Origin: Aster yellows witches'-broom phytoplasma AYWB
GTDB taxonomy: Bacteria > Bacillota_I > Bacilli_A > Acholeplasmatales > Acholeplasmataceae
Direction of reading: 5' to 3'
Assembly (NCBI RefSeq): GCF_000012225.1
Contig: NC_007716.1
Location: forward strand, 496,001-560,000
DNA length: 64,000 bases
This document shows positions 1-64,000 of this stretch, piece by piece (within the stretch, counting starts at the first letter, position 1; the number at the start of each line of letters is the position of its first letter). A program made the translations under genes and the position numbers. A model generated the notes under the pieces. That model worked only from the letters and a program-made list of their open reading frames with translations, was not told the origin of the DNA and ran no database searches.

Positions 1-122
1 AGACCCACGGATCTTCACTTATTTACAGCTTCCCGTGGCGTTTCGCCGTTAATTGCGTCCTTCATCGGCTCTTAGTGCCAAGGCATCCGCTGTGCGCCCT
101 TAGTTCCTTTGATTTTTTAACC
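1..122 (-). rRNA. rrl: 23S ribosomal RNA, 5' end (partial)
   Basis: The complement reads as the conserved 5' end of bacterial 23S rRNA: the GGUUAA..AAGGGCGCACAGCGGAUGCC start followed by the GCACUAAGAGCCGAUGAAGGACG block. The gene runs off the left edge of the window, so only about 120 bases are present. It lies downstream of tRNA-Ile and 16S on the same strand, in the usual 16S-tRNA-23S order. The exact mature 5' end is approximate. Confidence 0.95.
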
Positions 123-176
123 TTCGTTTATCTACTTTTCAAAGAGCTTTTTTAAGATTTTGCCTATTTTTGGTTA

Positions 177-253
177 TGGTGGGCCTAAATGGACTTGAAC
201 CACCGACCTCACACTTATCAGGCGTGTGCTCTAACCAACTGAGCTATAGGCCC
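177..253 (-). tRNA. tRNA-Ile (GAU) in the 16S-23S spacer
   Basis: The minus strand folds as a full cloverleaf: acceptor GGGCCTA pairs with TAGGCCC, the anticodon loop is CTGATAA with anticodon GAT, and the T loop is GGTTCAAGTCC. The 3' CCA is encoded. A single tRNA-Ile between 16S and 23S is a hallmark of phytoplasma rRNA operons and helps identify the organism. Confidence 0.97.
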
Positions 254-329
254 TTAATCTTAAAAAGATTTAAATGTTGCAAATAAAATTTGCAAGGAAT
301 TTAAAATGAAAAACTTTCTTAAGTCTCTC

Positions 330-348
330 AAAACTGAAGATGATAATT
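330..348 (-). other. 16S precursor processing stem, downstream arm
   Basis: On the minus strand this 19-base segment just after the 16S 3' end is perfectly complementary to bases 1969-1987 in the 16S leader. Pairing them would loop out the whole 16S, as in the RNase III processing stem of bacterial rRNA precursors. The complementarity is seen directly; the processing role is inferred from the family. Confidence 0.75.
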
Positions 349-356
349 GTTTCCTT

Positions 357-1891
<1,535 letters not shown>

Positions 1892-1968
1892 TTACAAAAT
1901 TGATTCATCAAAAATTGCTTTTTGGTGTCAATTTTAAGGTGTTAAAAAAATAATTGAAAATATTCGTT

Positions 1969-1987
1969 AATTATCATCTTCAGTTTT
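1969..1987 (-). other. 16S precursor processing stem, upstream arm
   Basis: This segment lies in the leader between tRNA-Tyr and 16S and is exactly complementary over 19 bases to 330-348 beyond the 16S 3' end. The minus-strand text around it (CTTTGAAAACTGAAGATG) resembles the rRNA leader and spacer boxes common in Gram-positive bacteria. It is read as the other half of the 16S processing stem. Confidence 0.75.
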
Positions 1988-2006
1988 CAAAGATTAAAAA
2001 AATTAA

Positions 2007-2090
2007 TGGTGAAGGGAGGTGGATTCGAACCACCGTACCTTACGGAACAGTTTTACAGACTGCTGCGTTTAGCCGCTTCGCTATCCCTCC
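2007..2090 (-). tRNA. tRNA-Tyr (GUA)
   Basis: The minus strand gives a class II tRNA with a long variable arm. The acceptor GGAGGGA pairs with TCCCTTC, the anticodon loop CTGTAAA gives anticodon GTA, the T loop is GGTTCGAATCC, and CCA is encoded. It sits 115 bases upstream of 16S on the same strand, between the promoter at 2129-2157 and the rRNA, so it is probably the first product of the rRNA transcript. Confidence 0.96.
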
Positions 2091-2128
2091 TAAATTGCTT
2101 AACAATTTCAAATTTATTTACCTTAGAT

Positions 2129-2157
2129 ATTATAGCACATATAAAAATGAAAAGCAA
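2129..2157 (-). promoter_or_regulatory. Sigma-70 promoter for tRNA-Tyr and the rRNA operon
   Basis: On the minus strand TTGCTT and TATAAT are separated by exactly 17 bases, with an extended -10 (TGC directly before TATAAT). The predicted start lies about 30 bases upstream of tRNA-Tyr. No better promoter is seen in the tRNA-Tyr to 16S gap apart from an isolated TTGACA near 1926-1931 with no good -10. Confidence 0.75.
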
Positions 2158-2379
2158 GCTTTTTTGTTTTTTTTTAAAATTTTTAATTTGGGTTGTCATT
2201 TTTGATAGGAATTTGGGGTTGGATAATGGCGTTTAAAATAGTTTTTTTACAAATAAATATTTTTTATTTTGTAAAAAAAATTATCTTAACTAAATATGAA
2301 AAAATATAAAGATATTATTTGTTTTTTTACTTAGTTTGTTTTTTTGACTTGTTGGAAGCATCAATGAAGACAAAAGTTT

Positions 2380-3921
2380 TTATAAATTGTTTTGTTTTAA
2401 TGCAAAATATTTTTTTTGTATTTTTTTTCTAGTGAGCAAAGTTTGGAAAATAGTATAGGTATTCCCAACAATCCAATATAAAGACAATATTGGGTTAGAA
2501 CGCGAGAAAAACACCATCATTAAAATCATAAAAACACTCATAATTTTAATGCTTTTTTCTGATTGTTTAGCTTTTTGTTTTTGTTCTGAAGTCAAATGAT
2601 AAGAAGGAGTTTTTAAATAATCTGGTTTTTTAAAACTAATTTTATTCAAAATAAACATCGTTGCTCCAACTAAAAAAGAAAGCAAAAAGATAACAAAAGC
2701 GTTGTTGGGATTAGAAGGTTTTAAATTAATTAATCCTAAAAAGGGCTTTTCAATTAATTTATCAGTTGCAAAAATACCTCCAGGAATAATAAAACGACTT
2801 AGGGTTTGATTAATTGCAATAAATAAGGGAAGTTGTAAGAAAGATAGCAAAAAACCCCAAAAAGAAAAATTATTTTTGCGATAAACTTTTAAAATTTCTA
2901 ACTGCATTTTTTGAGCAGAAGCAAGATCTTTTTTGATAGCATATTTTTGCTTTACTTTTTCAATTTCGGACTGAATTAAGCTCATATTCATACTCAAAGT
3001 ACTTGTTTTAGTATAAATAGGCCAAGTTAAAGTACGGATGAAAACGGTAGCCAAAACGATTCCTAATCCTAAGTTTCCAAAAAACATACCAGAAGCACCA
3101 TAAACTAAGAAAGTTGAGAAAAAATATAAAAAAGAACCAATTGAAATTATTAAAATATTCCAAAAATAACCAAAGAGACTCCATTCCAGCCTAGAAGTAA
3201 ATTGAATTGGCACTGAAAAATTGGTTATAAAAAGTTTTCTAGGCATTAAACGGCCATTATTAAATCTAACATTAATTTTAGATAAAACATTATTTGAAGT
3301 GTTTTTGATATTTTCTGCATAATCATCTTCTAATTTTATATTTTCTAAAGAAACCGAAATAAGTTTATTAGACGAATCAATTTTTTGAAACTCTAATGCG
3401 TCTCTTAATTCTTTTTTTTGATATTTATTGTTTTCAATATAATCATCATTAGTGCCTGCAGCAACTGTTAAAAAATCCTTCATTAATTTATTTTTGAATT
3501 CGGTTGTTTCTTTATCAGTTTTAAAAGTTAAAAAATATTCTTCTTTATTATCTAATTTAGAAAAATTAAATTCATCTTTTAATTTAGGATCTGGTTTTTT
3601 TATTAAACTAAAAAAATATTTTGCTTCTTTTTTTTTAGCTAACATGCCTTTAAATTCGTCTTGCGTAGATATTTGAATTTCTTTCTTTTTGTCATTGATG
3701 ACATAAACTACAAAAATATCAGCATAATCAGATAATAGCTTAGAAGAATCAACAGGATCAAAATATTTTTTATGTTTTTCGCTATTTTTAAAAACAACAA
3801 CTTTGTCTAAAACTTCTATTTTTTCAGGCTTTGGAGGAGTAAGGAGCCAAAAAAATAACCCGAATAGAAAAATTGTTAAAAATAAAAAAAAATTTTTTGA
3901 AGAATGATTTCTAACATCCAT
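2380..3921 (-). CDS. yidC: YidC/OxaA membrane protein insertase
   Basis: This 513-residue protein inserts and folds membrane proteins alone or with SecYEG. An N-terminal membrane anchor (about residues 11-28) is followed by a long lysine-rich extracellular region. The conserved YidC core begins near residue 250, with transmembrane helices and the signature segment LATVFIRTLTWPIYTKTSTL. The tail is basic (LTRKKIQKKYFALKQ), as expected for ribosome contact. The start has a clean AAGGAG ribosome site. It follows rnpA by 18 bases, in the classic rpmH-rnpA-yidC order. The extracellular domain is larger than in Gram-positive YidC and lacks the lipobox. Confidence 0.92.
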   Translation of the reverse strand: MDVRNHSSKNFFLFLTIFLFGLFFWLLTPPKPEKIEVLDKVVVFKNSEKHKKYFDPVDSSKLLSDYADIFVVYVINDKKKEIQISTQDEFKGMLAKKKEAKYFFSLIKKPDPKLKDEFNFSKLDNKEEYFLTFKTDKETTEFKNKLMKDFLTVAAGTNDDYIENNKYQKKELRDALEFQKIDSSNKLISVSLENIKLEDDYAENIKNTSNNVLSKINVRFNNGRLMPRKLFITNFSVPIQFTSRLEWSLFGYFWNILIISIGSFLYFFSTFLVYGASGMFFGNLGLGIVLATVFIRTLTWPIYTKTSTLSMNMSLIQSEIEKVKQKYAIKKDLASAQKMQLEILKVYRKNNFSFWGFLLSFLQLPLFIAINQTLSRFIIPGGIFATDKLIEKPFLGLINLKPSNPNNAFVIFLLSFLVGATMFILNKISFKKPDYLKTPSYHLTSEQKQKAKQSEKSIKIMSVFMILMMVFFSRSNPILSLYWIVGNTYTIFQTLLTRKKIQKKYFALKQNNL

Positions 3922-3939
3922 TTTAATTAACTCCTTATT

Positions 3940-4287
3940 TTAGTTATTTGAAAGTAATATGCGAGTTTTGGTAGCGAATTGAAAAAAGAAAGTTTTTAAT
4001 TGTTTAAAAGTTAGGGTTTTGGCTGGAGCTTTAATAACAATAACAAAACACATTTTGGGGTTAAGGCAAGGAGAAAAACTACTAATAATCGCTCTTAAAC
4101 GACGTTTGATTAAATTTCTTTCGTGGGCTTTTCCATATTTTTTGCCAACACTTAAAGCAAATTTAAAATGAGGAAAGGTAGTTTGTTTGACATAATAAAT
4201 AATAAAAAAAGAGTTTCCGTATCTTTTTTTAGATTTAAAAACAGGGGTGATTTCGTTTTCTTTTTTAAGAATATATTTTCTTTTCAT
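3940..4287 (-). CDS. rnpA: Ribonuclease P protein component
   Basis: This is the basic protein subunit of RNase P, which trims the 5' ends of precursor tRNAs. The family motif KAHERNLIKRRLRAI is present and the 115-residue length is normal. The open frame extends to a TTG at 4326, but the ATG at 4287 (MKRKYILKKENE) matches the usual N-terminus and has an AGGA about 13 bases upstream, so it is preferred. It is followed by yidC. A strong terminator lies between it and rpmH, so it needs read-through or its own promoter. Confidence 0.93.
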   Translation of the reverse strand: MKRKYILKKENEITPVFKSKKRYGNSFFIIYYVKQTTFPHFKFALSVGKKYGKAHERNLIKRRLRAIISSFSPCLNPKMCFVIVIKAPAKTLTFKQLKTFFFQFATKTRILLSNN

Positions 4288-4402
4288 CTTATTAATGATC
4301 CTAAAATTCTTAACTTTTATATTCAAAACATCAATTAACCATTTTAAAAAATATAAATTCCATAATTATTAATGGCGCAATAACAATAAAAAGAAATTTA
4401 TC

Positions 4403-4430
4403 AAAAAAACACCGAAAAAGCGGTGTTTAT
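4403..4430 (-). terminator. Intrinsic terminator after rpmH
   Basis: On the minus strand an 8-base perfect stem (AAACACCG with CGGTGTTT) around a six-base loop is followed by a run of T. It lies 40 bases downstream of the rpmH stop and upstream of rnpA, so it should end or attenuate the rpmH transcript before rnpA-yidC. Confidence 0.85.
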
Positions 4431-4469
4431 TTTTGGTTTGAATATAATCAAAATCAAGTTAGTTTTATT

Positions 4470-4604
4470 TTAAACTGTTATTTGCAAACGTCCTTTAGCT
4501 CTTCTTCTAGCAAGAACTTTGCATCCTCCAACAGTTGACATTCTAGCTCTAAAACCATGAGTTCTTTTTCTTTTGATTTTGCTAGGTTGATATGTTCGTT
4601 TCAT
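4470..4604 (-). CDS. rpmH: Ribosomal protein L34
   Basis: This 44-residue basic protein of the large subunit starts [22 protein letters not shown] and ends with an arginine-rich tail (ARRRAKGR), matching L34 over its whole length. The ribosome site is GAGG, about 9 bases before the ATG. It has a consensus promoter at 4640-4668 and its own terminator at 4403-4430, so it is probably a short, highly expressed single-gene transcript. The usual neighbour dnaA is absent; proS lies upstream instead. Confidence 0.97.
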
Positions 4605-4639
4605 AAAAAAACCTCTTTTCTATTTAACACACTTTCCTA

Positions 4640-4668
4640 ATTATAGCTTTTTTAATATGAAATGTCAA
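4640..4668 (-). promoter_or_regulatory. Consensus sigma-70 promoter for rpmH
   Basis: On the minus strand a perfect TTGACA and a perfect TATAAT are separated by 17 bases, with the start point expected about 30 bases before the rpmH ATG. This is one of the two best promoter matches seen in the window. Confidence 0.9.
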
Positions 4669-4771
4669 GTCTAAAAGTTTTGAATAATTAAAAAGTAGTG
4701 GTTGTGGGGGGTAAAAAATGTAAAAATTAAAATATTTATAAAAAGAAAGAAAACATTTGGATAAATGATTT

Positions 4772-6196
4772 TTAATAAGCTCTAGCAAATAAAACAGTTT
4801 GAAGGGCTTTTTTGTTAGTAACAGGGCAATTAGCAGTAATTAAATTAGTTTCTAAAATAACTCTTGCAGTAGCTCCTGTTTCTTGTTTAATTTGCAATTC
4901 GGCATCAGTTCCTGAAATGCTCATCGCTACATAACCGCCTTGTTTGAGGTAAGTTTTAAATTCTTCATAAGTAGTAGCTTGTTTGCGATTTTGTTCTAAA
5001 TGTTGCAGTGCTTTTTGATACATGTTGTTGTGCATGGTTTCAAATAATTGCGGGATTTGAGATGGAAAATCTTTAATTTTGATATTTTGTTTGGCGAAGT
5101 TATATCTTTGAAAAATAGTAACTTCATCATTTTCTAAACCACGTTTACCAATTTCTATACGTAAAGGAACACCTTTAAGCTCATATTGACTAAATTTCCA
5201 ACCAGCAGTTTTGTCTTGTAGATCAAGATGAACGCGATAGTTTTTTTGAAGGATGGAAAAAAGATTTTCGGATACTTGTTTTACCGACTCATCTTGAGTT
5301 TGCAAAGGAATAATTACAATTTGCATAGGAGCAACATAAGGCGGCAGAACTAGTCCTTCATCATCGCTGTGAACCATAATTAAAGCTCCAATTAAACGTG
5401 TAGAAACACCCCAAGATGTTTGATGGGCATATTTTTTTTGATTGTCGCAATCTTGAAATTGTATTTGAAACGATTTAGCAAAAATAATACCTAAGTAATG
5501 AGAAGTCCCTGCTTGAAGAGCTTGTCCGTCATGCATTAACGCTTCGATAGAATAAGTGATTAGGGCTCCAGCAAATTTTTCTGTTTCGGTTTTTTTGCCA
5601 CACACAAAAGGAAGAGCTAAAAGGTCTTTACCTAACTTTTGATAAATATCAAGGATGGATAAAGTTTGTTGCATCGCTTCTTGTTCGGTGGCATGCACAG
5701 TGTGTCCTTCTTGCCACAAAAACTCTTTACCTCTTAAAAAAGGTTTAGTTGTTTTTTCCCAACGAACCACATTGCACCATTGATTATATAACTTAGGTAA
5801 ATCACGATAAGAAGTGATTGTTTTAGAATAATATTGCGAAAATAAAATCTCTGAAGTAGGACGAATTACTAGTTTTTCGGATAAGTTTTTTTTGCCTGTA
5901 GTTGTTATCATTGCTGCTTCTGGAGAAAATCCTTGAATATGTTCTTTTTCTTTGTGAAATAGTTTTTCTGGAAAAACTAACGGAAAATAAACATTTTGAT
6001 GCCCTGTTTTTTGCAAAGTACAATTAAGATGTTTTTGAATATTTTCCCACAAAGCATAACCATAAGGAAGATATATAATAAACCCTTTTGCCTCAGAATA
6101 AGCTATTAATTCAGCTTTGAGACAAATATCTGTATACCATTTTCCAAAATCAGATAAGCGAGTAGCAACTGTTTTAACTCGTTTCATTGTCTTCAT
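4772..6196 (-). CDS. proS: Prolyl-tRNA synthetase, archaeal/eukaryotic type
   Basis: Class II synthetase that charges tRNA-Pro. At 474 residues it is the short form without the editing insertion and with the extra C-terminal domain of the archaeal/eukaryotic type, as in mycoplasmas. Recognisable parts are the N-terminal FGKWYTDICLKAEL, motif 2 around RWEKTTKPFLRGKEFLWQEGH with TSEILFSQ before it, the HQTSWGVSTRLIGALIMVHSDDEG motif 3 region (shown across residues about 245-270), and a C-terminal anticodon domain. It ends in ARAY, the conserved aromatic C-terminus of this type. A C6 tract lies 60 bases past its stop on the transcribed strand. Confidence 0.95.
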   Translation of the reverse strand: MKTMKRVKTVATRLSDFGKWYTDICLKAELIAYSEAKGFIIYLPYGYALWENIQKHLNCTLQKTGHQNVYFPLVFPEKLFHKEKEHIQGFSPEAAMITTTGKKNLSEKLVIRPTSEILFSQYYSKTITSYRDLPKLYNQWCNVVRWEKTTKPFLRGKEFLWQEGHTVHATEQEAMQQTLSILDIYQKLGKDLLALPFVCGKKTETEKFAGALITYSIEALMHDGQALQAGTSHYLGIIFAKSFQIQFQDCDNQKKYAHQTSWGVSTRLIGALIMVHSDDEGLVLPPYVAPMQIVIIPLQTQDESVKQVSENLFSILQKNYRVHLDLQDKTAGWKFSQYELKGVPLRIEIGKRGLENDEVTIFQRYNFAKQNIKIKDFPSQIPQLFETMHNNMYQKALQHLEQNRKQATTYEEFKTYLKQGGYVAMSISGTDAELQIKQETGATARVILETNLITANCPVTNKKALQTVLFARAY

Positions 6197-6573
6197 TTTT
6201 AATTACCTTTGTTTAGTTATAATATATTATAAATATTTAAATTAAATGTATGATTTTTGTTGGTTTTTAAAAAACAAACTATAAGCAAAAATATTATAAC
6301 ATGAAAAAATAATAAAAAATAAATATTTAAAAGTATAATGATGGTTTGTAAATGGAGGTCTTTTGAAAATATTTATTTTTTAAAGAATATAACAATTCTT
6401 TTATTTCAATTTATAATAATGTTGTTGTAGTTTGGAAACGAAAAGAAATAATTGTAGGTGGAATTAGAATTTGGCAATCCGTAATAAAAAAAGGGGGGAC
6501 AAAAGTTTTTTATTGATTAAAAAATGTCAAATATCTATTAAAAAAGAAAGGATAAAAAAAATAAATTTAAAAT
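6197..6573. other. Intergenic stretch with a possible gene remnant
   Basis: These 377 bases separate proS from tRNA-Ser. No intact gene is seen. The plus strand carries GGAGG followed by a TTG start and a frame broken by one shift (listed separately at 6363-6516). On the transcribed minus strand a C6 tract followed by T7 lies at 6486-6498, 75 bases beyond the tRNA-Ser 3' end. Confidence 0.5.
6363..6516 (+). pseudogene. Possible frameshifted small ORF, unknown
   Basis: A GGAGG at 6354-6358 precedes a TTG at 6363. The frame MKIFIF stops at once, but a one-base shift at the following T6 run opens about 43 codons reading KEYNNSFISIYNN.. to ..VIKKGGTKVFY before a TGA. The protein-like composition suggests a remnant. 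No family is recognised, and it may be chance in AT-rich DNA. Confidence 0.25.
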
Positions 6574-6664
6574 GGCGGAGTAGAAGGGATTCGAACCCTT
6601 GAACCGATTTCTCGGACTACGTCCTTAGCAGGGACGCCTCTTATAGCCACTTGAGTACTACTCC
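6574..6664 (-). tRNA. tRNA-Ser (GCU)
   Basis: The minus strand forms a class II tRNA: acceptor GGAGTAG with CTACTCC, anticodon loop CTGCTAA giving anticodon GCT, a long variable arm, a GGTTCGAATCC T loop and an encoded 3' CCA (GCCA). It lies about 130 bases downstream of tRNA-Cys on the same strand, so the two may share a transcript. Confidence 0.96.
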
Positions 6665-6792
6665 TAAATTATATAAAAAATAATAAATAGATGAATATAA
6701 ACAAATATAAAAAGTAAAAATAAAAGGAGGTTTGATGAAAAAATAGTAATTGCAATTTGTTAAAAAATATCAAAAAAAGTGTATTAAAAAAA

Positions 6793-6866
<74 letters not shown>

Positions 6867-6896
6867 AAACATCGCTTTAATGCGATTTGTTTGTAA

Positions 6897-7996
6897 TTAA
6901 ATTAATGAGTGACAAATGTCTTTGACTTCTTTAGGGATATGTTTTGATAAATTAAGAGCTCCTTCTTGAGTGATTAAAATGATTAAAAGGTTGTCTTAAA
7001 TTATTGCCCCAAACCCTAAAAATCTTTTAATATAGACCTGGTTAGGCATTAATTGCGCTGTTTTGTTCATATAACACATATATAATTGCAAACGTCATGA
7101 ATATCTAATCTTAAATGATGTCATAAGTCGTGATAGCAATATTGATGGATTTTTTCGTCTTATTTAAGTAAATACAGTTCTTTTAATCCTTGTAAAATAA
7201 AATATCTTTACCACATCAGTTTAATTGCGCAAAAGTGTGATGCGGTTTATCCCAAGCAATGATTTCTTTATTAGCTTTAAGAACTAAATTGTCCGCTTAT
7301 AAAAATAACAACGAGCAATATAAGAGTAATAAAATTATTATAAGTAACATCAATATCAAATAATAAAAAGGTCATTGGGTTTTTAATTGGCATTTAGGTT
7401 TATTATAATGCAAAATTAACGTATTTTCTCCTTAAGCAGCAATGATTTCAAAGGTTTTTTAAGTTTGGTTATTTTCCAAAAATAATGGAAAAGAGAGGCT
7501 ATTTGATATCCACACATTACAGTTTTTAATTTTTTAAAATAATTAAGGATTTGATGATTGATATCTAGCAGATATTATAAATTTTTAAAAAGGTTATAAA
7601 GAAGCAATTTTTTGATAATATTATAAAGCCTAACTTGCTTTTTGGTATAAGGTTTTTTTGGATAGGCCAAAATAAAAACCCTCTAAAGAATCAATAAAAG
7701 AAACACCTTTGAGATATCGAAGAAAAATCATAAAAACTCAAAATATCTACATCCCACAAGGTTTTAATAGGGTCATTTTATTCTAAAAATAAAAAAGTAT
7801 GAGATAAATTATGTGTTTTTACCAAAAATAAAATGGTTTTTGGTTAGTTAATTCCTGTCGAATAATAAAAATTATGATCGAATTCAAAAGGAAAAGCTTG
7901 ACCACAACTCTTAGTAATTGCTTTTCCAGAATAAAAAAGAATAGCGTCGTTTGGTTTAATTTTTAGTATGAAATTATTTCTATTTTGCAAAAACAT
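6897..7996 (-). pseudogene. pepP: Xaa-Pro aminopeptidase (aminopeptidase P), degraded
   Basis: The minus strand can be followed through many stops and frameshifts as an M24B aminopeptidase P. The N-terminal AMP_N domain survives as an open frame (MFLQNRNNFILKIKPNDAILFYSG.. then PFEFDHNFYYSTGIN). Next come TFLFLE-NDPIKTLWDVDI, then EIIAA-GEN..ILHYNKPKCQ, then LLFDIDVTYNN (the first metal-binding region), ANKEIIAWDKPHHTFAQLN, a YYHDL-HHLRLDIHDVCNY remnant of the GHxxG-H box, and finally KDLGFGAII-DNLL followed by ITQEGALNLSKHIPKEVKDI at the C-terminus. The order and spacing match the family over about 1.1 kb, so this is a nearly full-length dead gene. It cannot encode an active enzyme. Confidence 0.8.
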
Positions 7997-8111
7997 AAAA
8001 AAACGTTTTCCCCTTTTTAAGATAGAAAGGAGCAAATAAGTTCATAAAGCAAACGTAAAAATGTTTAATATTAAAAAAATTAATATTAAAAAAAGAAGGC
8101 AAAAAATTGTT

Positions 8112-8261
8112 TTATTTTTTTTCTCTATGTAGAGTGTTAGTTCTAGAAAAAGGACAGTATTTTTTTAATTCTAAACGTCCTGGAGTCTTTTTTTTATTTT
8201 TATCAGTATGATAATTTTCTCTTTTGCACTCTGTGCAAACTAATTTTACTAAATCACGCAT
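8112..8261 (-). CDS. rpmG: Ribosomal protein L33
   Basis: This 49-residue large-subunit protein begins [19 protein letters not shown] and contains the conserved [15 protein letters not shown] segment. A GGAGA ribosome site precedes the ATG. L33 normally has four zinc cysteines as two CxxC pairs. Here the first pair is intact (C9, C12) but the second is C36 with S39, so zinc binding is incomplete. It stands alone behind a promoter that carries a 17-base palindrome. Confidence 0.95.
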
Positions 8262-8298
8262 GTTAATTTTCTCCTAACTAATTAAGCAATATAGTACT

Positions 8299-8327
8299 AT
8301 TATATCAAATTTTTTGATAAATAATAA
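8299..8327 (-). promoter_or_regulatory. Promoter of rpmG with overlapping palindrome
   Basis: On the minus strand TTATTA and TATAAT are 17 bases apart, with the start point about 30 bases before the rpmG ATG. The spacer holds an inverted repeat, TATCAAA-AAA-TTTGATA (8303-8319), that touches the -10 box. Its place between -35 and -10 is typical of a repressor operator, but no regulator is identified. Confidence 0.6.
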
Positions 8328-8346
8328 AGAGTTTTTAAAATTATTA

Positions 8347-9312
8347 TTATTTAGTTTTTTTATAATTAGTAGTAGTTTTTTTATTAAGTAAACGTTTTTT
8401 AATCCATAAAAGAGTATAAGTCATCAAAACTGTAAAGACAAAAAGGCAAGAAAAGACCAAACAAACAAATTCATAACCTGAATAAACAAAACGATAACGT
8501 TTATGATGACGATTTTCATTATCTTCTAACTTTTTGGCATTTGCAGGATTATTTAATTTTTGTTTAAAAGGAGAAAAGAAAACATAAGGAAACATTTTAA
8601 AAGGATCTCTTTTAGCTGCTTGTTTTTCTGAAATTATAATTGGTTTATCTTTTTGCAGATCTTGAAAATAATCTTGCATAGAAAAAAAGCCAAATAAACT
8701 AAAAAAGGTCATATAAAGCAAGGGATGAATAAAAGCTATCCACATTTTTTTATAAGGAATAGCATAAGAATTGACTTTAAAATAAAAATATAGATAACAT
8801 AAGGGAGATAAGGTGTGATGCAAATGAGAAAGAAAAAAAGAAAGACTAAATTTAGGTTCATAAAAATGTCTACCTTTATCAATTAAAGTGTGAAAAATTA
8901 AACCTGTCATCAAAGCACTAACTAAACATGCAAAAACTAAATAATGATAACATTTTTTTTGTCTTAATTTGGTAAAAAATAAAGCATAAACAATTAATAA
9001 AAATAAATTAACTTGATGGGTAAAATACCAAAATGTTTTGATAAAAGTGTGGTGTCCAGGATAATAACCGTATTCGTAATCTAAAATGTTGTCTTCTTTT
9101 CCTGTGGATTCAAAATCAATTTCAGGCATAAAAGTAGGAGCTTTGTACTTATATTGCCAATAACTTTGTCCTTTATTAACACATTCTTTAAAATCATGAA
9201 AAAAAACAAGCATTAAAGTACAAATAGACAACATTAAAAAAAGAAAAACAACATTGGTCTTTTTAAAATAATTTATTAAAACAATTTTTTTAAATCTTAA
9301 TTTTCTTTTCAT
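8347..9312 (-). CDS. Polytopic membrane protein, uncharacterised
   Basis: A 321-residue protein with about six hydrophobic segments: one near the N-terminus (about 20-40), then YFTHQVNLFLLIVYALFF, LVFACLVSALMTGLIF, a LSHLHHTLSPLCYLYFYF segment, FIHPLLYMTFFSLFGFF, and a last helix near 280-305. The arrangement FTHQxNL..HLHHTLSP..HPLLY resembles the mollicute DUF1600 / bacterial Pr6Pr-type membrane proteins, whose role is unknown. This is pattern resemblance only. The start has AAGGAAC upstream. It stands between rpmG and a 72-residue ORF. Confidence 0.75.
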   Translation of the reverse strand: MKRKLRFKKIVLINYFKKTNVVFLFLMLSICTLMLVFFHDFKECVNKGQSYWQYKYKAPTFMPEIDFESTGKEDNILDYEYGYYPGHHTFIKTFWYFTHQVNLFLLIVYALFFTKLRQKKCYHYLVFACLVSALMTGLIFHTLIDKGRHFYEPKFSLSFFLSHLHHTLSPLCYLYFYFKVNSYAIPYKKMWIAFIHPLLYMTFFSLFGFFSMQDYFQDLQKDKPIIISEKQAAKRDPFKMFPYVFFSPFKQKLNNPANAKKLEDNENRHHKRYRFVYSGYEFVCLVFSCLFVFTVLMTYTLLWIKKRLLNKKTTTNYKKTK

Positions 9313-9404
9313 ATTGTTCCTTTTTGGTTTAACATTTAAATATTCAAAAATGCAATTAAAATAATGGATAATGGAAATAAATTATAAACTGAATTAATGA
9401 TAAA

Positions 9405-9623
9405 TTATTGCTGATGAGATTGATTTTTAGAAACAATAGGTTGAATAATGTTTTGATTTAAGGATTGAAGAAAAGGATATTTTTCTTCTCTCATTCTTTT
9501 AAATAACAAGTAAATAAAACCCCTTTGATAATCAATGCGAGTAATAACCGCTATTTGGGTTTCGTTTTGAACTTTGGCGCGAGTTCCTATTAAATAATTT
9601 TTAGCTATGGGTTGCAAAATCAC
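9405..9623 (-). CDS. Small hypothetical protein
   Basis: A 72-residue frame starting at GTG with AAGGAAGTAGG just upstream. The product (MILQPIAKNYLIGTRAKVQN.., then AVITRIDYQRGFIYLLFKRM) has no signal peptide or membrane segment and no recognised motif. The alternation of short beta-like stretches suggests a small globular domain. It lies downstream of the HU gene but beyond that gene's terminator. It is probably real because of the good ribosome site and normal codon use. Confidence 0.5.
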   Translation of the reverse strand: MILQPIAKNYLIGTRAKVQNETQIAVITRIDYQRGFIYLLFKRMREEKYPFLQSLNQNIIQPIVSKNQSHQQ

Positions 9624-9667
9624 TAACCTACTTCCTTATCGGTTCACTTTATCAAAAATTGTAAATA

Positions 9668-9695
9668 AAAAAACAAACTAACTAGTTTGTTTTTT
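9668..9695 (-). terminator. Intrinsic terminator after the HU gene
   Basis: A symmetric hairpin (CAAACT, loop AACT, AGTTTG, extended by A/T pairs) with T runs on both sides begins at the HU stop codon. It should stop minus-strand transcription of the HU gene and, being symmetric, could also act on the plus strand. Confidence 0.8.
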
Positions 9696-10015
9696 TATTT
9701 TAAAATATTAAAAAAATTAATAATAAAGATTTTATTCAATAAAAAGATCTTTAAAAGTTTGCTAAATTTGAAAGTAGGAACCTTTTTAGCTGGAATGTAA
9801 ATAGTTTTACCAGTTCTTGGATTTTTTCCTTCGCGAGCATTTCTGTATTTTGCTCCAAAGGTGCCAAAACCTGTTAAAGTAACTTTTTTATATTCTTCGG
9901 TTTCTTCAAAAGTTTGATAAATAAGTTCAATAAAGTTATTAAGAAATTTATTAGCTTCTTTTTTAGTAATACCATTTTTTTCAGCTAATTTTCTTAAAAA
10001 TTTTAATTTGTTCAT
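9695..10015 (-). CDS. hup: HU-family DNA-binding protein
   Basis: A histone-like protein that bends and compacts DNA as a dimer. It has the HU core: N-terminal helices (LAEKNGITKKEANKFLNNFI), the beta saddle signature TLTGFGTFGAKYRNAREGKNP and the DNA-binding arm KNPRTGKTIYIPAKKVPTFKFS. HU is normally about 90 residues; this one has 106, with a hydrophobic tail (LLNKIFIINFFNILK) instead of the usual charged end. The tail could be a real extension or the result of a late frameshift. A near-consensus promoter and an AAAGGAGG site precede it. Confidence 0.92.
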   Translation of the reverse strand: MNKLKFLRKLAEKNGITKKEANKFLNNFIELIYQTFEETEEYKKVTLTGFGTFGAKYRNAREGKNPRTGKTIYIPAKKVPTFKFSKLLKIFLLNKIFIINFFNILK

Positions 10016-10048
10016 TTTTTGCCTCCTTTTCTTTTTATTTACGTACTT

Positions 10049-10077
10049 ATTATAACATCAAAAAAAATAATTTACAA
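10049..10077 (-). promoter_or_regulatory. Sigma-70 promoter of the HU gene
   Basis: On the minus strand TTGTAA and TATAAT are 17 bases apart, with an extended -10 (TGT before TATAAT). The predicted start is about 25 bases upstream of the ribosome site. Confidence 0.8.
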
Positions 10078-10165
10078 GCGAAAACCAACAATCATTTGCA
10101 ATTATTTTCGTTTTATTCTTGATTGGTTTCGGGGACGTTTGCAAAATTGAATGGTAAAAAATAAT

Positions 10166-11155
10166 TTAGAATTCGCTTTTGTAAGGTCTTTGAATTAAAG
10201 TTGCAAAAACAGTGTCAAAAGGTTTGGATTCAAAAATTAATTGATAAGAGGCTTGAATAATGGGAAGATCTAAATTATGTTTTAATTGCAATTGATAAAA
10301 AGCATTAAGAGTTTGGAATCCTTCGACGGTTTGCAAAGAAGAGTCAATAATTTGTTGATAAGGAATTCCTGCAGCAATTTTGGCGCCAGCATTAAAATTT
10401 CTGGAATATTTGCTAAAAGCAGTCACAATTAAATCACCTAATCCTGGAAGTCCCAAAACAGTTTGGGGGTTTCCTTGATAAAAAGTAACTAACCTCGACA
10501 TTTCTAAAATACCACGGCTCATCAAAGCTGCTTGAGAATTAATTCCAAAGTCCTTGGCTACTAAAATACCATTAATGAGGGCTAAAATATTTTTAAAAGC
10601 ACTGCAAATTTCATTTCCTACCAAATCAGAAGAAGTATATACTTTCAAATAATTAGGGCAAGAAAATAATTTTTGAATTTCCAAGGAAAAAACGGGATTG
10701 GAAGAAGCTGCAGTCAGCAGAGTTAATTTACGCAAAATAACTTCTTCGGCATGCGATGGGCCCATTAAGGAAGCAAAATTAGCTAAAAGAGGAGCAGGAA
10801 TAACTTGTTTGACAATTTCAGAAACACGCAAAAAAGTTAAAGGTTCAATGCCTTTGGAAACATTGACAAACGATTTAGGATTAGTTAACATAAGGGTAAT
10901 TTTTTTTAGAAGATGACGCATGAATTTCATAGGAACTGCCAAAACTATCAAATCAGAATATTCAAGGGTTTGTTTAAGGCAAGAAACTGCTTTGACATTT
11001 AATAACGGAGTATTAAAAATAGGGTGTTTTCCTTGATTTATTTTTTCCACATAAGAAAGGTTGGTGTCATAGAGTAAAACTTGATTGTTGTTATCAGTTA
11101 AAACTTGTGCCAAAGTAGATCCCCAAGCACCACTGCCAATAATAGTAATTTTCAT
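10166..11155 (-). CDS. gpsA: Glycerol-3-phosphate dehydrogenase [NAD(P)+]
   Basis: Cytosolic enzyme that interconverts dihydroxyacetone phosphate and glycerol 3-phosphate, the backbone of membrane lipids. The NAD-binding motif GSGAWGSTLA is at residues 7-16 of the preferred ATG start. VSKGIEP, MGPSHAEEV and the conserved lysine region CSAFKNILALINGI follow, and the C-terminal half contains GLPGLGDLIVTAFSKYSRN. The frame extends nine codons upstream, but MKITIIG is the normal N-terminus. Length (329) is typical. Confidence 0.95.
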   Translation of the reverse strand: MKITIIGSGAWGSTLAQVLTDNNNQVLLYDTNLSYVEKINQGKHPIFNTPLLNVKAVSCLKQTLEYSDLIVLAVPMKFMRHLLKKITLMLTNPKSFVNVSKGIEPLTFLRVSEIVKQVIPAPLLANFASLMGPSHAEEVILRKLTLLTAASSNPVFSLEIQKLFSCPNYLKVYTSSDLVGNEICSAFKNILALINGILVAKDFGINSQAALMSRGILEMSRLVTFYQGNPQTVLGLPGLGDLIVTAFSKYSRNFNAGAKIAAGIPYQQIIDSSLQTVEGFQTLNAFYQLQLKHNLDLPIIQASYQLIFESKPFDTVFATLIQRPYKSEF

Positions 11156-11359
11156 AAAATATAGCTTCTTTCTTTTAATCAAAATAGCAAAAAGAGTAAT
11201 GAAAAAAATTATAGAAAAAAGAAAAAAGGTTTTTTGATAATTAAAAATAAGGTTGAATTTTCTTCAACCACTTATAATTAAATCACAAAGTAAGAACAAA
11301 TAATAAAATACTTTCAAATAAAATGCAAAAAGAAGGTGGGAGGGGGGTTCAAAATAGTT

Positions 11360-12799
11360 TTAAAAATTAGACTTTTTTTTATGAAAAATAATTTTAAGGG
11401 GCGTTCCTTCTAAATCAAGGTTTTTTCTAAATTGATTTTTTAAAAATCTTTCATAAGAAAAATGAATATATTTAGGGTCATTAACAAAACAAAGAAATTC
11501 AGGAGCTTTAGTTTTAGTTTGAAAAATATATTGAAACTTAGCTTTTTTTTGATTAAAGAAAGTGGGGGGTGTAATAAGAGTTGCTTCTTGCAAAATATCG
11601 TTTAAAAGACTAGTACTAAACTGACTTTTATAATTGTTAAAAACTCGTTTTAAAATAGCAAAAATTTGAGTAAGACGACTTTTTTTCAAAGCTGATAAGA
11701 AAATAACAGGCGCATAAGATAAAAAAACAAATTCTTGACGAATTTTTTGCTCAAAGTTCTTTAGGGTATTTGTATCTTTTTCTAACAAATCCCATTTATT
11801 GACAATAATAATGCAAGCTTTGTAATTTTCTAAAATAAACCCTGCAATATTTTTATCTTGTTCTAAAATACCTTCTTTAGCATCTAGAACTAAACAAGCA
11901 ATATCTGCTTTTTCCAAAGCACCTAAAGCACGCAAAAAGCTGTATTTGTCTTCTTGTTCATAAATTTTACCTCTTTTTTTAATACCTGCAGTATCAATAA
12001 TTTGGTATTTTTGCCCATCATTTTCAAAAAAAGTATCAACAGCATCGGTGGTAGTTCCTGCCATATCAGAGACAATCATTCTTTGGGATGCTAAAAGAGA
12101 ATTAGTAAGAGTTGATTTGCCAACATTGGGGCGTCCCACAACACAAAATTTAATAATTTTGTTTTCTTCTTTTTCTTGGTTTTGTTTTTGTTCTGGTTCT
12201 AACAGTTGTTTTTCTGGGATTTCATAATTCGATTCAAAAAGCGAACTTTGCAAAGATTTATCTGTTGGAAGTGCTTCTAAAAAGGAAGAATCAGAAGTTA
12301 AAGAAGCATCACGCAAAAGAAAAACAATTTTATCTAACAAATCACCTATACCAACGCCATGTTGAGTACTAATTGCAAAAGGAGTATCGAATCCAAGAGC
12401 ATAAAATTCATAAGTATTGAATAATAAATTGTGGTTGTCAATTTTATTGACTGCCAAAATAACTGGTTTTTTTGTTTTATACAAAAGTTTAGCTAAATAA
12501 CTATCATTTTGAGTAAGTCCTATTTGACCGTCAACTACAAAAACAATTACATCAGCTTCATCAACTGCAAGTTGGGCTTGTATTTTAATTTGTTCCAAAA
12601 AGGGAGTTGATTTAATTTCGATACCACCCGTATCAATAACGCCAAATGTTTTAGTAAGCCAATGGGCAGTAGCATAAATACGGTCCCGAGTAATGCCTTT
12701 TTTTTGATGAGTAATAGCGTGTCTTTTTCCAATAATGCGGTTAAACAAACTTGATTTGCCGACATTAGGACGACCCACAATAGCAATTTTAAAAGACAT
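11360..12799 (-). CDS. der: Ribosome assembly GTPase Der (EngA)
   Basis: Double-GTPase needed for 50S subunit maturation. Two G domains are visible: the first with GRPNVGKSS at residues 8-16, DTGG and NKID, the second with GRPNVGKST near residue 220, DTAG and NKWD. A KH-like C-terminal domain follows. The linker carries a glutamine/glutamate-rich stretch (EPEQKQNQEKEE). The start codon directly follows the cmk stop with no gap, and the ribosome site GGAGAG lies inside the cmk end, so the two are translationally coupled. A C6 tract in a C-rich stretch follows the stop by 12 bases. Confidence 0.96.
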   Translation of the reverse strand: MSFKIAIVGRPNVGKSSLFNRIIGKRHAITHQKKGITRDRIYATAHWLTKTFGVIDTGGIEIKSTPFLEQIKIQAQLAVDEADVIVFVVDGQIGLTQNDSYLAKLLYKTKKPVILAVNKIDNHNLLFNTYEFYALGFDTPFAISTQHGVGIGDLLDKIVFLLRDASLTSDSSFLEALPTDKSLQSSLFESNYEIPEKQLLEPEQKQNQEKEENKIIKFCVVGRPNVGKSTLTNSLLASQRMIVSDMAGTTTDAVDTFFENDGQKYQIIDTAGIKKRGKIYEQEDKYSFLRALGALEKADIACLVLDAKEGILEQDKNIAGFILENYKACIIIVNKWDLLEKDTNTLKNFEQKIRQEFVFLSYAPVIFLSALKKSRLTQIFAILKRVFNNYKSQFSTSLLNDILQEATLITPPTFFNQKKAKFQYIFQTKTKAPEFLCFVNDPKYIHFSYERFLKNQFRKNLDLEGTPLKIIFHKKKSNF

Positions 12800-13471
12800 T
12801 TAAGCTCTCCTTTTTTTTTCAATTAAGGTAGTAATTTTGGCAATTAATTCATCAATTGATAATTCGGTAGTATCTAGCAAAATGGCATCTAAAGCTTTAG
12901 ACAAGGGTGCAAGATGGCGATGATAGTCTTTATGATCGCGTTCCTTGAGTTGTTTCATAATTTGAGTAATATCTGTGATTTTGCCGTTTTGGGCATCTTC
13001 TTGTTGTTTTCTCAAAGCTCTTTTAGTAATGTTGGCAGTAAGAAAAATTTTTAAATTAGCATCTGGCATTACAACTGTTCCAATATCTCTTCCATCCATA
13101 ATTAAATTAGGAGTATTGGCGCAAATTTCTTTTTGCAATTTCAATAATTTAGTTCTTACACCAGGAATCAAAGCTACAGAAGAGACATGTTTTTCGACAT
13201 CCAAAGACTTAATTTTTAAAGAAACATCTTCTTGATTAAGAAAAATTTTATTACAAGAATAAGAAAGATTGATTTTGTCTAAAATTTGATTAAGGCTTTT
13301 TTCATTATGCCATGAAACTTCATTTTCTAACAAATATAAAGTTAGCGCCCGAAACATTGCTCCGGTATCAATGTGATTCCAACCTAATTTTTGGGACAAC
13401 TTTTTACTAATAGTACTTTTGCCCGACCCTGCCGGACCATCAATGGCGATTTTAAAACTTCGCATATGCAT
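12800..13471 (-). CDS. cmk: Cytidylate kinase
   Basis: Phosphorylates CMP and dCMP to the diphosphates. The P-loop GPAGSGKS is at residues 12-19, and the CMP-binding DGRDIGTVV motif is near residue 125. Length 223 is usual. The first ATG has AAGGAG ten bases upstream and is kept over the ATG two codons later. It is the first gene of a cmk-der pair, a common Gram-positive arrangement. Confidence 0.95.
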
Positions 13472-13512
13472 ATATAACTAACTCCTTATAGCGATCTTAA
13501 ATTTACTTAAAA

Positions 13513-14250
13513 TTAATTAGGTATTTGAGTAGTTAAGGTTTTTAATTTTTTAATTTCATGAATTTTTAAAGGGCGATAAGCACCTATTGTGAGATTTTCA
13601 ATAGTTAAAAAAGAATAACGATAACGCTTTAACTTTAAAACTTGATATCCTAAAGCTTGCATCATTTTGCGAACTTGCCTGTTTTTTCCTTCAGTTATTA
13701 CCAGCTTTAACCAAGTAGAAGGTTTAGGCATATAAGAAATTTTCAAAATATCAATTTCTTTACAAACAGCCAAATATTTTTTATCAATGATAATTCCTTT
13801 GCAGAATGTGGAAAGGTCTTTTTTTTGCAAACAAGCATTAATTTTAACATGATATTCTTTAGGAATACAAAAGGAAGGATGGGTTAATTTTTGAGTAAGA
13901 TCGCCGTCATTAGTAATTAAAAGAAGCCCTGTAGTATTAAAATCAAGGCGCCCTATCGGATATAATCTTTGTATACTTGCTTCTTCAATTAAATCCAAAA
14001 CAGTAGGGCGATTTTTTTTATCTTTGGCAGTGGAAAGAAATCCATTAGGCTTGTTGAGCAAAAAATAAGAATAAGTGGCTTTGGTGATCGGTTTGTCATC
14101 CAAAGTTATAATGTCGCTGGAAGATACTTTGGTTCCTAATTCAGAAATAATTTTGCCATTGACTTTAATGCGTTTTTCCAAAATTAAAATTTCTGCTTTT
14201 CTTCTAGATGCGACGTTTGCATAAGCCAAAACTTTTTGTAATCTTTGCAT
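13513..14250 (-). CDS. rluB: 23S rRNA pseudouridine synthase, RluB/RsuA family
   Basis: Converts a uridine of large-subunit rRNA to pseudouridine. An N-terminal S4 RNA-binding domain (QRLQKVLAYANVASRRKAE) leads to the synthase domain with FLLNKPNGFLST and the catalytic GRLDFNTTGLL, aspartate at residue 103. The RQVRKMMQALGYQVLKLKR motif is near the end. The exact target base (RluB versus RsuA type) cannot be settled from sequence reading. It lies 41 bases upstream of cmk in the same direction. Confidence 0.9.
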   Translation of the reverse strand: MQRLQKVLAYANVASRRKAEILILEKRIKVNGKIISELGTKVSSSDIITLDDKPITKATYSYFLLNKPNGFLSTAKDKKNRPTVLDLIEEASIQRLYPIGRLDFNTTGLLLITNDGDLTQKLTHPSFCIPKEYHVKINACLQKKDLSTFCKGIIIDKKYLAVCKEIDILKISYMPKPSTWLKLVITEGKNRQVRKMMQALGYQVLKLKRYRYSFLTIENLTIGAYRPLKIHEIKKLKTLTTQIPN

Positions 14251-14360
14251 TATTTTCCAATTCTTCCTTGTTTAATTTTGTATTTGCGTATTTAAAACGC
14301 ATTATTAAAATATTGTTAAAAAATGTTTTTTGTTTTTCTAATAGTTAAAAATATTGTGGA

Positions 14361-15212
14361 TTAAAAAAAATAACGCGGATAGTATTTATTTTCATCCAAG
14401 ATATCATAATAAGCAACAAAATTTTTATTACTATCTTTAACTATAAAAGGTTTTTGGGTAATTATTTGTCTTTGGTCTAAATAAGTGCCGTTTTTTACTA
14501 ACTTAATTAAATAATCATTTAAAATAAGTTCATCATAAGAAGCAAAAAAAATACTATCCAAAATCAAATCATTGAGTTCTAAATTTTCAATAGTTTTAGC
14601 ATTTTGTAATAAATGAGTGCCAATTGCAGTTCTTTGCAAACGAAGAAGAGCTCCATAAGTATTTAATTGCAAAGCTAGATCACGAGCAAGACTTCTAATA
14701 TAAGTTCCTTTGGAAACATGTACCAAAAAATCTACTTGGTCGTGACAAAACAAAGATTTTTTTTCAAAATGATGAATAAAAACTTCTCTTGGAGGTATAT
14801 CTACAACTTGATTTTGGCGTGCTAAACGATACATTTTTTGACCTTTAATTTTGACTGCTGAAAACATAGGAGGTATTTGCCAATACTTTTTTTGATGAAA
14901 AGATGCAAAACTTGTTTGGATAGCAAAATCATTTAAAGGGATATTTTTAGTATCCAACAATTTACCTTTCACATCCAAAGTATCATAATGTTTATTAAAA
15001 AGAAAGGTTCCTTGATAAGTTTTTGAAAGTTTATCGAACAAAAAAGCCAGTTTAGTGGCTTTACCCACACAAACAATTAAAAGTCCTGAGGCTAAAGGAT
15101 CAAGCGTTCCTGTGTGTCCTACTTTGTCAAAATGAAATTTTTTTTTAATTTGAAAAACTACATCATGTGATGTCATCTTTTCTGGCTTGTTGACTAAAAA
15201 AAAACCGTTCAT
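14361..15212 (-). CDS. truB: tRNA pseudouridine-55 synthase
   Basis: Makes pseudouridine 55 in the T loop of tRNAs. The catalytic motif HTGTLDPLASGLL has its aspartate at residue 38. YQGTFLFNKHYDTLD, the IPPMFSAVKIKGQKMYRLAR stretch and the KGTYIRSLARDL motif follow in the normal order. Length (283) is near the family norm. It is 33 bases downstream of trxA in the same direction. Confidence 0.95.
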   Translation of the reverse strand: MNGFFLVNKPEKMTSHDVVFQIKKKFHFDKVGHTGTLDPLASGLLIVCVGKATKLAFLFDKLSKTYQGTFLFNKHYDTLDVKGKLLDTKNIPLNDFAIQTSFASFHQKKYWQIPPMFSAVKIKGQKMYRLARQNQVVDIPPREVFIHHFEKKSLFCHDQVDFLVHVSKGTYIRSLARDLALQLNTYGALLRLQRTAIGTHLLQNAKTIENLELNDLILDSIFFASYDELILNDYLIKLVKNGTYLDQRQIITQKPFIVKDSNKNFVAYYDILDENKYYPRYFF

Positions 15213-15245
15213 AACGTTTGATTTTGCTTTCGTTTTGTGGTAAAA

Positions 15246-15566
15246 TTATTTATAAGAATGTAAAAATTTAAGCAAGTCTTCTTTATTTAGAAATCCGCTA
15301 TGTCTTGCTAATTCTTTTTTATTTTTGTACAAAATAAGGGTGGGGAACCCAGAAACGTCTTTTTCTAATGCTAATTGTCTAAAAAAATCAACGTCTACTT
15401 TGTAAAAAAGAATGTCTTGTTCTAAAGTGCAAACTTCTTCCAAAACAGGCAATAATCTTTGACATGGAGGGCACCATGTAGCAAAAAAATCAACAACTAC
15501 CAATTGTGGGGTAGCAGTTATGGTCTCAAAATCTTGTCCTTGATAATTCATTAAATTACTCATCAT
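15246..15566 (-). CDS. trxA: Thioredoxin
   Basis: Small cytosolic dithiol protein (106 residues) that reduces protein disulfides. The thioredoxin fold is clear: VVVDFFATWCPPC at 23-35, then KVDVDF, then the cis-proline segment VSGFPTLILYKN. The active site is CPPC rather than the usual CGPC, which in this family tends to shift the redox potential. AGGAG precedes the tandem ATG start. It heads a trxA-truB pair. Confidence 0.93.
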   Translation of the reverse strand: MMSNLMNYQGQDFETITATPQLVVVDFFATWCPPCQRLLPVLEEVCTLEQDILFYKVDVDFFRQLALEKDVSGFPTLILYKNKKELARHSGFLNKEDLLKFLHSYK

Positions 15567-15962
15567 ATTTAAAACTCCTTTTGTTTTTTTGGTATTTGGA
15601 TTTTGGCATACACCAATTTATTATAATTTAAAAAAATGTTAATTAATAAGGATATGTTTTAGTTATTTTAATTTTTTAAAAAATGAAAAAATGATTTTTT
15701 TATGCATCATATTTTTTTTGGAACTTTGTTCGTTTGAGAATTGTTTTATAATGCGTTTAATATTGATGCAAACATAAAGCAAAAACGCAAATGAAGACAA
15801 AGGAAAGGATTATTTTAATTAATAATTTTATACAATCAAAATATTTTTCTTCTTGGATAACAAAAACTTTGTATTTAAGAGAAGCTATTTTTTGTTACAA
15901 AATGTTTTGCGAAATGGGTTTTAGTTTGCAATAAAAAGTGGTTACGTTGCAGGTTTGAATGG
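15567..15962. other. Intergenic stretch between trxA and the ftsH remnant
   Basis: These 396 bases hold no gene on the strand of the neighbours. The plus strand carries a TATAAT box at 15747-15752 and a 47-codon open frame, described separately. Nothing else is recognised. Confidence 0.5.
15791..15934 (+). CDS. Possible small ORF, unknown
   Basis: ATG to TAA gives 47 residues, beginning MKTKERIILINNFIQSKYFS and ending KMFCEMGFSLQ. It runs opposite to all genes around it, with a TATAAT about 40 bases upstream (15747-15752) and TTTGTT 16 bases before that. No convincing ribosome site precedes the ATG. The composition (W, C, M, R spread through) looks protein-like rather than random AT sequence. 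It may be the surviving N-terminus of a lost gene. No family is recognised. Confidence 0.35.
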   Translation: MKTKERIILINNFIQSKYFSSWITKTLYLREAIFCYKMFCEMGFSLQ

Positions 15963-16980
15963 TTAAATTTTAATTTCTTTCATATCTTTTATTTGTTTGC
16001 TTTGTAAAAATTCTTTGATTCTTTGATTAAAGGTTAGTTTAATTTCACTAAAGTTTTGGAATAATAAAAACATTTTTTTAAAATATCTCTTTTTAAATCT
16101 TCTTTATAATTAACCGATATCGAATTGTAACTAAAAAAACGTGTTAGTTCTTGGGATTTGTGAAAAGCCTCAACAAAATCAGAACAAGCTTTATCAATAA
16201 TTATTTCGCAAATCACTTATTTAGCAGCTTTTCCTGCTAAAAAAACGATAATTTCTTAGATTAAAGTTTCTTTTAATAAAATATTAGGATTTTGTTCTTT
16301 GGAAAATAAAGTAAATAATTTTATCCGAAGAGTGTGGAATCAAAGAAACTGAACTTAAAAAAAGAGTGTTTTTGACTTAGCTGATAATTATTTTAGCAGC
16401 TTCATTAGTAGCAATAATTTCTTTTTCTTTTTTTTCTGCTTGCAGCATCAGCTATATTTTTGCCTTTAGCAAATAATTCTAAAATAGCTTTTTGTGCTTT
16501 AAGGTCAGGTAGTAAAATATTAACTACATAATTAAAACGTCCTGGACGAAGCAAGGCATAGTCTAGAGCTTCTACTCTGTTAGTAGCAACTATCACAATG
16601 AAAGTATTTTCATTATCTCCGGATTTAAATACCATCCATTTGATGTTGTTTCCTTTTTCTTGTTGGCTAAAATCGTTTCTATCAATAACAAAAGAATCAA
16701 TTTCATCAATAAAAAATAATGCTTGTTTTATGGGTTTTTATTTTTCCAAACAAATATCTTACTTTTTTTAGCACCATCCCCACGAATTCTTTGCAAAAAA
16801 TCAGTAAAAATAAAAGCATAAAAGGACGCATCTGATTCGCCCGCCAGTACTTTGCAAGCAAGGTTTTTTCCTGTTCCTGGAGGACTGTGATAATAATATA
16901 ATTCCTTTGTGAATTTTGACTACTGCTTAAAAGTTCTTTTTTAAAAAATATAATTATTGTAGCCATAACCATTCTTCGAG
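15963..16980 (-). pseudogene. ftsH: FtsH (HflB) ATP-dependent zinc protease, degraded
   Basis: The minus strand carries fragments of an FtsH protease in the right order across several frames. The P-loop region appears as a broken PPGTGK followed by LLAKYW-RANQ, then KKVRYLFGKIKTHKTSIIF (Walker B side). Next is IVIVATNRVEALDYALLRPGRF and DLKAQKAILELFAKGKNIADA from the AAA second region. Later comes the peptidase-domain text IIVFLAGKAAK, then CSDFVEAFHKSQELTRFFSYNS. The N-terminal membrane part and the HExxH zinc site are not found, so the gene is both truncated and frameshifted. Phytoplasma genomes carry several ftsH copies, and this is a dead one. Confidence 0.8.
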
Positions 16981-17111
16981 AAATTAAATTAATTATGAAT
17001 CTATTATTAAATGTGAACATATAAATGTAATAATATAAAAAAAGAAGCATCAAAATAAATTAAGTCCAAACTCATTAAAATAAATAAAATTATTGTGTGT
17101 TAATAATTTAA

Positions 17112-18674
17112 TTATATAGGCAAAATCTCATCAATTTCCAAGCGATTAAATAAAATATGATAATTGTCTAATTTTTGACTTGGAAGAATCCCGAAAGTAT
17201 CTAAGCTTTTAAAAGTAATATCCGAGGCTTTGAGTTGAGTTAAAATTTTATTAGCTGTTTGAGGTAAAAAAGGTTGTAATAAAACCCCTAAAAACCTTAA
17301 AGCTTCTACCAAAGAATATAGTGTGTGGTCTAATAGTTGTTGTTTTTCAGGATTTTTAAATAAATTCCAAGGCTCTACTAAATCAATGTATTTATTAGCA
17401 AAACGAGCCAAATTAATAATTTTTTTAAGGGCATCTCCCACTTTGTAATCTTGCATTTTGAGACGAACTGAAGGAAGAGTTGCTAAAGTTTGTTTGGATA
17501 AATCAAATTTAGGGTCTAAATTAGATGTAATTAAAGTTTTAGATAAATTATTTTGACGATAAATTTTTATCATCCCAAAAACTCTATGAACTAAGTTTCC
17601 CAAAACATTAGCTAGATCACTATTGTGCCTTTCTACTAACAATTCATAAGTGATATTACCATCTTGAGCATAAGGAATTTCTGATAGAACAAAATAACGA
17701 ATGGAATCCACCGGAAAATGCTTTAACAAATCATCAACGTACAAAACGTTACCTTTAGATTTAGACATTTTATTTTTATCAAATAAAATCCATGGATGGG
17801 TTAAAAACTGTTTGGGCAGCGAAATTTCAAGTGCCATCAATAAAATAGGCCAGTAAATGAGATGAAACCTTAAAATATCTTTACCAATGACATGCATATC
17901 GCAGGGCCAATATCGATTAAACTGGCTATTTTCAGATGTAGGATTGTAGCCTAGTCCGGTTAGATAATTGCTTAGAGCATCAATCCAAACATAAATCACG
18001 TGTTTGGGATCAAAAGGAACGCGAATGCCCCACTTAAAAGAAGTTCTAGAAACAGACAAATCTGATAATGGTTCTTTTAATAAATTTAACAGCTCTTTTC
18101 TTTGGGCATCAGGTTTAATCAAGGAGGGGTTGTTTTCTAAATATTTCAATAAATGGGATTGGTATTTGGAAATCTTAAAAAAATAAGTTTCTTCACTGAT
18201 TAAAATAGGAATTTCACCATTAGAAGTTTTTCCATCAATTAAATCTTTGGGAGCCACATAAGATTCTTCAGAAACTGAATAAAGTCCTTGATATTTTCCT
18301 AAATAAATATCTCCTTTTTTCCATAACTTGTCAAAGATGGCTTGAACTGTTTGTTTATGGTTAGGGTTGGTAGTTTTGACAAATTTATCATAACTTACTT
18401 GCATTAAATCATAAATTCTTTTTATTTCCAAAGATATTTGGTCTACATATTCTTGTGGATTTTTACCTTGTTGCAAAGATTTAGCAGCAATTTTTTGTCC
18501 GTGTTCATCGGTTCCTGTTTGAAAAAAAACATCAAATCCTTCTAGGCGTTTAAAACGAGCAATGGCATCAGCTAAAATGCATTCGTAAACGTTGCCAATG
18601 TGTGGAATGCCAGAAGCATAGGCAATCGCTGTGGAAAGAAAAAATTTAGGTTTTTGTTTTTGGGTTGTTTTCAT
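17112..18674 (-). CDS. metG: Methionyl-tRNA synthetase
   Basis: Class I synthetase that charges initiator and elongator tRNA-Met. The HIGH-type motif PHIGN is at residues 24-28 and KMSKSKGNV is near residue 300. The zinc-knuckle region reads GLYSVSEESYV with no cysteines, so it is the zinc-free form. At 520 residues it lacks the C-terminal tRNA-binding EMAP domain of longer forms. AAGGAG precedes the ATG. It is the last gene of the truA-tmk-holB-rsmI-metG run. Confidence 0.96.
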   Translation of the reverse strand: MKTTQKQKPKFFLSTAIAYASGIPHIGNVYECILADAIARFKRLEGFDVFFQTGTDEHGQKIAAKSLQQGKNPQEYVDQISLEIKRIYDLMQVSYDKFVKTTNPNHKQTVQAIFDKLWKKGDIYLGKYQGLYSVSEESYVAPKDLIDGKTSNGEIPILISEETYFFKISKYQSHLLKYLENNPSLIKPDAQRKELLNLLKEPLSDLSVSRTSFKWGIRVPFDPKHVIYVWIDALSNYLTGLGYNPTSENSQFNRYWPCDMHVIGKDILRFHLIYWPILLMALEISLPKQFLTHPWILFDKNKMSKSKGNVLYVDDLLKHFPVDSIRYFVLSEIPYAQDGNITYELLVERHNSDLANVLGNLVHRVFGMIKIYRQNNLSKTLITSNLDPKFDLSKQTLATLPSVRLKMQDYKVGDALKKIINLARFANKYIDLVEPWNLFKNPEKQQLLDHTLYSLVEALRFLGVLLQPFLPQTANKILTQLKASDITFKSLDTFGILPSQKLDNYHILFNRLEIDEILPI

Positions 18675-18759
18675 AAAAACTCCTTAAATAAATGGTGGCA
18701 AAAAATATTTTTAATTATGGGTTGTTAGAAAAAATCTGCATGTGGTTTGAAAAATCAAA

Positions 18760-19617
18760 TCAAGATTGGTTTTTTTTGATTTTGTATTGGCGATAAATTT
18801 CTTTTTTGGTAATGTTTCTTTCTTGAGCAACTTTGCTAAAAGCCTCTTTTTCGTTAAAGCCTAATTTGAGGTAAAAAAGAACGTGATCGTTTATGCTTAG
18901 AACAAGCAAATGTTCGTTGGGATTGGGATTGCCTGCAACAACAATGACATATTCTCCCTTATTAATTAAATCAAGTTCTAAAATAGAGTCAAGATTACCA
19001 TTGATAATGGTTTCAAATTTTTTAGTCAGTTCACGTGCTAAAGAAATTTTTCTATTACCATATAATTTGTTTATTAAAAGTAAAGTCTTTTTAATTCTAT
19101 GAGGAGATTCATAAATAACAAGGCTTTCGGAGGTATTTTTATATTGGAGTAAATATTTTTTCAAAGCTTGAGACAAACGAGGTAAAAAAGCCAAAAAGAT
19201 AAAAGGTGAAGGGATAGCAGAAGTCATAAAAGCAGTTAAAAAAGCAGATACTCCTGGGATTGCTACCACATTAAAACCATGTTTTTGCACTTCACAAACT
19301 AAAGAAAAACCAGGATCGCTAATAAGAGGAGTGCCCGCATCGCTAATTAAGGCGATATTTTTTCCTTGTGATAAAAGTTCTAAAATTTGAGGTAACCTTC
19401 TTGTTTGATTGTGTTCATAATAAGAAAGTAGAGGTTTTTGGATTTGGTAAGTGTGTAAAAGTTTTTTGGCTCTTCTAGTATCTTCTGCTAAAATTAAAAA
19501 AACTTCTTTTAAAGTATAAAGCGCTCTTAAGGTGATATCTTCTGAATTACCTATGGGAGTTGCTACTAAATATAAAATAGGCTTAGCATTGCGAAAACTT
19601 TGTTGTTGAAATAACAT
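18760..19617 (-). CDS. rsmI: 16S rRNA (cytidine-1402-2'-O)-methyltransferase
   Basis: Adds the 2'-O-methyl group to C1402 in the decoding centre of 16S rRNA using S-adenosylmethionine. The tetrapyrrole-methylase fold is shown by YLVATPIGNSEDITLRAL at the N-terminus, LILAEDTRRAKKLLHTY, and the ALISDAGTPLISDPGF signature near residue 95. The usual C-terminal HTH-like end (ERNITKKEIYRQYKIK) is present. Length (285) is normal. It lies downstream of holB, a common pairing. Confidence 0.94.
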   Translation of the reverse strand: MLFQQQSFRNAKPILYLVATPIGNSEDITLRALYTLKEVFLILAEDTRRAKKLLHTYQIQKPLLSYYEHNQTRRLPQILELLSQGKNIALISDAGTPLISDPGFSLVCEVQKHGFNVVAIPGVSAFLTAFMTSAIPSPFIFLAFLPRLSQALKKYLLQYKNTSESLVIYESPHRIKKTLLLINKLYGNRKISLARELTKKFETIINGNLDSILELDLINKGEYVIVVAGNPNPNEHLLVLSINDHVLFYLKLGFNEKEAFSKVAQERNITKKEIYRQYKIKKNQS

Positions 19618-19701
19618 ATTTTTTTACCTTATTTGTTGGGTTTTGGTGTTTACAAAATTTTATATTGCTTTAATATAGGGGGGTTGTAAATTTGTAAAGA
19701 T

Positions 19702-20688
19702 TTAAAATGAAAGTCTTTGAGCTTCTAATTGAATTAACAAAGCCATTAAAAGATTTTCTTGATTAGATAATATATATTGTTTTTTGTAAATTTGATGAAT
19801 AATTTTTAAAATATCGAAAGCAGTTGTAAGGGGTAAAGTTTGATAATATTTTCGATATTCTGGATTTGTTAAAATTTGTGTTTTGGAAAAATAAATGGGT
19901 AACTGGTTTTTGGGTATTTTTTCATATAACACATCAGAAAAAAAATGTAATAACGCTGATAAAAAATCATTTAAAAAATGAGGAAAAGAAGTAAGTTTTG
20001 CAAACACAGGAGAGGCAAAAACCGCTAATTTTAATGAAATTGTTTTTGGAAATTGAATAAGAAAATCCAAAAAAAACTGTTTAAAATTTTGATAATAATC
20101 GCTGGCAATGAATAAATCCATTTGATCGGGATTTTTATTTATTAAATTGCTTAAGTAAAAATCAAAAACATCTATTTGGGGTTTAGCTTTGGGGTCTAAA
20201 TTTTGTGTTTTTGCATCCACGGCATCAAAGATATTAATAATTTGACAGCGAGAAACTATGGTTGGTAAAACTTTTTCTAAATTATTGGTTAATAAAAAAC
20301 CTATAGTGTTGTTGGAAGGATTTTCAAAAAAATGCAATAAACTATTGGAAGTTTGGGTAGTTATTTTTTCTATTTCTTCGATTACATAAATTCTTTGGGT
20401 TCCGAATAAAGAAGTTTTCAAAAAGTTTTTTTGAAATTGCAAAATTTGTTCTTTGGTAAAAAGATGGTTTTGTTTGGTCAAATAATAAAAATTGGGGTAT
20501 TGCGAATTAAGTAAGGTATCTTTTGACAAAAGATAAGGGTCATGGGGTTTAAAAATGCGATAGGCAAGTTCTAAAACAAATTCTTTTTGTTGGGAAAGGG
20601 TGGATCCAACAACTAAATAAAGATGGGCGAGTTTTTTATTTTGGATAATTTGATTAAATTTGGTTAACAAAGATTGGATTTTTTTCAT
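19702..20688 (-). CDS. holB: DNA polymerase III delta' subunit
   Basis: A clamp-loader subunit that helps load the sliding clamp. The N-terminal region resembles the AAA+ clamp-loader fold, with TSLFGTQRIYVIEEIEKITTQTSNSLLHFFENPS as the Walker B/sensor stretch and TIVSRCQIINIF as the SRC motif of DnaX/delta' proteins. The P-loop is degenerate (VVGSTLSQQKE), normal for delta'. The zinc cysteines of larger forms are missing. Its ATG overlaps the tmk TGA by four bases. A C6 tract lies 18 bases past its stop on the transcribed strand. Confidence 0.88.
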   Translation of the reverse strand: MKKIQSLLTKFNQIIQNKKLAHLYLVVGSTLSQQKEFVLELAYRIFKPHDPYLLSKDTLLNSQYPNFYYLTKQNHLFTKEQILQFQKNFLKTSLFGTQRIYVIEEIEKITTQTSNSLLHFFENPSNNTIGFLLTNNLEKVLPTIVSRCQIINIFDAVDAKTQNLDPKAKPQIDVFDFYLSNLINKNPDQMDLFIASDYYQNFKQFFLDFLIQFPKTISLKLAVFASPVFAKLTSFPHFLNDFLSALLHFFSDVLYEKIPKNQLPIYFSKTQILTNPEYRKYYQTLPLTTAFDILKIIHQIYKKQYILSNQENLLMALLIQLEAQRLSF

Positions 20689-21308
20689 AAATCTATTTGG
20701 AAGACTTCTTTGAGTTTTTGTTCAATGATGTTATAAATCTTTTCCAAGGACTTACTTGCATCAATTAAAAAAATTCTTTTTTGTTGGTCTTTTTGATAAA
20801 GGTCAAGATAACCTTTGCGTACTTTTTTATGAAAAGATAATTTTTGTAAATCAAATGAATTAATTTCTTTAGGTCTAAATTGTTTGACTCTTTGAATTCC
20901 TATTTTAGGATCTAAATCTAGATAAAAAGTAATGTTGGGCATATAATTTAAAGCCAAATTATTAATATTTAAAACAAAATCTTTACTTAAACCACGAGCA
21001 TAAACTTGATAAGCTATAGTAGAATCCAAATAACGATCACAAATAACTATTTTATTTTGTTGTAAGGCAGGAATAATTAATTTGCTTAAATGTTCTGCTC
21101 TATCTGCTGCAAATAACAAAGCCTCAGTGTGAAAATCTATTTGTTTATTATAAGAATGCAACAAAATATTTCTAATTACTTCATTAAATAAACCACCACC
21201 AGGTTCTTTGGTTAAAACACACGAATATTTTTTACTTAATTTTTCAAATAAATAACTTGAATGGGTGGTTTTTCCGGTGCCTTCACAACCTTCAAAAGAA
21301 ATAAACAT
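20685..21308 (-). CDS. tmk: Thymidylate kinase
   Basis: Phosphorylates dTMP to dTDP. The P-loop FEGCEGTGKTT is at residues 5-15, the DRY motif appears as CDRYLDSTIAYQ near residue 92, and TKEPGGG gives the substrate-binding region. Length 207 is typical. It ends with a TGA overlapping the holB start, evidence that UGA is a stop in this genome. AGGAG precedes the ATG. Confidence 0.96.
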   Translation of the reverse strand: MFISFEGCEGTGKTTHSSYLFEKLSKKYSCVLTKEPGGGLFNEVIRNILLHSYNKQIDFHTEALLFAADRAEHLSKLIIPALQQNKIVICDRYLDSTIAYQVYARGLSKDFVLNINNLALNYMPNITFYLDLDPKIGIQRVKQFRPKEINSFDLQKLSFHKKVRKGYLDLYQKDQQKRIFLIDASKSLEKIYNIIEQKLKEVFQIDL

Positions 21309-21355
21309 TTAGTATAAATTCTCCTTTTTGTGTATTTTTATTTATTGTCACAAAA

Positions 21356-22087
21356 TCAATAAAAAATTTTTTTTAAAACTAAGGCTTTGGCAGGAGCCAA
21401 AAGGGTGGCTTTTTTAGTTTTGTTACCTAATAACATCGCTTGAAATTGTTCCAAAGAAAATTTATTTTTACCAATTTCAATTAAACTTCCCACCAAAAAA
21501 CGAATCATATATTTTAAAAAACCATTACCATGAAAAACTAAAATATATTTGTGTACAGTTTCTTTGAGAGAAGCTTGAAAAATTGTTTTAGAAAAATTTT
21601 TAGGCTGGGTCTCACTAGTAAAAGCAAAAAAATTATGAGTGCCTTCGATAAATTTTAGGGCTTTAGTGATTTTGACAAAATCAAACTTGTCAGCAAAAAT
21701 TTGAAAATGATGGTTAAAAGCATTAAGGGGTTTTTTAGAAAAAACATATTGATAAATTTTTGATTTCGCTGAATAACGAGCATGAAAATTAGGAGTGGCA
21801 AAATGCATTTGTCTAACTCTAATATCAGGAGGCAAAAGATAATTAAGAGTTTTTTGGAAATGTTTAGGTTTTAGAGAAAAAGTGGTTTGGAAATGGAGGG
21901 TTTGTCCTTGAGAATGGACTCCTTTATCGGTTCTACTAGCTGCAAAAGTGGGGATGTTTTGATGGGTCATTTTTTTTAAAGCTTTTTCAAAAGTTTGTTG
22001 CACGGTTTTTTTTTGAGGTTGTTTTTGATATCCACAATAAAAAGTACCATCATAGCTTAAAATTAATTTATAAAAAAAGTGTTGCAA
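21356..22087 (-). CDS. truA: tRNA pseudouridine(38-40) synthase
   Basis: Makes pseudouridine in the anticodon arm of tRNAs. The catalytic ASRTDKGVHSQGQ has its aspartate at residue 54. YDGTFYCGYQKQPQKKTVQ is at the N-terminus and the FLKYMIRFLVGSLIEIG segment is near the end. The start is TTG, fixed by an AAGGAGG site seven bases upstream. It lies past the rplQ terminator, so it opens a separate group with tmk and holB. Confidence 0.95.
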   Translation of the reverse strand: MQHFFYKLILSYDGTFYCGYQKQPQKKTVQQTFEKALKKMTHQNIPTFAASRTDKGVHSQGQTLHFQTTFSLKPKHFQKTLNYLLPPDIRVRQMHFATPNFHARYSAKSKIYQYVFSKKPLNAFNHHFQIFADKFDFVKITKALKFIEGTHNFFAFTSETQPKNFSKTIFQASLKETVHKYILVFHGNGFLKYMIRFLVGSLIEIGKNKFSLEQFQAMLLGNKTKKATLLAPAKALVLKKIFY

Positions 22088-22170
22088 AAATGCCTCCTTG
22101 TGTAACTACAAAATATTTTTAAAAAATTTAAAAATGTAAAATAAGGAACGAAGAAAAAGGTGTTAATATT

Positions 22171-22206
22171 AAAAAACCTCCTTAATCCTTAAGATAAGAA
22201 GGTTTT
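22171..22206 (-). terminator. Terminator of the ribosomal protein cluster
   Basis: On the minus strand a 12-base stem with one mismatch (AAAACCTTCTTA with TAAGGAGGTTTT, loop of ten) runs into T6. It lies about 50 bases after the rplQ stop and closes the S10-spc-alpha transcript. Confidence 0.85.
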
Positions 22207-22257
22207 GATAATTGAAGCTTTTTGTGAAAGAAACTAAAAATGCTCGGTTAATTGTTG

Positions 22258-22614
22258 TTAAACAAAAGCGATAATTGCCATTGGAGCACTATCACCACGA
22301 CGAGGAACAGTTTTAATAACTCTAGTGTATCCACCTTGACGATCAAGATATTTAGAGGAGATATTTTTAAATAGTTTTTGTAAAACTGTAGTGTCATCGT
22401 TGATTTTTTCATCAAAAAGATGTCTTTTGGCTTGGCGTCTAGTATGCAAAGTATTTTTTTTAGATAAAGTAACCATTTTATCAGCTAATTTTTGTAATTC
22501 CTTAGCTTTAGATTCAGTTGTCATAATTTTTTCTTGCACAATTAAATCAGTCATTAAAGTTCTTAACAAAGCTCTTCTTTGAGATTTATTGCGTCCTAAT
22601 TTGCTAAAAGGCAT
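22258..22614 (-). CDS. rplQ: Ribosomal protein L17
   Basis: Large-subunit protein near the exit tunnel. The N-terminal FSKLGRNKSQRRALLRTLMTDLI and the C-terminal GGYTRVIKTVPRRGDSAPMAIIAFV are the standard L17 blocks. Length 118 is typical. It is the last gene of the cluster, after rpoA, and is followed by a hairpin terminator. Confidence 0.97.
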   Translation of the reverse strand: MPFSKLGRNKSQRRALLRTLMTDLIVQEKIMTTESKAKELQKLADKMVTLSKKNTLHTRRQAKRHLFDEKINDDTTVLQKLFKNISSKYLDRQGGYTRVIKTVPRRGDSAPMAIIAFV

Positions 22615-22657
22615 AAAATTTATCTGTCCTTTCTATTTTCTAATGTGTTTTTTAGTT

Positions 22658-23650
22658 TTAATGTTTGTCTTTGTCTTCTTCAACGCTATGATGCAAAGCT
22701 TCTTTGAGGTAATCGTTGAATTCTAAACCATATTCTAAAAATTTATCTTTTAATTCTTGGAAAGATTTTCGTCCTAGGCTTTTCAGTTTGACAACTTCTT
22801 TTTCACTTAATTTCACTAAAGAAGCAACTGTATCAATCCCTGCTCTTTTAAGACTGTTGAAAAGTCTTACAGATAAATCTAATTGTTCAATTTCTAAATC
22901 TAGCACGTAATTATGGGCTTCTTTTTTAGATTCAGAAACAAATTCTACATGAGCAGGTTTTTGGCTTAATTCTACTAAAACATTGAAATGATCTACTAAA
23001 ATGCTAGCTGCAGTTGCTAAAGCTTCTTTAGCTAAAAGAGCGCCGTTAGTGGTAATTTCAATAGTTAATTCGTCTTTATTGCCTAATTTTTTTTCTACTT
23101 GATAAGAAACATTAACAACAGGAGTAAATAAAGAGTCAATTGCAATAACGCCTACTTGATTTTCAATGTGAACTTTATTTTCTTTGGCACCAACATAACC
23201 GATGCCTTTTTTAATAGTGACTGTCATATGAAAGCAAACATCATCAGAAAGGGTGGTAATGTAATGATCGGGGTTGATGATTTTAACTCCTGCAGGCAGT
23301 TCGAAAGAAGCAGCAGTTAGGCGTTGTGGTCCTTTAGCGATTAATTCTAATTTTTCTTCAAAATCATCTGATTCGTCGTCTACGGCAAAAACAATTTTTT
23401 TTAAATTTAAAATAATTGTCATGACATCTTCATAAACGCCCGGAATAGTAGTGAATTCTTGTTCTACTCCTTGAATTTTAACATTTACAATAGCAGCACC
23501 AGGCAAAGAAGATAACAAAACTCTTCTTAGGGCGTTTCCCACAGTAATGCCGTATCCTCTTTCTAAAGGTTTGATAGTGAATTTCCCGGAAATGGGATTT
23601 TCATCAATTTCTTCAACAAAAAAAGGTTTAATAAATTTAAGATTTTTCAT
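22658..23650 (-). CDS. rpoA: RNA polymerase alpha subunit
   Basis: Scaffold of RNA polymerase. The N-terminal assembly domain has the signature KPLERGYGITVGNALRRVLL near residue 30 and GVYEDVMTIILNLK. The C-terminal domain that contacts promoter DNA and activators starts near residue 255 with LDLSVRLFNSLKRAGIDTVASLV and the helix-hairpin motif KLKSLGRKSFQELKDK. Length 330 is slightly above the norm because of an acidic tail. It sits between rpsK and rplQ as in other bacteria. Confidence 0.97.
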   Translation of the reverse strand: MKNLKFIKPFFVEEIDENPISGKFTIKPLERGYGITVGNALRRVLLSSLPGAAIVNVKIQGVEQEFTTIPGVYEDVMTIILNLKKIVFAVDDESDDFEEKLELIAKGPQRLTAASFELPAGVKIINPDHYITTLSDDVCFHMTVTIKKGIGYVGAKENKVHIENQVGVIAIDSLFTPVVNVSYQVEKKLGNKDELTIEITTNGALLAKEALATAASILVDHFNVLVELSQKPAHVEFVSESKKEAHNYVLDLEIEQLDLSVRLFNSLKRAGIDTVASLVKLSEKEVVKLKSLGRKSFQELKDKFLEYGLEFNDYLKEALHHSVEEDKDKH

Positions 23651-23680
23651 AATTACTCCTTAAAATGTCGAACAAGATTA

Positions 23681-24067
23681 TTATCCTCTAGGAGGTTTTG
23701 GCGGTCGACAACCATTATGTGGTACTGCAGTAACATCTTTAATAGCAGTAATTTCTAATCCTGCTGCTTGCAAAGAACGGATGGCTGCTTCTCTTCCGGG
23801 ACCTGGTCCTGTAATGAAAGTTTCTACTTTAACCATTCCGTGTTCCATCGCTGCTTTGGCAACTGCTTCAGCGGCTAATTGAGCTGCAAAGGGGGTTGAT
23901 TTGCGACTTCCTTTAAAACCCAAAGCACCTGCACTACTCCAAGTAACAGCATTACCGTTAAGATCGGTGATAGTAACAATGGTGTTGTTAAAGGTGGTAT
24001 GGATGTGTGCAATTCCTAAAGGAACATTTTTTTTAACTTTGCGTTTGGTATTTTTTTTTCTTGCCAA
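23681..24067 (-). CDS. rpsK: Ribosomal protein S11
   Basis: Small-subunit platform protein. [22 protein letters not shown], then [20 protein letters not shown], and the end [18 protein letters not shown] are full-length S11 matches. It is 128 residues long. A basic N-terminus ([12 protein letters not shown]) contacts rRNA. Confidence 0.98.
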
Positions 24068-24094
24068 TGCATTTCTCCTTTATTATTTTTATTT

Positions 24095-24475
24095 TTAGTT
24101 AACTTTATTTTTTTTCTTACCAGCAATTGCTGCTTTAGGTTTGCCTTTAACAGTGTGAGCGTTGTTTCTGGTTTTTTGTCCTCTTACAGGTAATCCTTTA
24201 CGATGACGTAGTCCTCTGTAAGCTCCAATCTCCATTAAACGTTTAATATTTAAAGTAACTTCACGTCTTAGGTCACCTTCTACATTGTATTTAGTAATTT
24301 CAATACGTAAAGCTGATAATTGCTGTTCGGTTAAATTTTTAACTCTAATATTTTGGTCAATTTTTAACTCGTTTAAAATTTTATGAGATAATTTATTTCC
24401 TAAACCATAAATATAAGTTAGTGCAATTACTACTCTTTTGTCGCTTGGAATATCTATTCCTGCAATTCTCGCCAT
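24095..24475 (-). CDS. rpsM: Ribosomal protein S13
   Basis: Head protein of the small subunit that contacts the P-site t[28 protein letters not shown], the helix-two-turn-helix region, and [20 protein letters not shown] are diagnostic. The 126-residue length is normal, and the tail is basic. GGAG lies close to the ATG. Confidence 0.98.
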
Positions 24476-24487
24476 AAATATCTCCTT

Positions 24488-24604
24488 TTATCCTTGTCTT
24501 TGATTGTGTCTGCGATTTTTTTTATTGATAACATAAATGCGTCCTTTACGACGAACAATGATATCGTCTTCGCTGCGTTTTTTAACTGAAGCTCTAACTT
24601 TCAT
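24488..24604 (-). CDS. rpmJ: Ribosomal protein L36, zinc-free form
   Basis: A 38-residue protein, [20 protein letters not shown] followed by [18 protein letters not shown]. It matches L36 in length and both ends. The three cysteines and one histidine that bind zinc in the usual form are replaced, so this is the cysteine-free (C-) version. It sits between infA and rpsM, the conserved place for rpmJ, with GGAG ahead of the ATG. Confidence 0.96.
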
Positions 24605-24616
24605 AAACTTTTCTCC

Positions 24617-24853
24617 TTACTTAAAACGATAAGTTATTCGTGCTTGTGTAGGGTAGTATGGTGATAATTCAATTCTTACTTTATCACCAGGTAAAATGCG
24701 TATGTTGTTGATACGTATTTTACCAGAAACATAAGCAATAATCGTTTTTTTATTTGGAAGCTCTACTTTAAATTTATCATTTGATAATAATTCAACAACT
24801 TTAGCTTCGATTTCAATTTTGGATTCAGTTTCGTTTAAATTGTTTTTTGACAT
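24617..24853 (-). CDS. infA: Translation initiation factor IF-1
   Basis: Binds the A site of the 30S subunit during initiation. This 78-residue OB-fold protein contains [21 protein letters not shown] and [22 protein letters not shown], both characteristic. It has a short extra N-terminus (MSKNNLNET). Its 5' side faces the map gene across a 79-base gap with a C7 tract on the transcribed strand. Confidence 0.97.
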
Positions 24854-24932
24854 TCAAAGTGATTCCTTTAATTTTTATTTCTGGGTTCGAGGGGGGGTGA
24901 TTGTGATATAATTTGGTAAAATGAAAAATATA

Positions 24933-25676
24933 TTATGCAAGTATTTCATATCCTTTAGGAGTTACTAAAACTGTGTGTTCAAAATGAGAACTTAGACTTT
25001 TATCTATGGTAACTACAGTCCAATTATCTTGCAAAATAGCAATTTCAGGATTTCCTAAAGTAAGCATGGGCTCGACACAAAAAGTCATTCCTGGTTGCAG
25101 TATTTCGCCTTCGTGTGGTTTGCCAAAATTAGGAATATAGGGCTCTTCGTGTAAAGATGTACCAATACCATGTCCGGTAAATTCTTCTACGATGCCTAAA
25201 TTATTTTTTTTAGCAAAAAGTTCAATGGCATGAGAAATATCAGAAAAATGATTTTGAGGTTTAATTTGCAAAAGACCTTGTAATAAGGCTTTTTGAGTAA
25301 ATAAAAGCAAGTTTTGAGTAGTTTGGCAAACAGTTCCTACAGCATAAGAATAAGCACAATCAACATAATAACCTTGATAGTTAATTCCTAAATCTAAGGT
25401 GATGATATCACCTTGTTTAAGGATGGTTTTTTTGGAAGGAATGCCGTGAACTACCACTTCATTAACTGAGGCACAAATATGTTTGGGAAAGCCATTGTAA
25501 CCTTTAAAGGCAGAAATGACACCTTTTTTTTGATAAAAATTCTTAGCTAATAAATCTAGATCAAAAGTTGACATTCCTGGAATAACAAAGGAAGCAAGTA
25601 ATCTGTGGGCTTCATTAATGATTTTTCCTGCTTGTTTCATGATAGCAATTTCATGAGGAGTTTTAATGGAAATCAT
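24933..25676 (-). CDS. map: Methionine aminopeptidase, type I
   Basis: Removes the initiator methionine from new proteins. M24A fold with the metal ligands in place: the aspartates in LDLGINYQGYYVDCAYSY, the histidine in EFTGHGIGTSLHEEP, and glutamates in FCVEPML and HFEHTVLVT. Length 247 is typical. Its ATG overlaps the adk stop by four bases. Confidence 0.96.
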   Translation of the reverse strand: MISIKTPHEIAIMKQAGKIINEAHRLLASFVIPGMSTFDLDLLAKNFYQKKGVISAFKGYNGFPKHICASVNEVVVHGIPSKKTILKQGDIITLDLGINYQGYYVDCAYSYAVGTVCQTTQNLLLFTQKALLQGLLQIKPQNHFSDISHAIELFAKKNNLGIVEEFTGHGIGTSLHEEPYIPNFGKPHEGEILQPGMTFCVEPMLTLGNPEIAILQDNWTVVTIDKSLSSHFEHTVLVTPKGYEILA

Positions 25677-26326
25677 TTGCGGTCTGTTTCTAAAACTTCT
25701 AAAATCATTTTAGTAACTTGGTCGATGGTTTGCATACCATCTACTTCAAAAAGTTGGTTTTGTTCGCAATAATATTGCACTAATGGTAATGTTTCTTTAT
25801 TAAACACTTTGAGGCGTTTAAGGAAAGTTTCTGGTTTATCATCTTCTCTTTGAATTAAGGTTTTTTGGTCTTTGTCACAAATGCCTGGATTTTTGGGAGG
25901 AATTTTTTCGATGTGATAAACCTTGCCACATTCGGGACAAATTCTGCGTCCTGCAATTCTTTTCATTAAATCTTTGGTTCCAGCGTTAAAATAGATGACT
26001 TTAGTTAAAAATAAATGAGATTTTTTAAAAAAATCATCCAAAAAACGAGCTTGCAAAACATTGCGGGGAAAACCGTCTAATAAAAAATCTTTAGTAGCGA
26101 TGTCCTTAGACAAGTAATCAGCTATCATTTGGTTAGTGATGTCGTCAGGAACTAAAAGTCCTTGAGCAATAAATTTTTTACTTAAAGTTCCTAATTCAGT
26201 ATTTTCTTTAAAATTTTTACGAAAAATATCGCCTGTTGAAATGTGGTTAATTTTTAAAATATATGATAAAACAGAAGCTTGAGTGCCTTTACCAATTCCT
26301 GGTGGTCCTAATAATATTAGTATCAT
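25673..26326 (-). CDS. adk: Adenylate kinase
   Basis: Interconverts ATP + AMP and 2 ADP. The P-loop GPPGIGKGT is at residues 7-15. DGFPRN is the AMP-binding motif, and the long lid holds a zinc-type set CPECG..CDKD (three cysteines and an aspartate). Length 217 is normal for the long-lid bacterial form. It lies between secY and map as in other Gram-positives. Confidence 0.96.
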   Translation of the reverse strand: MILILLGPPGIGKGTQASVLSYILKINHISTGDIFRKNFKENTELGTLSKKFIAQGLLVPDDITNQMIADYLSKDIATKDFLLDGFPRNVLQARFLDDFFKKSHLFLTKVIYFNAGTKDLMKRIAGRRICPECGKVYHIEKIPPKNPGICDKDQKTLIQREDDKPETFLKRLKVFNKETLPLVQYYCEQNQLFEVDGMQTIDQVTKMILEVLETDRK

Positions 26327-26344
26327 GTTGTATTGTTTGCTTAA

Positions 26345-27586
26345 TTAAAATAATTTTTGATATTCTTTTTTGTTGGCAGTAGCTTTGATGCGTTGGATAG
26401 TTTCAAGGGCTACACTAACAATAATAAGCAAACTGGTTCCTCCTAATTTCATATCTTTCAAACTTAAAAAATGTTCCATAAGAATAGGCGTTACAACAAG
26501 AGAAGTAATAAAAACAGTTCCTAAAACGGTGATTTTAAATAAGGTATTAGCTAAATAACGAGTAGTTTGTTCACCTGGTCTTAAACCTGCAATATAGGCA
26601 TCTTGTTTAGATAAATGTTCTGAAATATCTTCGGGATTAACATTCATAAAAGCAGAAAAAAAAGAAAGAACAATTACTAACAAGACTAAAAAACCTATGG
26701 CAAAAAAGTTAATTTGGTTATTAGAAGAATTAGTATTGGTAAACAAATTTACATACTTAGTCAACTTGTCATTCCCAATAAATCCTGCTAGCATCTGGAA
26801 AGGTTGCAATAAAGCAAATGACAAAATAACTGGCATAACTCCTGCACTATTAATTTTTAATGGAATGTAGCTTTTGCCTTGCACTTGATTGCGCGCATAA
26901 TTGATAGGTATTTTTAAAGATGTTATTTGCACAACTACAGTAAAAATTAAGAATAAGAGAAGTAAAAGAACAATACATGCAAAATTAAAAGTTTTCAAAG
27001 TTAAAAAAGTATTTTGAGATAAATATGATTTGTTCAAATTTGCAAATAGATTAATTACGCTGTGGCTCATCGAAACAACAATTAAAATAGAAGTGCCGTT
27101 TCCAATACCTTTGGAATTGATAAGGTCAGCAAACCAAATTAAAATAGAAACTCCTGCAGTAGCAATTAAAGCTAACAAAAACAGTTGGCTTGTACTTATT
27201 GATGTAACTAAAAGTTTTGAATAACTGTTCAAAAAAGCAAAAGATTGTCCAAAAGCGAACAATAAGGCAAGACTACGTGTTAAAAGATTAAGTTTGCTTT
27301 TTCCCATTTGTCCTTGGTCTTTCCATTCACGACAAATAGGAAGGAGCTTTTGCAAAAATTGCACTACAATGGAAGAAGTAATATAAGGAGTTATCCCCAA
27401 TCCAAAAAGAGTACCAGCATTTATGGAAAAAACCCCAAAAAGTTTGGATAAATCAAGAGATTTAGAATTAATAAAAGGAAGAGGCCAAGAAGTTCCTAAA
27501 CAAACAATAGAAATAATAAATAAGGTGAAAAAGATTTTAAACATTAATTTACGATTGCCTAAAACTAATTTTAATTGACGTTTCAT
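26345..27586 (-). CDS. secY: Protein translocase subunit SecY
   Basis: The channel of the Sec export system, with about ten transmembrane helices in 413 residues. LFGLGITPYITSSIVVQFLQKL and the cytosolic loop GQTTRYLANTLFKITVLGTVF region are typical. Parts of the plug and early loops are shorter than in other bacteria. It follows rplO by two bases. The Sec route is the known way phytoplasmas release effectors into the plant. Confidence 0.96.
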   Translation of the reverse strand: MKRQLKLVLGNRKLMFKIFFTLFIISIVCLGTSWPLPFINSKSLDLSKLFGVFSINAGTLFGLGITPYITSSIVVQFLQKLLPICREWKDQGQMGKSKLNLLTRSLALLFAFGQSFAFLNSYSKLLVTSISTSQLFLLALIATAGVSILIWFADLINSKGIGNGTSILIVVSMSHSVINLFANLNKSYLSQNTFLTLKTFNFACIVLLLLLFLIFTVVVQITSLKIPINYARNQVQGKSYIPLKINSAGVMPVILSFALLQPFQMLAGFIGNDKLTKYVNLFTNTNSSNNQINFFAIGFLVLLVIVLSFFSAFMNVNPEDISEHLSKQDAYIAGLRPGEQTTRYLANTLFKITVLGTVFITSLVVTPILMEHFLSLKDMKLGGTSLLIIVSVALETIQRIKATANKKEYQKLF

Positions 27587-27588
27587 CT

Positions 27589-28026
27589 TTAAATTACCTC
27601 TATGTTTCCACCAACTGCTAAAATGGCTGCTTGAGCTTGTTTGGAGAATTTTGAAGCTTTGACTAATAATTTTTTAGTGAGAGTTCCTTGCGACAAAACT
27701 TTAATACCACATAATTGGTCTTTAATTATTTTTTTTTCTAACAATAATTGAGGAGTAACAACGGTATCTTGAGGAAAGGATTCTAGAGTTTTAAGGTTAA
27801 GAAGAGCGTATCTTTTTTGGGAAAAATTGTGAAATCCTCTTTTAGGAATTCTTTGAAAAAAAGGAATTTGACCGCCTTCAAATCCAGGACGCAAAGTTTT
27901 TCCTGAACGTGCTAATTGTCCTTTGTGACCTTTACCAGAAGTTTTACCAGTGCCACTACCAGGTCCGCGTCCTAAACGTTTAGTGGACTTGCGAGCATTA
28001 GTGACTGGTTTTATTGTGTGTAACAT
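27589..28026 (-). CDS. rplO: Ribosomal protein L15
   Basis: Late-assembly large-subunit protein. The glycine-rich N-terminus KRLGRGPGSGTGKTSGKGHKGQ and the GFEGGQIPFFQRIPKRGFHN block are diagnostic. Length 145 is normal. Its start overlaps the rpmD stop by one base. Confidence 0.97.
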   Translation of the reverse strand: MLHTIKPVTNARKSTKRLGRGPGSGTGKTSGKGHKGQLARSGKTLRPGFEGGQIPFFQRIPKRGFHNFSQKRYALLNLKTLESFPQDTVVTPQLLLEKKIIKDQLCGIKVLSQGTLTKKLLVKASKFSKQAQAAILAVGGNIEVI

Positions 28027-28223
28027 TATTTTTGCTCCTTTGTATAAGAAACTTTTTCAACTACAACAAGATGACTGATGGTTTTAATCATTCCATGGAT
28101 GGCTGGAGTATCATCTTTAATAACTTGATTGTTAATTTTTTTTAAACCTAGGCAGTGAGCGGTTTTAATTTGATTAAAACGACAAGCAATAAGACTTTTG
28201 GTAAGAGTAATTTTTAATTTCAT
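28026..28223 (-). CDS. rpmD: Ribosomal protein L30
   Basis: Small large-subunit protein (65 residues) of the L30/L7 fold: [29 protein letters not shown] then the conserved [16 protein letters not shown] segment. The start overlaps the rpsE stop by four bases (ATGA). Position between rpsE and rplO confirms it. Confidence 0.95.
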
Positions 28224-28735
28224 TGTTCTTTTTTCGCTAAATTAATGCCTCTTAATTTAGCTACTTCTTCTTTAGTGCGTAAACTTTGTAATCCATCCAT
28301 TACTGCTCTTATTACGTTAATAGAGGTACGCGAACCAAAAGTTTTAGTAAGAACATCATTAATGCCTACTAATTCTAAAATAGTTCTAGCAGCTTTTCCT
28401 CCAGCAACAATTCCAGTTCCTTTGGAAGCTGGTTTTAAAAAAAACTTAGACGCTCCAAAGCGTCCAATAGTGTCATGAGGAATAGTAGTTCCCACAATAG
28501 GAATACGAACTAATTGTTTTTTGGCTTTTTCTAAAGCTTTTTTAATAGCTTCTACAATTTCTTTAGCTTTAGCGGTGGCGAACCCAATTTGCCCTTTTTT
28601 ATCGCCAACAACTACCAAAGCAGAAAAACGAAAACGAGCGCCTCCTTTAACTACTTTAGTAATACGATTAATTTTAACAACTTTTTCTTCTAAAAGAGCG
28701 GCTTTTTTGTTAAATTCTTTCTTTATTGCTTTCAT
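28220..28735 (-). CDS. rpsE: Ribosomal protein S5
   Basis: Small-subunit protein important for decoding accuracy. The double-stranded RNA-binding fold shows [36 protein letters not shown] and the C-terminal [20 protein letters not shown]. The ATG at 28735 with AAAGGAG eight bases upstream is chosen over an upstream codon at 28777 that would overlap rplR. Length from this start is 171. Confidence 0.97.
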
Positions 28736-28749
28736 TTTGTTTTTCTCCT

Positions 28750-29103
28750 TTAAAAATGTAAGCCTGATTTGCGACAAGCATCAGCTAAGGCTTTGATTTT
28801 ACCGTGATAAAAATACCCTGATCTATCAAAAACAACGTTTTTAATGCCTTGGGATAAGGCTTTTTTAGCGATAAGAGCGCCTACTGCTTCAGCGGCTTTG
28901 ATGTTGGAACCCCAAACATTGGCTTCTTTGCTATTAGCGCTACATAGAGTTGTTTGTTTGGTGTCATCAATTATTTGCACATAAAGAAATTTATTAGATC
29001 TAAAAACGTTTAAACGTGGTCTTTGTGATGTGCCTGAAACAATTTTTCTAAGGCGAAGATGACGTTTTTTACGAAGCGCGTTAGAGGATTGTTTGGTTAT
29101 CAT
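28750..29103 (-). CDS. rplR: Ribosomal protein L18
   Basis: Binds 5S rRNA in the central protuberance. [36 protein letters not shown] and [26 protein letters not shown] are full family matches. It is 117 residues long, between rplF and rpsE. Confidence 0.97.
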
Positions 29104-29112
29104 AACTTATTT

Positions 29113-29667
29113 TTAGTCCTTTCTTGTTTTTTTAGCGCTTTTCCCAGCTTTTTGTCTAACGTATTGTCCTACGTAGCGGATTCCTTTACCTTTGTAAGGT
29201 TCTGGTTTACGTAATTTTACGTTTTTGGCAGCAAATTCGCCGACAAGTTGTTTGTCAATTCCTTTGATAACAATTTCTGTGTTTTGGTTAACTACCACTT
29301 CTAGATTATCAGGAATGGCAACGCTTACAGGATGAGAAAAACCCAAAGATAAAATTAGTTGTTTACCTTTAATTTGAGCACGATAAGCTAACCCTACAAT
29401 TTTTAAGGTTTTTTGAAACCCTTTGCTTACACCTTCTACCATATTGGAGAGTAAGGCTCTGGTGGTTCCGTGAATTTTTTTCATAAAAATTTCATCATTA
29501 GGTCGTTTGACTGTGATTACTTTGTTTTCGTTAGTGATTATTAATCTGTGATTGAATTGATATTCTAATTTGCCTTTAGGGCCTTCAACTGAGATAAAAT
29601 TTCTATCTTTGATATCAACTTTAACCGCATTAGGGACTTCAATTGCTTTGTTTCCTACGCGTGACAT
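29113..29667 (-). CDS. rplF: Ribosomal protein L6
   Basis: Large-subunit protein near the GTPase centre. [20 protein letters not shown] is the usual N-terminus, and the ATG at 29667 has AAAGGAG just before it, so the 14 upstream codons are discarded. The second repeat ends with [20 protein letters not shown]. Length from this start is 184. Confidence 0.97.
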
Positions 29668-29713
29668 AATTTTCTCCTTTATCTCCTTTAAATACTTTTG
29701 ATTTAGCAATTAA

Positions 29714-30106
29714 TTACCAAATATAAGCTAAAACTTCGCCACCAACTTGAGAAAGGCGAGCTTGAGCGTCTGTTAGAATTCCTTTAGAAGTAGAAACCAA
29801 AGCAACTCCTAAACCATTAAGCACTTTAGGAATTTGTTCTGCTGATGCATAAACTCTAAGTCCTGGTTTAGAAACTCTTTTTAAGCCTTTAATGACTCTT
29901 TCTTTGTTGGGAGAATATTTCAAACTAATAATTATTTCACGAGATGACTGAGGTAGATAAAAATCTTTAATAAAACCTTCTTTTTTTAAAACTGCTAAAA
30001 TTTCTAATTTTAACTTAGAAGCAGGTACTAACACTTTTAAATGTGACATTTGATTGGCATTACGAATACGTGTCAGCATATCTGCAATAGGGTCTGTCAT
30101 AACCAT
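29714..30106 (-). CDS. rpsH: Ribosomal protein S8
   Basis: Small-subunit assembly protein that binds helix 21 of 16S r[21 protein letters not shown] and the C-terminal [27 protein letters not shown] are diagnostic. A strong AGGAGG precedes the first ATG. Length 130. Confidence 0.97.
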
Positions 30107-30127
30107 GTTTGAGCCTCCTTTTTACCT

Positions 30128-30397
30128 TTACCAACTAGTTTTTCTGACTCCAGGTAATTTACCTTGATGAGCTAACTGCCTAAAATTAATGCGGGAGATG
30201 CCGAATTTACGAATGTATCCGCGTGGTCTTCCATCAATAGAATCTCTGTTTTTTAAACGTACAGGTGATGCTTTGGCAGGAATTTGAGACAATCCAGCGT
30301 AGTCAGCTTTTTTTTTAAGTTCTAAGCGAAGTTTGGAATATTTTAAAACTAGCTCTCTTTGTTTTTGATCTTTTACGATTTTGGATTTTTTAGCCAT
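30128..30397 (-). CDS. rpsN: Ribosomal protein S14, long zinc-free form
   Basis: An 89-residue S14 of the C- type, without the CxxC..CxxC zinc site of the short form usual in Gram-positives. The C-terminal block [33 protein letters not shown] is conserved (key residues GxxRxxFR and GxxPGxxKxSW). It lies in the normal place between rplE and rpsH. Confidence 0.96.
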
Positions 30398-30411
30398 AAG
30401 TAATAGTTCCT

Positions 30412-30957
30412 TTAATTTTTAAACGGCATACCATAAAGCTCTAAAAGCTTTTTGGCTTGAGTGTTATTTTTGGCAGTTGTTACAATGATGATATCCATGC
30501 CACGAATTTTTTTAACTTTGTCGATATTAATTTCTGGAAAAACGATTTGTTCTTTTAATCCTAGAGCGTAATTCCCTCTGCCGTCAAAAGATTTGCCAGA
30601 AATACCTCTAAAATCTCTTACACGGGGTAAAACTAAACGAGTTAGTTTGTATAAAAAAGCTTCTTTACGGGCTCCTCTTAAAGTCACTTTAGCTCCAATT
30701 GGCATGCCTTCACGTAATTTAAAATTAGAAATAGCTTTTTTGGCTTTAGTGATAACAGGGCTTTGTCCGCTTAATAATTTTAATTCTTCTACTACATCAT
30801 CCAAAACTTTAACATTAAAAATAGCATCACCTACGCCCATATTGATAACAACTTTATCTACTTTTGGGACTTGCATAACAGATTTATAATTAAAAGTTTT
30901 CATTAGGGTGGCAGTGATTTTGGAATAGTCTAGAGTATTTTCTTTTTTAATTGACAT
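30412..30957 (-). CDS. rplE: Ribosomal protein L5
   Basis: 5S rRNA-binding large-subunit protein. [40 protein letters not shown] and the [26 protein letters not shown] end match L5 fully. Length 181. AGGAGG precedes the ATG. Confidence 0.97.
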
Positions 30958-30972
30958 TGATGCAAAGCCTCC

Positions 30973-31320
30973 TTAATTTTTTTCGTCTAATGTTTGATTT
31001 GATTTTTTAGCATAACGAACTTTTTTACCTGATTGTATGCGAATTCCTACTTTAGTGGAAGTTTGTGTTTGGGGGTCTACTAAAGCTACATTAGAAACAT
31101 GAATGGGAGCTTCTTGTTTAACGATGGCGCCCTTTTCTTCGTTTTGGGAAGGGGGTTGGTGTTTGGTTTTGATGTTGACACCTTCAACAATAATTTTTTG
31201 AGTTTTAGCAAAAACTTTTAATACTTTGCCTGTTTTAATCATTTTTTTACCTGATTCGTCTGTTACAAAACGATCTTTGCCAGCTAAAATAGCTACTGTT
31301 TCTCCTACTTTAATACGCAT
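30973..31320 (-). CDS. rplX: Ribosomal protein L24
   Basis: Assembly initiator of the large subunit with a KOW domain (MRIKVGETVAILAGKDR, then KTGKVLKVFAKTQKIIVEGVN). HQPPSQNEEKGAIVKQEAPIHVSNV is typical. At 115 residues it is a little longer than usual because of an extra charged C-terminus. It follows rplN by 13 bases. Confidence 0.96.
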   Translation of the reverse strand: MRIKVGETVAILAGKDRFVTDESGKKMIKTGKVLKVFAKTQKIIVEGVNIKTKHQPPSQNEEKGAIVKQEAPIHVSNVALVDPQTQTSTKVGIRIQSGKKVRYAKKSNQTLDEKN

Positions 31321-31333
31321 TGAGCTGTCCTCC

Positions 31334-31696
31334 TTACAAAACTAATTGGGCTAAAGAAACTATTTTGGAAAATTTCTTATCACTCAATTCTCTAACTACT
31401 GGACCAAAAATACGGGTGCCAATAATATTTAAATCCTCTTTTAAAAGTACTACAGCATTATCGTCAAATTTAATGTAAGAACCATTTTTACGTCTTAGAC
31501 CTTTTTTGGTGCGTACAATGACAGCTTTTAGAACGTCATGTTTTTTAACTGTACCAGAACCCGATTTAACAGTTACTACTACAATATCTCCGATATTTAC
31601 ATGACTACGACGAGTTCCTCCTAAAATGCCAATAACTAAAACTTCTTTAGCGCCACTGTTATCAGCTACAACTAAACGACTTTCTCGTTGAATCAT
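31334..31696 (-). CDS. rplN: Ribosomal protein L14
   Basis: Interface protein of the large subunit. [33 protein letters not shown] and the [22 protein letters not shown] end are diagnostic. Length 120. Confidence 0.97.
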
Positions 31697-31708
31697 CTCA
31701 AAATCTCC

Positions 31709-31972
31709 TTAATTTGCACTCTTTGAATGGTAAAGAATTTTGAATAATCGAAATCTTTTAGTTTTAGAAAGAGGTCTTGTTTCCATAAAATTAACTAAAT
31801 CGCCTGGTTTGGCTTCTTGATTTTCATCATGGACGTGGAATTTTTTCGATTGTTTCACTCTTTTGCCATATAAAGGGTCTTTTTTGTAAATATCAACAAT
31901 AACAGTAATGGTTTTATCCATTTTATCTGAAACCACTTTACCTACGAAAGTTTTTCTAAAATTACGTTGCAT
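31709..31972 (-). CDS. rpsQ: Ribosomal protein S17
   Basis: Small-subunit OB-fold protein of 87 residues. [40 protein letters not shown] and [13 protein letters not shown] are clear family blocks. The start overlaps the rpmC stop by one base, suggesting coupled translation. Confidence 0.97.
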
Positions 31973-32295
31973 TATTGTTGTTCCTCCTTGATAGTTTCTA
32001 CAGCATCATCTAAATCAGGGGTAGTTGGTTGTGAGGTTAGGGTTGGTTTTGTTAAAACAGGTTTGACAGTGGAAGTGACAAAAGTCGGGGTAGAGTCTGT
32101 TTGTGCTTGATTGTTTTTTTGGGTTAGGATGGTTTTGATGCGAGCAATGGTTTTTTTAAGTTTTTTGATTTTGGCAGTGTTAGTTAGTTTGCCTAAAGCT
32201 AATTGAAAACGCAAATCAAACAGTTCTTGCTTTAATTTGTCTACTTTGTTTTCTAATTCTTCTGGATTTAATTTTAAAATTTCTTGAGTTTTCAT
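31972..32295 (-). CDS. rpmC: Ribosomal protein L29 with C-terminal extension
   Basis: Tunnel-exit protein of the large subunit. The helical hairpin core spans residues 1-63 ([29 protein letters not shown], then [16 protein letters not shown]). L29 is usually 60-70 residues; this one has 107, with a threonine/proline-rich, probably disordered tail ending in acidic residues ([12 protein letters not shown]). The start overlaps the rplP stop by four bases. Confidence 0.95.
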
Positions 32296-32714
32296 ATTTC
32301 AGCACCTTTTTTAACGATTTTAGTTTTAATCGGTAGTTTGTGAGACGCCAGTCTTAAAGCTTCTGTTTCTACTTTGGAGGAATTAGTGGTGTCTTTAACT
32401 TCAAACAAAACTTTACCTGTTTTTACCACAGATACCCATTCTTCAGGAGAACCTTTACCAGAACCCATTCTTACTTCTAAAGGTTTTTTAGTTAATGATA
32501 GATGTGGGAAAATGTTAATCCACACTTTTCCTGTTCTTTTCATGTAACGTGTCATTGCGATACGAGCGGCTTCAATTTGTTTGTTGGTGATAAAAGCACC
32601 TTCTTTGGCAACCAAAGCGTGGTTTCCGTTGGCAATAACATTTTTACCTTTGGATTTTCCTTCAAAACTAACGCGGTGAGGACGACGATATTTAGTTCTT
32701 TTTGGCATTAACAT
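32292..32714 (-). CDS. rplP: Ribosomal protein L16
   Basis: Large-subunit protein near the A site. [51 protein letters not shown] and [13 protein letters not shown] are diagnostic. The open frame reaches 32780, but the ATG at 32714 follows an AGGAGG and gives the family length (140). The ATG two codons later is also possible. The start lies inside the rpsC end. Confidence 0.97.
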
Positions 32715-33450
32715 GATTATTGTTGCCTCCTTTGAAATTGCGAGGGCGCCTGTTAGGGTTATTAGAAGATTGCGAAGCAAACAATTTTCTAGTGTCTAGA
32801 ATGGTTTGTCCTGGTAAAACTTCACCGTGGAAAATCCATACTTTAATTCCTAAAACTCCATAAGTAGTGTGAGCTTCAACAGCAGCGTAATCGATGTCTG
32901 CTCTTAGAGTGTGTAGAGGAACTCTGCCTTCGGCATGTCCTTCGCTTCGAGCTATTTCAGCACCACCCAAACGACCAGAAATTAAAGTTTTTACTCCTTT
33001 GGCACCTGCTTTTATTGCTTTTTGGATTGCCATTTTTTGAACACGGCGGAAAAACATACGATTTTCTAGTTTTTCAGCCATATTTTGAGCAATTAATAAA
33101 GCGACTTTATCAGAGTTTTTAACTTCTAAAACGTTAAGATTAACGTCTTTTTGAGTAAGTTCTTTAAGTTTAGCAACTAATTTGTTGCGTGTATCGCCGT
33201 CTTTTCCAATAATAACGCCTGGTTTAGCGGTGTGAACAGAAATAGTGATACGGTTTTTATTTTTTTCTTTTAGGCGTTCGATGTCAATTTGACTTATAGC
33301 GCTTTTTTTAGCAAAATTATTGATTAGTTTACGAATTAAAAAATCTTCTTTAATTAAATTAGGAATTTCTTTATCATTAACACACCATTGAGATTCCCAA
33401 GTTCTAATAATGCCTAATCTTAATCCGTTAGGATTAGTTTTTTGACCCAC
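32692..33450 (-). CDS. rpsC: Ribosomal protein S3
   Basis: Small-subunit protein with a KH RNA-binding domain ([20 protein letters not shown] near residue 75) and the C-terminal block GCI-like [30 protein letters not shown]. Translation starts at GTG after AAGGAGG. The tail is asparagine- and basic-rich ([12 protein letters not shown]). It overlaps rplV by 17 bases. Length 252. Confidence 0.97.
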
Positions 33451-33823
33451 TTTGTTCTTCCTCCTTTGATGTTTGCAAGTTTGTGCTAGAAGTTATTACT
33501 AAAGTAATGTGGCTGGTTCTTTTTTTAATCATATCGCCAGAACCTTTAGCTCTTGGAAACATACGTTTTAAACGAAAACCTTCGTTGACAAAAACTTCTT
33601 TAACATAAAGTTGTTCGCGGTTTAATTTTAAATTATTAACAGCATTGGAAACAGCACTGTTTAAAAGTTTTAAAATAACGGGAGCAGCTACTTTAGGGGT
33701 AAAAGTTAAAATGGCTTGAGCTTGTGCAATATTTTTTCCTCGAATTAAATCAACAACTAAACGTGCTTTTCGAGGGGCGATTGAAACTTTTCTAGCAATC
33801 GCTTTGGCGTTTTTGGTTTCCAT
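33434..33823 (-). CDS. rplV: Ribosomal protein L22
   Basis: Lines the exit tunnel. [29 protein letters not shown] and [26 protein letters not shown] are L22 signatures. Length 129 includes a short polar tail. It lies between rpsS and rpsC. Confidence 0.97.
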
Positions 33824-33843
33824 AGTTATTCCTTCCCATTATT

Positions 33844-34125
33844 TTATTTTTTTTGCATTTTTTTGTCTTTTTTGTTGTGTCCGCGGTAAGTGCGTGTAGG
33901 GGAAAATTCACCTAACTTATGTCCTACCATGTTTTCTGTAATATAGACTGGAATATGTTCGCGCCCATTATAAACTGCGATTTTGTGTCCTACAAAAATA
34001 GGTGTAATTGTAGAACTGCGTGACCAAGTTTGGATCACTTTTTTGTTTTTTAAGTTTTTTTGTTTTTCTATTTTTGCTAATAGATGGCTAGCAACAATAG
34101 GTCCTTTTTTAACTGAACGTGGCAT
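33844..34125 (-). CDS. rpsS: Ribosomal protein S19
   Basis: Head protein of the small subunit. [42 protein letters not shown] and [15 protein letters not shown] match the family throughout. Length 93. Confidence 0.97.
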
Positions 34126-34137
34126 ATTAACAACTCC

Positions 34138-34968
34138 TTATTTTTTACGACGCCTAATAATTAAAGCATTAGATGCTTTTTTGCGGTCACGAGTTTTGAC
34201 CCCGCGAGCTTTTTTACCCCAAGGTGTCATTGGTGATTTGCGTCCAATAGGAGCTCTACCTTCACCACCGCCATGAGGGTGATCGTTCGGGTTCATAGCA
34301 GAACCTCTTACTGTTGGTCTTATTCCTAAGAAACGTTTTTTGCCTGCTTTGCCGTAATTAATTAGTTTGTAAGATTCGTTACCGATCTCTCCGATAGTAG
34401 CACGACAAGTTGCAAGCACTTTGCGAACTTCGCCTGATTGAAGACGTAATAGTACGTATTTGTCTTCTCTACTAATAATTTGACAAGAAGAACCAGCACT
34501 ACGAGCAATTTGTCCGCCTTTGCCTGGTTTTAATTCGATGTTATGAACCGTGGTTCCTACTGGAATATTCATTAAAGGAAGGCAATTGGCAACTTTAATA
34601 TCTGTTTCCTTACCAGAGACAATTTGCATCCCTACTGTAAGTCCTTTAGGAGCAAGAATGTATCTTTTTTCGCCGTCTACATAGTGAATTAAAGCGATGT
34701 TAGCACTGCGGTTTGGATCGTACTCAATGGTAGCTACTTTGCCAACAATGTTATCTTTGTTTCTTTTAAAATCAATTAAACGGTATTTTCTTTTAACGCC
34801 GCCGCCACGATGTCTTACTGTAATTTTACCTTGATTGTTGCGTCCGGCTTGGTCTTTATGAGATACCAATAAACTTCTTTCAGGAGTTTGAGTGGTGATT
34901 TCTGAAAAAGCAGAAACACTCATATTGCGACATCCATTTGTGGTAGGCTTATATTTTTTAATTGCCAT
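34138..34968 (-). CDS. rplB: Ribosomal protein L2
   Basis: Core large-subunit protein essential for peptidyl transfer. It carries [36 protein letters not shown] and the highly conserved [18 protein letters not shown]. Length 276 is exact for L2. It lies 12 bases before rpsS. Confidence 0.98.
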
Positions 34969-35025
34969 ATTTATACCTGCCTTGTTTTTTTTAATCGTTA
35001 ATCATTATTTTGGTTGGGCTTGAGT

Positions 35026-35316
35026 TTATTCATTAGCAAGGATTTTAATTTTTTGTCCCGGAGCTAATTTACAAATAGCTTTTTTATAACCAGAAGTATA
35101 ACCTTCAAATTTGCCTTTTCTTTTGAATTGTGGTAAAACGTTGCGAGTGTTAACTGATAAAACTTTAACTTGGAAAATGCTTTCTAAAGCTTTTTTAATT
35201 TCTACTTTATTAGCTGTTTTGGCAACTTTAAAGGTGTATTTATTTTGTCTTTCGATCAATTTATTAGTTAATTCAGTAATGATTGGTGCTTTAACTAAAT
35301 CATAGTATTTATTCAT
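35026..35316 (-). CDS. rplW: Ribosomal protein L23
   Basis: Exit-site protein and docking point for trigger factor and SRP. YDLVKAPIITELTNKLIERQNKYTF, ANKVEIKKALESIFQVKVLSVNT and GYKKAICKLAPGQKI are typical. Length 96. Its ATG overlaps the rplD stop by one base. Confidence 0.97.
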   Translation of the reverse strand: MNKYYDLVKAPIITELTNKLIERQNKYTFKVAKTANKVEIKKALESIFQVKVLSVNTRNVLPQFKRKGKFEGYTSGYKKAICKLAPGQKIKILANE

Positions 35317-35939
35317 TATTTCAAAACCTCTTCAAAATAGTTAACAGCATCAGCAGTTAGAACTAATTGTTTGCAATTAAGGATTTGATAAACACTTGCA
35401 TGAGAAGCTGTTTCTAAAGTAATATAAGATAGATTGCGAGAAGCCAAAGCTAATTGTTCTGTCATTTGAGTAACTACAATTAAGGATTTGGAAGTGATGT
35501 TTAATTTTTGTAACATTTGTTGGAAATCTTTAGTTTTGTGAGTTGCTAAATTAATGTTGTCTAAAACTACTAATTGATTATTTTGAACTTGGAGTGATAA
35601 AGCTGATTTTAGAGCTAGAATGCGTACTTTTTGGTTTACTTTAACAGAATAATTTCTTGGGGAAGGTCCAAAAGTAACTCCGCCACCGCGCCATAAAGGA
35701 GAGCGAATGGAGCCATGACGAGCACGACCAGTTCCTTTTTGTCTCCACGGTTTTTTACCTCCGCCAGCTACCAAAGCGCGAGTTTTGGTAGCGTGTGTGC
35801 CTTGACGCATTGCGGCTCTTTGAGCATTTACAACGTCGTATAAAACTTGTTGATTAGGTTTAATGTCAAAAACAGTAGTTGCTAAAACCTTTTCAGAAAC
35901 TAAGTCGCCTTGTTGATTAAGGATATTAATTTTTGGCAT
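35316..35939 (-). CDS. rplD: Ribosomal protein L4
   Basis: Exit-tunnel protein. [38 protein letters not shown] and [18 protein letters not shown] form its long conserved loop. Length 207. Its start overlaps the end of rplC by 14 bases. Confidence 0.97.
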
Positions 35940-36591
35940 GCGTTTGCTCCTTTGTCAATTTTTTTACAGCAGATTTGATCATTACAAAACCTTTATTAGG
36001 TCCTGGGACATTGCCTTTAATTAAGAATAAATTTTTTTCAGTATCAATTGAAAGAATAGCTAAATTTTGAATAGTAACAGTTTCGTATCCCATGTGTCCT
36101 GGTAGTTTTTTACCTTTTAATTTGCCTTTAATAGGACCCATTGAACCTGGACGACGGTGATAACGAGACCCGTGACTTTCAGGACCTCTGCTTTGGTTGT
36201 GCCTTTTAATAGAACCAGCAAAACCTTTACCTTTGGAAGTTCCTGTTACATCAACTAAATCACCTACTTGAAATAAATCGTTTGTGATTAGCGCGCCTAC
36301 CACTAAATTAGCTAGGTTTGAGTTGACATCCGAACTAAAATTAATTTCTTTAATGAAGCGCTTAGGGGCAGTAGTTGCTTTTTTAAAATGACCTAACATA
36401 GGTTTAGAAGTGTTTTTTTCTCTTTTATCGCAAAAACCTATTTGAGTAGCTTGATAGCCGTCTTGGTCAACGTTTTTTTGTTGCAAAACAACATTGGCTG
36501 CAACATCTACTATTGTTACTGGAACTAATTCTCCTTGTTCGTTAAAAACTTGAGTCATTCCTATTTTTTTACCTAAGATTCCTTGAGCCAT
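35926..36591 (-). CDS. rplC: Ribosomal protein L3
   Basis: Early-assembly large-subunit protein. [60 protein letters not shown] and GKKLPGHMG are diagnostic. Length 221. It lies 180 bases after rpsJ; that gap is AT-rich with no clear hairpin. Confidence 0.97.
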
Positions 36592-36771
36592 GTCCTTCCT
36601 CTTTCTTTTTTTAATTTTAGTTTTAAAGTTTGTAAAAAGTTTTTTAAAGTGATTTTAAAAAGTTGATTGCAATTGTAATTGTGATTCAACCAAATGAAAT
36701 GATTTTTAAAAAATAAATATTTATTCATATTAAAATTAATAGTGTCTAGAATGTTTGCTTTTTCTATTGGT

Positions 36772-37089
36772 TTATTTTTTTAACAAAATATCAATTGCAG
36801 TTGGTAAACTAATGTGCATTAAAGATTCAATTGTTTTTTTATTGGGATTGATAATTTGAATTAAACGTTTGTGAGTGCGTCGTTCAAATTGTTCTCTTGA
36901 ATCTTTGTTGACGAAAGGGGAACGCAAAACAGTAAATACTTCTTTTCTGGTAGGAAGAGGTATTGGACCTTCAATATTTACTCCTGTTTTAGAGACAATA
37001 TCAATAATTTTTTTAGCTGCTTGATCAATTAAATGATGGTCATAGGCTCTTAGAATTATTTTGATAATTTCTTTTTCTTTTTTGTTCAC
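36772..37089 (-). CDS. rpsJ: Ribosomal protein S10
   Basis: First gene of the cluster; in other bacteria S10 is also the NusE antitermination factor. [55 protein letters not shown] and the LPTAIDILL end are clear. Translation starts at GTG after AAAGGAG. An imperfect inverted repeat arm and a 15-base palindrome lie in its leader. Confidence 0.97.
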
Positions 37090-37123
37090 TTATATTCTCC
37101 TTTTTTAGAAATTTTTGAAAATA

Positions 37124-37138
37124 TTGTCTATTAGACAA
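37124..37138. promoter_or_regulatory. Palindrome in the S10 leader
   Basis: TTGTCTA-T-TAGACAA is a perfect 7-1-7 inverted repeat, 35-50 bases upstream of the rpsJ start and downstream of its predicted promoter. It could be a protein-binding operator or, in RNA, a weak hairpin next to the ribosome site. It overlaps one arm of the large inverted repeat. Confidence 0.5.
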
Positions 37139-37171
37139 ATATTTTGCTTAAATAATTTTTTTCTTAGACAA
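37129..37171 (-). repeat. Inverted repeat, arm A
   Basis: Read on the minus strand this 43-base arm matches plus-strand bases 38114-38157 with one substitution and one single-base gap (42 of 44 positions). It starts TTGTCTAAGAAA and ends TTGTCTAATA, so each arm carries the octamer TTGTCTAA at both ends. It lies in the leader of rpsJ. Confidence 0.85.
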
Positions 37172-37231
37172 CTGACATTAGTGTTTTGTATTTTTGGATT
37201 AAAAGAAAAAATATTTAAAACAAGCCTTTTT

Positions 37232-37261
37232 ATTATACCTTAAAAAAAGATTTTATTGTAA
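37232..37261 (-). promoter_or_regulatory. Candidate promoter of the S10 cluster
   Basis: On the minus strand TATAAT occurs at 37232-37237, with TTACAA 18 bases upstream (37256-37261). The start point would lie about 135 bases before rpsJ, placing inverted repeat arm A and the palindrome in the leader RNA. Confidence 0.55.
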
Positions 37262-38113
37262 GTCATTTTAATTACAAAAGTTAAAAAAGTAATTAATAAT
37301 GTTTTTTTAAAATAAAAAAATCTGTTTAAAATAAGCAAAATTATGAAAGGATTTATTTATTTTGAATTTTTGTTTGTTAAAAAAATATAATTAGTTAATT
37401 CAAATATCTTTATATTAAAATATAAAATGATTTAATTAAAAGGTTCTTTTTTTATATTTAATGATAACTTTTTTAACAAATTTAAAAAACTGTTTAAAAG
37501 GATTAGTTTTTGCAAAACGCATATAACCATTAAATATTTATAATTAAAAACCAAATAATAAATAATATAACAAATCTTAAATAACTTGTATAAATTTGTG
37601 TTTTATTAAGTTGTAATAATAAAATATAATTTGATAATGTATTTGTATTGGATTGTAAATAAATCTAGATATTGTTGTAAAACTTTTTGAGTATTTAGAT
37701 TTTCAAAAACGAATATATCAAAAAAGTAACAATCATTCCAAATATACTTAATAATAAAAAAATGGTGGTTCTTAATAAAGAAGATATGTTTTGTTTGATA
37801 CCCCAGATATATTTTTTACTTATAATTATTTAAATGATTTAGTTTTGGAATAACAGAAATATCCAACAAGTGCTTTTACTAAAAGAACTAAAACAAGAAC
37901 TAAACAAAAAGCATAATATTTTTTAGTTAATTGTTTTTATTTAAGTGCTTTTAAATCTTCGTTATATTTTTCTGTTCTTTTATCTGAGTTTTGTTTGTTT
38001 GACAGTTAATCTAAATGTAAGTATTTATTTAATTTGTTATTAACAAGAAATAAGTTAAAAAATAATATCAAAACTATAAATTAAAATAATATCCAATAAG
38101 GAAAAAAATATCA

Positions 38114-38157
38114 TTGTCTAAGAAAAAAATTATTTAAACAAAATAATTTGTCTAATA
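38114..38157 (+). repeat. Inverted repeat, arm B
   Basis: The plus strand reads as the partner of arm A at 37129-37171, starting TTGTCTAAGAAA and ending TTGTCTAATA. It begins nine bases beyond the rpmF stop codon. The arms are about 940 bases apart. Confidence 0.85.
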
Positions 38158-38165
38158 ATGATAAA

Positions 38166-38372
38166 TTAATTGTCAGTTGTTTTTTGAGCTTTAGAAGGTT
38201 TATTTTCTAAAATAAGTTTTCCTTTGTAATAACCACTATTTTTAGTAACTCTGTGAGACAAAGTAAAAGCATTAGTTTCTTTGCAAAGTACTAAAGCAGG
38301 ATTACTTAACTTATAATGAGTACGTCTTTTTCTTTTTGCCGTTTTTCCGGTGCGTCTAAAAGGAACAGCCAT
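38166..38372 (-). CDS. rpmF: Ribosomal protein L32
   Basis: Large-subunit protein starting [20 protein letters not shown] and containing [17 protein letters not shown], which matches L32. The zinc CxxC..CxxC set of the usual form is reduced to one cysteine (LVLCKET, then TKNSGYY), so zinc is probably not bound. At 68 residues it has a slightly longer C-terminus. AAAGGAT precedes the ATG. It is isolated between two gene-poor stretches. Confidence 0.95.
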
Positions 38373-38566
38373 TTTATCAAATCCTTTCTTTGTAATTTTG
38401 TTTGTTTGTAGAATTTATTATAATTAATAATAAAACTTTTCAACAAATAAAAGGTTAATCAAAACCCAATTAATAACTGCCAAAAATTATTATTAGCAAT
38501 TTAATCAAGCTTAAAAAATTAATAATCATACCAAAGATTGCAAAAATTAATTTTAAACCTAAGTTT

Positions 38567-38595
38567 ATTTTATCTTAAAAAAGCTGTTTTGTCAA
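38567..38595 (-). promoter_or_regulatory. Strong sigma-70 promoter for rpmF
   Basis: On the minus strand a perfect TTGACA (38590-38595) and TAAAAT (38567-38572) are 17 bases apart. It predicts a leader of about 190 bases before rpmF. A second TATAAT at about 38417-38422, with TTGTTG 18 bases upstream, could give a shorter leader. Confidence 0.7.
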
Positions 38596-38647
38596 TCTAT
38601 TTTGAGCTTTTTTTACTTTTTGTTCTTATTTATTTTTTACTTTAATT

Positions 38648-38743
38648 ATTATTTTGTATTATTATTTTGTAAAATTACAATAATATAAATAAATTATTTT
38701 GTAAATAACTTATAAATAAACAAATTTAGATAATTATTTTGTA
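38648..38743 (+). repeat. Four direct copies of ATTATTTTGTA
   Basis: Exact copies of this 11-base word start at 38648, 38661, 38693 and 38733, all in the same orientation within 96 bases. Spacing is irregular (13, 32 and 40). Such a cluster could be iteron-like protein-binding sites or simple chance in AT-rich DNA; the G in each copy makes chance less likely. Confidence 0.7.
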
Positions 38744-39253
38744 TCATATTAATTTATCATTTTTAAACATTATTTAGCTTTTCTACCCCATTTTATCAAA
38801 AACAATAAAAAAGTGAAAAAAGTGAGCATACTTTAACACAAAAAAGAGTTATAATAGAATTAAACACTAATGAAAACGCTGCATGTTGAAATATTATTGT
38901 CTATATTTTTTTAAATATTTTTTCATGAACACCAAACTGCAAAATAAAAAAAAGGAAAGGATTCAAACGGAATATAAATAAATTTTTAAATTAAACAGTA
39001 AAAATAACTTGATAAAATGCATAAAGAAAAAACAACTTACATCAATTTTCCTAAAAATATTTAGTTAATAAACAAATTAAAAAAATTGCTTGTTAACTAC
39101 ATTTAAATAATTGATAAAATAATGATAAAAACACTTGATAAAAAAAACATTTATTTAATATTAATTACATAATAAATAACTTTTTACACTATTTCAAATT
39201 TTTAAACTTTTTTAAATAACTTTAATTATAAAAAAATCAAAGAAAAAGAAAAG

Positions 39254-39289
39254 ATAAATACAATAATTTATATATTTTTTGGTATGACC
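39254..39289 (+). repeat. Diverged direct repeat, copy 1
   Basis: It shares its first 20 bases exactly with 39940-39959 and then a diverging tail that ends TATGACC versus TATGAACC. In one reading frame both copies encode a related peptide (KYNNLYIFWYD here, KYNNLYFFYYEPN at copy 2), so they may be remains of a duplicated gene. Confidence 0.55.
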
Positions 39290-39314
39290 TAATTAAATTG
39301 AAATTTTTCCAAAG

Positions 39315-39356
39315 AGTGTTTGGTGTACGCTAACTATTATTTAGCGAACAATAAAC
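39315..39356 (+). other. Compact hairpin in the gene desert
   Basis: CGCTAA (39328-39333), a seven-base loop, then TTAGCG form a perfect inner stem. Flanking GTTTGGT and ACCAAC can pair outside it with one bulge. Its G+C is high for this region. It may be a small structured RNA element or a remnant of a gene. The T run needed for a terminator is absent. Confidence 0.35.
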
Positions 39357-39611
39357 CAACTTATAATAAAGTAAATACATTTTTTATATTTTTAATTATA
39401 TATATTAATTTATGATTTTTTTATAGCTTAATAATTTATACTTATAATTAATATTAACTACCTTTTTTTTAAAAAGAAAGGAGTCTATTTTTTAAATTAA
39501 CAAAATTAACAAGACTTCTAAAAAAACCAATATAAAGCTTTAATTCCTTTTTAATGCTTATAATTATAAAATATTTTAATACTATTACTCAACATTAATT
39601 CTTATTTTATT

Positions 39612-40043
39612 AAAGAACATTCAGAATTTAAATTAAACTATCAAATCAAAAGTACTTTTAAAATAAAAGTAAAAAGAGATACTCTAAATAATACAATTCA
39701 TAATATTAAAGTAAAAAAACAATAATAAAGCTCTTTCTTATATAGATAAAAATTGATCCTAATTATTACACAAAAGTCTCATTTCACAAAACAATTAATC
39801 AAAAAAAGACGAATTAATGTCTACGGTCAATTATTAATTGTCCCCCCAAAAAATATTATATTTATCTATCATTATGGAAAAAAAGCTATTTATTAAGGAT
39901 AAAACACATACCTTAGAAGCAATCATAAACATGAAAAAAATAAATACAATAATTTATATTTTTTTTACTATGAACCAAATTTAATCCAAAATATCTCTCT
40001 ATCCAAAAAAACAACTTGGTATAAATCTTATCACAAGAAATAA
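39612..40043 (+). pseudogene. Decayed gene of unknown family
   Basis: One reading frame runs 143 codons to a TAA at 40041-40043 with only five internal stops, far fewer than AT-rich random sequence would give. It reads like protein: KEHSEFKLNYQIKSTF.., LIKKRRINVYGQLLIVPPKN, IIFIYHYGKKAIY, then KYNNLYFFYYEPNLIQ. A perfect terminator follows 65 bases later, as expected for a former gene. No family is recognised, and no intact start or ribosome site remains. An isolated AAAGGAG at 39477-39483 has no start codon after it. Confidence 0.35.
39940..39976 (+). repeat. Diverged direct repeat, copy 2
   Basis: Partner of 39254-39289, about 690 bases apart. It lies inside the decayed reading frame that ends at 40043. 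A short ATG-started frame of 36 codons in another phase (39874-39984) overlaps it but has no ribosome site. Confidence 0.55.
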
Positions 40044-40108
40044 TTATTTTCATATTTAAAATAAATTAATAAACTATTTAAAAAAAATAAAAATAATATA
40101 AATAATAA

Positions 40109-40136
40109 AAAAAACTATCCTTCAGGATAGTTTTTT
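40109..40136 (+). terminator. Perfect hairpin terminator without an intact gene
   Basis: AAAAAACTATCC, loop TTCA, GGATAGTTTTTT: a 12-base perfect stem with flanking A and T runs, so it can work on either strand. No intact gene ends into it from either side. It fits best as the terminator of the decayed plus-strand gene at 39612-40043, or of an unannotated RNA. Confidence 0.8.
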
Positions 40137-40351
40137 GTTTTTAAGATCTAAATAATGAAAACTAAGTATTCTTTTTTACATCCAAAATTAATTTGGTTTA
40201 TGTTATGATAAAAGTAAATGATAAAATAATTTAAAACTTATTTCTTTGAAAAACCAAAATAATATAATATTACAAAACAAAAATTAATAATAAAATGCAA
40301 TTAAGTGCTTTTATGTTGTTTAATTAATATTTAGATTGAAGGAAAAATTTT

Positions 40352-43300
40352 ATGTCATCATATTATAATAGATTTTTGGCTTTATTCTTAAAAAGCAATA
40401 AAAAATTATCAAACGAATTTTTTTCTCCTTTTTTATCCCAATTAACAAATAATATCACAAAACTAAAAAACACCCAAGAAAAAAAAACAACACCAAAAAT
40501 TATTACAAACAAACAAAATCAACAATTAAATCAAAGATTGCAAACCCTAAATAACAAACACAATACCCAAACAAAACAAATACAAGAAAAATACAATCAC
40601 ATATTATTAAACATTTACGAACAAATAGAAAAACTACAAACCAATAAAAAAACAATCCTCCAAAAATACAAATCACAACAAGAAAAAATCCAAACTCTTT
40701 TAAATCAAGAACTTATTTATCAAAAAAACAAAAACAACGATAAAAACCTCCAATTAAAAGAAATCTTACAAAAAGAACTCCAAGAAATTACCAAAAAAAA
40801 CAATCAAAAAGAAACCACCCTTATAACTAATCTAAACAACAAAAATAACAACATTAATAATTTATTAATTCAAATTGAAAAAGACAAACAAAAATTAGAA
40901 CTCAAAAAGAAAAAACTTAACCAAGAATCCAAACAAAACTTTTATACTACTGATTTCAACCTCAATCAAAAAAACACCAATTTATTAAAACAACTAGAAA
41001 CAACTCTTAATTTACAAGAAAAAGACAAACAAAAAGCAATTAACATCTTAGAACAAATAAAGACTACCAAAGAACAAACTTATCAAAAAAACATTACCAA
41101 AACTCACAAACTATACCAAAATAAACTAAGTATAAATGACAAAAAACTAGATATCATCAAAGAAGCTTACCAACAAGAAAGAACTTTAATCCAAGAAAAA
41201 ATGAAAGCTTTTTTTCTCCAAATAAGACCTTTTCCTTTTATAAATATACCAATTCTTTTCAATTACCAAATTGAAACATCCAAAAAAGCTCTTTTTTACA
41301 ATCAAAAAAAAAACTGCCTTTCATACCAAAACCAAAAATCTTTATGGAGCCAACAATATCACTTCATCAATCTTTTACACCAAAAAGCAATTAATATGTG
41401 GCATTTAGAACATTACAAACAAAACAAATACAAACACATCTACCAGCAAACCTTAGAAAAAATTTATCATCTAATCCACCAAAAAACAAATTATTTATTC
41501 TTCCAAAAAATAAACGGCATAAAAGAACAAATAAAAACAGTTCTTAACTTACATCTCCAAGAAACAGCTATATTTGATAATCAAAAAGACTATCAAGAAA
41601 CTTTCTTTGCTTATCAAAAAACTCTTTTAGCCTTACAACGTAAACAAAACAATTACCAAATAGATTATTATTATCATTTCTTTGAAAAAAAACAAGAATT
41701 TGAACTTAAAACTAAAAGTATTGCCTTGCAACTAAAATTAGAAAAAACCAAAATCCAACATTATTATTTAGAACAAATAACTACTTTAAAAAAAGAAATT
41801 AACAACTTCCAAACCCAATTAACACTTAATAAAATATTTCAAAAAGATGATTTTCTAACCTTCAAACTTACCCAAGAAAAGGAAAAATATCTCTTTTTAC
41901 AAGACGTCACTTTAATGCAAAAAGATATCTATTTATTATTACAAACCCAAAATATAGAACTTTTACAAACTTTAAACATTTTACTAAACAATTATCCATA
42001 TTGGCAAAAAGAAAGCACATTATTAGAACAAACTTTACAACAAACCCAATTACAAATTAATACTTTTGCAAGCAATTATCAAAATAAAACTTGCATTATC
42101 AAACAAACTATCTTAGACCAAATAAAAACTATAATTGAAAACAACTTATTTACCATCATTCAAAAACAATTTAATCAAACAATTTATCTTTTACAAAAAA
42201 AACACCAATTAAACCAAACTAACCTACAAAATGAAATTGATCTTAACGAACAAATAATAGCTTTTTATGACAAACAATTAACCTTTCTCAATCAAAAAAT
42301 AAATACTGAAAAAAATAAAGGAATACAAGGATTTTTCCACAAATACAAACAAAAAGGAACTGACCTATATCCCCTTTTATACAAAATCAAAACTCACAAA
42401 GAATATTATGAAAAAAATATCAAAAAACTAACACAAAAAAAAGATAAAGCAACCAAAAAGCACAAACATATTTTAGAAAAAACAACTATCAAACACCAAA
42501 AAAAAATCAATAAAACAAAACTTAAAATAACTAAGCTTTTAAATTTATGGCACTATTTAAAACCTGTCTCCAAAAACATTGCAATTACTCCTTTAATAAA
42601 TTTCAAAATATCAAACAAATCTTTTTTCAATGCTTGCCAAAAAACAATAACAAATGTTATCAAAGATATTTTGTTCTATAATGATTATCAAAAAAACATT
42701 TATCAATGTTTAAATAATTTACTCCAAGAAAAAATAAAAAAAGAACAAAGTTTAATTCAAACAACTATAAATACAACTAATACAATTAAACACCTTAACA
42801 AAGTTTTTTACAGCCAAAATGAATTAATAAAGAATTTTATACATACTTCTTTAGAAAAAAAATTTAAACAAAATCAAATATCTTTATTACAAGAAATTAC
42901 TAAAACAATTAAATCCAAAGAAAAAAGTTTAACCCAAACAACTAATTTAATGAAAGAAAAATTAGGATTATTAAACGAAAATCTAAACGATGCTCTCATA
43001 AATCTTAATTTATCATGGCAACAAACACAAAAAGAATTACGCCAAAAACTATCAAACCTAAAAAAAGAAGCCCTCCTCAATTTTGAAAAAAAAGACAAAT
43101 TATTTTTCGAAAACAAAAAAATAGCAATCAAACAAAAAAACAACCAAATATTTAAACATTTCATAAAACAAAAAGAAAAAATATCCCAATCATTTACTCA
43201 AAAACGAAAATCTAATCACAAAAAAATAACCAAAATAGGAAAACAAATCCAAAAAACCAAAAAAAAATTAATTACTAAAATTAAACTAACTAATTTCAAA

Positions 43301-43438
43301 ACCAAAATCAAAACTATCTTTTTAAAATGTTCTTTTTTTTGGCAAAAACAAAAAGGGAAATTCAAAATAAAACACCAACAAAAACAAATTACCAAACAAA
43401 TCCAAAAAACTATTGAACTTGATAAACAAATTTCTTAA
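40352..43438 (+). CDS. Giant coiled-coil protein, uncharacterised
   Basis: A 1028-residue protein with no signal peptide and no convincing transmembrane helix, so it is predicted to be cytosolic. It is dominated by lysine, glutamine, asparagine, leucine and isoleucine with very little glycine. Residues about 55-285 and 640-1000 look like long coiled coil. The middle (about 290-500) is richer in aromatic residues (QIRPFPFINIPILFNYQ, IDYYYHFFEKKQEFEL). The last 90 residues are strongly basic. No Walker motif is found, so it is not an SMC-type ATPase despite the similar look. AAGGAAA precedes the ATG, and a TATAAT lies at 40263-40268. Its coding strand is extremely poor in G and uses more C-ending codons than its neighbours. 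A cytoskeletal or chromosome-organising role is possible but is a guess. Confidence 0.85.
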   Translation: MSSYYNRFLALFLKSNKKLSNEFFSPFLSQLTNNITKLKNTQEKKTTPKIITNKQNQQLNQRLQTLNNKHNTQTKQIQEKYNHILLNIYEQIEKLQTNKKTILQKYKSQQEKIQTLLNQELIYQKNKNNDKNLQLKEILQKELQEITKKNNQKETTLITNLNNKNNNINNLLIQIEKDKQKLELKKKKLNQESKQNFYTTDFNLNQKNTNLLKQLETTLNLQEKDKQKAINILEQIKTTKEQTYQKNITKTHKLYQNKLSINDKKLDIIKEAYQQERTLIQEKMKAFFLQIRPFPFINIPILFNYQIETSKKALFYNQKKNCLSYQNQKSLWSQQYHFINLLHQKAINMWHLEHYKQNKYKHIYQQTLEKIYHLIHQKTNYLFFQKINGIKEQIKTVLNLHLQETAIFDNQKDYQETFFAYQKTLLALQRKQNNYQIDYYYHFFEKKQEFELKTKSIALQLKLEKTKIQHYYLEQITTLKKEINNFQTQLTLNKIFQKDDFLTFKLTQEKEKYLFLQDVTLMQKDIYLLLQTQNIELLQTLNILLNNYPYWQKESTLLEQTLQQTQLQINTFASNYQNKTCIIKQTILDQIKTIIENNLFTIIQKQFNQTIYLLQKKHQLNQTNLQNEIDLNEQIIAFYDKQLTFLNQKINTEKNKGIQGFFHKYKQKGTDLYPLLYKIKTHKEYYEKNIKKLTQKKDKATKKHKHILEKTTIKHQKKINKTKLKITKLLNLWHYLKPVSKNIAITPLINFKISNKSFFNACQKTITNVIKDILFYNDYQKNIYQCLNNLLQEKIKKEQSLIQTTINTTNTIKHLNKVFYSQNELIKNFIHTSLEKKFKQNQISLLQEITKTIKSKEKSLTQTTNLMKEKLGLLNENLNDALINLNLSWQQTQKELRQKLSNLKKEALLNFEKKDKLFFENKKIAIKQKNNQIFKHFIKQKEKISQSFTQKRKSNHKKITKIGKQIQKTKKKLITKIKLTNFKTKIKTIFLKCSFFWQKQKGKFKIKHQQKQITKQIQKTIELDKQIS

Positions 43439-43540
43439 AGCAAAAAAAATATTAAAATTATAAATAAATATAGTAATAAAACAACTTATCAAAACAAACA
43501 AAAAAAACATCATTCATTACAACAATATTTAAAATCTCAT

Positions 43541-43569
43541 TTGCATTTTTATTTTTTTTAATATATAAT
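43541..43569 (+). promoter_or_regulatory. Sigma-70 promoter of the oligopeptide importer operon
   Basis: TTGCAT (43541-43546) and TATAAT (43564-43569) are 17 bases apart, with the start point about 65 bases before the first gene. It lies in the gap after the coiled-coil gene, so the importer has its own promoter. Confidence 0.75.
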
Positions 43570-43609
43570 TAAAGATTGAGATAAAAAGTAAATTTTCACA
43601 AAATGGATC

Positions 43610-43624
43610 AAAAAAAAAAAAAAA
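43610..43624 (+). repeat. A15 homopolymer in the operon leader
   Basis: Fifteen A in a row lie between the promoter at 43541-43569 and the AAAGGAGG ribosome site of the first importer gene. Tracts this long are prone to length change, which could tune expression. Confidence 0.8.
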
Positions 43625-43640
43625 TAAGAAAGGAGGAAAA

Positions 43641-44657
43641 ATGACGTCCTCAAATCAAGTTTTAATTGAAATTAAAAACTTATCCAAAAACTTTTCTATC
43701 AAAAAAAACTTTTTAAAACCAGATACCTTACTAAAAGCGAACCAAAATATTAATTTATCCATTTTCAAAGGCGAAACATTATCCGTAGTTGGAGGTTCTG
43801 GTTCAGGAAAATCAACTTTAGGGCAAGTTCTTCTGCAACTTATAAAACCCACTTCAGGCAATGTTTTTTATTACAAAGAAACAACGAAAAAAGCCAAAGA
43901 ATTCAAAGAAAAAAAGACAAAAGACATTGAAAAAATTGATTTAACTACTTTAAGTAATAAAGAAAAGCGCTTTTTAAGAAAAGATTTGCAAATTATTTTC
44001 CAAGACCCTTTTTCTTCTCTTAACACTCATCTCAAAATATCAGATATCATTGGCGAAGGACTTTTAATCCACAAAATGATAAAAGGTAAAGAAGACCCTA
44101 AATATCAAAAAATGATTCTAGATATCATGAAAAAATGTGGCATTGATAATTATCTTTATGATTGTTATCCCCATCAACTTTCAGGCGGCCAAAGACAAAG
44201 AATTTCAATTGCAAGAGCTTTAATCATTAAACCTAAATTTGTTGTTTGCGATGAAATAGTATCAGCATTAGATGTATCAATTCAATCCCAAATTTTAAAC
44301 CTTTTAAATGATTTAAAAAAAGATTACCAAATAACTTTCTTGTTTATTACTCATGATTTAGGAGTTGCTCGTTTTTTAAGTGACCGCATTTGTGTAATGC
44401 ATTTAGGAAAAGTAATTGAAATAGCACCTTCAGAAAGTATTTTTAAAAATCCTTATCATCCCTACACCAAACAAATTATAAATGCTATCCCTAAATTAAA
44501 AACCCAAAATAAAGTTTTAGAAGAAATTCCAATCACCTACGAAACTAAAAAATTTAGATTTTTATTTCAAACTCAAAAAAAAGACCTAGATTGGCATCAA
44601 GTAGCCCCTAATCATTTTATTTCTTGCACTTTAAAAAATAAAGCTACTAAAATGTAA
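43641..44657 (+). CDS. oppF: Oligopeptide ABC transporter ATP-binding protein (OppF/DppF)
   Basis: One of two ATPases that power oligopeptide import. Walker A GGSGSGKST is at residues 51-59, the ABC signature is LSGGQRQRISIARAL, and Walker B is FVVCDEIVSALDVS, followed by the H-loop FLFITHDLGVARF. A C-terminal region of about 80 residues after KNPYHPYTKQI is typical of the Opp/Dpp subfamily. It has a strong AGAAAGGAGG site. It is followed 11 bases later by the paired ATPase. Opp versus Dpp cannot be told apart here. Confidence 0.93.
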   Translation: MTSSNQVLIEIKNLSKNFSIKKNFLKPDTLLKANQNINLSIFKGETLSVVGGSGSGKSTLGQVLLQLIKPTSGNVFYYKETTKKAKEFKEKKTKDIEKIDLTTLSNKEKRFLRKDLQIIFQDPFSSLNTHLKISDIIGEGLLIHKMIKGKEDPKYQKMILDIMKKCGIDNYLYDCYPHQLSGGQRQRISIARALIIKPKFVVCDEIVSALDVSIQSQILNLLNDLKKDYQITFLFITHDLGVARFLSDRICVMHLGKVIEIAPSESIFKNPYHPYTKQIINAIPKLKTQNKVLEEIPITYETKKFRFLFQTQKKDLDWHQVAPNHFISCTLKNKATKM

Positions 44658-44668
44658 AGGAGCAAGAT

Positions 44669-45472
44669 ATGAGTTTATTAAAAGTTATCAATCTACATAC
44701 TTATTTTGAAACAAAAAAAGGCTTAATCAAAGCAGTTTGTGGTGTTTCTTTTGAAGTCCAAAAAGGAAAAACTTTAGGAATAGTCGGAGAATCTGGTAGT
44801 GGTAAAAGCCAAACTGCAATTTCTATTCTCAAATTATTTGAAAAAAACCAAAAAATTTACCAAGGCGAAATTACTTTTGAAAATCGTATTATTTCTCAAT
44901 TTAGTGAAAAAGAAATGCAAAAAATCAGAGGAAATGAAATTGCTATGATTTTCCAAGATGCCATTTCTAGCCTTAACCCTGTTTTTAAAATCAAAAATCA
45001 AATTATAGAAGTTCTAATGCTTCATAAAAAACTTGATTACGATCAAGCTTATAAAAAAACTCTTGATATTTTGGAAAAAGTCCAAATTCCTAACGCCCAA
45101 AGAGTGATGAATTCATATCCTCATCAACTTTCAGGAGGAATGTGTCAAAGAATAATGATTGCTATGGCATTAGTTTGTAAACCTAAACTTTTAATTGCTG
45201 ACGAAGCAACTACTGCTCTAGATGTAATCGTCCAAAAAGAAATTCTTAACTTAATTGCTTGTCTACAACAAGAACAAAACACTTCTGTTTTATTTATCAC
45301 ACATGATTTAGGAGTAGTTTCTCAAGTAGCCGATGATATTATTGTCATGTATCGAGGAAAAATTGTAGAAAGCGCCAAAACATCACAAATATTAAAAAAT
45401 CCCCAACACACCTACACTAAAAGCTTACTTAATAATTTTTTAAAAACTGGGCTTGGTTATCATAATTTTTAG
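44669..45472 (+). CDS. oppD: Oligopeptide ABC transporter ATP-binding protein (OppD/DppD)
   Basis: The second ATPase of the importer. Walker A GESGSGKSQ is at residues 40-48, the signature is LSGGMCQRIMIAMAL, and Walker B is LLIADEATTALDV. It ends with QHTYTKSLLNNFLK, shorter (267) than usual because the C-terminal extension is trimmed. AAAGGAG precedes the ATG. A 122-base gap separates it from the binding protein gene. Confidence 0.93.
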   Translation: MSLLKVINLHTYFETKKGLIKAVCGVSFEVQKGKTLGIVGESGSGKSQTAISILKLFEKNQKIYQGEITFENRIISQFSEKEMQKIRGNEIAMIFQDAISSLNPVFKIKNQIIEVLMLHKKLDYDQAYKKTLDILEKVQIPNAQRVMNSYPHQLSGGMCQRIMIAMALVCKPKLLIADEATTALDVIVQKEILNLIACLQQEQNTSVLFITHDLGVVSQVADDIIVMYRGKIVESAKTSQILKNPQHTYTKSLLNNFLKTGLGYHNF

Positions 45473-45594
45473 TTTGGATTTATCTTAATTATATAGTTAT
45501 TTAAAAACATATGATTAAAATATAATTAAACCATAAATTTAATTAAACATTAAAATATTTTATAAAAATTTAAAAAAGAAGAAAATAAAATTAT

Positions 45595-47136
45595 ATGATA
45601 AAAAAACAAAATATTAAATTATTGATATTAGGTTTTATAGCTATTTTCATTATTGTTATTTTTACTTATCATTTAGTTAAAGATTCAATAGAAAATAAAG
45701 ACAATACAACTATCAAAATAGCTTCTAATACCGATATTAATGGTCTAGATCCAACTAAAAAAGAATTCAGCCAAACAGCTATAGGAAATCGTTTTTTTCG
45801 TTGTATCCATGATAATTTATTATCAGTTAAAATTGATGAACAAAATAATGAAAAAATAATTACTAAATTAGTTGATAAGTGTGAAAAAAAAGGCAAAGAA
45901 ATTACTTTTACATTAAGGAATAATGCATATTTTCATAACGGCGAAAAAGTAACATTCGAAGACATTGAATTTTCAATTAATAGAGGAAAAGAAAATAAAA
46001 ATGATATGTATAGTTTTGTTGAAAATATTCAAAAAATAGATAATATCCAATTTAAAATCACCTTAAAAAATGATGTAGTTTTTTGGGATTTTTATTTTAC
46101 TCATTTTATTAGAATTTTAAACAAAAAAGCTGTAGAAAAAAATCCTAATGAAAGTCTTAAAATTGGTACAGGTCCATACAAATTAAAAGAATGGGTACCA
46201 AATGATTTTATCTTATTAGAACGTTTTGACAAATATTATAATGGGGAAACTAGCAACAATGCTCCTGAAAAAATATTAATAAAAATTATACCAGACCCAG
46301 ATACTGTTTTACAAGAAATAGAACAAGGAAATATTGATGCTACCTTTAACTATCCATTTGAAAGAATTACAGATTTAGAATCGCAAAAATTATCAAACAT
46401 TAAAATTATTGAAGGCGAAGGCATTTCTGCTCAATATTGTTATATTAATAAACAATCTACAACTTTAGAAGTAAGAAAAGCTATCACAAAAGCTTTAGAT
46501 ATTTCTAAATATATTAAAGATTTACAATTAAAAGCAAACCCTTTAGAAAGTTATATTCCGAATGGTTTAATAGGGTATGATAAAAACTTGAAACATAATC
46601 CAACCAATGTTGAAGAGGCAAAAGAAATAATTAAAACCCTTCCAATAGAAAACAAAACATTAAAATTAGGAATAGCCCAAAGCAAACCCTTGGATTTAAC
46701 AAAAAAAATAGTAGAAGGTTTAAGGGAAGTAGGATTTACAGTCGAATTAGAACAAATGGAATTTAATGCTCTTATAGAAAAATCAATAAATACCAATGAT
46801 TTAAACATATTATTTATGGGAGAAAATTACGATTTAGAATACGGTCATAAAGTTTTATGTGATTATTTTATACAAGGAAAAGGTTATAATTTTTGTCATG
46901 TGGATGAAAAAGATGAAAATAAAATAAAAAAAAATTTAGAAGCTGGTTTGAAAGCTAAGGATTCAAAAACATTTGAAAAATCAGTTCAAGATGTAAATAA
47001 ATACATCCACGACCAATTTTATATCATTCCTTTATATTCTTCAAAAAATTTCACCATTACGACTAGCAAAATACAAAAGGGACTCAAAACCAATAAATTT
47101 GGTCATTTTGATATTACTCAAATAAAAAAAATATAA
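45595..47136 (+). CDS. oppA: Oligopeptide-binding protein, family 5
   Basis: Substrate-binding component that captures peptides outside the membrane. An N-terminal hydrophobic segment (LLILGFIAIFIIVIFTYHLV) acts as an anchor or signal. The SBP_bac_5 domain follows with DINGLDPTKKEFSQTAIGN, YFHNGEKVTFEDIEFSI and GTGPYKLKEWVPNDFILLERFDKYYN. Binding proteins in wall-less bacteria are usually lipoproteins, but no lipobox cysteine is present, so an uncleaved membrane anchor is likely. 513 residues, normal length. The ribosome site is weak (AAGAAG). Confidence 0.9.
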   Translation: MIKKQNIKLLILGFIAIFIIVIFTYHLVKDSIENKDNTTIKIASNTDINGLDPTKKEFSQTAIGNRFFRCIHDNLLSVKIDEQNNEKIITKLVDKCEKKGKEITFTLRNNAYFHNGEKVTFEDIEFSINRGKENKNDMYSFVENIQKIDNIQFKITLKNDVVFWDFYFTHFIRILNKKAVEKNPNESLKIGTGPYKLKEWVPNDFILLERFDKYYNGETSNNAPEKILIKIIPDPDTVLQEIEQGNIDATFNYPFERITDLESQKLSNIKIIEGEGISAQYCYINKQSTTLEVRKAITKALDISKYIKDLQLKANPLESYIPNGLIGYDKNLKHNPTNVEEAKEIIKTLPIENKTLKLGIAQSKPLDLTKKIVEGLREVGFTVELEQMEFNALIEKSINTNDLNILFMGENYDLEYGHKVLCDYFIQGKGYNFCHVDEKDENKIKKNLEAGLKAKDSKTFEKSVQDVNKYIHDQFYIIPLYSSKNFTITTSKIQKGLKTNKFGHFDITQIKKI

Positions 47137-47197
47137 TACGAAATCAAATATTAAGTAAAGAATTTGTTTTATAAATATTAAGATTGTGAGGTTTATT

Positions 47198-48133
47198 TTG
47201 ATTAAATATATTTGTAAAAAAATTTTTTACGCTTTTACTATTTTTATTGCAGTTATAATAATTAGTTTTTTTGTTATTACTTTAATTCCTGGAGACCCTA
47301 TTTCTGCTATGTTTGAACAACAAAAACCAAGCCCAGAAGAAATAAAACGCATAACACAAGACCTAGATTTAAATCAAATGTTTCCCCAATATATAAAAAA
47401 AATATTTTCTAAATTTGATTTTGGAAAATCTTATCATAAAAATCAAATACCAGCTTTAGAACTTTTTTGGGAAAGTTTTACAAAAACCTTTCAATTAGCT
47501 TTTTTTAGCTGTTTGATAGGTTCTTTATTGGGTATTTTATTAGGCAACTTATCAGCCTTTTTTGATAACACCAAGAAAAGCACTCTATTAGAATTTTATG
47601 CTATTTTAATGATTTCTACTCCTGCTTTTATTATAGGATATCTATTGCGTGTTTATTTAGCTACCAATAGAGGTATTCCTATTTTTGCTATTTCAGGATG
47701 GAATAATTTAAGATGCAAAGTTTTGCCCATTTTAACTCTATCTTTGGTAATTAGTGGTTCGGTATTAAAAACTACCAAAACCAAAATAAAAGAATGTTTA
47801 GCGCAACCCTATATTAAAACAGCCTATGCTAAAGGATTATCAAAAAAAAACATCATTTTTAAACACGCCCTCAAAAACGCTTTAATCCCTATTGTTGCTC
47901 ATATTGGCTTACTATTTAGTTTTTTAATTGGTGGTTCTATTATAACAGAAAAAATATTTAACATAAGAGCAGTAGGAACTTTAATGTTGGAATCTTTTGA
48001 AAATAGAAATTATCCTGTACTTCGTTGTTGTATTATTTTATTAGCTTTATTTATAGCTATTTTTAATTTATGTCTAGATTTAGTTTATTTTTGGTTAAAT
48101 CCTAAAATAAGCAAAGGGGATAAAAACCAATAG
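47198..48133 (+). CDS. oppB: Oligopeptide ABC transporter permease (OppB/DppB)
   Basis: One of two channel proteins, with about six transmembrane helices. FFVITLIPGDPISAMFEQQKP near the N-terminus and the EAA loop AYAKGLSKKNIIFKHALKNALIPI, which contacts the ATPases, are typical. The frame can begin at a GTG at 47186, but the TTG at 47198 has GAGG seven bases upstream and the better N-terminus. Length from there is 311. Confidence 0.92.
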   Translation: MIKYICKKIFYAFTIFIAVIIISFFVITLIPGDPISAMFEQQKPSPEEIKRITQDLDLNQMFPQYIKKIFSKFDFGKSYHKNQIPALELFWESFTKTFQLAFFSCLIGSLLGILLGNLSAFFDNTKKSTLLEFYAILMISTPAFIIGYLLRVYLATNRGIPIFAISGWNNLRCKVLPILTLSLVISGSVLKTTKTKIKECLAQPYIKTAYAKGLSKKNIIFKHALKNALIPIVAHIGLLFSFLIGGSIITEKIFNIRAVGTLMLESFENRNYPVLRCCIILLALFIAIFNLCLDLVYFWLNPKISKGDKNQ

Positions 48134-48148
48134 AAAGAGGTAACAAAT

Positions 48149-49018
48149 TTGAATATTAATAAAAAAATATCTATTTTTTTTTCTATAAAAAATCAAATAA
48201 CTAAATTTTTGCAAAATAAAAATATTATAATTGGATGCTCTTTTTTAACTATTTTAGTTTTAACTATTTTAATAATATCTTATCTACCTTATGATTATAA
48301 ACCTTTTAATTCCCAAAACCAAAAACCTTTACAACAAATCAGTTGGAATCATTTAATGGGAACTGATTCTACTGGATATGATTTATTTAGTCTTATTTTA
48401 GAAGGTGCCAAAATTACTTTACAAATAAGTTTTTTTGCTGTTATGATTAGTGCTTTTGTGGGTGGTTTTTTAGGAATTCTATCTGGTTATTTTCGTGGTA
48501 TGTTTGATGGTATTATTAATTTTATATGTGATATTTTAGTAGTATTCCCTGATTTTATTTTAGCTATTTTAATTATGTGTTTTTTCAAAAAAGGGATTCT
48601 TGCTTTAATTATTGTTTTGAGTATTTCCCATATTCCCACCTTTATTCGTTCTATTAGAACTAACACTATGCAAATCAAAGCTAAAAGTTTTATTCAAGCA
48701 TCCAAAGCTTTAGGAGCAACCCACATGCATATTATTTCCAAACACATTTTATCCCACATATTAGCTCCTTTTATAACCAGAATAATACTTAGTATGAGCA
48801 GCATTATTTTAGCTATATCAGCATTAGGAATGGTTGGTTTAGGGCTTGATCCTAACGTTCCTGAATGGGGCAGAATTTTATTTGAAAGTAAAAGCCATTT
48901 TAGATTCCATCCTCATTTATTTTTTGGACCTTTCGTTGTCATTTTATTAACTAGTTTATCCTTTAATTTAATAGGCAAAGGCTTAATCCAACTTTTTAAT
49001 CCAAAAGAAAAACATTAA
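48149..49018 (+). CDS. oppC: Oligopeptide ABC transporter permease (OppC/DppC)
   Basis: The second channel protein. HLMGTDSTGYDLFSLILEGAKITLQIS is the OppC/DppC signature region, and the EAA loop reads ASKALGATHMHIISKHILSHILAP. Six transmembrane helices are expected in 289 residues. Translation starts at TTG, with GAGG eight bases upstream. It lies 15 bases after oppB. Confidence 0.92.
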   Translation: MNINKKISIFFSIKNQITKFLQNKNIIIGCSFLTILVLTILIISYLPYDYKPFNSQNQKPLQQISWNHLMGTDSTGYDLFSLILEGAKITLQISFFAVMISAFVGGFLGILSGYFRGMFDGIINFICDILVVFPDFILAILIMCFFKKGILALIIVLSISHIPTFIRSIRTNTMQIKAKSFIQASKALGATHMHIISKHILSHILAPFITRIILSMSSIILAISALGMVGLGLDPNVPEWGRILFESKSHFRFHPHLFFGPFVVILLTSLSFNLIGKGLIQLFNPKEKH

Positions 49019-49086
49019 AATTTTAAAAAAAGAACAAACATAACCAAACCAAAAAAAAATCAACAAATTCAAAAAGGAATTCTTAT

Positions 49087-50583
49087 ATGTCGATTAATTA
49101 TCAAAAATTAGAACAAAGGTTTGAAAAAATTGGTCGTTTAAAAAATATTATCAATATATTACGCTGGGATATGGCCTGCAACATTAAAAAAGGCTCCCAA
49201 GAAAGTCGTACTTTTGAAATAATTGATTTAACCCGAATTATCAAAAAACTATTAATTTCCCAAGAAACCAAAAATTGGGTTTCACAAGCACAACAAGAAC
49301 AAGAAACTCTCAATTCTTGGCAACAAGCTAATCTACGAGAAATAACATCCAAAATACAATCAGAAGAAATAATCCCTGAAGAACTAAAAAATAATTTAAT
49401 TTTAGCAACTACAAAATCAGAGCTAATGTGGAGACAAGCCAAAAAAAATAATGATTATAACAGCTTCAAACCTTATTTTCAAAAAGTACTCAATTACACC
49501 AAAGAAATAGCAAACCTCAGGTCCCAAAAATTAGGCGTTTCTTTGTATGATGCTCTAATCTATCAATACGACTATGAAATGACTGCTACCAAAAACAAAC
49601 AAATATTTAACGTAATCAAAGAAAAATTACCACCTTTAATGAAAAAAATTTTGCAAAAACAAGAACAAGAAAAACACCTTTACAAAGATATTGCAATGCC
49701 TTTAGAAAAACAAAAAAAATTAAATCAAATAATTATGCCAAAAATAGGATTTGATTGCAATTATGGTCGCCTTGATGAATCAATCCACCCTTTTTGTGGA
49801 GGCACTCCTTATGACGTTCGCCTTACTTCCAATTATAATACAAACAATTTTTTAGATAGCTTTTTAGCAACTATACACGAAGTAGGACATGGTTTATACG
49901 CCCAAAATTTACCCCAACAATATAAAAATCAACCAGTAGGAGCTCCACGAAGCTTTTCTTTTGATGAAAGCCAATCTTTATTAATGGAAAAACAAGTTGC
50001 TAAATCTCAAGAATTTTTAACTTACTTAGTAGATATTTTAAAAACAGAAGTAAACTTTTACAACCCTTCATTAACTCCACAAAATTTATTTAAACAAGCC
50101 AACCAAGTTAAACCTGATTTTGTTCGTATTTATGCTGATGAAGTAACTTATCCTTTCCATGTTATTTTACGTTTTGAAATTGAAGAATTATTAATTTCTA
50201 ATCAGTTATCTTTAAATGATTTACCTCACTTTTGGGATTGCAAAATGAAAGAATATCTAGGAATTACACCACCCAATGTAGGTCTTGGATGCTTGCAAGA
50301 TATTCACTGGCCTCAAGGAAGTTTTGGTTATTTCCCTAGCTATTTAAATGGAGCTATTTTGGCATCCATGATAATGAAAAAAATTAAACAAGCAAATCTC
50401 AATATTAAAGAGAGTTTTAAAACAGGAAAATTTGAAACTTTAAATCAATATTTAAACAAAAACATAAGAAACTGGGGTTCTTTTTATACCAACCAAGAAT
50501 TTGTTTTCAAAGCAACAGGCATGCCCCAAATTAACCCTGAAACCTTTTTACAATATTTAGAAAATAAATATTTGAATAATTAA
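49087..50583 (+). CDS. Carboxypeptidase Taq (M32 family)
   Basis: Metal-dependent carboxypeptidase that trims peptides from the C-terminus. The zinc motif HEVGH is at residues 264-268 (IHEVGHGLYAQ). It is preceded by the family stretch FCGGTPYDVRLTSNYN and followed by GAPRSFSFDESQSLLMEKQV and the later EVTYPFHVILRFEIEE, LGITPPNVGLGCLQDIHWPQGSFGYFP. Length 498 is typical. It is the last gene of the importer run, 68 bases after oppC, which suggests that imported peptides are degraded at once. A bidirectional terminator follows. Confidence 0.94.
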   Translation: MSINYQKLEQRFEKIGRLKNIINILRWDMACNIKKGSQESRTFEIIDLTRIIKKLLISQETKNWVSQAQQEQETLNSWQQANLREITSKIQSEEIIPEELKNNLILATTKSELMWRQAKKNNDYNSFKPYFQKVLNYTKEIANLRSQKLGVSLYDALIYQYDYEMTATKNKQIFNVIKEKLPPLMKKILQKQEQEKHLYKDIAMPLEKQKKLNQIIMPKIGFDCNYGRLDESIHPFCGGTPYDVRLTSNYNTNNFLDSFLATIHEVGHGLYAQNLPQQYKNQPVGAPRSFSFDESQSLLMEKQVAKSQEFLTYLVDILKTEVNFYNPSLTPQNLFKQANQVKPDFVRIYADEVTYPFHVILRFEIEELLISNQLSLNDLPHFWDCKMKEYLGITPPNVGLGCLQDIHWPQGSFGYFPSYLNGAILASMIMKKIKQANLNIKESFKTGKFETLNQYLNKNIRNWGSFYTNQEFVFKATGMPQINPETFLQYLENKYLNN

Positions 50584-50600
50584 TTTAATAATATAAAAAA

Positions 50601-50634
50601 AAAAAAAGACTCTTCTTGAAAGAGTCTTTTTTTG
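50601..50634 (+). terminator. Bidirectional terminator between convergent genes
   Basis: AAAAAAGACTCTT, loop CTTGA, AAGAGTCTTTTTT: a long near-perfect stem with A and T runs on both sides. It lies between the carboxypeptidase stop (plus) and the cation ATPase stop (minus) and can serve both. Confidence 0.85.
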
Positions 50635-50644
50635 TTTTTTAATA

Positions 50645-53401
50645 TCATCTACATTTATTGCATTTAAAATGAAAAAATCTTTTTTTTATTTCTACAAACA
50701 ACAAAGGAATCAAAGATAGCAATAAAATAATTACAAAATCCTTTGTTGTTAAAGAAATTAATTGAAATAAAACTCTTAAAAAAGGGACAAAAATTATGAT
50801 TAATTGCAAAAACACACTAATGGCAAACGCTTTAATCAAAAAAGAATTTATTTTTAACTTAAAAACAGAAGTACAAAAACTTCTCAAATTCCATACATGA
50901 ATCAATTGTGAAAATGCCAAAACCATAAAAGCAAAAGTTTGAGCATATCTTATTTTATCACTATCATGATTATGATAACCTATCAAAGAAGCCACAAAAG
51001 CCAAAAGACCAATTAAAAATCCTTCCAAAATAATTTTTTGATAAGTTTTTTTATTCAGTAAACTGACTTTAGGATTATAAGTTTTTGGCGACATAAAATT
51101 TTTTTCTTGTGGTTCTATCCCCAAAGCCATCGCTGGCAATGAATCAGTGACTAAATTAATCCAAAGAATTTGTAAAGCAGTCAAAATTTTAAAATCACAC
51201 CCAAAAAAGAAAATTCCTAAAAAATTACCAAGCAAAATCAAAATAATTTCACCAACATTACAACTCAAAAGAAAAACTAAACTTTTTTTAATATTATTAA
51301 AAATATTTCGTCCTTCTTCTAAAGCATTCGTAATGGTAGCAAAATTATCATCTGTTAAAATCATATCTGATGCCATTTTGCAAACATCAGTACCTGAAAT
51401 TCCCATAGCAATTCCCACATTTGCTTGTTTAATGCTTAAAGCATCATTTATGCCATCTCCTGTCATTGCTGCCACAAAACCTTTTTTTTGCCAAGCTTGC
51501 ACAATTTTTAATTTATGATGAGGATTAGTTCTTGCATAAACTTTAATTTGCAATAATTTTTTCAAAAATTCTTCCTCTGGCATTTGAGTTAATTCATCTC
51601 CTGTAATAGCTAAATCTTGAGGTTGGGATAAAATATTTAATTTTTTGGCAATCACAAAAGCAGTTTTTAAATGGTCCCCTGTAATCATAATCGGAGTGAT
51701 GCGTGCCTGATTACATTTAAAAATAGCTTGCAAAACTTCTTTTCGAATGGGATCTTCCATCGCGACTGCCCCTAAAAAAATAAGATCTTGTTCAAAAATA
51801 TTAGGATTTTTTTTAAGATTTGTTTCTAGTTCAATAGAAAAAGCACGATAAGCAACTCCCAAAACTCGCAAAGATTGCTCACTTAATTGACTAATTTGTT
51901 TTTCTAATGTGTTTGTTATTTTAGAATCTTTTTCAATTATTTGTTCTTGATATTGAACTTGACTACATTTTTGCAATAAAACTTCTGGAGCACCTTTAGT
52001 AATAGCATAAATAAGCCCGTCTTTATGATGAAAAGTGGTCATCAATTTCCTTTGGGAATCAAAGGCAATTTCTGCAAAGCGAGGATATTGCTTTTTGAGT
52101 GCAAAAGCATCATATTGATAAAACAAAGCTAAATTAATAAAGGCTTTTTCAGTAGGATCTGCAATAATTTCTAAGTTGTTTGAAGTTGTATCTTTGGTTA
52201 TTTTTGTAACACTAATCAAAGCATCATTGCATAAAATACCAAATAAAAGTAACTTTTCCAAATTAAAGGGTTTTGGCGCATTAATATCTTCCACGCAAAA
52301 GGGAATTATTTTTTCCAAAGAATTACAAACTATAATTTTTTTAACAGTCATATTATTTTGAGTTAAAGTCCCTGTTTTATCAGTACAAATAACATTAACA
52401 TCCCCCAAAGTTTCTAAGGTTTTTAAATTTTTAACAATAGCTTTTTTAAGAGCAAGTTTTTTCATCCCCAAAGCCAAAATTAAAGTCATAATAATTAATA
52501 AACTTTCAGGAATGGCAGCAACTGCAAGAGCAATGGCATCCAAAAAAGTATGTTTCAAAATGTGGGAACTAAAAGTTGAGTTATAAATGTTTTTGAAAAT
52601 AGTCCATAAACCATTAAGGAAAATAATTATACCAATTGTCAAAGTTAACTTTTTAGTTAATTTGGCAATATTTTGTTCTAATGGTGTTTTTTCTTGTTGA
52701 GGTTGAGTAATGAACTGGGTAATTTTTCCAATTTCGGTTTGCATTCCTGAAGCACAAACCACTCCTTTGGCTCTTCCTTTTAAAATAACAGTATTCATAA
52801 AAGCCATGTTTTGATTAGTAAGAACTTCATTTTTGAAACAAACATAAGCACTTTTTAAAACAGCTTGCGATTCTCCTGTAAACAAAGATTCATCTACGTA
52901 TAAATTAAATGTTTCTAAAAGTATCATATCGGCTGGAATAATATCGCCTGTTTCCAAAATAACAATATCTCCTATCACTAAATTTTGCATAGGAATTAAA
53001 AGATGTTTGCTATCTCTTATTACTTTGGCATTAAGGGAAGTTTTTTCCGAAACATTTGCTAAAGCTTTTTGAGATTGGGTTTCATAATAAATACTTAAAA
53101 AGGCGTTAAGAAGGACAATAATCAAAATAAAAAAACCTTCTAAAAGTTCTTCTTTGTTGCCTTGTAAAATACCAATTGCAAAATTAATTGTAGCTGCTAA
53201 CAAAAGTACAATAACTAAAAAATCTTTAAATTGTTGTTGGAATTGATGCCAAAAAGTGGGTTTGGTAAGGGATTGGATTTGATTTTTGCCGTTAATTTGC
53301 AGTCTTTGCAAGGCTTCTTTGTCAGTAAGCCCTTTTGTGATTTTGGTTTGTAACAATGCTTGCAATTGTTCAGGGTTTTTTTGACTAAATGAATGTTTCA
53401 T
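50645..53401 (-). CDS. P-type cation-transporting ATPase (P2 type, calcium-like)
   Basis: Membrane pump that moves a cation using ATP. All P-type landmarks are present in order: the cytosolic N-terminus, TGES in the actuator domain, the phosphorylation site ICTDKTGTLTQNNM, MITGDH, and the hinge TGDGINDALSIKQANVGIAMG, with about ten membrane helices. The IPESLLII segment in helix 4 matches the PEGL/PEAL site of calcium and Na/K-type pumps (P2). Calcium is the best guess, but Na or K cannot be excluded. The ATG at 53401 with AAAGGAA upstream is preferred over a frame opening 34 codons earlier. Length from this start is 918. Confidence 0.93.
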   Translation of the reverse strand: MKHSFSQKNPEQLQALLQTKITKGLTDKEALQRLQINGKNQIQSLTKPTFWHQFQQQFKDFLVIVLLLAATINFAIGILQGNKEELLEGFFILIIVLLNAFLSIYYETQSQKALANVSEKTSLNAKVIRDSKHLLIPMQNLVIGDIVILETGDIIPADMILLETFNLYVDESLFTGESQAVLKSAYVCFKNEVLTNQNMAFMNTVILKGRAKGVVCASGMQTEIGKITQFITQPQQEKTPLEQNIAKLTKKLTLTIGIIIFLNGLWTIFKNIYNSTFSSHILKHTFLDAIALAVAAIPESLLIIMTLILALGMKKLALKKAIVKNLKTLETLGDVNVICTDKTGTLTQNNMTVKKIIVCNSLEKIIPFCVEDINAPKPFNLEKLLLFGILCNDALISVTKITKDTTSNNLEIIADPTEKAFINLALFYQYDAFALKKQYPRFAEIAFDSQRKLMTTFHHKDGLIYAITKGAPEVLLQKCSQVQYQEQIIEKDSKITNTLEKQISQLSEQSLRVLGVAYRAFSIELETNLKKNPNIFEQDLIFLGAVAMEDPIRKEVLQAIFKCNQARITPIMITGDHLKTAFVIAKKLNILSQPQDLAITGDELTQMPEEEFLKKLLQIKVYARTNPHHKLKIVQAWQKKGFVAAMTGDGINDALSIKQANVGIAMGISGTDVCKMASDMILTDDNFATITNALEEGRNIFNNIKKSLVFLLSCNVGEIILILLGNFLGIFFFGCDFKILTALQILWINLVTDSLPAMALGIEPQEKNFMSPKTYNPKVSLLNKKTYQKIILEGFLIGLLAFVASLIGYHNHDSDKIRYAQTFAFMVLAFSQLIHVWNLRSFCTSVFKLKINSFLIKAFAISVFLQLIIIFVPFLRVLFQLISLTTKDFVIILLLSLIPLLFVEIKKRFFHFKCNKCR

Positions 53402-53540
53402 TAAAATTCCTTTATTTAATAATAAATACAAAAAAATGTTTTGTGCAAAGCAAAAAGTAAAAATTTTAATTTGTTTTGCATATATTATGAAGTTGGGTTT
53501 CACAAATAATAAAAAATAAGTAAAATGTTCAAATAAAATA

Positions 53541-53572
53541 AAAAACTAAACCGTTTTAGCAGTTTAGTTTCG
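53541..53572 (-). terminator. Terminator overlapping the end of the YitT-family gene
   Basis: On the minus strand AAACTAAAC and GTTTAGTTT form a nine-base perfect stem, followed by T5. The stem starts inside the last codons of the gene, so the stop codon lies in the hairpin. Confidence 0.75.
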
Positions 53573-54374
53573 TTTCTTTTTTGGGAACAAAAGTTATCAA
53601 CCCCATAAATAAGGAAGATAATTTAATACGTAAAACAGTATAAAAAAGCGATAAAGACATTTGTGTAATAAGTTCTTTGAAACCTGTTTCTTTATAAAAA
53701 TATCCAATAATAAAAACACCCAAAGCGCCAAAAATCATAATAATATAACCAAACATTTCCACTACAAAAGAAATATCTTTTTTCTTATAAACAGATAAAT
53801 ATTTAGCAACAATATCAAGTCCTCCAGTAGAAGCGCCGATTCTTACAGGAATGCCATTAAAAATACCTATTAAAATACCTGCAAAAAAAACTCTGGTAAT
53901 ATCACTTAAAAAATCACTTTCAGTTTTGAATATTCCAAAAAATCGTTCAGTATGAAATAAAAAACCTTGTTTAACTTGATTTTCAATAAAAAACACCGAA
54001 ACAAAAAGAAGGACAGTTGCAAACGCAGTAGTAATGGTAAAATATTTACCTAAATAACGACGAGAAATAAAAAACAAAAAGAAAACATTAATGACAAAGT
54101 AAAAAGTACCAGCAATAACTATAATATTATGGGTTTCAATCTTTCCTGCTTTATGTAATAATTTACCTATTACATCACCTAAACCAATAACCCCAGTAGG
54201 AAAAAGATCGGTTTTATATCCGCCATCTCGGGTACAATCAAAAGCCCAAACAGAAACTAAAACATATATTATCAAGGATAAAGATAAAAGTAATATTTTT
54301 TTAAATTCTTGACCATATTGTTTTTTTTTCTTTGTTGGAGGGAATTTTGCAATATTTTCTATGCCATTTTTCAT
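53556..54374 (-). CDS. YitT-family membrane protein
   Basis: Polytopic protein of 272 residues with about five transmembrane helices. The family signature GIFNGIPVRIGASTGGLDIVAKYL is clear, along with FYFVINVFFLFFISRRYLGKYF. YitT relatives (DUF161) have an unsettled transport role. The C-terminal DUF2179 domain of longer forms is missing. It follows ileS by seven bases, so the two are co-transcribed. Confidence 0.85.
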   Translation of the reverse strand: MKNGIENIAKFPPTKKKKQYGQEFKKILLLSLSLIIYVLVSVWAFDCTRDGGYKTDLFPTGVIGLGDVIGKLLHKAGKIETHNIIVIAGTFYFVINVFFLFFISRRYLGKYFTITTAFATVLLFVSVFFIENQVKQGFLFHTERFFGIFKTESDFLSDITRVFFAGILIGIFNGIPVRIGASTGGLDIVAKYLSVYKKKDISFVVEMFGYIIMIFGALGVFIIGYFYKETGFKELITQMSLSLFYTVLRIKLSSLFMGLITFVPKKETKLNC

Positions 54375-54381
54375 AATACAC

Positions 54382-57093
54382 CTATTTCTTTTGTTTCAAT
54401 ATATTTTGGCAACGTGTGCACAAAGGATTAAGGGGATTGTTGATAACTACGTTCCAACATCTTTTACAAGCATATCCAGAAGCCTTAGCAACTTTAACAT
54501 CAAAAGTATCTTTTAATTGAAGTGTTACTTTAGAGACTATAAAAAGTTGATGTAATTGATCTTTAATTTGTAAAACATCCAAAGCATGCATTTCTTCTTG
54601 GGTTAATGATAACGTAATATGGGCTTGCAAAGAAGAATTAATAAGTCCACTTTGCCTTGCTTTTTCCAAATGTTGTAAAACATTTTTTCTTAATATTAAA
54701 AATTTATGATATTCTAATAAAAGATGAGAAGTTGGTCGTGTTTTGGGTTGTGGCATTTTTTCTAAATAAATATCTTTTTCAGCAGCAAAAGGAAAAAAGC
54801 CGTAAACTTCCGAAGTGGTGTGAGGAATGATTGGAGTTAAAACTTGTAAAAGCGATAACAACAAATCATAAATAGTTGATTGAATCATCTTTCTTTCTTT
54901 GTAATCTTCTTTTTCAATGTATAAAATATCTTTAGCAAAATCTAGATAAAAAGCACTAATTTTATTAGTAATGAAAGGGAATAGATGTCTTAACACACCT
55001 TCAAAATTATAAGTATCATAAGAATGTAATACGTTTTTTAACACTTCTTCAAAATCTAGCATCATTGCTTGATGGATAAAAGTTCTTTGTTCAAAGGCAA
55101 TATAATTAGTATCTTTTTTAAAATTATCTAAATTGCCTAACATAAAACGGAAGGTATTTCTAATTTTACGATAAAGATCTTCTACTTGTTTTAAAATGGA
55201 AGAGTTAATGCGTACATCAAGATTATAATTAATGTTTGCAACCCATAAACGAATAATATCTGCTCCTTTTTGTTCAGCAACAGTTAATGGATCAATAACA
55301 TTGCCCAAAGATTTAGACATTTTTTTGCCTTCTCCGTCAAAAACAAAACCATGAGTAATAACAGTTTTATAAGGGGCTTGATTTTGAGTGGCTACAGAAA
55401 TAATTAAAGAAGAATTGAACCACCCACGATATTGATCAGATCCTTCGAAATAAACATCACTTTGTAAAACTTGATTACGTTTTTTCAAAACACTATAAGA
55501 AGTTCCTGAGTCAAACCAAACATCCATAATATCTAGTTCTTTTGTAAACAAATTTTTAGGACTTTGGGGATGGGTGTAGTTTTCAGGAAGTAGTTTTTTT
55601 ACATCCCATTCATACCAAATATACATTCCGTGCTGTTCGAATAAATCAGCTACATGATTAATTAATTTTAAATCTAGAATGGGTTGTTGGGTTTCGGTGT
55701 AAAAAATAGGAATGGGAATCCCCCAAGTTCTTTGACGACTAATATTCCAATCCTCGCGATTAGTAATCATATTAGTCATTTTTAATCCCCCCCAACGTGG
55801 AATCCACTTAACTTTTTGGGCTTCTTCTAGCAAAAGAGATTTAATTTTTTTAATAGAGACAAACCATTGAGGAAGTGCAAGAGAAATAACTGGTTTTTTA
55901 GTACGCCAATCATGAGGATAAGAGTGCGAAATCACATCTGCTTTAAGCAAAGAATGGTTTTTTTCTAAATCAGAGATGATAGCTTCGTTAGCTTTAGTGT
56001 AAAATAGACCTTGATATTGGGAAACATCTGTCATCATACCTTTTTTATCAATGCTACAAACAACATCTAAATTATATTTTTGACCTACTAAAAAATCGTC
56101 CAAACCGTGTCCTGGAGCGATGTGGACTAGCCCCGTTCCTTCTTCATCCAAAACGTGTTGTGATAAAATAATTTTTCCGGGTTTGGAAGCAAGGTGATTG
56201 TGATAAGTTAAATGTTCTAAAGTTTTTCCTTCAAAAGTGGAAATAAATTTGATGTTTTCTGGGTTCCAAACAAAAACTTTTTGAAGAAAAGGAATGTTTT
56301 TAGTTCCTACCAAATAGCGTTTTTGTAAAACTTCAATTAATTGATATTCTTTTTCAGGATGAACCGCAATTGCTACATTGGCAGGCAAAGTCCAAGGGGT
56401 AGTTGTCCAAATCACCAAAGCCACATTATCAAAAATATCTAGTTTTTTCATATTAAAAGCAACATAAACAGAAGGAGATTGGTGATTGTGGTATTCTAAT
56501 TCTGCTTCTGCTAAAGCAGATTCTAAAGTAGGTGACCAATGAATTGGCTTAAGGGCTTTAAAAATTAAACCTTTGGCAACCATTTTTCCAAAAATTCTTA
56601 CCTGATCAGCAACAAAAGTTTTATCCAACGTTAAATAAGGATTTTGCCAATCTCCTAAAATCCCTAATCTTTGAAATTGCTTTTTTTGATTATTAACATT
56701 TTCCAAGGCAAATTCTTGGCATTTATCTAGGAAAGATTTTCTAGTAAAAGCTTTTTTGGAAGTTTTTTTAAGAACTGCTGCCTCAATTGGCAAACCATGA
56801 GTATCCCAACCAGGAATAAAAGGAGTGTAAAAACCTTGCATACTCCGAAAACGAATAATAAAATCTTTTAAAATTTTGTTTAAGGCGTGTCCCATATGAA
56901 TATTGCCATTAGCATAAGGAGGTCCATCGTGCAAAATAAAAGAGGCATTATCTTGATTTTGTTGTAATTTTTTTTGATATAAGTCAAGTGTTTGCCAATT
57001 TTTTTGAATGTTGATTTCGTTTTTGCCTAAATTTCCTTTCATAGGGAAATCGGTTTTTGGCATCAAAAGAGTTGTTTTATAATTTATTGTCAT
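54382..57093 (-). CDS. ileS: Isoleucyl-tRNA synthetase
   Basis: Class I synthetase with editing domain, 903 residues. HMGH (HIGH motif) is at residues 66-69, and KMSKSLGN follows FVFDGEGK near residue 590. GWDTHGLPIE and the editing region with TTTPWTLPANVAI are normal. The C-terminal zinc finger CKRCWNVVINNPLNPLCTRC is intact. AAGGAG lies 13 bases before the ATG. No T-box leader is seen in the 88-base gap upstream. Confidence 0.97.
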   Translation of the reverse strand: MTINYKTTLLMPKTDFPMKGNLGKNEINIQKNWQTLDLYQKKLQQNQDNASFILHDGPPYANGNIHMGHALNKILKDFIIRFRSMQGFYTPFIPGWDTHGLPIEAAVLKKTSKKAFTRKSFLDKCQEFALENVNNQKKQFQRLGILGDWQNPYLTLDKTFVADQVRIFGKMVAKGLIFKALKPIHWSPTLESALAEAELEYHNHQSPSVYVAFNMKKLDIFDNVALVIWTTTPWTLPANVAIAVHPEKEYQLIEVLQKRYLVGTKNIPFLQKVFVWNPENIKFISTFEGKTLEHLTYHNHLASKPGKIILSQHVLDEEGTGLVHIAPGHGLDDFLVGQKYNLDVVCSIDKKGMMTDVSQYQGLFYTKANEAIISDLEKNHSLLKADVISHSYPHDWRTKKPVISLALPQWFVSIKKIKSLLLEEAQKVKWIPRWGGLKMTNMITNREDWNISRQRTWGIPIPIFYTETQQPILDLKLINHVADLFEQHGMYIWYEWDVKKLLPENYTHPQSPKNLFTKELDIMDVWFDSGTSYSVLKKRNQVLQSDVYFEGSDQYRGWFNSSLIISVATQNQAPYKTVITHGFVFDGEGKKMSKSLGNVIDPLTVAEQKGADIIRLWVANINYNLDVRINSSILKQVEDLYRKIRNTFRFMLGNLDNFKKDTNYIAFEQRTFIHQAMMLDFEEVLKNVLHSYDTYNFEGVLRHLFPFITNKISAFYLDFAKDILYIEKEDYKERKMIQSTIYDLLLSLLQVLTPIIPHTTSEVYGFFPFAAEKDIYLEKMPQPKTRPTSHLLLEYHKFLILRKNVLQHLEKARQSGLINSSLQAHITLSLTQEEMHALDVLQIKDQLHQLFIVSKVTLQLKDTFDVKVAKASGYACKRCWNVVINNPLNPLCTRCQNILKQKK

Positions 57094-57181
57094 ATCTTTT
57101 TTATCTCCTTATTTTTGGGTTGTTAAATTGCTTTATTTGTTATTCGGAATTAAAGTTTAAAATTAAATGAAAAAATGAAAA

Positions 57182-58273
57182 TTAAATATTAAATCTAAAA
57201 GTAATAATATCACCATCTTTAACTATGTATTCTTTACCCTCAATGCGAACTTTACCTTTTTCTTTACTTTTTTGAAAAGTTTTGGTTTCTAATAAATCAA
57301 AGTAAGAAACAACTTCAGCTTTAATAAAACCTTTTTGTAAATCGGTGTGAATAATGCGAGCACATTCAGGAGCTTTAAGACCTTTTTTAAAAGACCAAGC
57401 GCGAACTTCTTTAGGTCCTGCAGTAAAATAAGTTTGGAGATCTAAAAGATCATAACTTTCTTGAATTAATTTAGTAAGTCCTGATTCCAAAAGACCATAG
57501 TCCTTTAAAAAAAGTTGCTTTTCTGCAAAATCTAAAGACGATATTTCTTTTTCTAATTGCACACACAAAGGAATTACTTTTTTGGATTCTTTAGTAGCAT
57601 AAGCTAAAACTTGTTGGTAAAAAACGTTGGAATCCAAAGATAATAAATCATGTTCTTTGATGTTAGCTAAATAAAGGGAAGGTTTTAAATATAACAAATT
57701 AAAGGTTTTGACAAGCTTTAATTCTTCATCCGAAAAAACCAATTTTTTTAAATCTTGGGTAGTTAAGTGGGTTTTGATTTTGGTTATTAACGCTTTTTCT
57801 TGCAATAATTCTTTGTTAAGTTTATTTTTTTGTTTTCCTAGTTTAAGTAATCGTTTTTCAATTTGTTCTAAATCTGCTAAAGCTAGTTCTGTTTGAATAA
57901 TATCAATTTCTTCTACAGGATTATTTGTCTCTTTCACATGAGCAATATTTGGGTCTTCAAAACATTTAACCACATGACAAATAGCATCTACATTGCGAAT
58001 ATGACTTAAAAATTGATTGCCAAGACCTTCACCTTTGGAAGCTCCTGACACCAAACCTGCAATATCTTTGAATTCTATAAAAGCAGAAATAGTTTTTTGA
58101 GATTGAAAAATTTGAGATAAAGTTTGGAGACGCGAATCTGACACTTCTACAATGCCAACATTAGGTTCGATAGTGGCAAAAGGATAATTAGCTTCTAAAA
58201 CTTGCATTTTAGTTAAAGCATTAAACAAAGTAGATTTGCCCACATTTGGCAAACCAATAATTCCGACTTTCAT
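57182..58273 (-). CDS. ychF: Redox-regulated ATPase/GTPase YchF
   Basis: Obg-related protein that binds ribosomes and prefers ATP. The P-loop GLPNVGKST is at residues 7-15, followed by the G3 region FKDIAGLVSGASKGEGLGNQFL. A coiled-coil insertion (residues about 130-170) and the C-terminal TGS domain ending IVKDGDIITFRFNI are typical. Length 363. It lies 168 bases downstream of rsgA. Confidence 0.96.
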   Translation of the reverse strand: MKVGIIGLPNVGKSTLFNALTKMQVLEANYPFATIEPNVGIVEVSDSRLQTLSQIFQSQKTISAFIEFKDIAGLVSGASKGEGLGNQFLSHIRNVDAICHVVKCFEDPNIAHVKETNNPVEEIDIIQTELALADLEQIEKRLLKLGKQKNKLNKELLQEKALITKIKTHLTTQDLKKLVFSDEELKLVKTFNLLYLKPSLYLANIKEHDLLSLDSNVFYQQVLAYATKESKKVIPLCVQLEKEISSLDFAEKQLFLKDYGLLESGLTKLIQESYDLLDLQTYFTAGPKEVRAWSFKKGLKAPECARIIHTDLQKGFIKAEVVSYFDLLETKTFQKSKEKGKVRIEGKEYIVKDGDIITFRFNI

Positions 58274-58441
58274 TTTTGAGTTTCCTTATAGTATTTTATT
58301 TTGTAAAAATAGGGAGTAGTTTTTTTGTTGAGGGGCAAAATATGGTTATAAAATTGTGTAAAAAATAGATAAAATATAATCTTGTAGCAATTCTTAAATT
58401 GAGTTCTGAAATGATGATATAAAAAATGTTGAAAAAAATAA

Positions 58442-59362
58442 CTAATATTTGGGTTGGTTTTTTATTTCTTCGCAAAAGATCACATAATTTTGATATCGAG
58501 AGGGAAGTATTTGGCCGTTTTCTAAGGCTTTTTTGACGCCGCATTTTTCTTCTTGTAAATGGAAACAACTTTCACCAAAAAAACAATCACAAACATGTTC
58601 TAAAAAATCAGGATAAAAATTCTTTAAAGTCCTAGGGGAAAAAGTAGTTAAGTCTAACTTAGAAAAACCAGGAGTATCAACTATAAATCCCCCATTAAAA
58701 TCGTATAATTGTGCGTTTTTAGTGGTATGTTTGCCTCTGCCAAGACTTTCAGAAATTTCTTGTGTTTTGAGTTGGGCATCTGGAATTAAGACTTTTAGTA
58801 AAGTGGATTTCCCTACTCCGGTTTGTCCTGCCAAAACTGTAATTTGATTAGCAAAAATGTGTTTAAGGGCATCTATTCCTATTTTTTGTTTGGAGTTGAT
58901 ATAATAAAAGTGTTGAAATTTTTGGTAATAAGATAATTGTTGTTGCATTGTTTTAAAGTTTTCGGGTTCTAACAAATCTATTTTAGAAAAAACCAAAACT
59001 ACATCTAATTTTTGTTGTTCTAAAATTAATAAAAACTTATCTAATAAAAGAAATTGAAAATTGGGCTTTACTAAGGAAAAAACTAGCAATACCTGGTCAA
59101 TATTGGCAACATTAGGTCTTTTTAATTCATTTTTACGAGGCAAAATAGATTGAATTAAATAAGTATCACAAGAAAGTTCATAAAGCACAATATCACCTAC
59201 TTTAATAATAAAGTCAGAGGCAGAACTATTTTCTTTTTGGGTAGTTTTGATAACAAGGGTTTTTAATTTGCCTCTTTTTTTAGCTTCCAAAATGATTTGA
59301 GTTTCTAAATCTTTAATATAATAAACTCCAGCCAAAAATCTTAATACTAAAGCTTTTTCCAA
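58442..59362 (-). CDS. rsgA: Ribosome small subunit GTPase RsgA
   Basis: Circularly permuted GTPase that finishes 30S assembly. An N-terminal OB domain (about 10-80) is followed by [13 protein letters not shown] (G4), then the P-loop [16 protein letters not shown] near residue 180, then DTPGFS. The C-terminal zinc site shows [19 protein letters not shown], with the C..CxHx6C arrangement. Length 306 is normal. AGGAG precedes the start. Confidence 0.95.
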
Positions 59363-59585
59363 ATAATAACTCCTTTTTTATATTGTGAAATCTTTTTAAT
59401 TATTTTTTTTCTTATTTTGTATAAATTACTTTTTAAAAATTTTTAAATTGTCTACGTGTGAGATGAAAAATATGCTAGATAATAATTTATTATAATTTGA
59501 GCAACTTTTTTATAGTTAATTAAAAAAATCATTAATTATTTTTATTATAACATATAAAAAAACAATAATTACATATAAAGATAAA

Positions 59586-59741
59586 ATGGATTTAAATAAG
59601 CAAAACCAGAGTTTATTTGCTAATTTTTTTTATGGATGCGAATTTTACAAATAGAATGTTTATAACAAAAAAAATAAAAAATGTGCTGACGTTTTCTGGC
59701 AAAAATTGTTACATAAAAAAGAAAAGACTCCTTATTATTAA
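59586..59741 (+). pseudogene. Possible small ORF with one in-frame stop
   Basis: An ATG after AAAGATAA starts MDLNKQNQSLFANFFYGCEFYK, then TAG. The same frame continues 28 codons (NVYNKKNKKCADVFWQKLLH..) to a TAA inside the glyA terminator. It is protein-like but short and lies opposite the neighbouring genes. It may be chance. Confidence 0.2.
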
Positions 59742-59752
59742 GGAGTCTTTTG
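59721..59752 (-). terminator. Terminator of glyA
   Basis: On the minus strand AAAAGACTCCTTA, a four-base loop, and TAAGGAGTCTTTT form a 13-base perfect stem, followed by a T-rich stretch. It lies about 100 bases after the glyA stop and is symmetric enough to work in both directions. Confidence 0.85.
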
Positions 59753-59853
59753 TTAATTTTTTATTAATATTTTGTCAATATAATTAGGCAATGGTAAAAT
59801 TGTAAGATTACAAAATAGTTATTTTTATGGTTGAAAATAGGGATGTCGTTTTT

Positions 59854-61104
59854 TTATTTATTAAACTTACTTAATAAAGCCAAAACTTGTTGTTTAATTT
59901 GGGATAAATAAGACTCATCGTCCAAGTGATTGATAGCTTTGTCCATCAAATCTGCAACTGCAACAAAATCATTTTCTCTAAACCCTACTGTTGTCATAGC
60001 AGGTGTGCCAATTCTAATACCACTTGTTACAAAAGGTTTTTCTTGATCAAAAGGAATAGTATTTTTATTGACAACAATATTTATTTTTTCTAACATGTTT
60101 GCGATTTTGGCTCCTGTAAACTCAGTATTTTTATGTTTAACATCAATTAGAAATAAATGATTGTCAGTGCTTCCACTTACAATGCGATAACCTTTTTGTT
60201 GGAAGGCTTTAGCAAAGGTGTTTGCATTTTTGATAACTTGCTTTTGATATTCTTTAAATGAAGGCATCATAGCTTCTTGAAAAGCAACAGCTTTAGCAGC
60301 AATAGTATGAATGCAAGGTCCTCCTTGAATACCAGGAAAAATGCCACGATTAATTTTTTTAAATAATTCTTCTTTATTAGTTAAAATCAAACCTCCACGC
60401 GGTCCTCTCAGCGTTTTGTGCATAGTAGAAGTAACAACATCGGCATTAGCTTCAAAGGGACAAGGATGAAGACCACAAGCAACTAAACCTGCAATATGGG
60501 CAATATCTGCTATTAAATATGCATTTACTTCATCAGCAATTTGACGAAACTTTTTAAAATTAATAGTTTTAGAATAAGCTGAATATCCTGCAATAATTAA
60601 TTTAGGTTTAACTGCTAAGGCAACTTTACGAATTTCATCATAATCAAGCATTTCAGTTTGGGGATTGACATTATAAAAATGAGCTTCGTAAAATCCACCA
60701 GAAAAACTTAATTTATGACCGTGAGTAAGATGTCCTCCATCCATTAAAGATAATCCTAAAATTTTATCACCAGGTTTTAATAAAGCTTGAAATACTCCCA
60801 TATTTGCTTGTGAGCCTGAATGAGGTTGGACATTTGCATATTTAGCACCAAACAACTTGGTTGCTCTTTGAATGGCGATTTTTTCTATTTGATCTACATT
60901 TTTACAACCATTATAATATCTAGCTTGAGGATAGCCTTCTGCATATTTGTTGGTCAAAATACTTCCTTGGGCGTCTAATACTGCTTGAGAAACAAAATTT
61001 TCAGAAGCAATTAATAAGATATTTTCTTTTTGTCTAGCTTTTTCTTGTTCAATAAGATCAAAGATTTCTTGATCTTGGTCTTTTAATCCTAACTTTTGAT
61101 TCAT
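59854..61104 (-). CDS. glyA: Serine hydroxymethyltransferase
   Basis: PLP enzyme that converts serine to glycine and charges folate with a one-carbon unit. Typical segments are [57 protein letters not shown], and the PLP lysine in [16 protein letters not shown]. The frame opens at 61143, but the ATG at 61104 ([15 protein letters not shown]) matches the family start; both ribosome sites are weak. Length from there is 416. Confidence 0.95.
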
Positions 61105-61193
61105 TTTTGGGCACAACCTTTTTCTTTTTGTATTTTTGGGCATTTAATATAATTATTGGAAAAACAAAAGTATTTATAAAATCATTTACAAAT

Positions 61194-62237
61194 TTATTTG
61201 ATAAACAATAGAGCAAAAATAGTACTTATGGTTATAAAATCAATTATTTTCAAACGATAAGTAATCATTTTAGTGCGAGCAGCTCCCAAAACATAACCTC
61301 TTACTTCCATAGCGTTGGAAAGCACCAAAGATCTTTTAAAAACCAACACAAAAATAGGAACCAACAAGGCTAAAAGATGATTAATTCTTTTAAAAATATT
61401 TTTTTTGTGCAAATCCATGCCTCTTGCTGTCTGAGCTTTTAAAATTTTATTGGTTTCTTGCAATAAAAAAGAATTAGCCATAAAAATTAAAGAAAGCATC
61501 AAAGTAAAAGTTTCAGTAGAAATTTTGAGTTTTTTTAAAGGAGATAAAATAATATCTAGACCATCTTGAATTTCAATAAAAGAAGTTATTTTATTGAATA
61601 AAAAAAACAACATAACAATTAAAAACAATCTTGTCATAATAAAACAAATTCTTAGAAAAGAAGTCGTTTGCAATATATATTTTTTAGGTTCGCATCCCAA
61701 AATATTTTGTATATTAGAAGGAAAATATGAAGGAATAACAAAGACACAAAAAAATAAAAATAACAAATAAGATAATTTAAAAGGGGTATATTTTTTAGTG
61801 AAATTATACAATAAAATACATATTACAAACAACCAAAAAGAATTGATGGTATAACTTAAAATAGGGATGGAAGCTTGCATAAAAGCATCACAAGAAACGG
61901 TTTCCAAAGGAACTAAATTTATTAACAAAGAAATAACAAAAACAAATCTTAAATGTTTAATTCTTTGCCAAAAATAACTCCAAGTTACTCCAAAAAAGAA
62001 ACAAAGGCTCATTAAAGCTAACATAAAAAAAAGATAAAATAAAGTAATGTATTTGGGATTTGCAAAAATAAAAGCTTGCTTTTGGGCGATATGATCAACA
62101 TTAATAGGCAGTTTTAAAATAAAAACTAACAACAGCATAAAAGCAAGAATTTTGATAGAAGGATGGAGTTGGTACAAAAAACAACGCGATAAAGGGGCGC
62201 GGGATAAATTATTATTTGTAAAATCATTATTTTTCAT
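61194..62237 (-). CDS. ecfT: ECF transporter transmembrane component EcfT
   Basis: Membrane scaffold of the energy-coupling factor that serves several vitamin-binding S components. Several transmembrane helices are present, with the C-terminal coupling-helix motifs TARGMDL and EVRGYVLGAA that touch the two ATPases. The ATG at 62237 with AAAGG upstream is preferred over a TTG one codon earlier. It lies nine bases after ecfA2. At about 347 residues it is longer than the usual 265 because of an added N-terminal and loop region. Confidence 0.9.
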   Translation of the reverse strand: MKNNDFTNNNLSRAPLSRCFLYQLHPSIKILAFMLLLVFILKLPINVDHIAQKQAFIFANPKYITLFYLFFMLALMSLCFFFGVTWSYFWQRIKHLRFVFVISLLINLVPLETVSCDAFMQASIPILSYTINSFWLFVICILLYNFTKKYTPFKLSYLLFLFFCVFVIPSYFPSNIQNILGCEPKKYILQTTSFLRICFIMTRLFLIVMLFFLFNKITSFIEIQDGLDIILSPLKKLKISTETFTLMLSLIFMANSFLLQETNKILKAQTARGMDLHKKNIFKRINHLLALLVPIFVLVFKRSLVLSNAMEVRGYVLGAARTKMITYRLKIIDFITISTIFALLFIK

Positions 62238-62249
62238 CAATAATACCTT

Positions 62250-63110
62250 TTAGCAATAAAATTCTTTTAAATATTGAGCAAGGGTGATAAAACAATAGTG
62301 TGCTTTAAAAGGAATTCCTAAAGTTTGATTTAAATGTTTTAAAATTTTAAAAGTATCAGGAATATCTAAGTTAAATTGCTCAAAGTGGGAGTGTTCAAAA
62401 AAATTTTCTTTTGTACCATCAAAAAGCAATTTTCCTTGAGACAAAACCAAAACACGTTTTGCATATTGGGCAACCAAATTCATATCATGAGTAATAATGA
62501 TAATGGTTTTGTGAAATGTTTGATGCAAAATTTGTAAAAATTCCATAATATCAGAACTACTTTCCAAATCAAGACCACGTGTAGGTTCATCAAGGATTAA
62601 AATATCAGGCTGCATGGCTAAAATACCTGCAATAGCTACTTTTCTTTGTTGCCCATCGCTAATTTGAAAGGGAGATTTTTGATGTAAAGCAGGAGGAATG
62701 TTGATTTGTTCTAAAGTTTTGAGAGCTTGTTTTTGGGCTTGTTGTTTGTTATTTAAAAAAACTTCAGCTCCAAACATTACATCTTTTAAAACAGTTGTTT
62801 CAAATAATTGATATTCAGGGAATTGGAAAACTAAGCCTAATTTTTGGCGCAAAGGAACTAATAGCTCTTTTTTGGTTTTAGAAGTTATGGTAGTGCCGTA
62901 AGCTGTTACTTTTCCTATATTTGTGGTAAGCAAAGCATTCATTAATTGCACTAAAGTCGATTTGCCTGAGCCGGTTTTCCCCACTAAAGCAATAAATTCA
63001 TTTTGAGAATTAATTTTTAAATTAATATCAGATAAAGCGGCAGCTTTTGTTTGGGTGGGCTGGATTTTTTTATTATAATAAAAGCTTACTTTTTCAAATT
63101 GTATTGCCAT
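62250..63110 (-). CDS. ecfA2: ECF transporter ATPase A2
   Basis: One of two ABC ATPases driving the ECF importer. Walker A GKTGSGKST is at residues 44-52, the Q-loop is QFPEYQLFETTVLKDVMFG, the signature is ISDGQQRKVAIAGIL (a G to D change in the LSGGQ motif), and Walker B is ILILDEPTRGLD. Length 286. AAAGGAT precedes the ATG. The start overlaps the end of ecfA1. Confidence 0.93.
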   Translation of the reverse strand: MAIQFEKVSFYYNKKIQPTQTKAAALSDINLKINSQNEFIALVGKTGSGKSTLVQLMNALLTTNIGKVTAYGTTITSKTKKELLVPLRQKLGLVFQFPEYQLFETTVLKDVMFGAEVFLNNKQQAQKQALKTLEQINIPPALHQKSPFQISDGQQRKVAIAGILAMQPDILILDEPTRGLDLESSSDIMEFLQILHQTFHKTIIIITHDMNLVAQYAKRVLVLSQGKLLFDGTKENFFEHSHFEQFNLDIPDTFKILKHLNQTLGIPFKAHYCFITLAQYLKEFYC

Positions 63111-63901
63111 AAAATATCCTTTAAATTTTCTAACATTTGATTATTTTTAATTTTTTTGGTGGTGCTGTCTTTTAAAATTTCATAGTAAAGCTGCAATGAT
63201 AAAGGGGGGGTTAATTTATATTGTTGCAAAAATAAAGGGTCTTGCAAAAGGTTTTTAGGTGGTCTTTGGGTAATTAATTTTCCTTGATAAAGAACAATAA
63301 TTTCATCACTTTTAGAGGCAAAATCTAAATCATGAGTAATGGTAATCAAAATTTTATTTTTAATGGTTTGAATAATTTTTTGCACTTCCAAAGCACCTTG
63401 AGGATCTAAAAAAGAAGTTGCTTCATCAAAGATAATAATTTCAGGTTCCATAGCTAAAATGGAGGCAATTGTTACACGTTGTTTTTGTCCTCCTGAAAGT
63501 TGATTCACGTTTTTATCTAATAAATCATCTATTTTTACCATTTTTGCATATTTCAAAACTTTGGCTATAATTTCTTCTCTACAAACATTATAATTTTCCA
63601 ATCCAAACGCAATATCTTCTCTTACAGTAAGTCCTGTAAACTGATAATCAGGATTTTGGAAAACAATACCTATTTTAGGTCGCAAAATAGGCAAATTTTT
63701 TTCATTTAAAACGATATTGTCAATTACAATTTGTCCTTTGTTAAAAGCCAGCAGTCCTAATAAAATTTTGGCTAAAGTAGATTTTCCCGAGCCATTATGA
63801 CCAACAATAGAAACCCAAGAATTATTTTGAATGGTTAAATTAATATCTTTGAGAATAGGATTGCAACCATAATAAAAAGTTAAATTTTGAATAGATATCA
63901 T
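63086..63901 (-). CDS. ecfA1: ECF transporter ATPase A1
   Basis: First ATPase of the ECF module. Walker A GHNGSGKST is at residues 34-42 from the preferred start, the Q-loop is QNPDYQFTGLTVREDIAFG, the signature is LSGGQKQRVTIASIL, and Walker B is IIIFDEATSFLDP. The frame opens at 63955, but MISIQNLTFYY at 63901 is the normal N-terminus. Neither start has a strong ribosome site. Length from 63901 is 271. The order ecfA1-ecfA2-ecfT is the conserved one. Confidence 0.92.
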   Translation of the reverse strand: MISIQNLTFYYGCNPILKDINLTIQNNSWVSIVGHNGSGKSTLAKILLGLLAFNKGQIVIDNIVLNEKNLPILRPKIGIVFQNPDYQFTGLTVREDIAFGLENYNVCREEIIAKVLKYAKMVKIDDLLDKNVNQLSGGQKQRVTIASILAMEPEIIIFDEATSFLDPQGALEVQKIIQTIKNKILITITHDLDFASKSDEIIVLYQGKLITQRPPKNLLQDPLFLQQYKLTPPLSLQLYYEILKDSTTKKIKNNQMLENLKDILWQYNLKK

Positions 63902-64000
63902 AACTTTAAATTTTTTCTTTCTTTGTTTGAATGTTTGATAGTTGTGAAGGGGCATTTTTGAAATAGTTGATTTATTTTGAGTAGTTATAAATTTGAAAAA

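Follow-up and report, generated by a model that had tools for sequence, protein, structure and literature searches.

The two arms of the near-perfect inverted repeat that lies between rpmF and rpsJ in aster yellows witches'-broom phytoplasma AYWB are best explained, with a probability of roughly two in three, as an inverted duplication of the rpsJ leader whose copies have been kept alike by sequence exchange. About 44–52 bases of the rpsJ 5' leader would have been duplicated and inverted, and the reverse-complement copy would have landed directly after the rpmF stop codon in the ancestor of the asteris-clade (16SrI) phytoplasmas. The arms would since have been kept alike through mutual exchange, most likely by template switching at quasi-palindromic DNA or by single-strand annealing, as RecA is missing or broken in the five genomes that carry them. 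The copy probably has no function of its own, and the arms appear to be mostly an ordinary, mildly curious, lineage-specific duplication.

Structure of the rpmF–rpsJ locus

The arms were read directly in the window, which is the whole 64,000-nt stretch of the AYWB genome that was analysed (G000:C1:496001-560000). The left arm, on the rpsJ side, is TATTAGACAAATATTTTGCTTAAATAATTTTTTTCTTAGACAA (37129-37171) and the right arm, on the rpmF side, is TTGTCTAAGAAAAAAATTATTTAAACAAAATAATTTGTCTAATA (38114-38157). Compared as inverted repeats, they are equal in 42 of 44 columns, the other two being one substitution and one 1-base gap. A gapped alignment widens the arms to 37129-37179 and 38107-38157 (52 columns, 92%, 927 nt between). 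The presence of TTGTCTAA at both ends of each arm, noted in an earlier sequence-only reading of this DNA, was confirmed, and the sequence of each arm forms a quasi-palindrome, AAATTATTT-N5-AAATAATTT. Quasi-palindromic sequence is prone to template switching. The near-perfect match claimed in the same reading also held, the arm pair scoring 38, whereas the best pair in each of 40 dinucleotide-shuffled versions of the whole window scored 18–26. A 24-mer arm core, with up to 3 mismatches allowed, had two matches in the window and none in 100 shuffles, and just the two arms were found in the whole genome of 723,970 bases (5 contigs, the largest 706,569). The features of the locus, in window coordinates, are as follows.

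36772-37089, minus strand: rpsJ (ribosomal protein S10), first gene of the S10-spc operon (Pfam PF00338, E 3e-34)
37129-37171, minus strand: rpsJ-side arm, in the rpsJ 5' leader between promoter and Shine-Dalgarno, the ancestral copy (read directly; sister-leader alignment)
37129-37225, minus strand: upstream part of the rpsJ leader, containing the block AACACYAATGTCMGTTGTCTA at 37165-37185 (alignment of eight rpmF–rpsJ genomes)
37232-37261, minus strand: rpsJ promoter, TTACAA - 18 nt - TATAAT, between the arms (read directly; conservation)
37445-37736, minus strand: decayed small membrane-protein gene (48% identity to the G008 protein used as query, 9 internal stops; G000:C1:533445-533736)
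37829-37999, minus strand: second decayed small gene (53% identity to the G008 frame used as query, one stop; G000:C1:533829-533999)
38114-38157, plus strand: rpmF-side arm, which begins 8 nt past the rpmF stop codon and is most likely the rpsJ leader copied in inverted orientation (42/44 columns)
38166-38372, minus strand: rpmF (ribosomal protein L32; Pfam PF01783, E 2.7e-19)

As the rpsJ promoter, on the minus strand, lies between the arms, the rpsJ-side arm falls inside the rpsJ leader, downstream of the -10 box and ending about 30 nt upstream of the Shine-Dalgarno sequence. In the asteris-clade genomes that were scanned, TT-N20-23-TATAAT occupies the corresponding position. The promoter elements, together with the 'GCTTGTTTT' start region, were also found upstream of rpsJ in distant phytoplasmas, for example at L043/L044, where the counterpart reads TTGCAATAAA...TATAATAAAAATGCTTGTTTT. 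A 300-bp rpsJ upstream fragment of the OY-M strain drives RpoD-dependent expression in Escherichia coli, and the S10 operon has been reported to be expressed less strongly in the plant host than in the insect (PMC3831623).

The leader block AACACYAATGTCMGTTGTCTA is kept with small variations in all eight aligned rpmF–rpsJ genomes of the asteris and sister clades and is better conserved than its surroundings, and it could be a regulatory site, for example one bound by a ribosomal protein. An Rfam search returned nothing near a gathering score, including for this block, and a promoter and terminator scan found many chance promoter-like sites and no classical terminator. Upstream of rpmF, a further 2 kb or so (38373-40351) contains no convincing gene and includes a weaker inverted repeat pair (39142-39235/39380-39470, 70%).

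The AYWB genome has close inverted duplications outside the rpmF–rpsJ locus too. When twelve other 20-kb stretches (240 kb of the same genome) were examined together with the window, three close inverted repeat pairs outscored the arms (scores 166, 133 and 89). Close inverted repeats were recorded at about 174,580 of G000:C1 (L160 14580-15530; 208 columns at 91%, 537 nt between) and at about 217,905 (L161 17905-18197; 40 columns at 92.5%, 213 nt between).

Distribution of the arms and the ancestral copy

All five asteris-clade genomes compared (G000, G041, G008, G015 and G013) have both arms, flanked by the same genes and oriented alike, and in these genomes the distance from the rpmF stop to the rpsJ start ranges from 578 to 1348 nt. 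The distal end of the rpmF-side arm has been lost in G041 and G008. The absence of an intact gene between the arms, as claimed in the sequence-only reading, was borne out for AYWB, where the interior consists of the remnants of two small genes. These genes are open or nearly so in G008 and G041 (L004 1273-2046 and L141, respectively, two orphan membrane-protein-like genes), interrupted in G000 and G015, and largely deleted from G013; they were found only in asteris-clade genomes and are decaying in all of them. In G008, the larger is an open frame of 102 aa and the second has a C-terminal hydrophobic stretch. No convincing Pfam or PHROG family was found for the G008 proteins, neither gene had a relative outside this locus in 29 phytoplasma genomes, and the larger had no plasmid match.

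The rpmF–rpsJ order is also found in four sister-clade genomes (G006, G007, G014 and G023), with a spacer of only 167–213 nt. The AACACYAATGTCMGTTGTCTA block is present, with variations, in the rpsJ leaders of all four. In G014 and G023, the leader sequence that follows the block, GAAAACAATTATTGAAAC and GAAAATGATTATTGAAAC, respectively, is homologous to the arm, and the rpsJ-side arm aligned locally with these leaders with scores of 20–21, which none of 500 shuffles equalled. In G006 and G007, local alignment against shuffles detected no significant likeness to the arm proper in the rpsJ leader. No inverted copy behind rpmF was significant against the G000 arm in any of the four; the rpmF 3' flank of G014 gave one weak score against the G013 arm, which 38 of 500 shuffles equalled and which is unconvincing. 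By these comparisons the rpsJ-side arm is the ancestral, native rpsJ leader. Since G014 and G023 have a homologue of the leader arm and lack the inverted copy at rpmF, the rpmF-side arm is most likely the derived one of the pair, copied from the leader in inverted orientation.

The short spacer of the sister clade (G007, G006, G014 and G023; L007-L010) has no TT-N20-23-TATAAT rpsJ promoter. For this reason, rpsJ may be transcribed from upstream of rpmF in the sister clade, a possible change in operon structure.

Concerted change of the arms

The two arms of G013 are identical over 43 bases. Both depart from the arms of the other four genomes at the same three columns (6, 18 and 30), and at each of these the G013 letter is the same in both arms. 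Chance coincidence of the three matched changes has a probability of about 1e-5. Overall, the G013 arms are 3–6 substitutions from the orthologous arms in other genomes. In G000, G041, G008 and G015, one substitution and one or two gap columns separate the two arms, and the rpsJ-side orthologues are identical. Only across the deepest split are the arms within a genome more alike than orthologues; within this group of four, the reverse holds. At one site, AAAACAATT is found in the rpsJ leaders of both G014 and G013, in place of the AAAAAAATT of the others, so that the G013 state is probably the older there and the two arms would have changed jointly in the other lineage.

The arms evolve in concert, either by conversion or template switching, which is the likelier, or by selection on pairing. 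Exchange is favoured over stepwise compensation because two of the three paired changes in G013 are transversions, which could not be bridged through G-U pairs. The evidence comes from five genomes with one deep split, and suggests exchange or compensation at least once around that split rather than continuously. A search for RecA found none in G000 and stops or fragments in G041, G008, G015 and G013, in agreement with the literature on AY-WB and OY-M (PMC3750655). Since none of the five has an intact RecA gene, the likelier route would be template switching that does not depend on RecA, or an exchange that predates the loss of RecA. RecA was also missing or broken in G007 and G023. The sister genomes G006 and G014 have it intact, as do most of the other phytoplasmas searched, and its loss has probably been repeated.

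Some observations stand against an inverted duplication maintained by exchange. A short copy behind a ribosomal-protein gene that has been kept amid heavy decay might be under selection, and no intermediate of the founding event is known. In addition, the single arm-core substitution in G000, G041, G008 and G015 leaves a G-U pair, an outcome that pairing between the transcripts of the two arms would also predict.

Alternative explanations and known systems

Such pairing is the first alternative. The rpmF 3'-UTR would be antisense to the rpsJ leader and pair with it, either in trans or within a read-through transcript, which might tune S10 operon expression or mRNA stability. Both arms are noncoding, one just after rpmF and the other within the rpsJ leader. 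In all lineages tested, the genome's own rpmF 3' region and rpsJ leader have a predicted duplex of -65 to -69 kcal/mol, which falls to -51 to -55 kcal/mol when G013 is crossed with another lineage, and the pairing has been preserved through the concerted changes. We nevertheless consider this explanation unlikely. Two of the three paired changes being transversions tells against it, selection against a single mismatch in a 43-bp duplex is hardly to be expected, the Shine-Dalgarno sequence is not directly covered by an arm that ends short of it, and the incomplete rpmF-side arm of G041 and G008 would weaken the case further. The corresponding pairing in the sister clade was rejected, as the own pairs of rpmF 3' region and rpsJ leader were not consistently the best. 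It is likewise unlikely that a 43-nt antisense element in the rpmF 3'-UTR couples L32 and S10-operon expression, with compensatory change in the 16SrI phytoplasmas. Were the pairing functional, it would indicate that a regulatory antisense RNA could arise simply, by inverted duplication of its target's own leader.

The rpmF-side arm might instead be the rpmF transcription terminator, an A+T-only hairpin followed by a T-run, with its resemblance to the leader secondary. A hairpin of the form AAATTATTT-TGTTT-AAATAATTTTTTT followed by T was identified (z -2.1, with 8 of 200 shuffles as good), and the arm may act as a weak terminator. As the explanation of the arms, this is quite improbable: the rules of the scan find no terminator-like site, the T-run is broken in G013, and the 42/44 identity to the rpsJ leader is left unexplained.

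Nor do we favour the proposal of the sequence-only reading that the arms could be the ends of a lost or non-autonomous mobile element, which we judge very unlikely. About 1 kb lies between near-perfect inverted repeats, the interior genes are orphans confined to this locus, and the sister-clade spacer is short, all of which would fit an element. One arm, however, is the ancestral rpsJ leader, and the promoter between the arms also appears to be ancestral, so that the arms do not delimit a foreign segment. The copies, target duplications and empty sites that such an element would leave were looked for and none was found. No dispersed copies of the arms were found beyond the locus in the AYWB genome or in viral contigs, and matches elsewhere in the genus were weak and A+T-rich. 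The arm core had no match in the viral collection, and a plasmid search with the region gave only rpsJ/rplC matches of other bacteria. The outer flanks, ...GAAAATATTGTC and ATGATAAATTAA..., have no common direct repeat, and no transposase-like frame was found between the arms. When the segment was examined as a MITE-like element, terminal inverted repeats were present (42/44), though one of them is native leader, and a site empty of both repeats was not found, G014 and G023 keeping the rpsJ-side sequence as leader. The constancy of place and orientation in five genomes is further evidence against mobility. What stands of the 'lost' element is that the segment holds two decayed genes; a mobile element it does not appear to be. 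The arms are unique to the locus and show no trace of mobility, as the sequence-only reading had required for a refutation of its proposal, but they are conserved in close relatives, where it had required the opposite. The short sister-clade spacer was considered as a clean empty site and rejected, as the rpsJ promoter in the asteris segment is common to distant phytoplasmas and absent from that spacer; a deletion in the sister clade is as possible as an insertion in the asteris clade.

We give almost no credence to an invertible switch in which the segment flips by recombination between the arms, since, although inverted repeats flank a promoter, only one orientation was found in five of five genomes, inversion would take the promoter away from rpsJ, RecA is missing or broken, and no recombinase-like frame was found between or next to the arms at this locus, where the neighbours are ribosomal protein genes. 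The sequence-only reading had thought a switch unlikely with the rpsJ promoter inside the segment, and was right to do so, as this promoter is conserved in distant phytoplasmas and the OY-M fragment is active (PMC3831623).

Invertible promoter switches of the phase-variation type share with this locus a promoter between inverted repeats. Unlike them, the rpmF–rpsJ segment is fixed in five genomes, serves an essential operon and has no recombinase between its arms. MITEs, IS-bounded non-autonomous elements and phytoplasma potential mobile units (PMUs) likewise have inverted repeats around DNA without an intact gene; the rpmF–rpsJ arms differ in that they include a native operon leader, occur at a single locus, are not accompanied by a target duplication and enclose no transposase or PMU gene. 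The OY-M rpsJ promoter fragment studied in E. coli is orthologous DNA (PMC3831623), and its 300 bp reach the promoter and the rpsJ-side arm, whereas the rpmF-side arm is more than 1 kb upstream in OY-M and would be outside the construct.

A close parallel to the inverted leader duplication lies in the homogenisation of inverted repeats. That inverted repeats are homogenised by gene conversion or quasi-palindrome template switching is a known process, and the arms resemble its products in being nearby inverted copies that change in concert, in their quasi-palindromic sequence and in their setting in a small A+T-rich genome. They differ in that they are only about 44 bases long and belong to a clade without intact RecA, the exchange itself being deduced from five genomes. 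On this reading the arms are a small, well-placed example of the concerted evolution of short inverted repeats, upstream of the S10 operon, in a lineage that has lost RecA.
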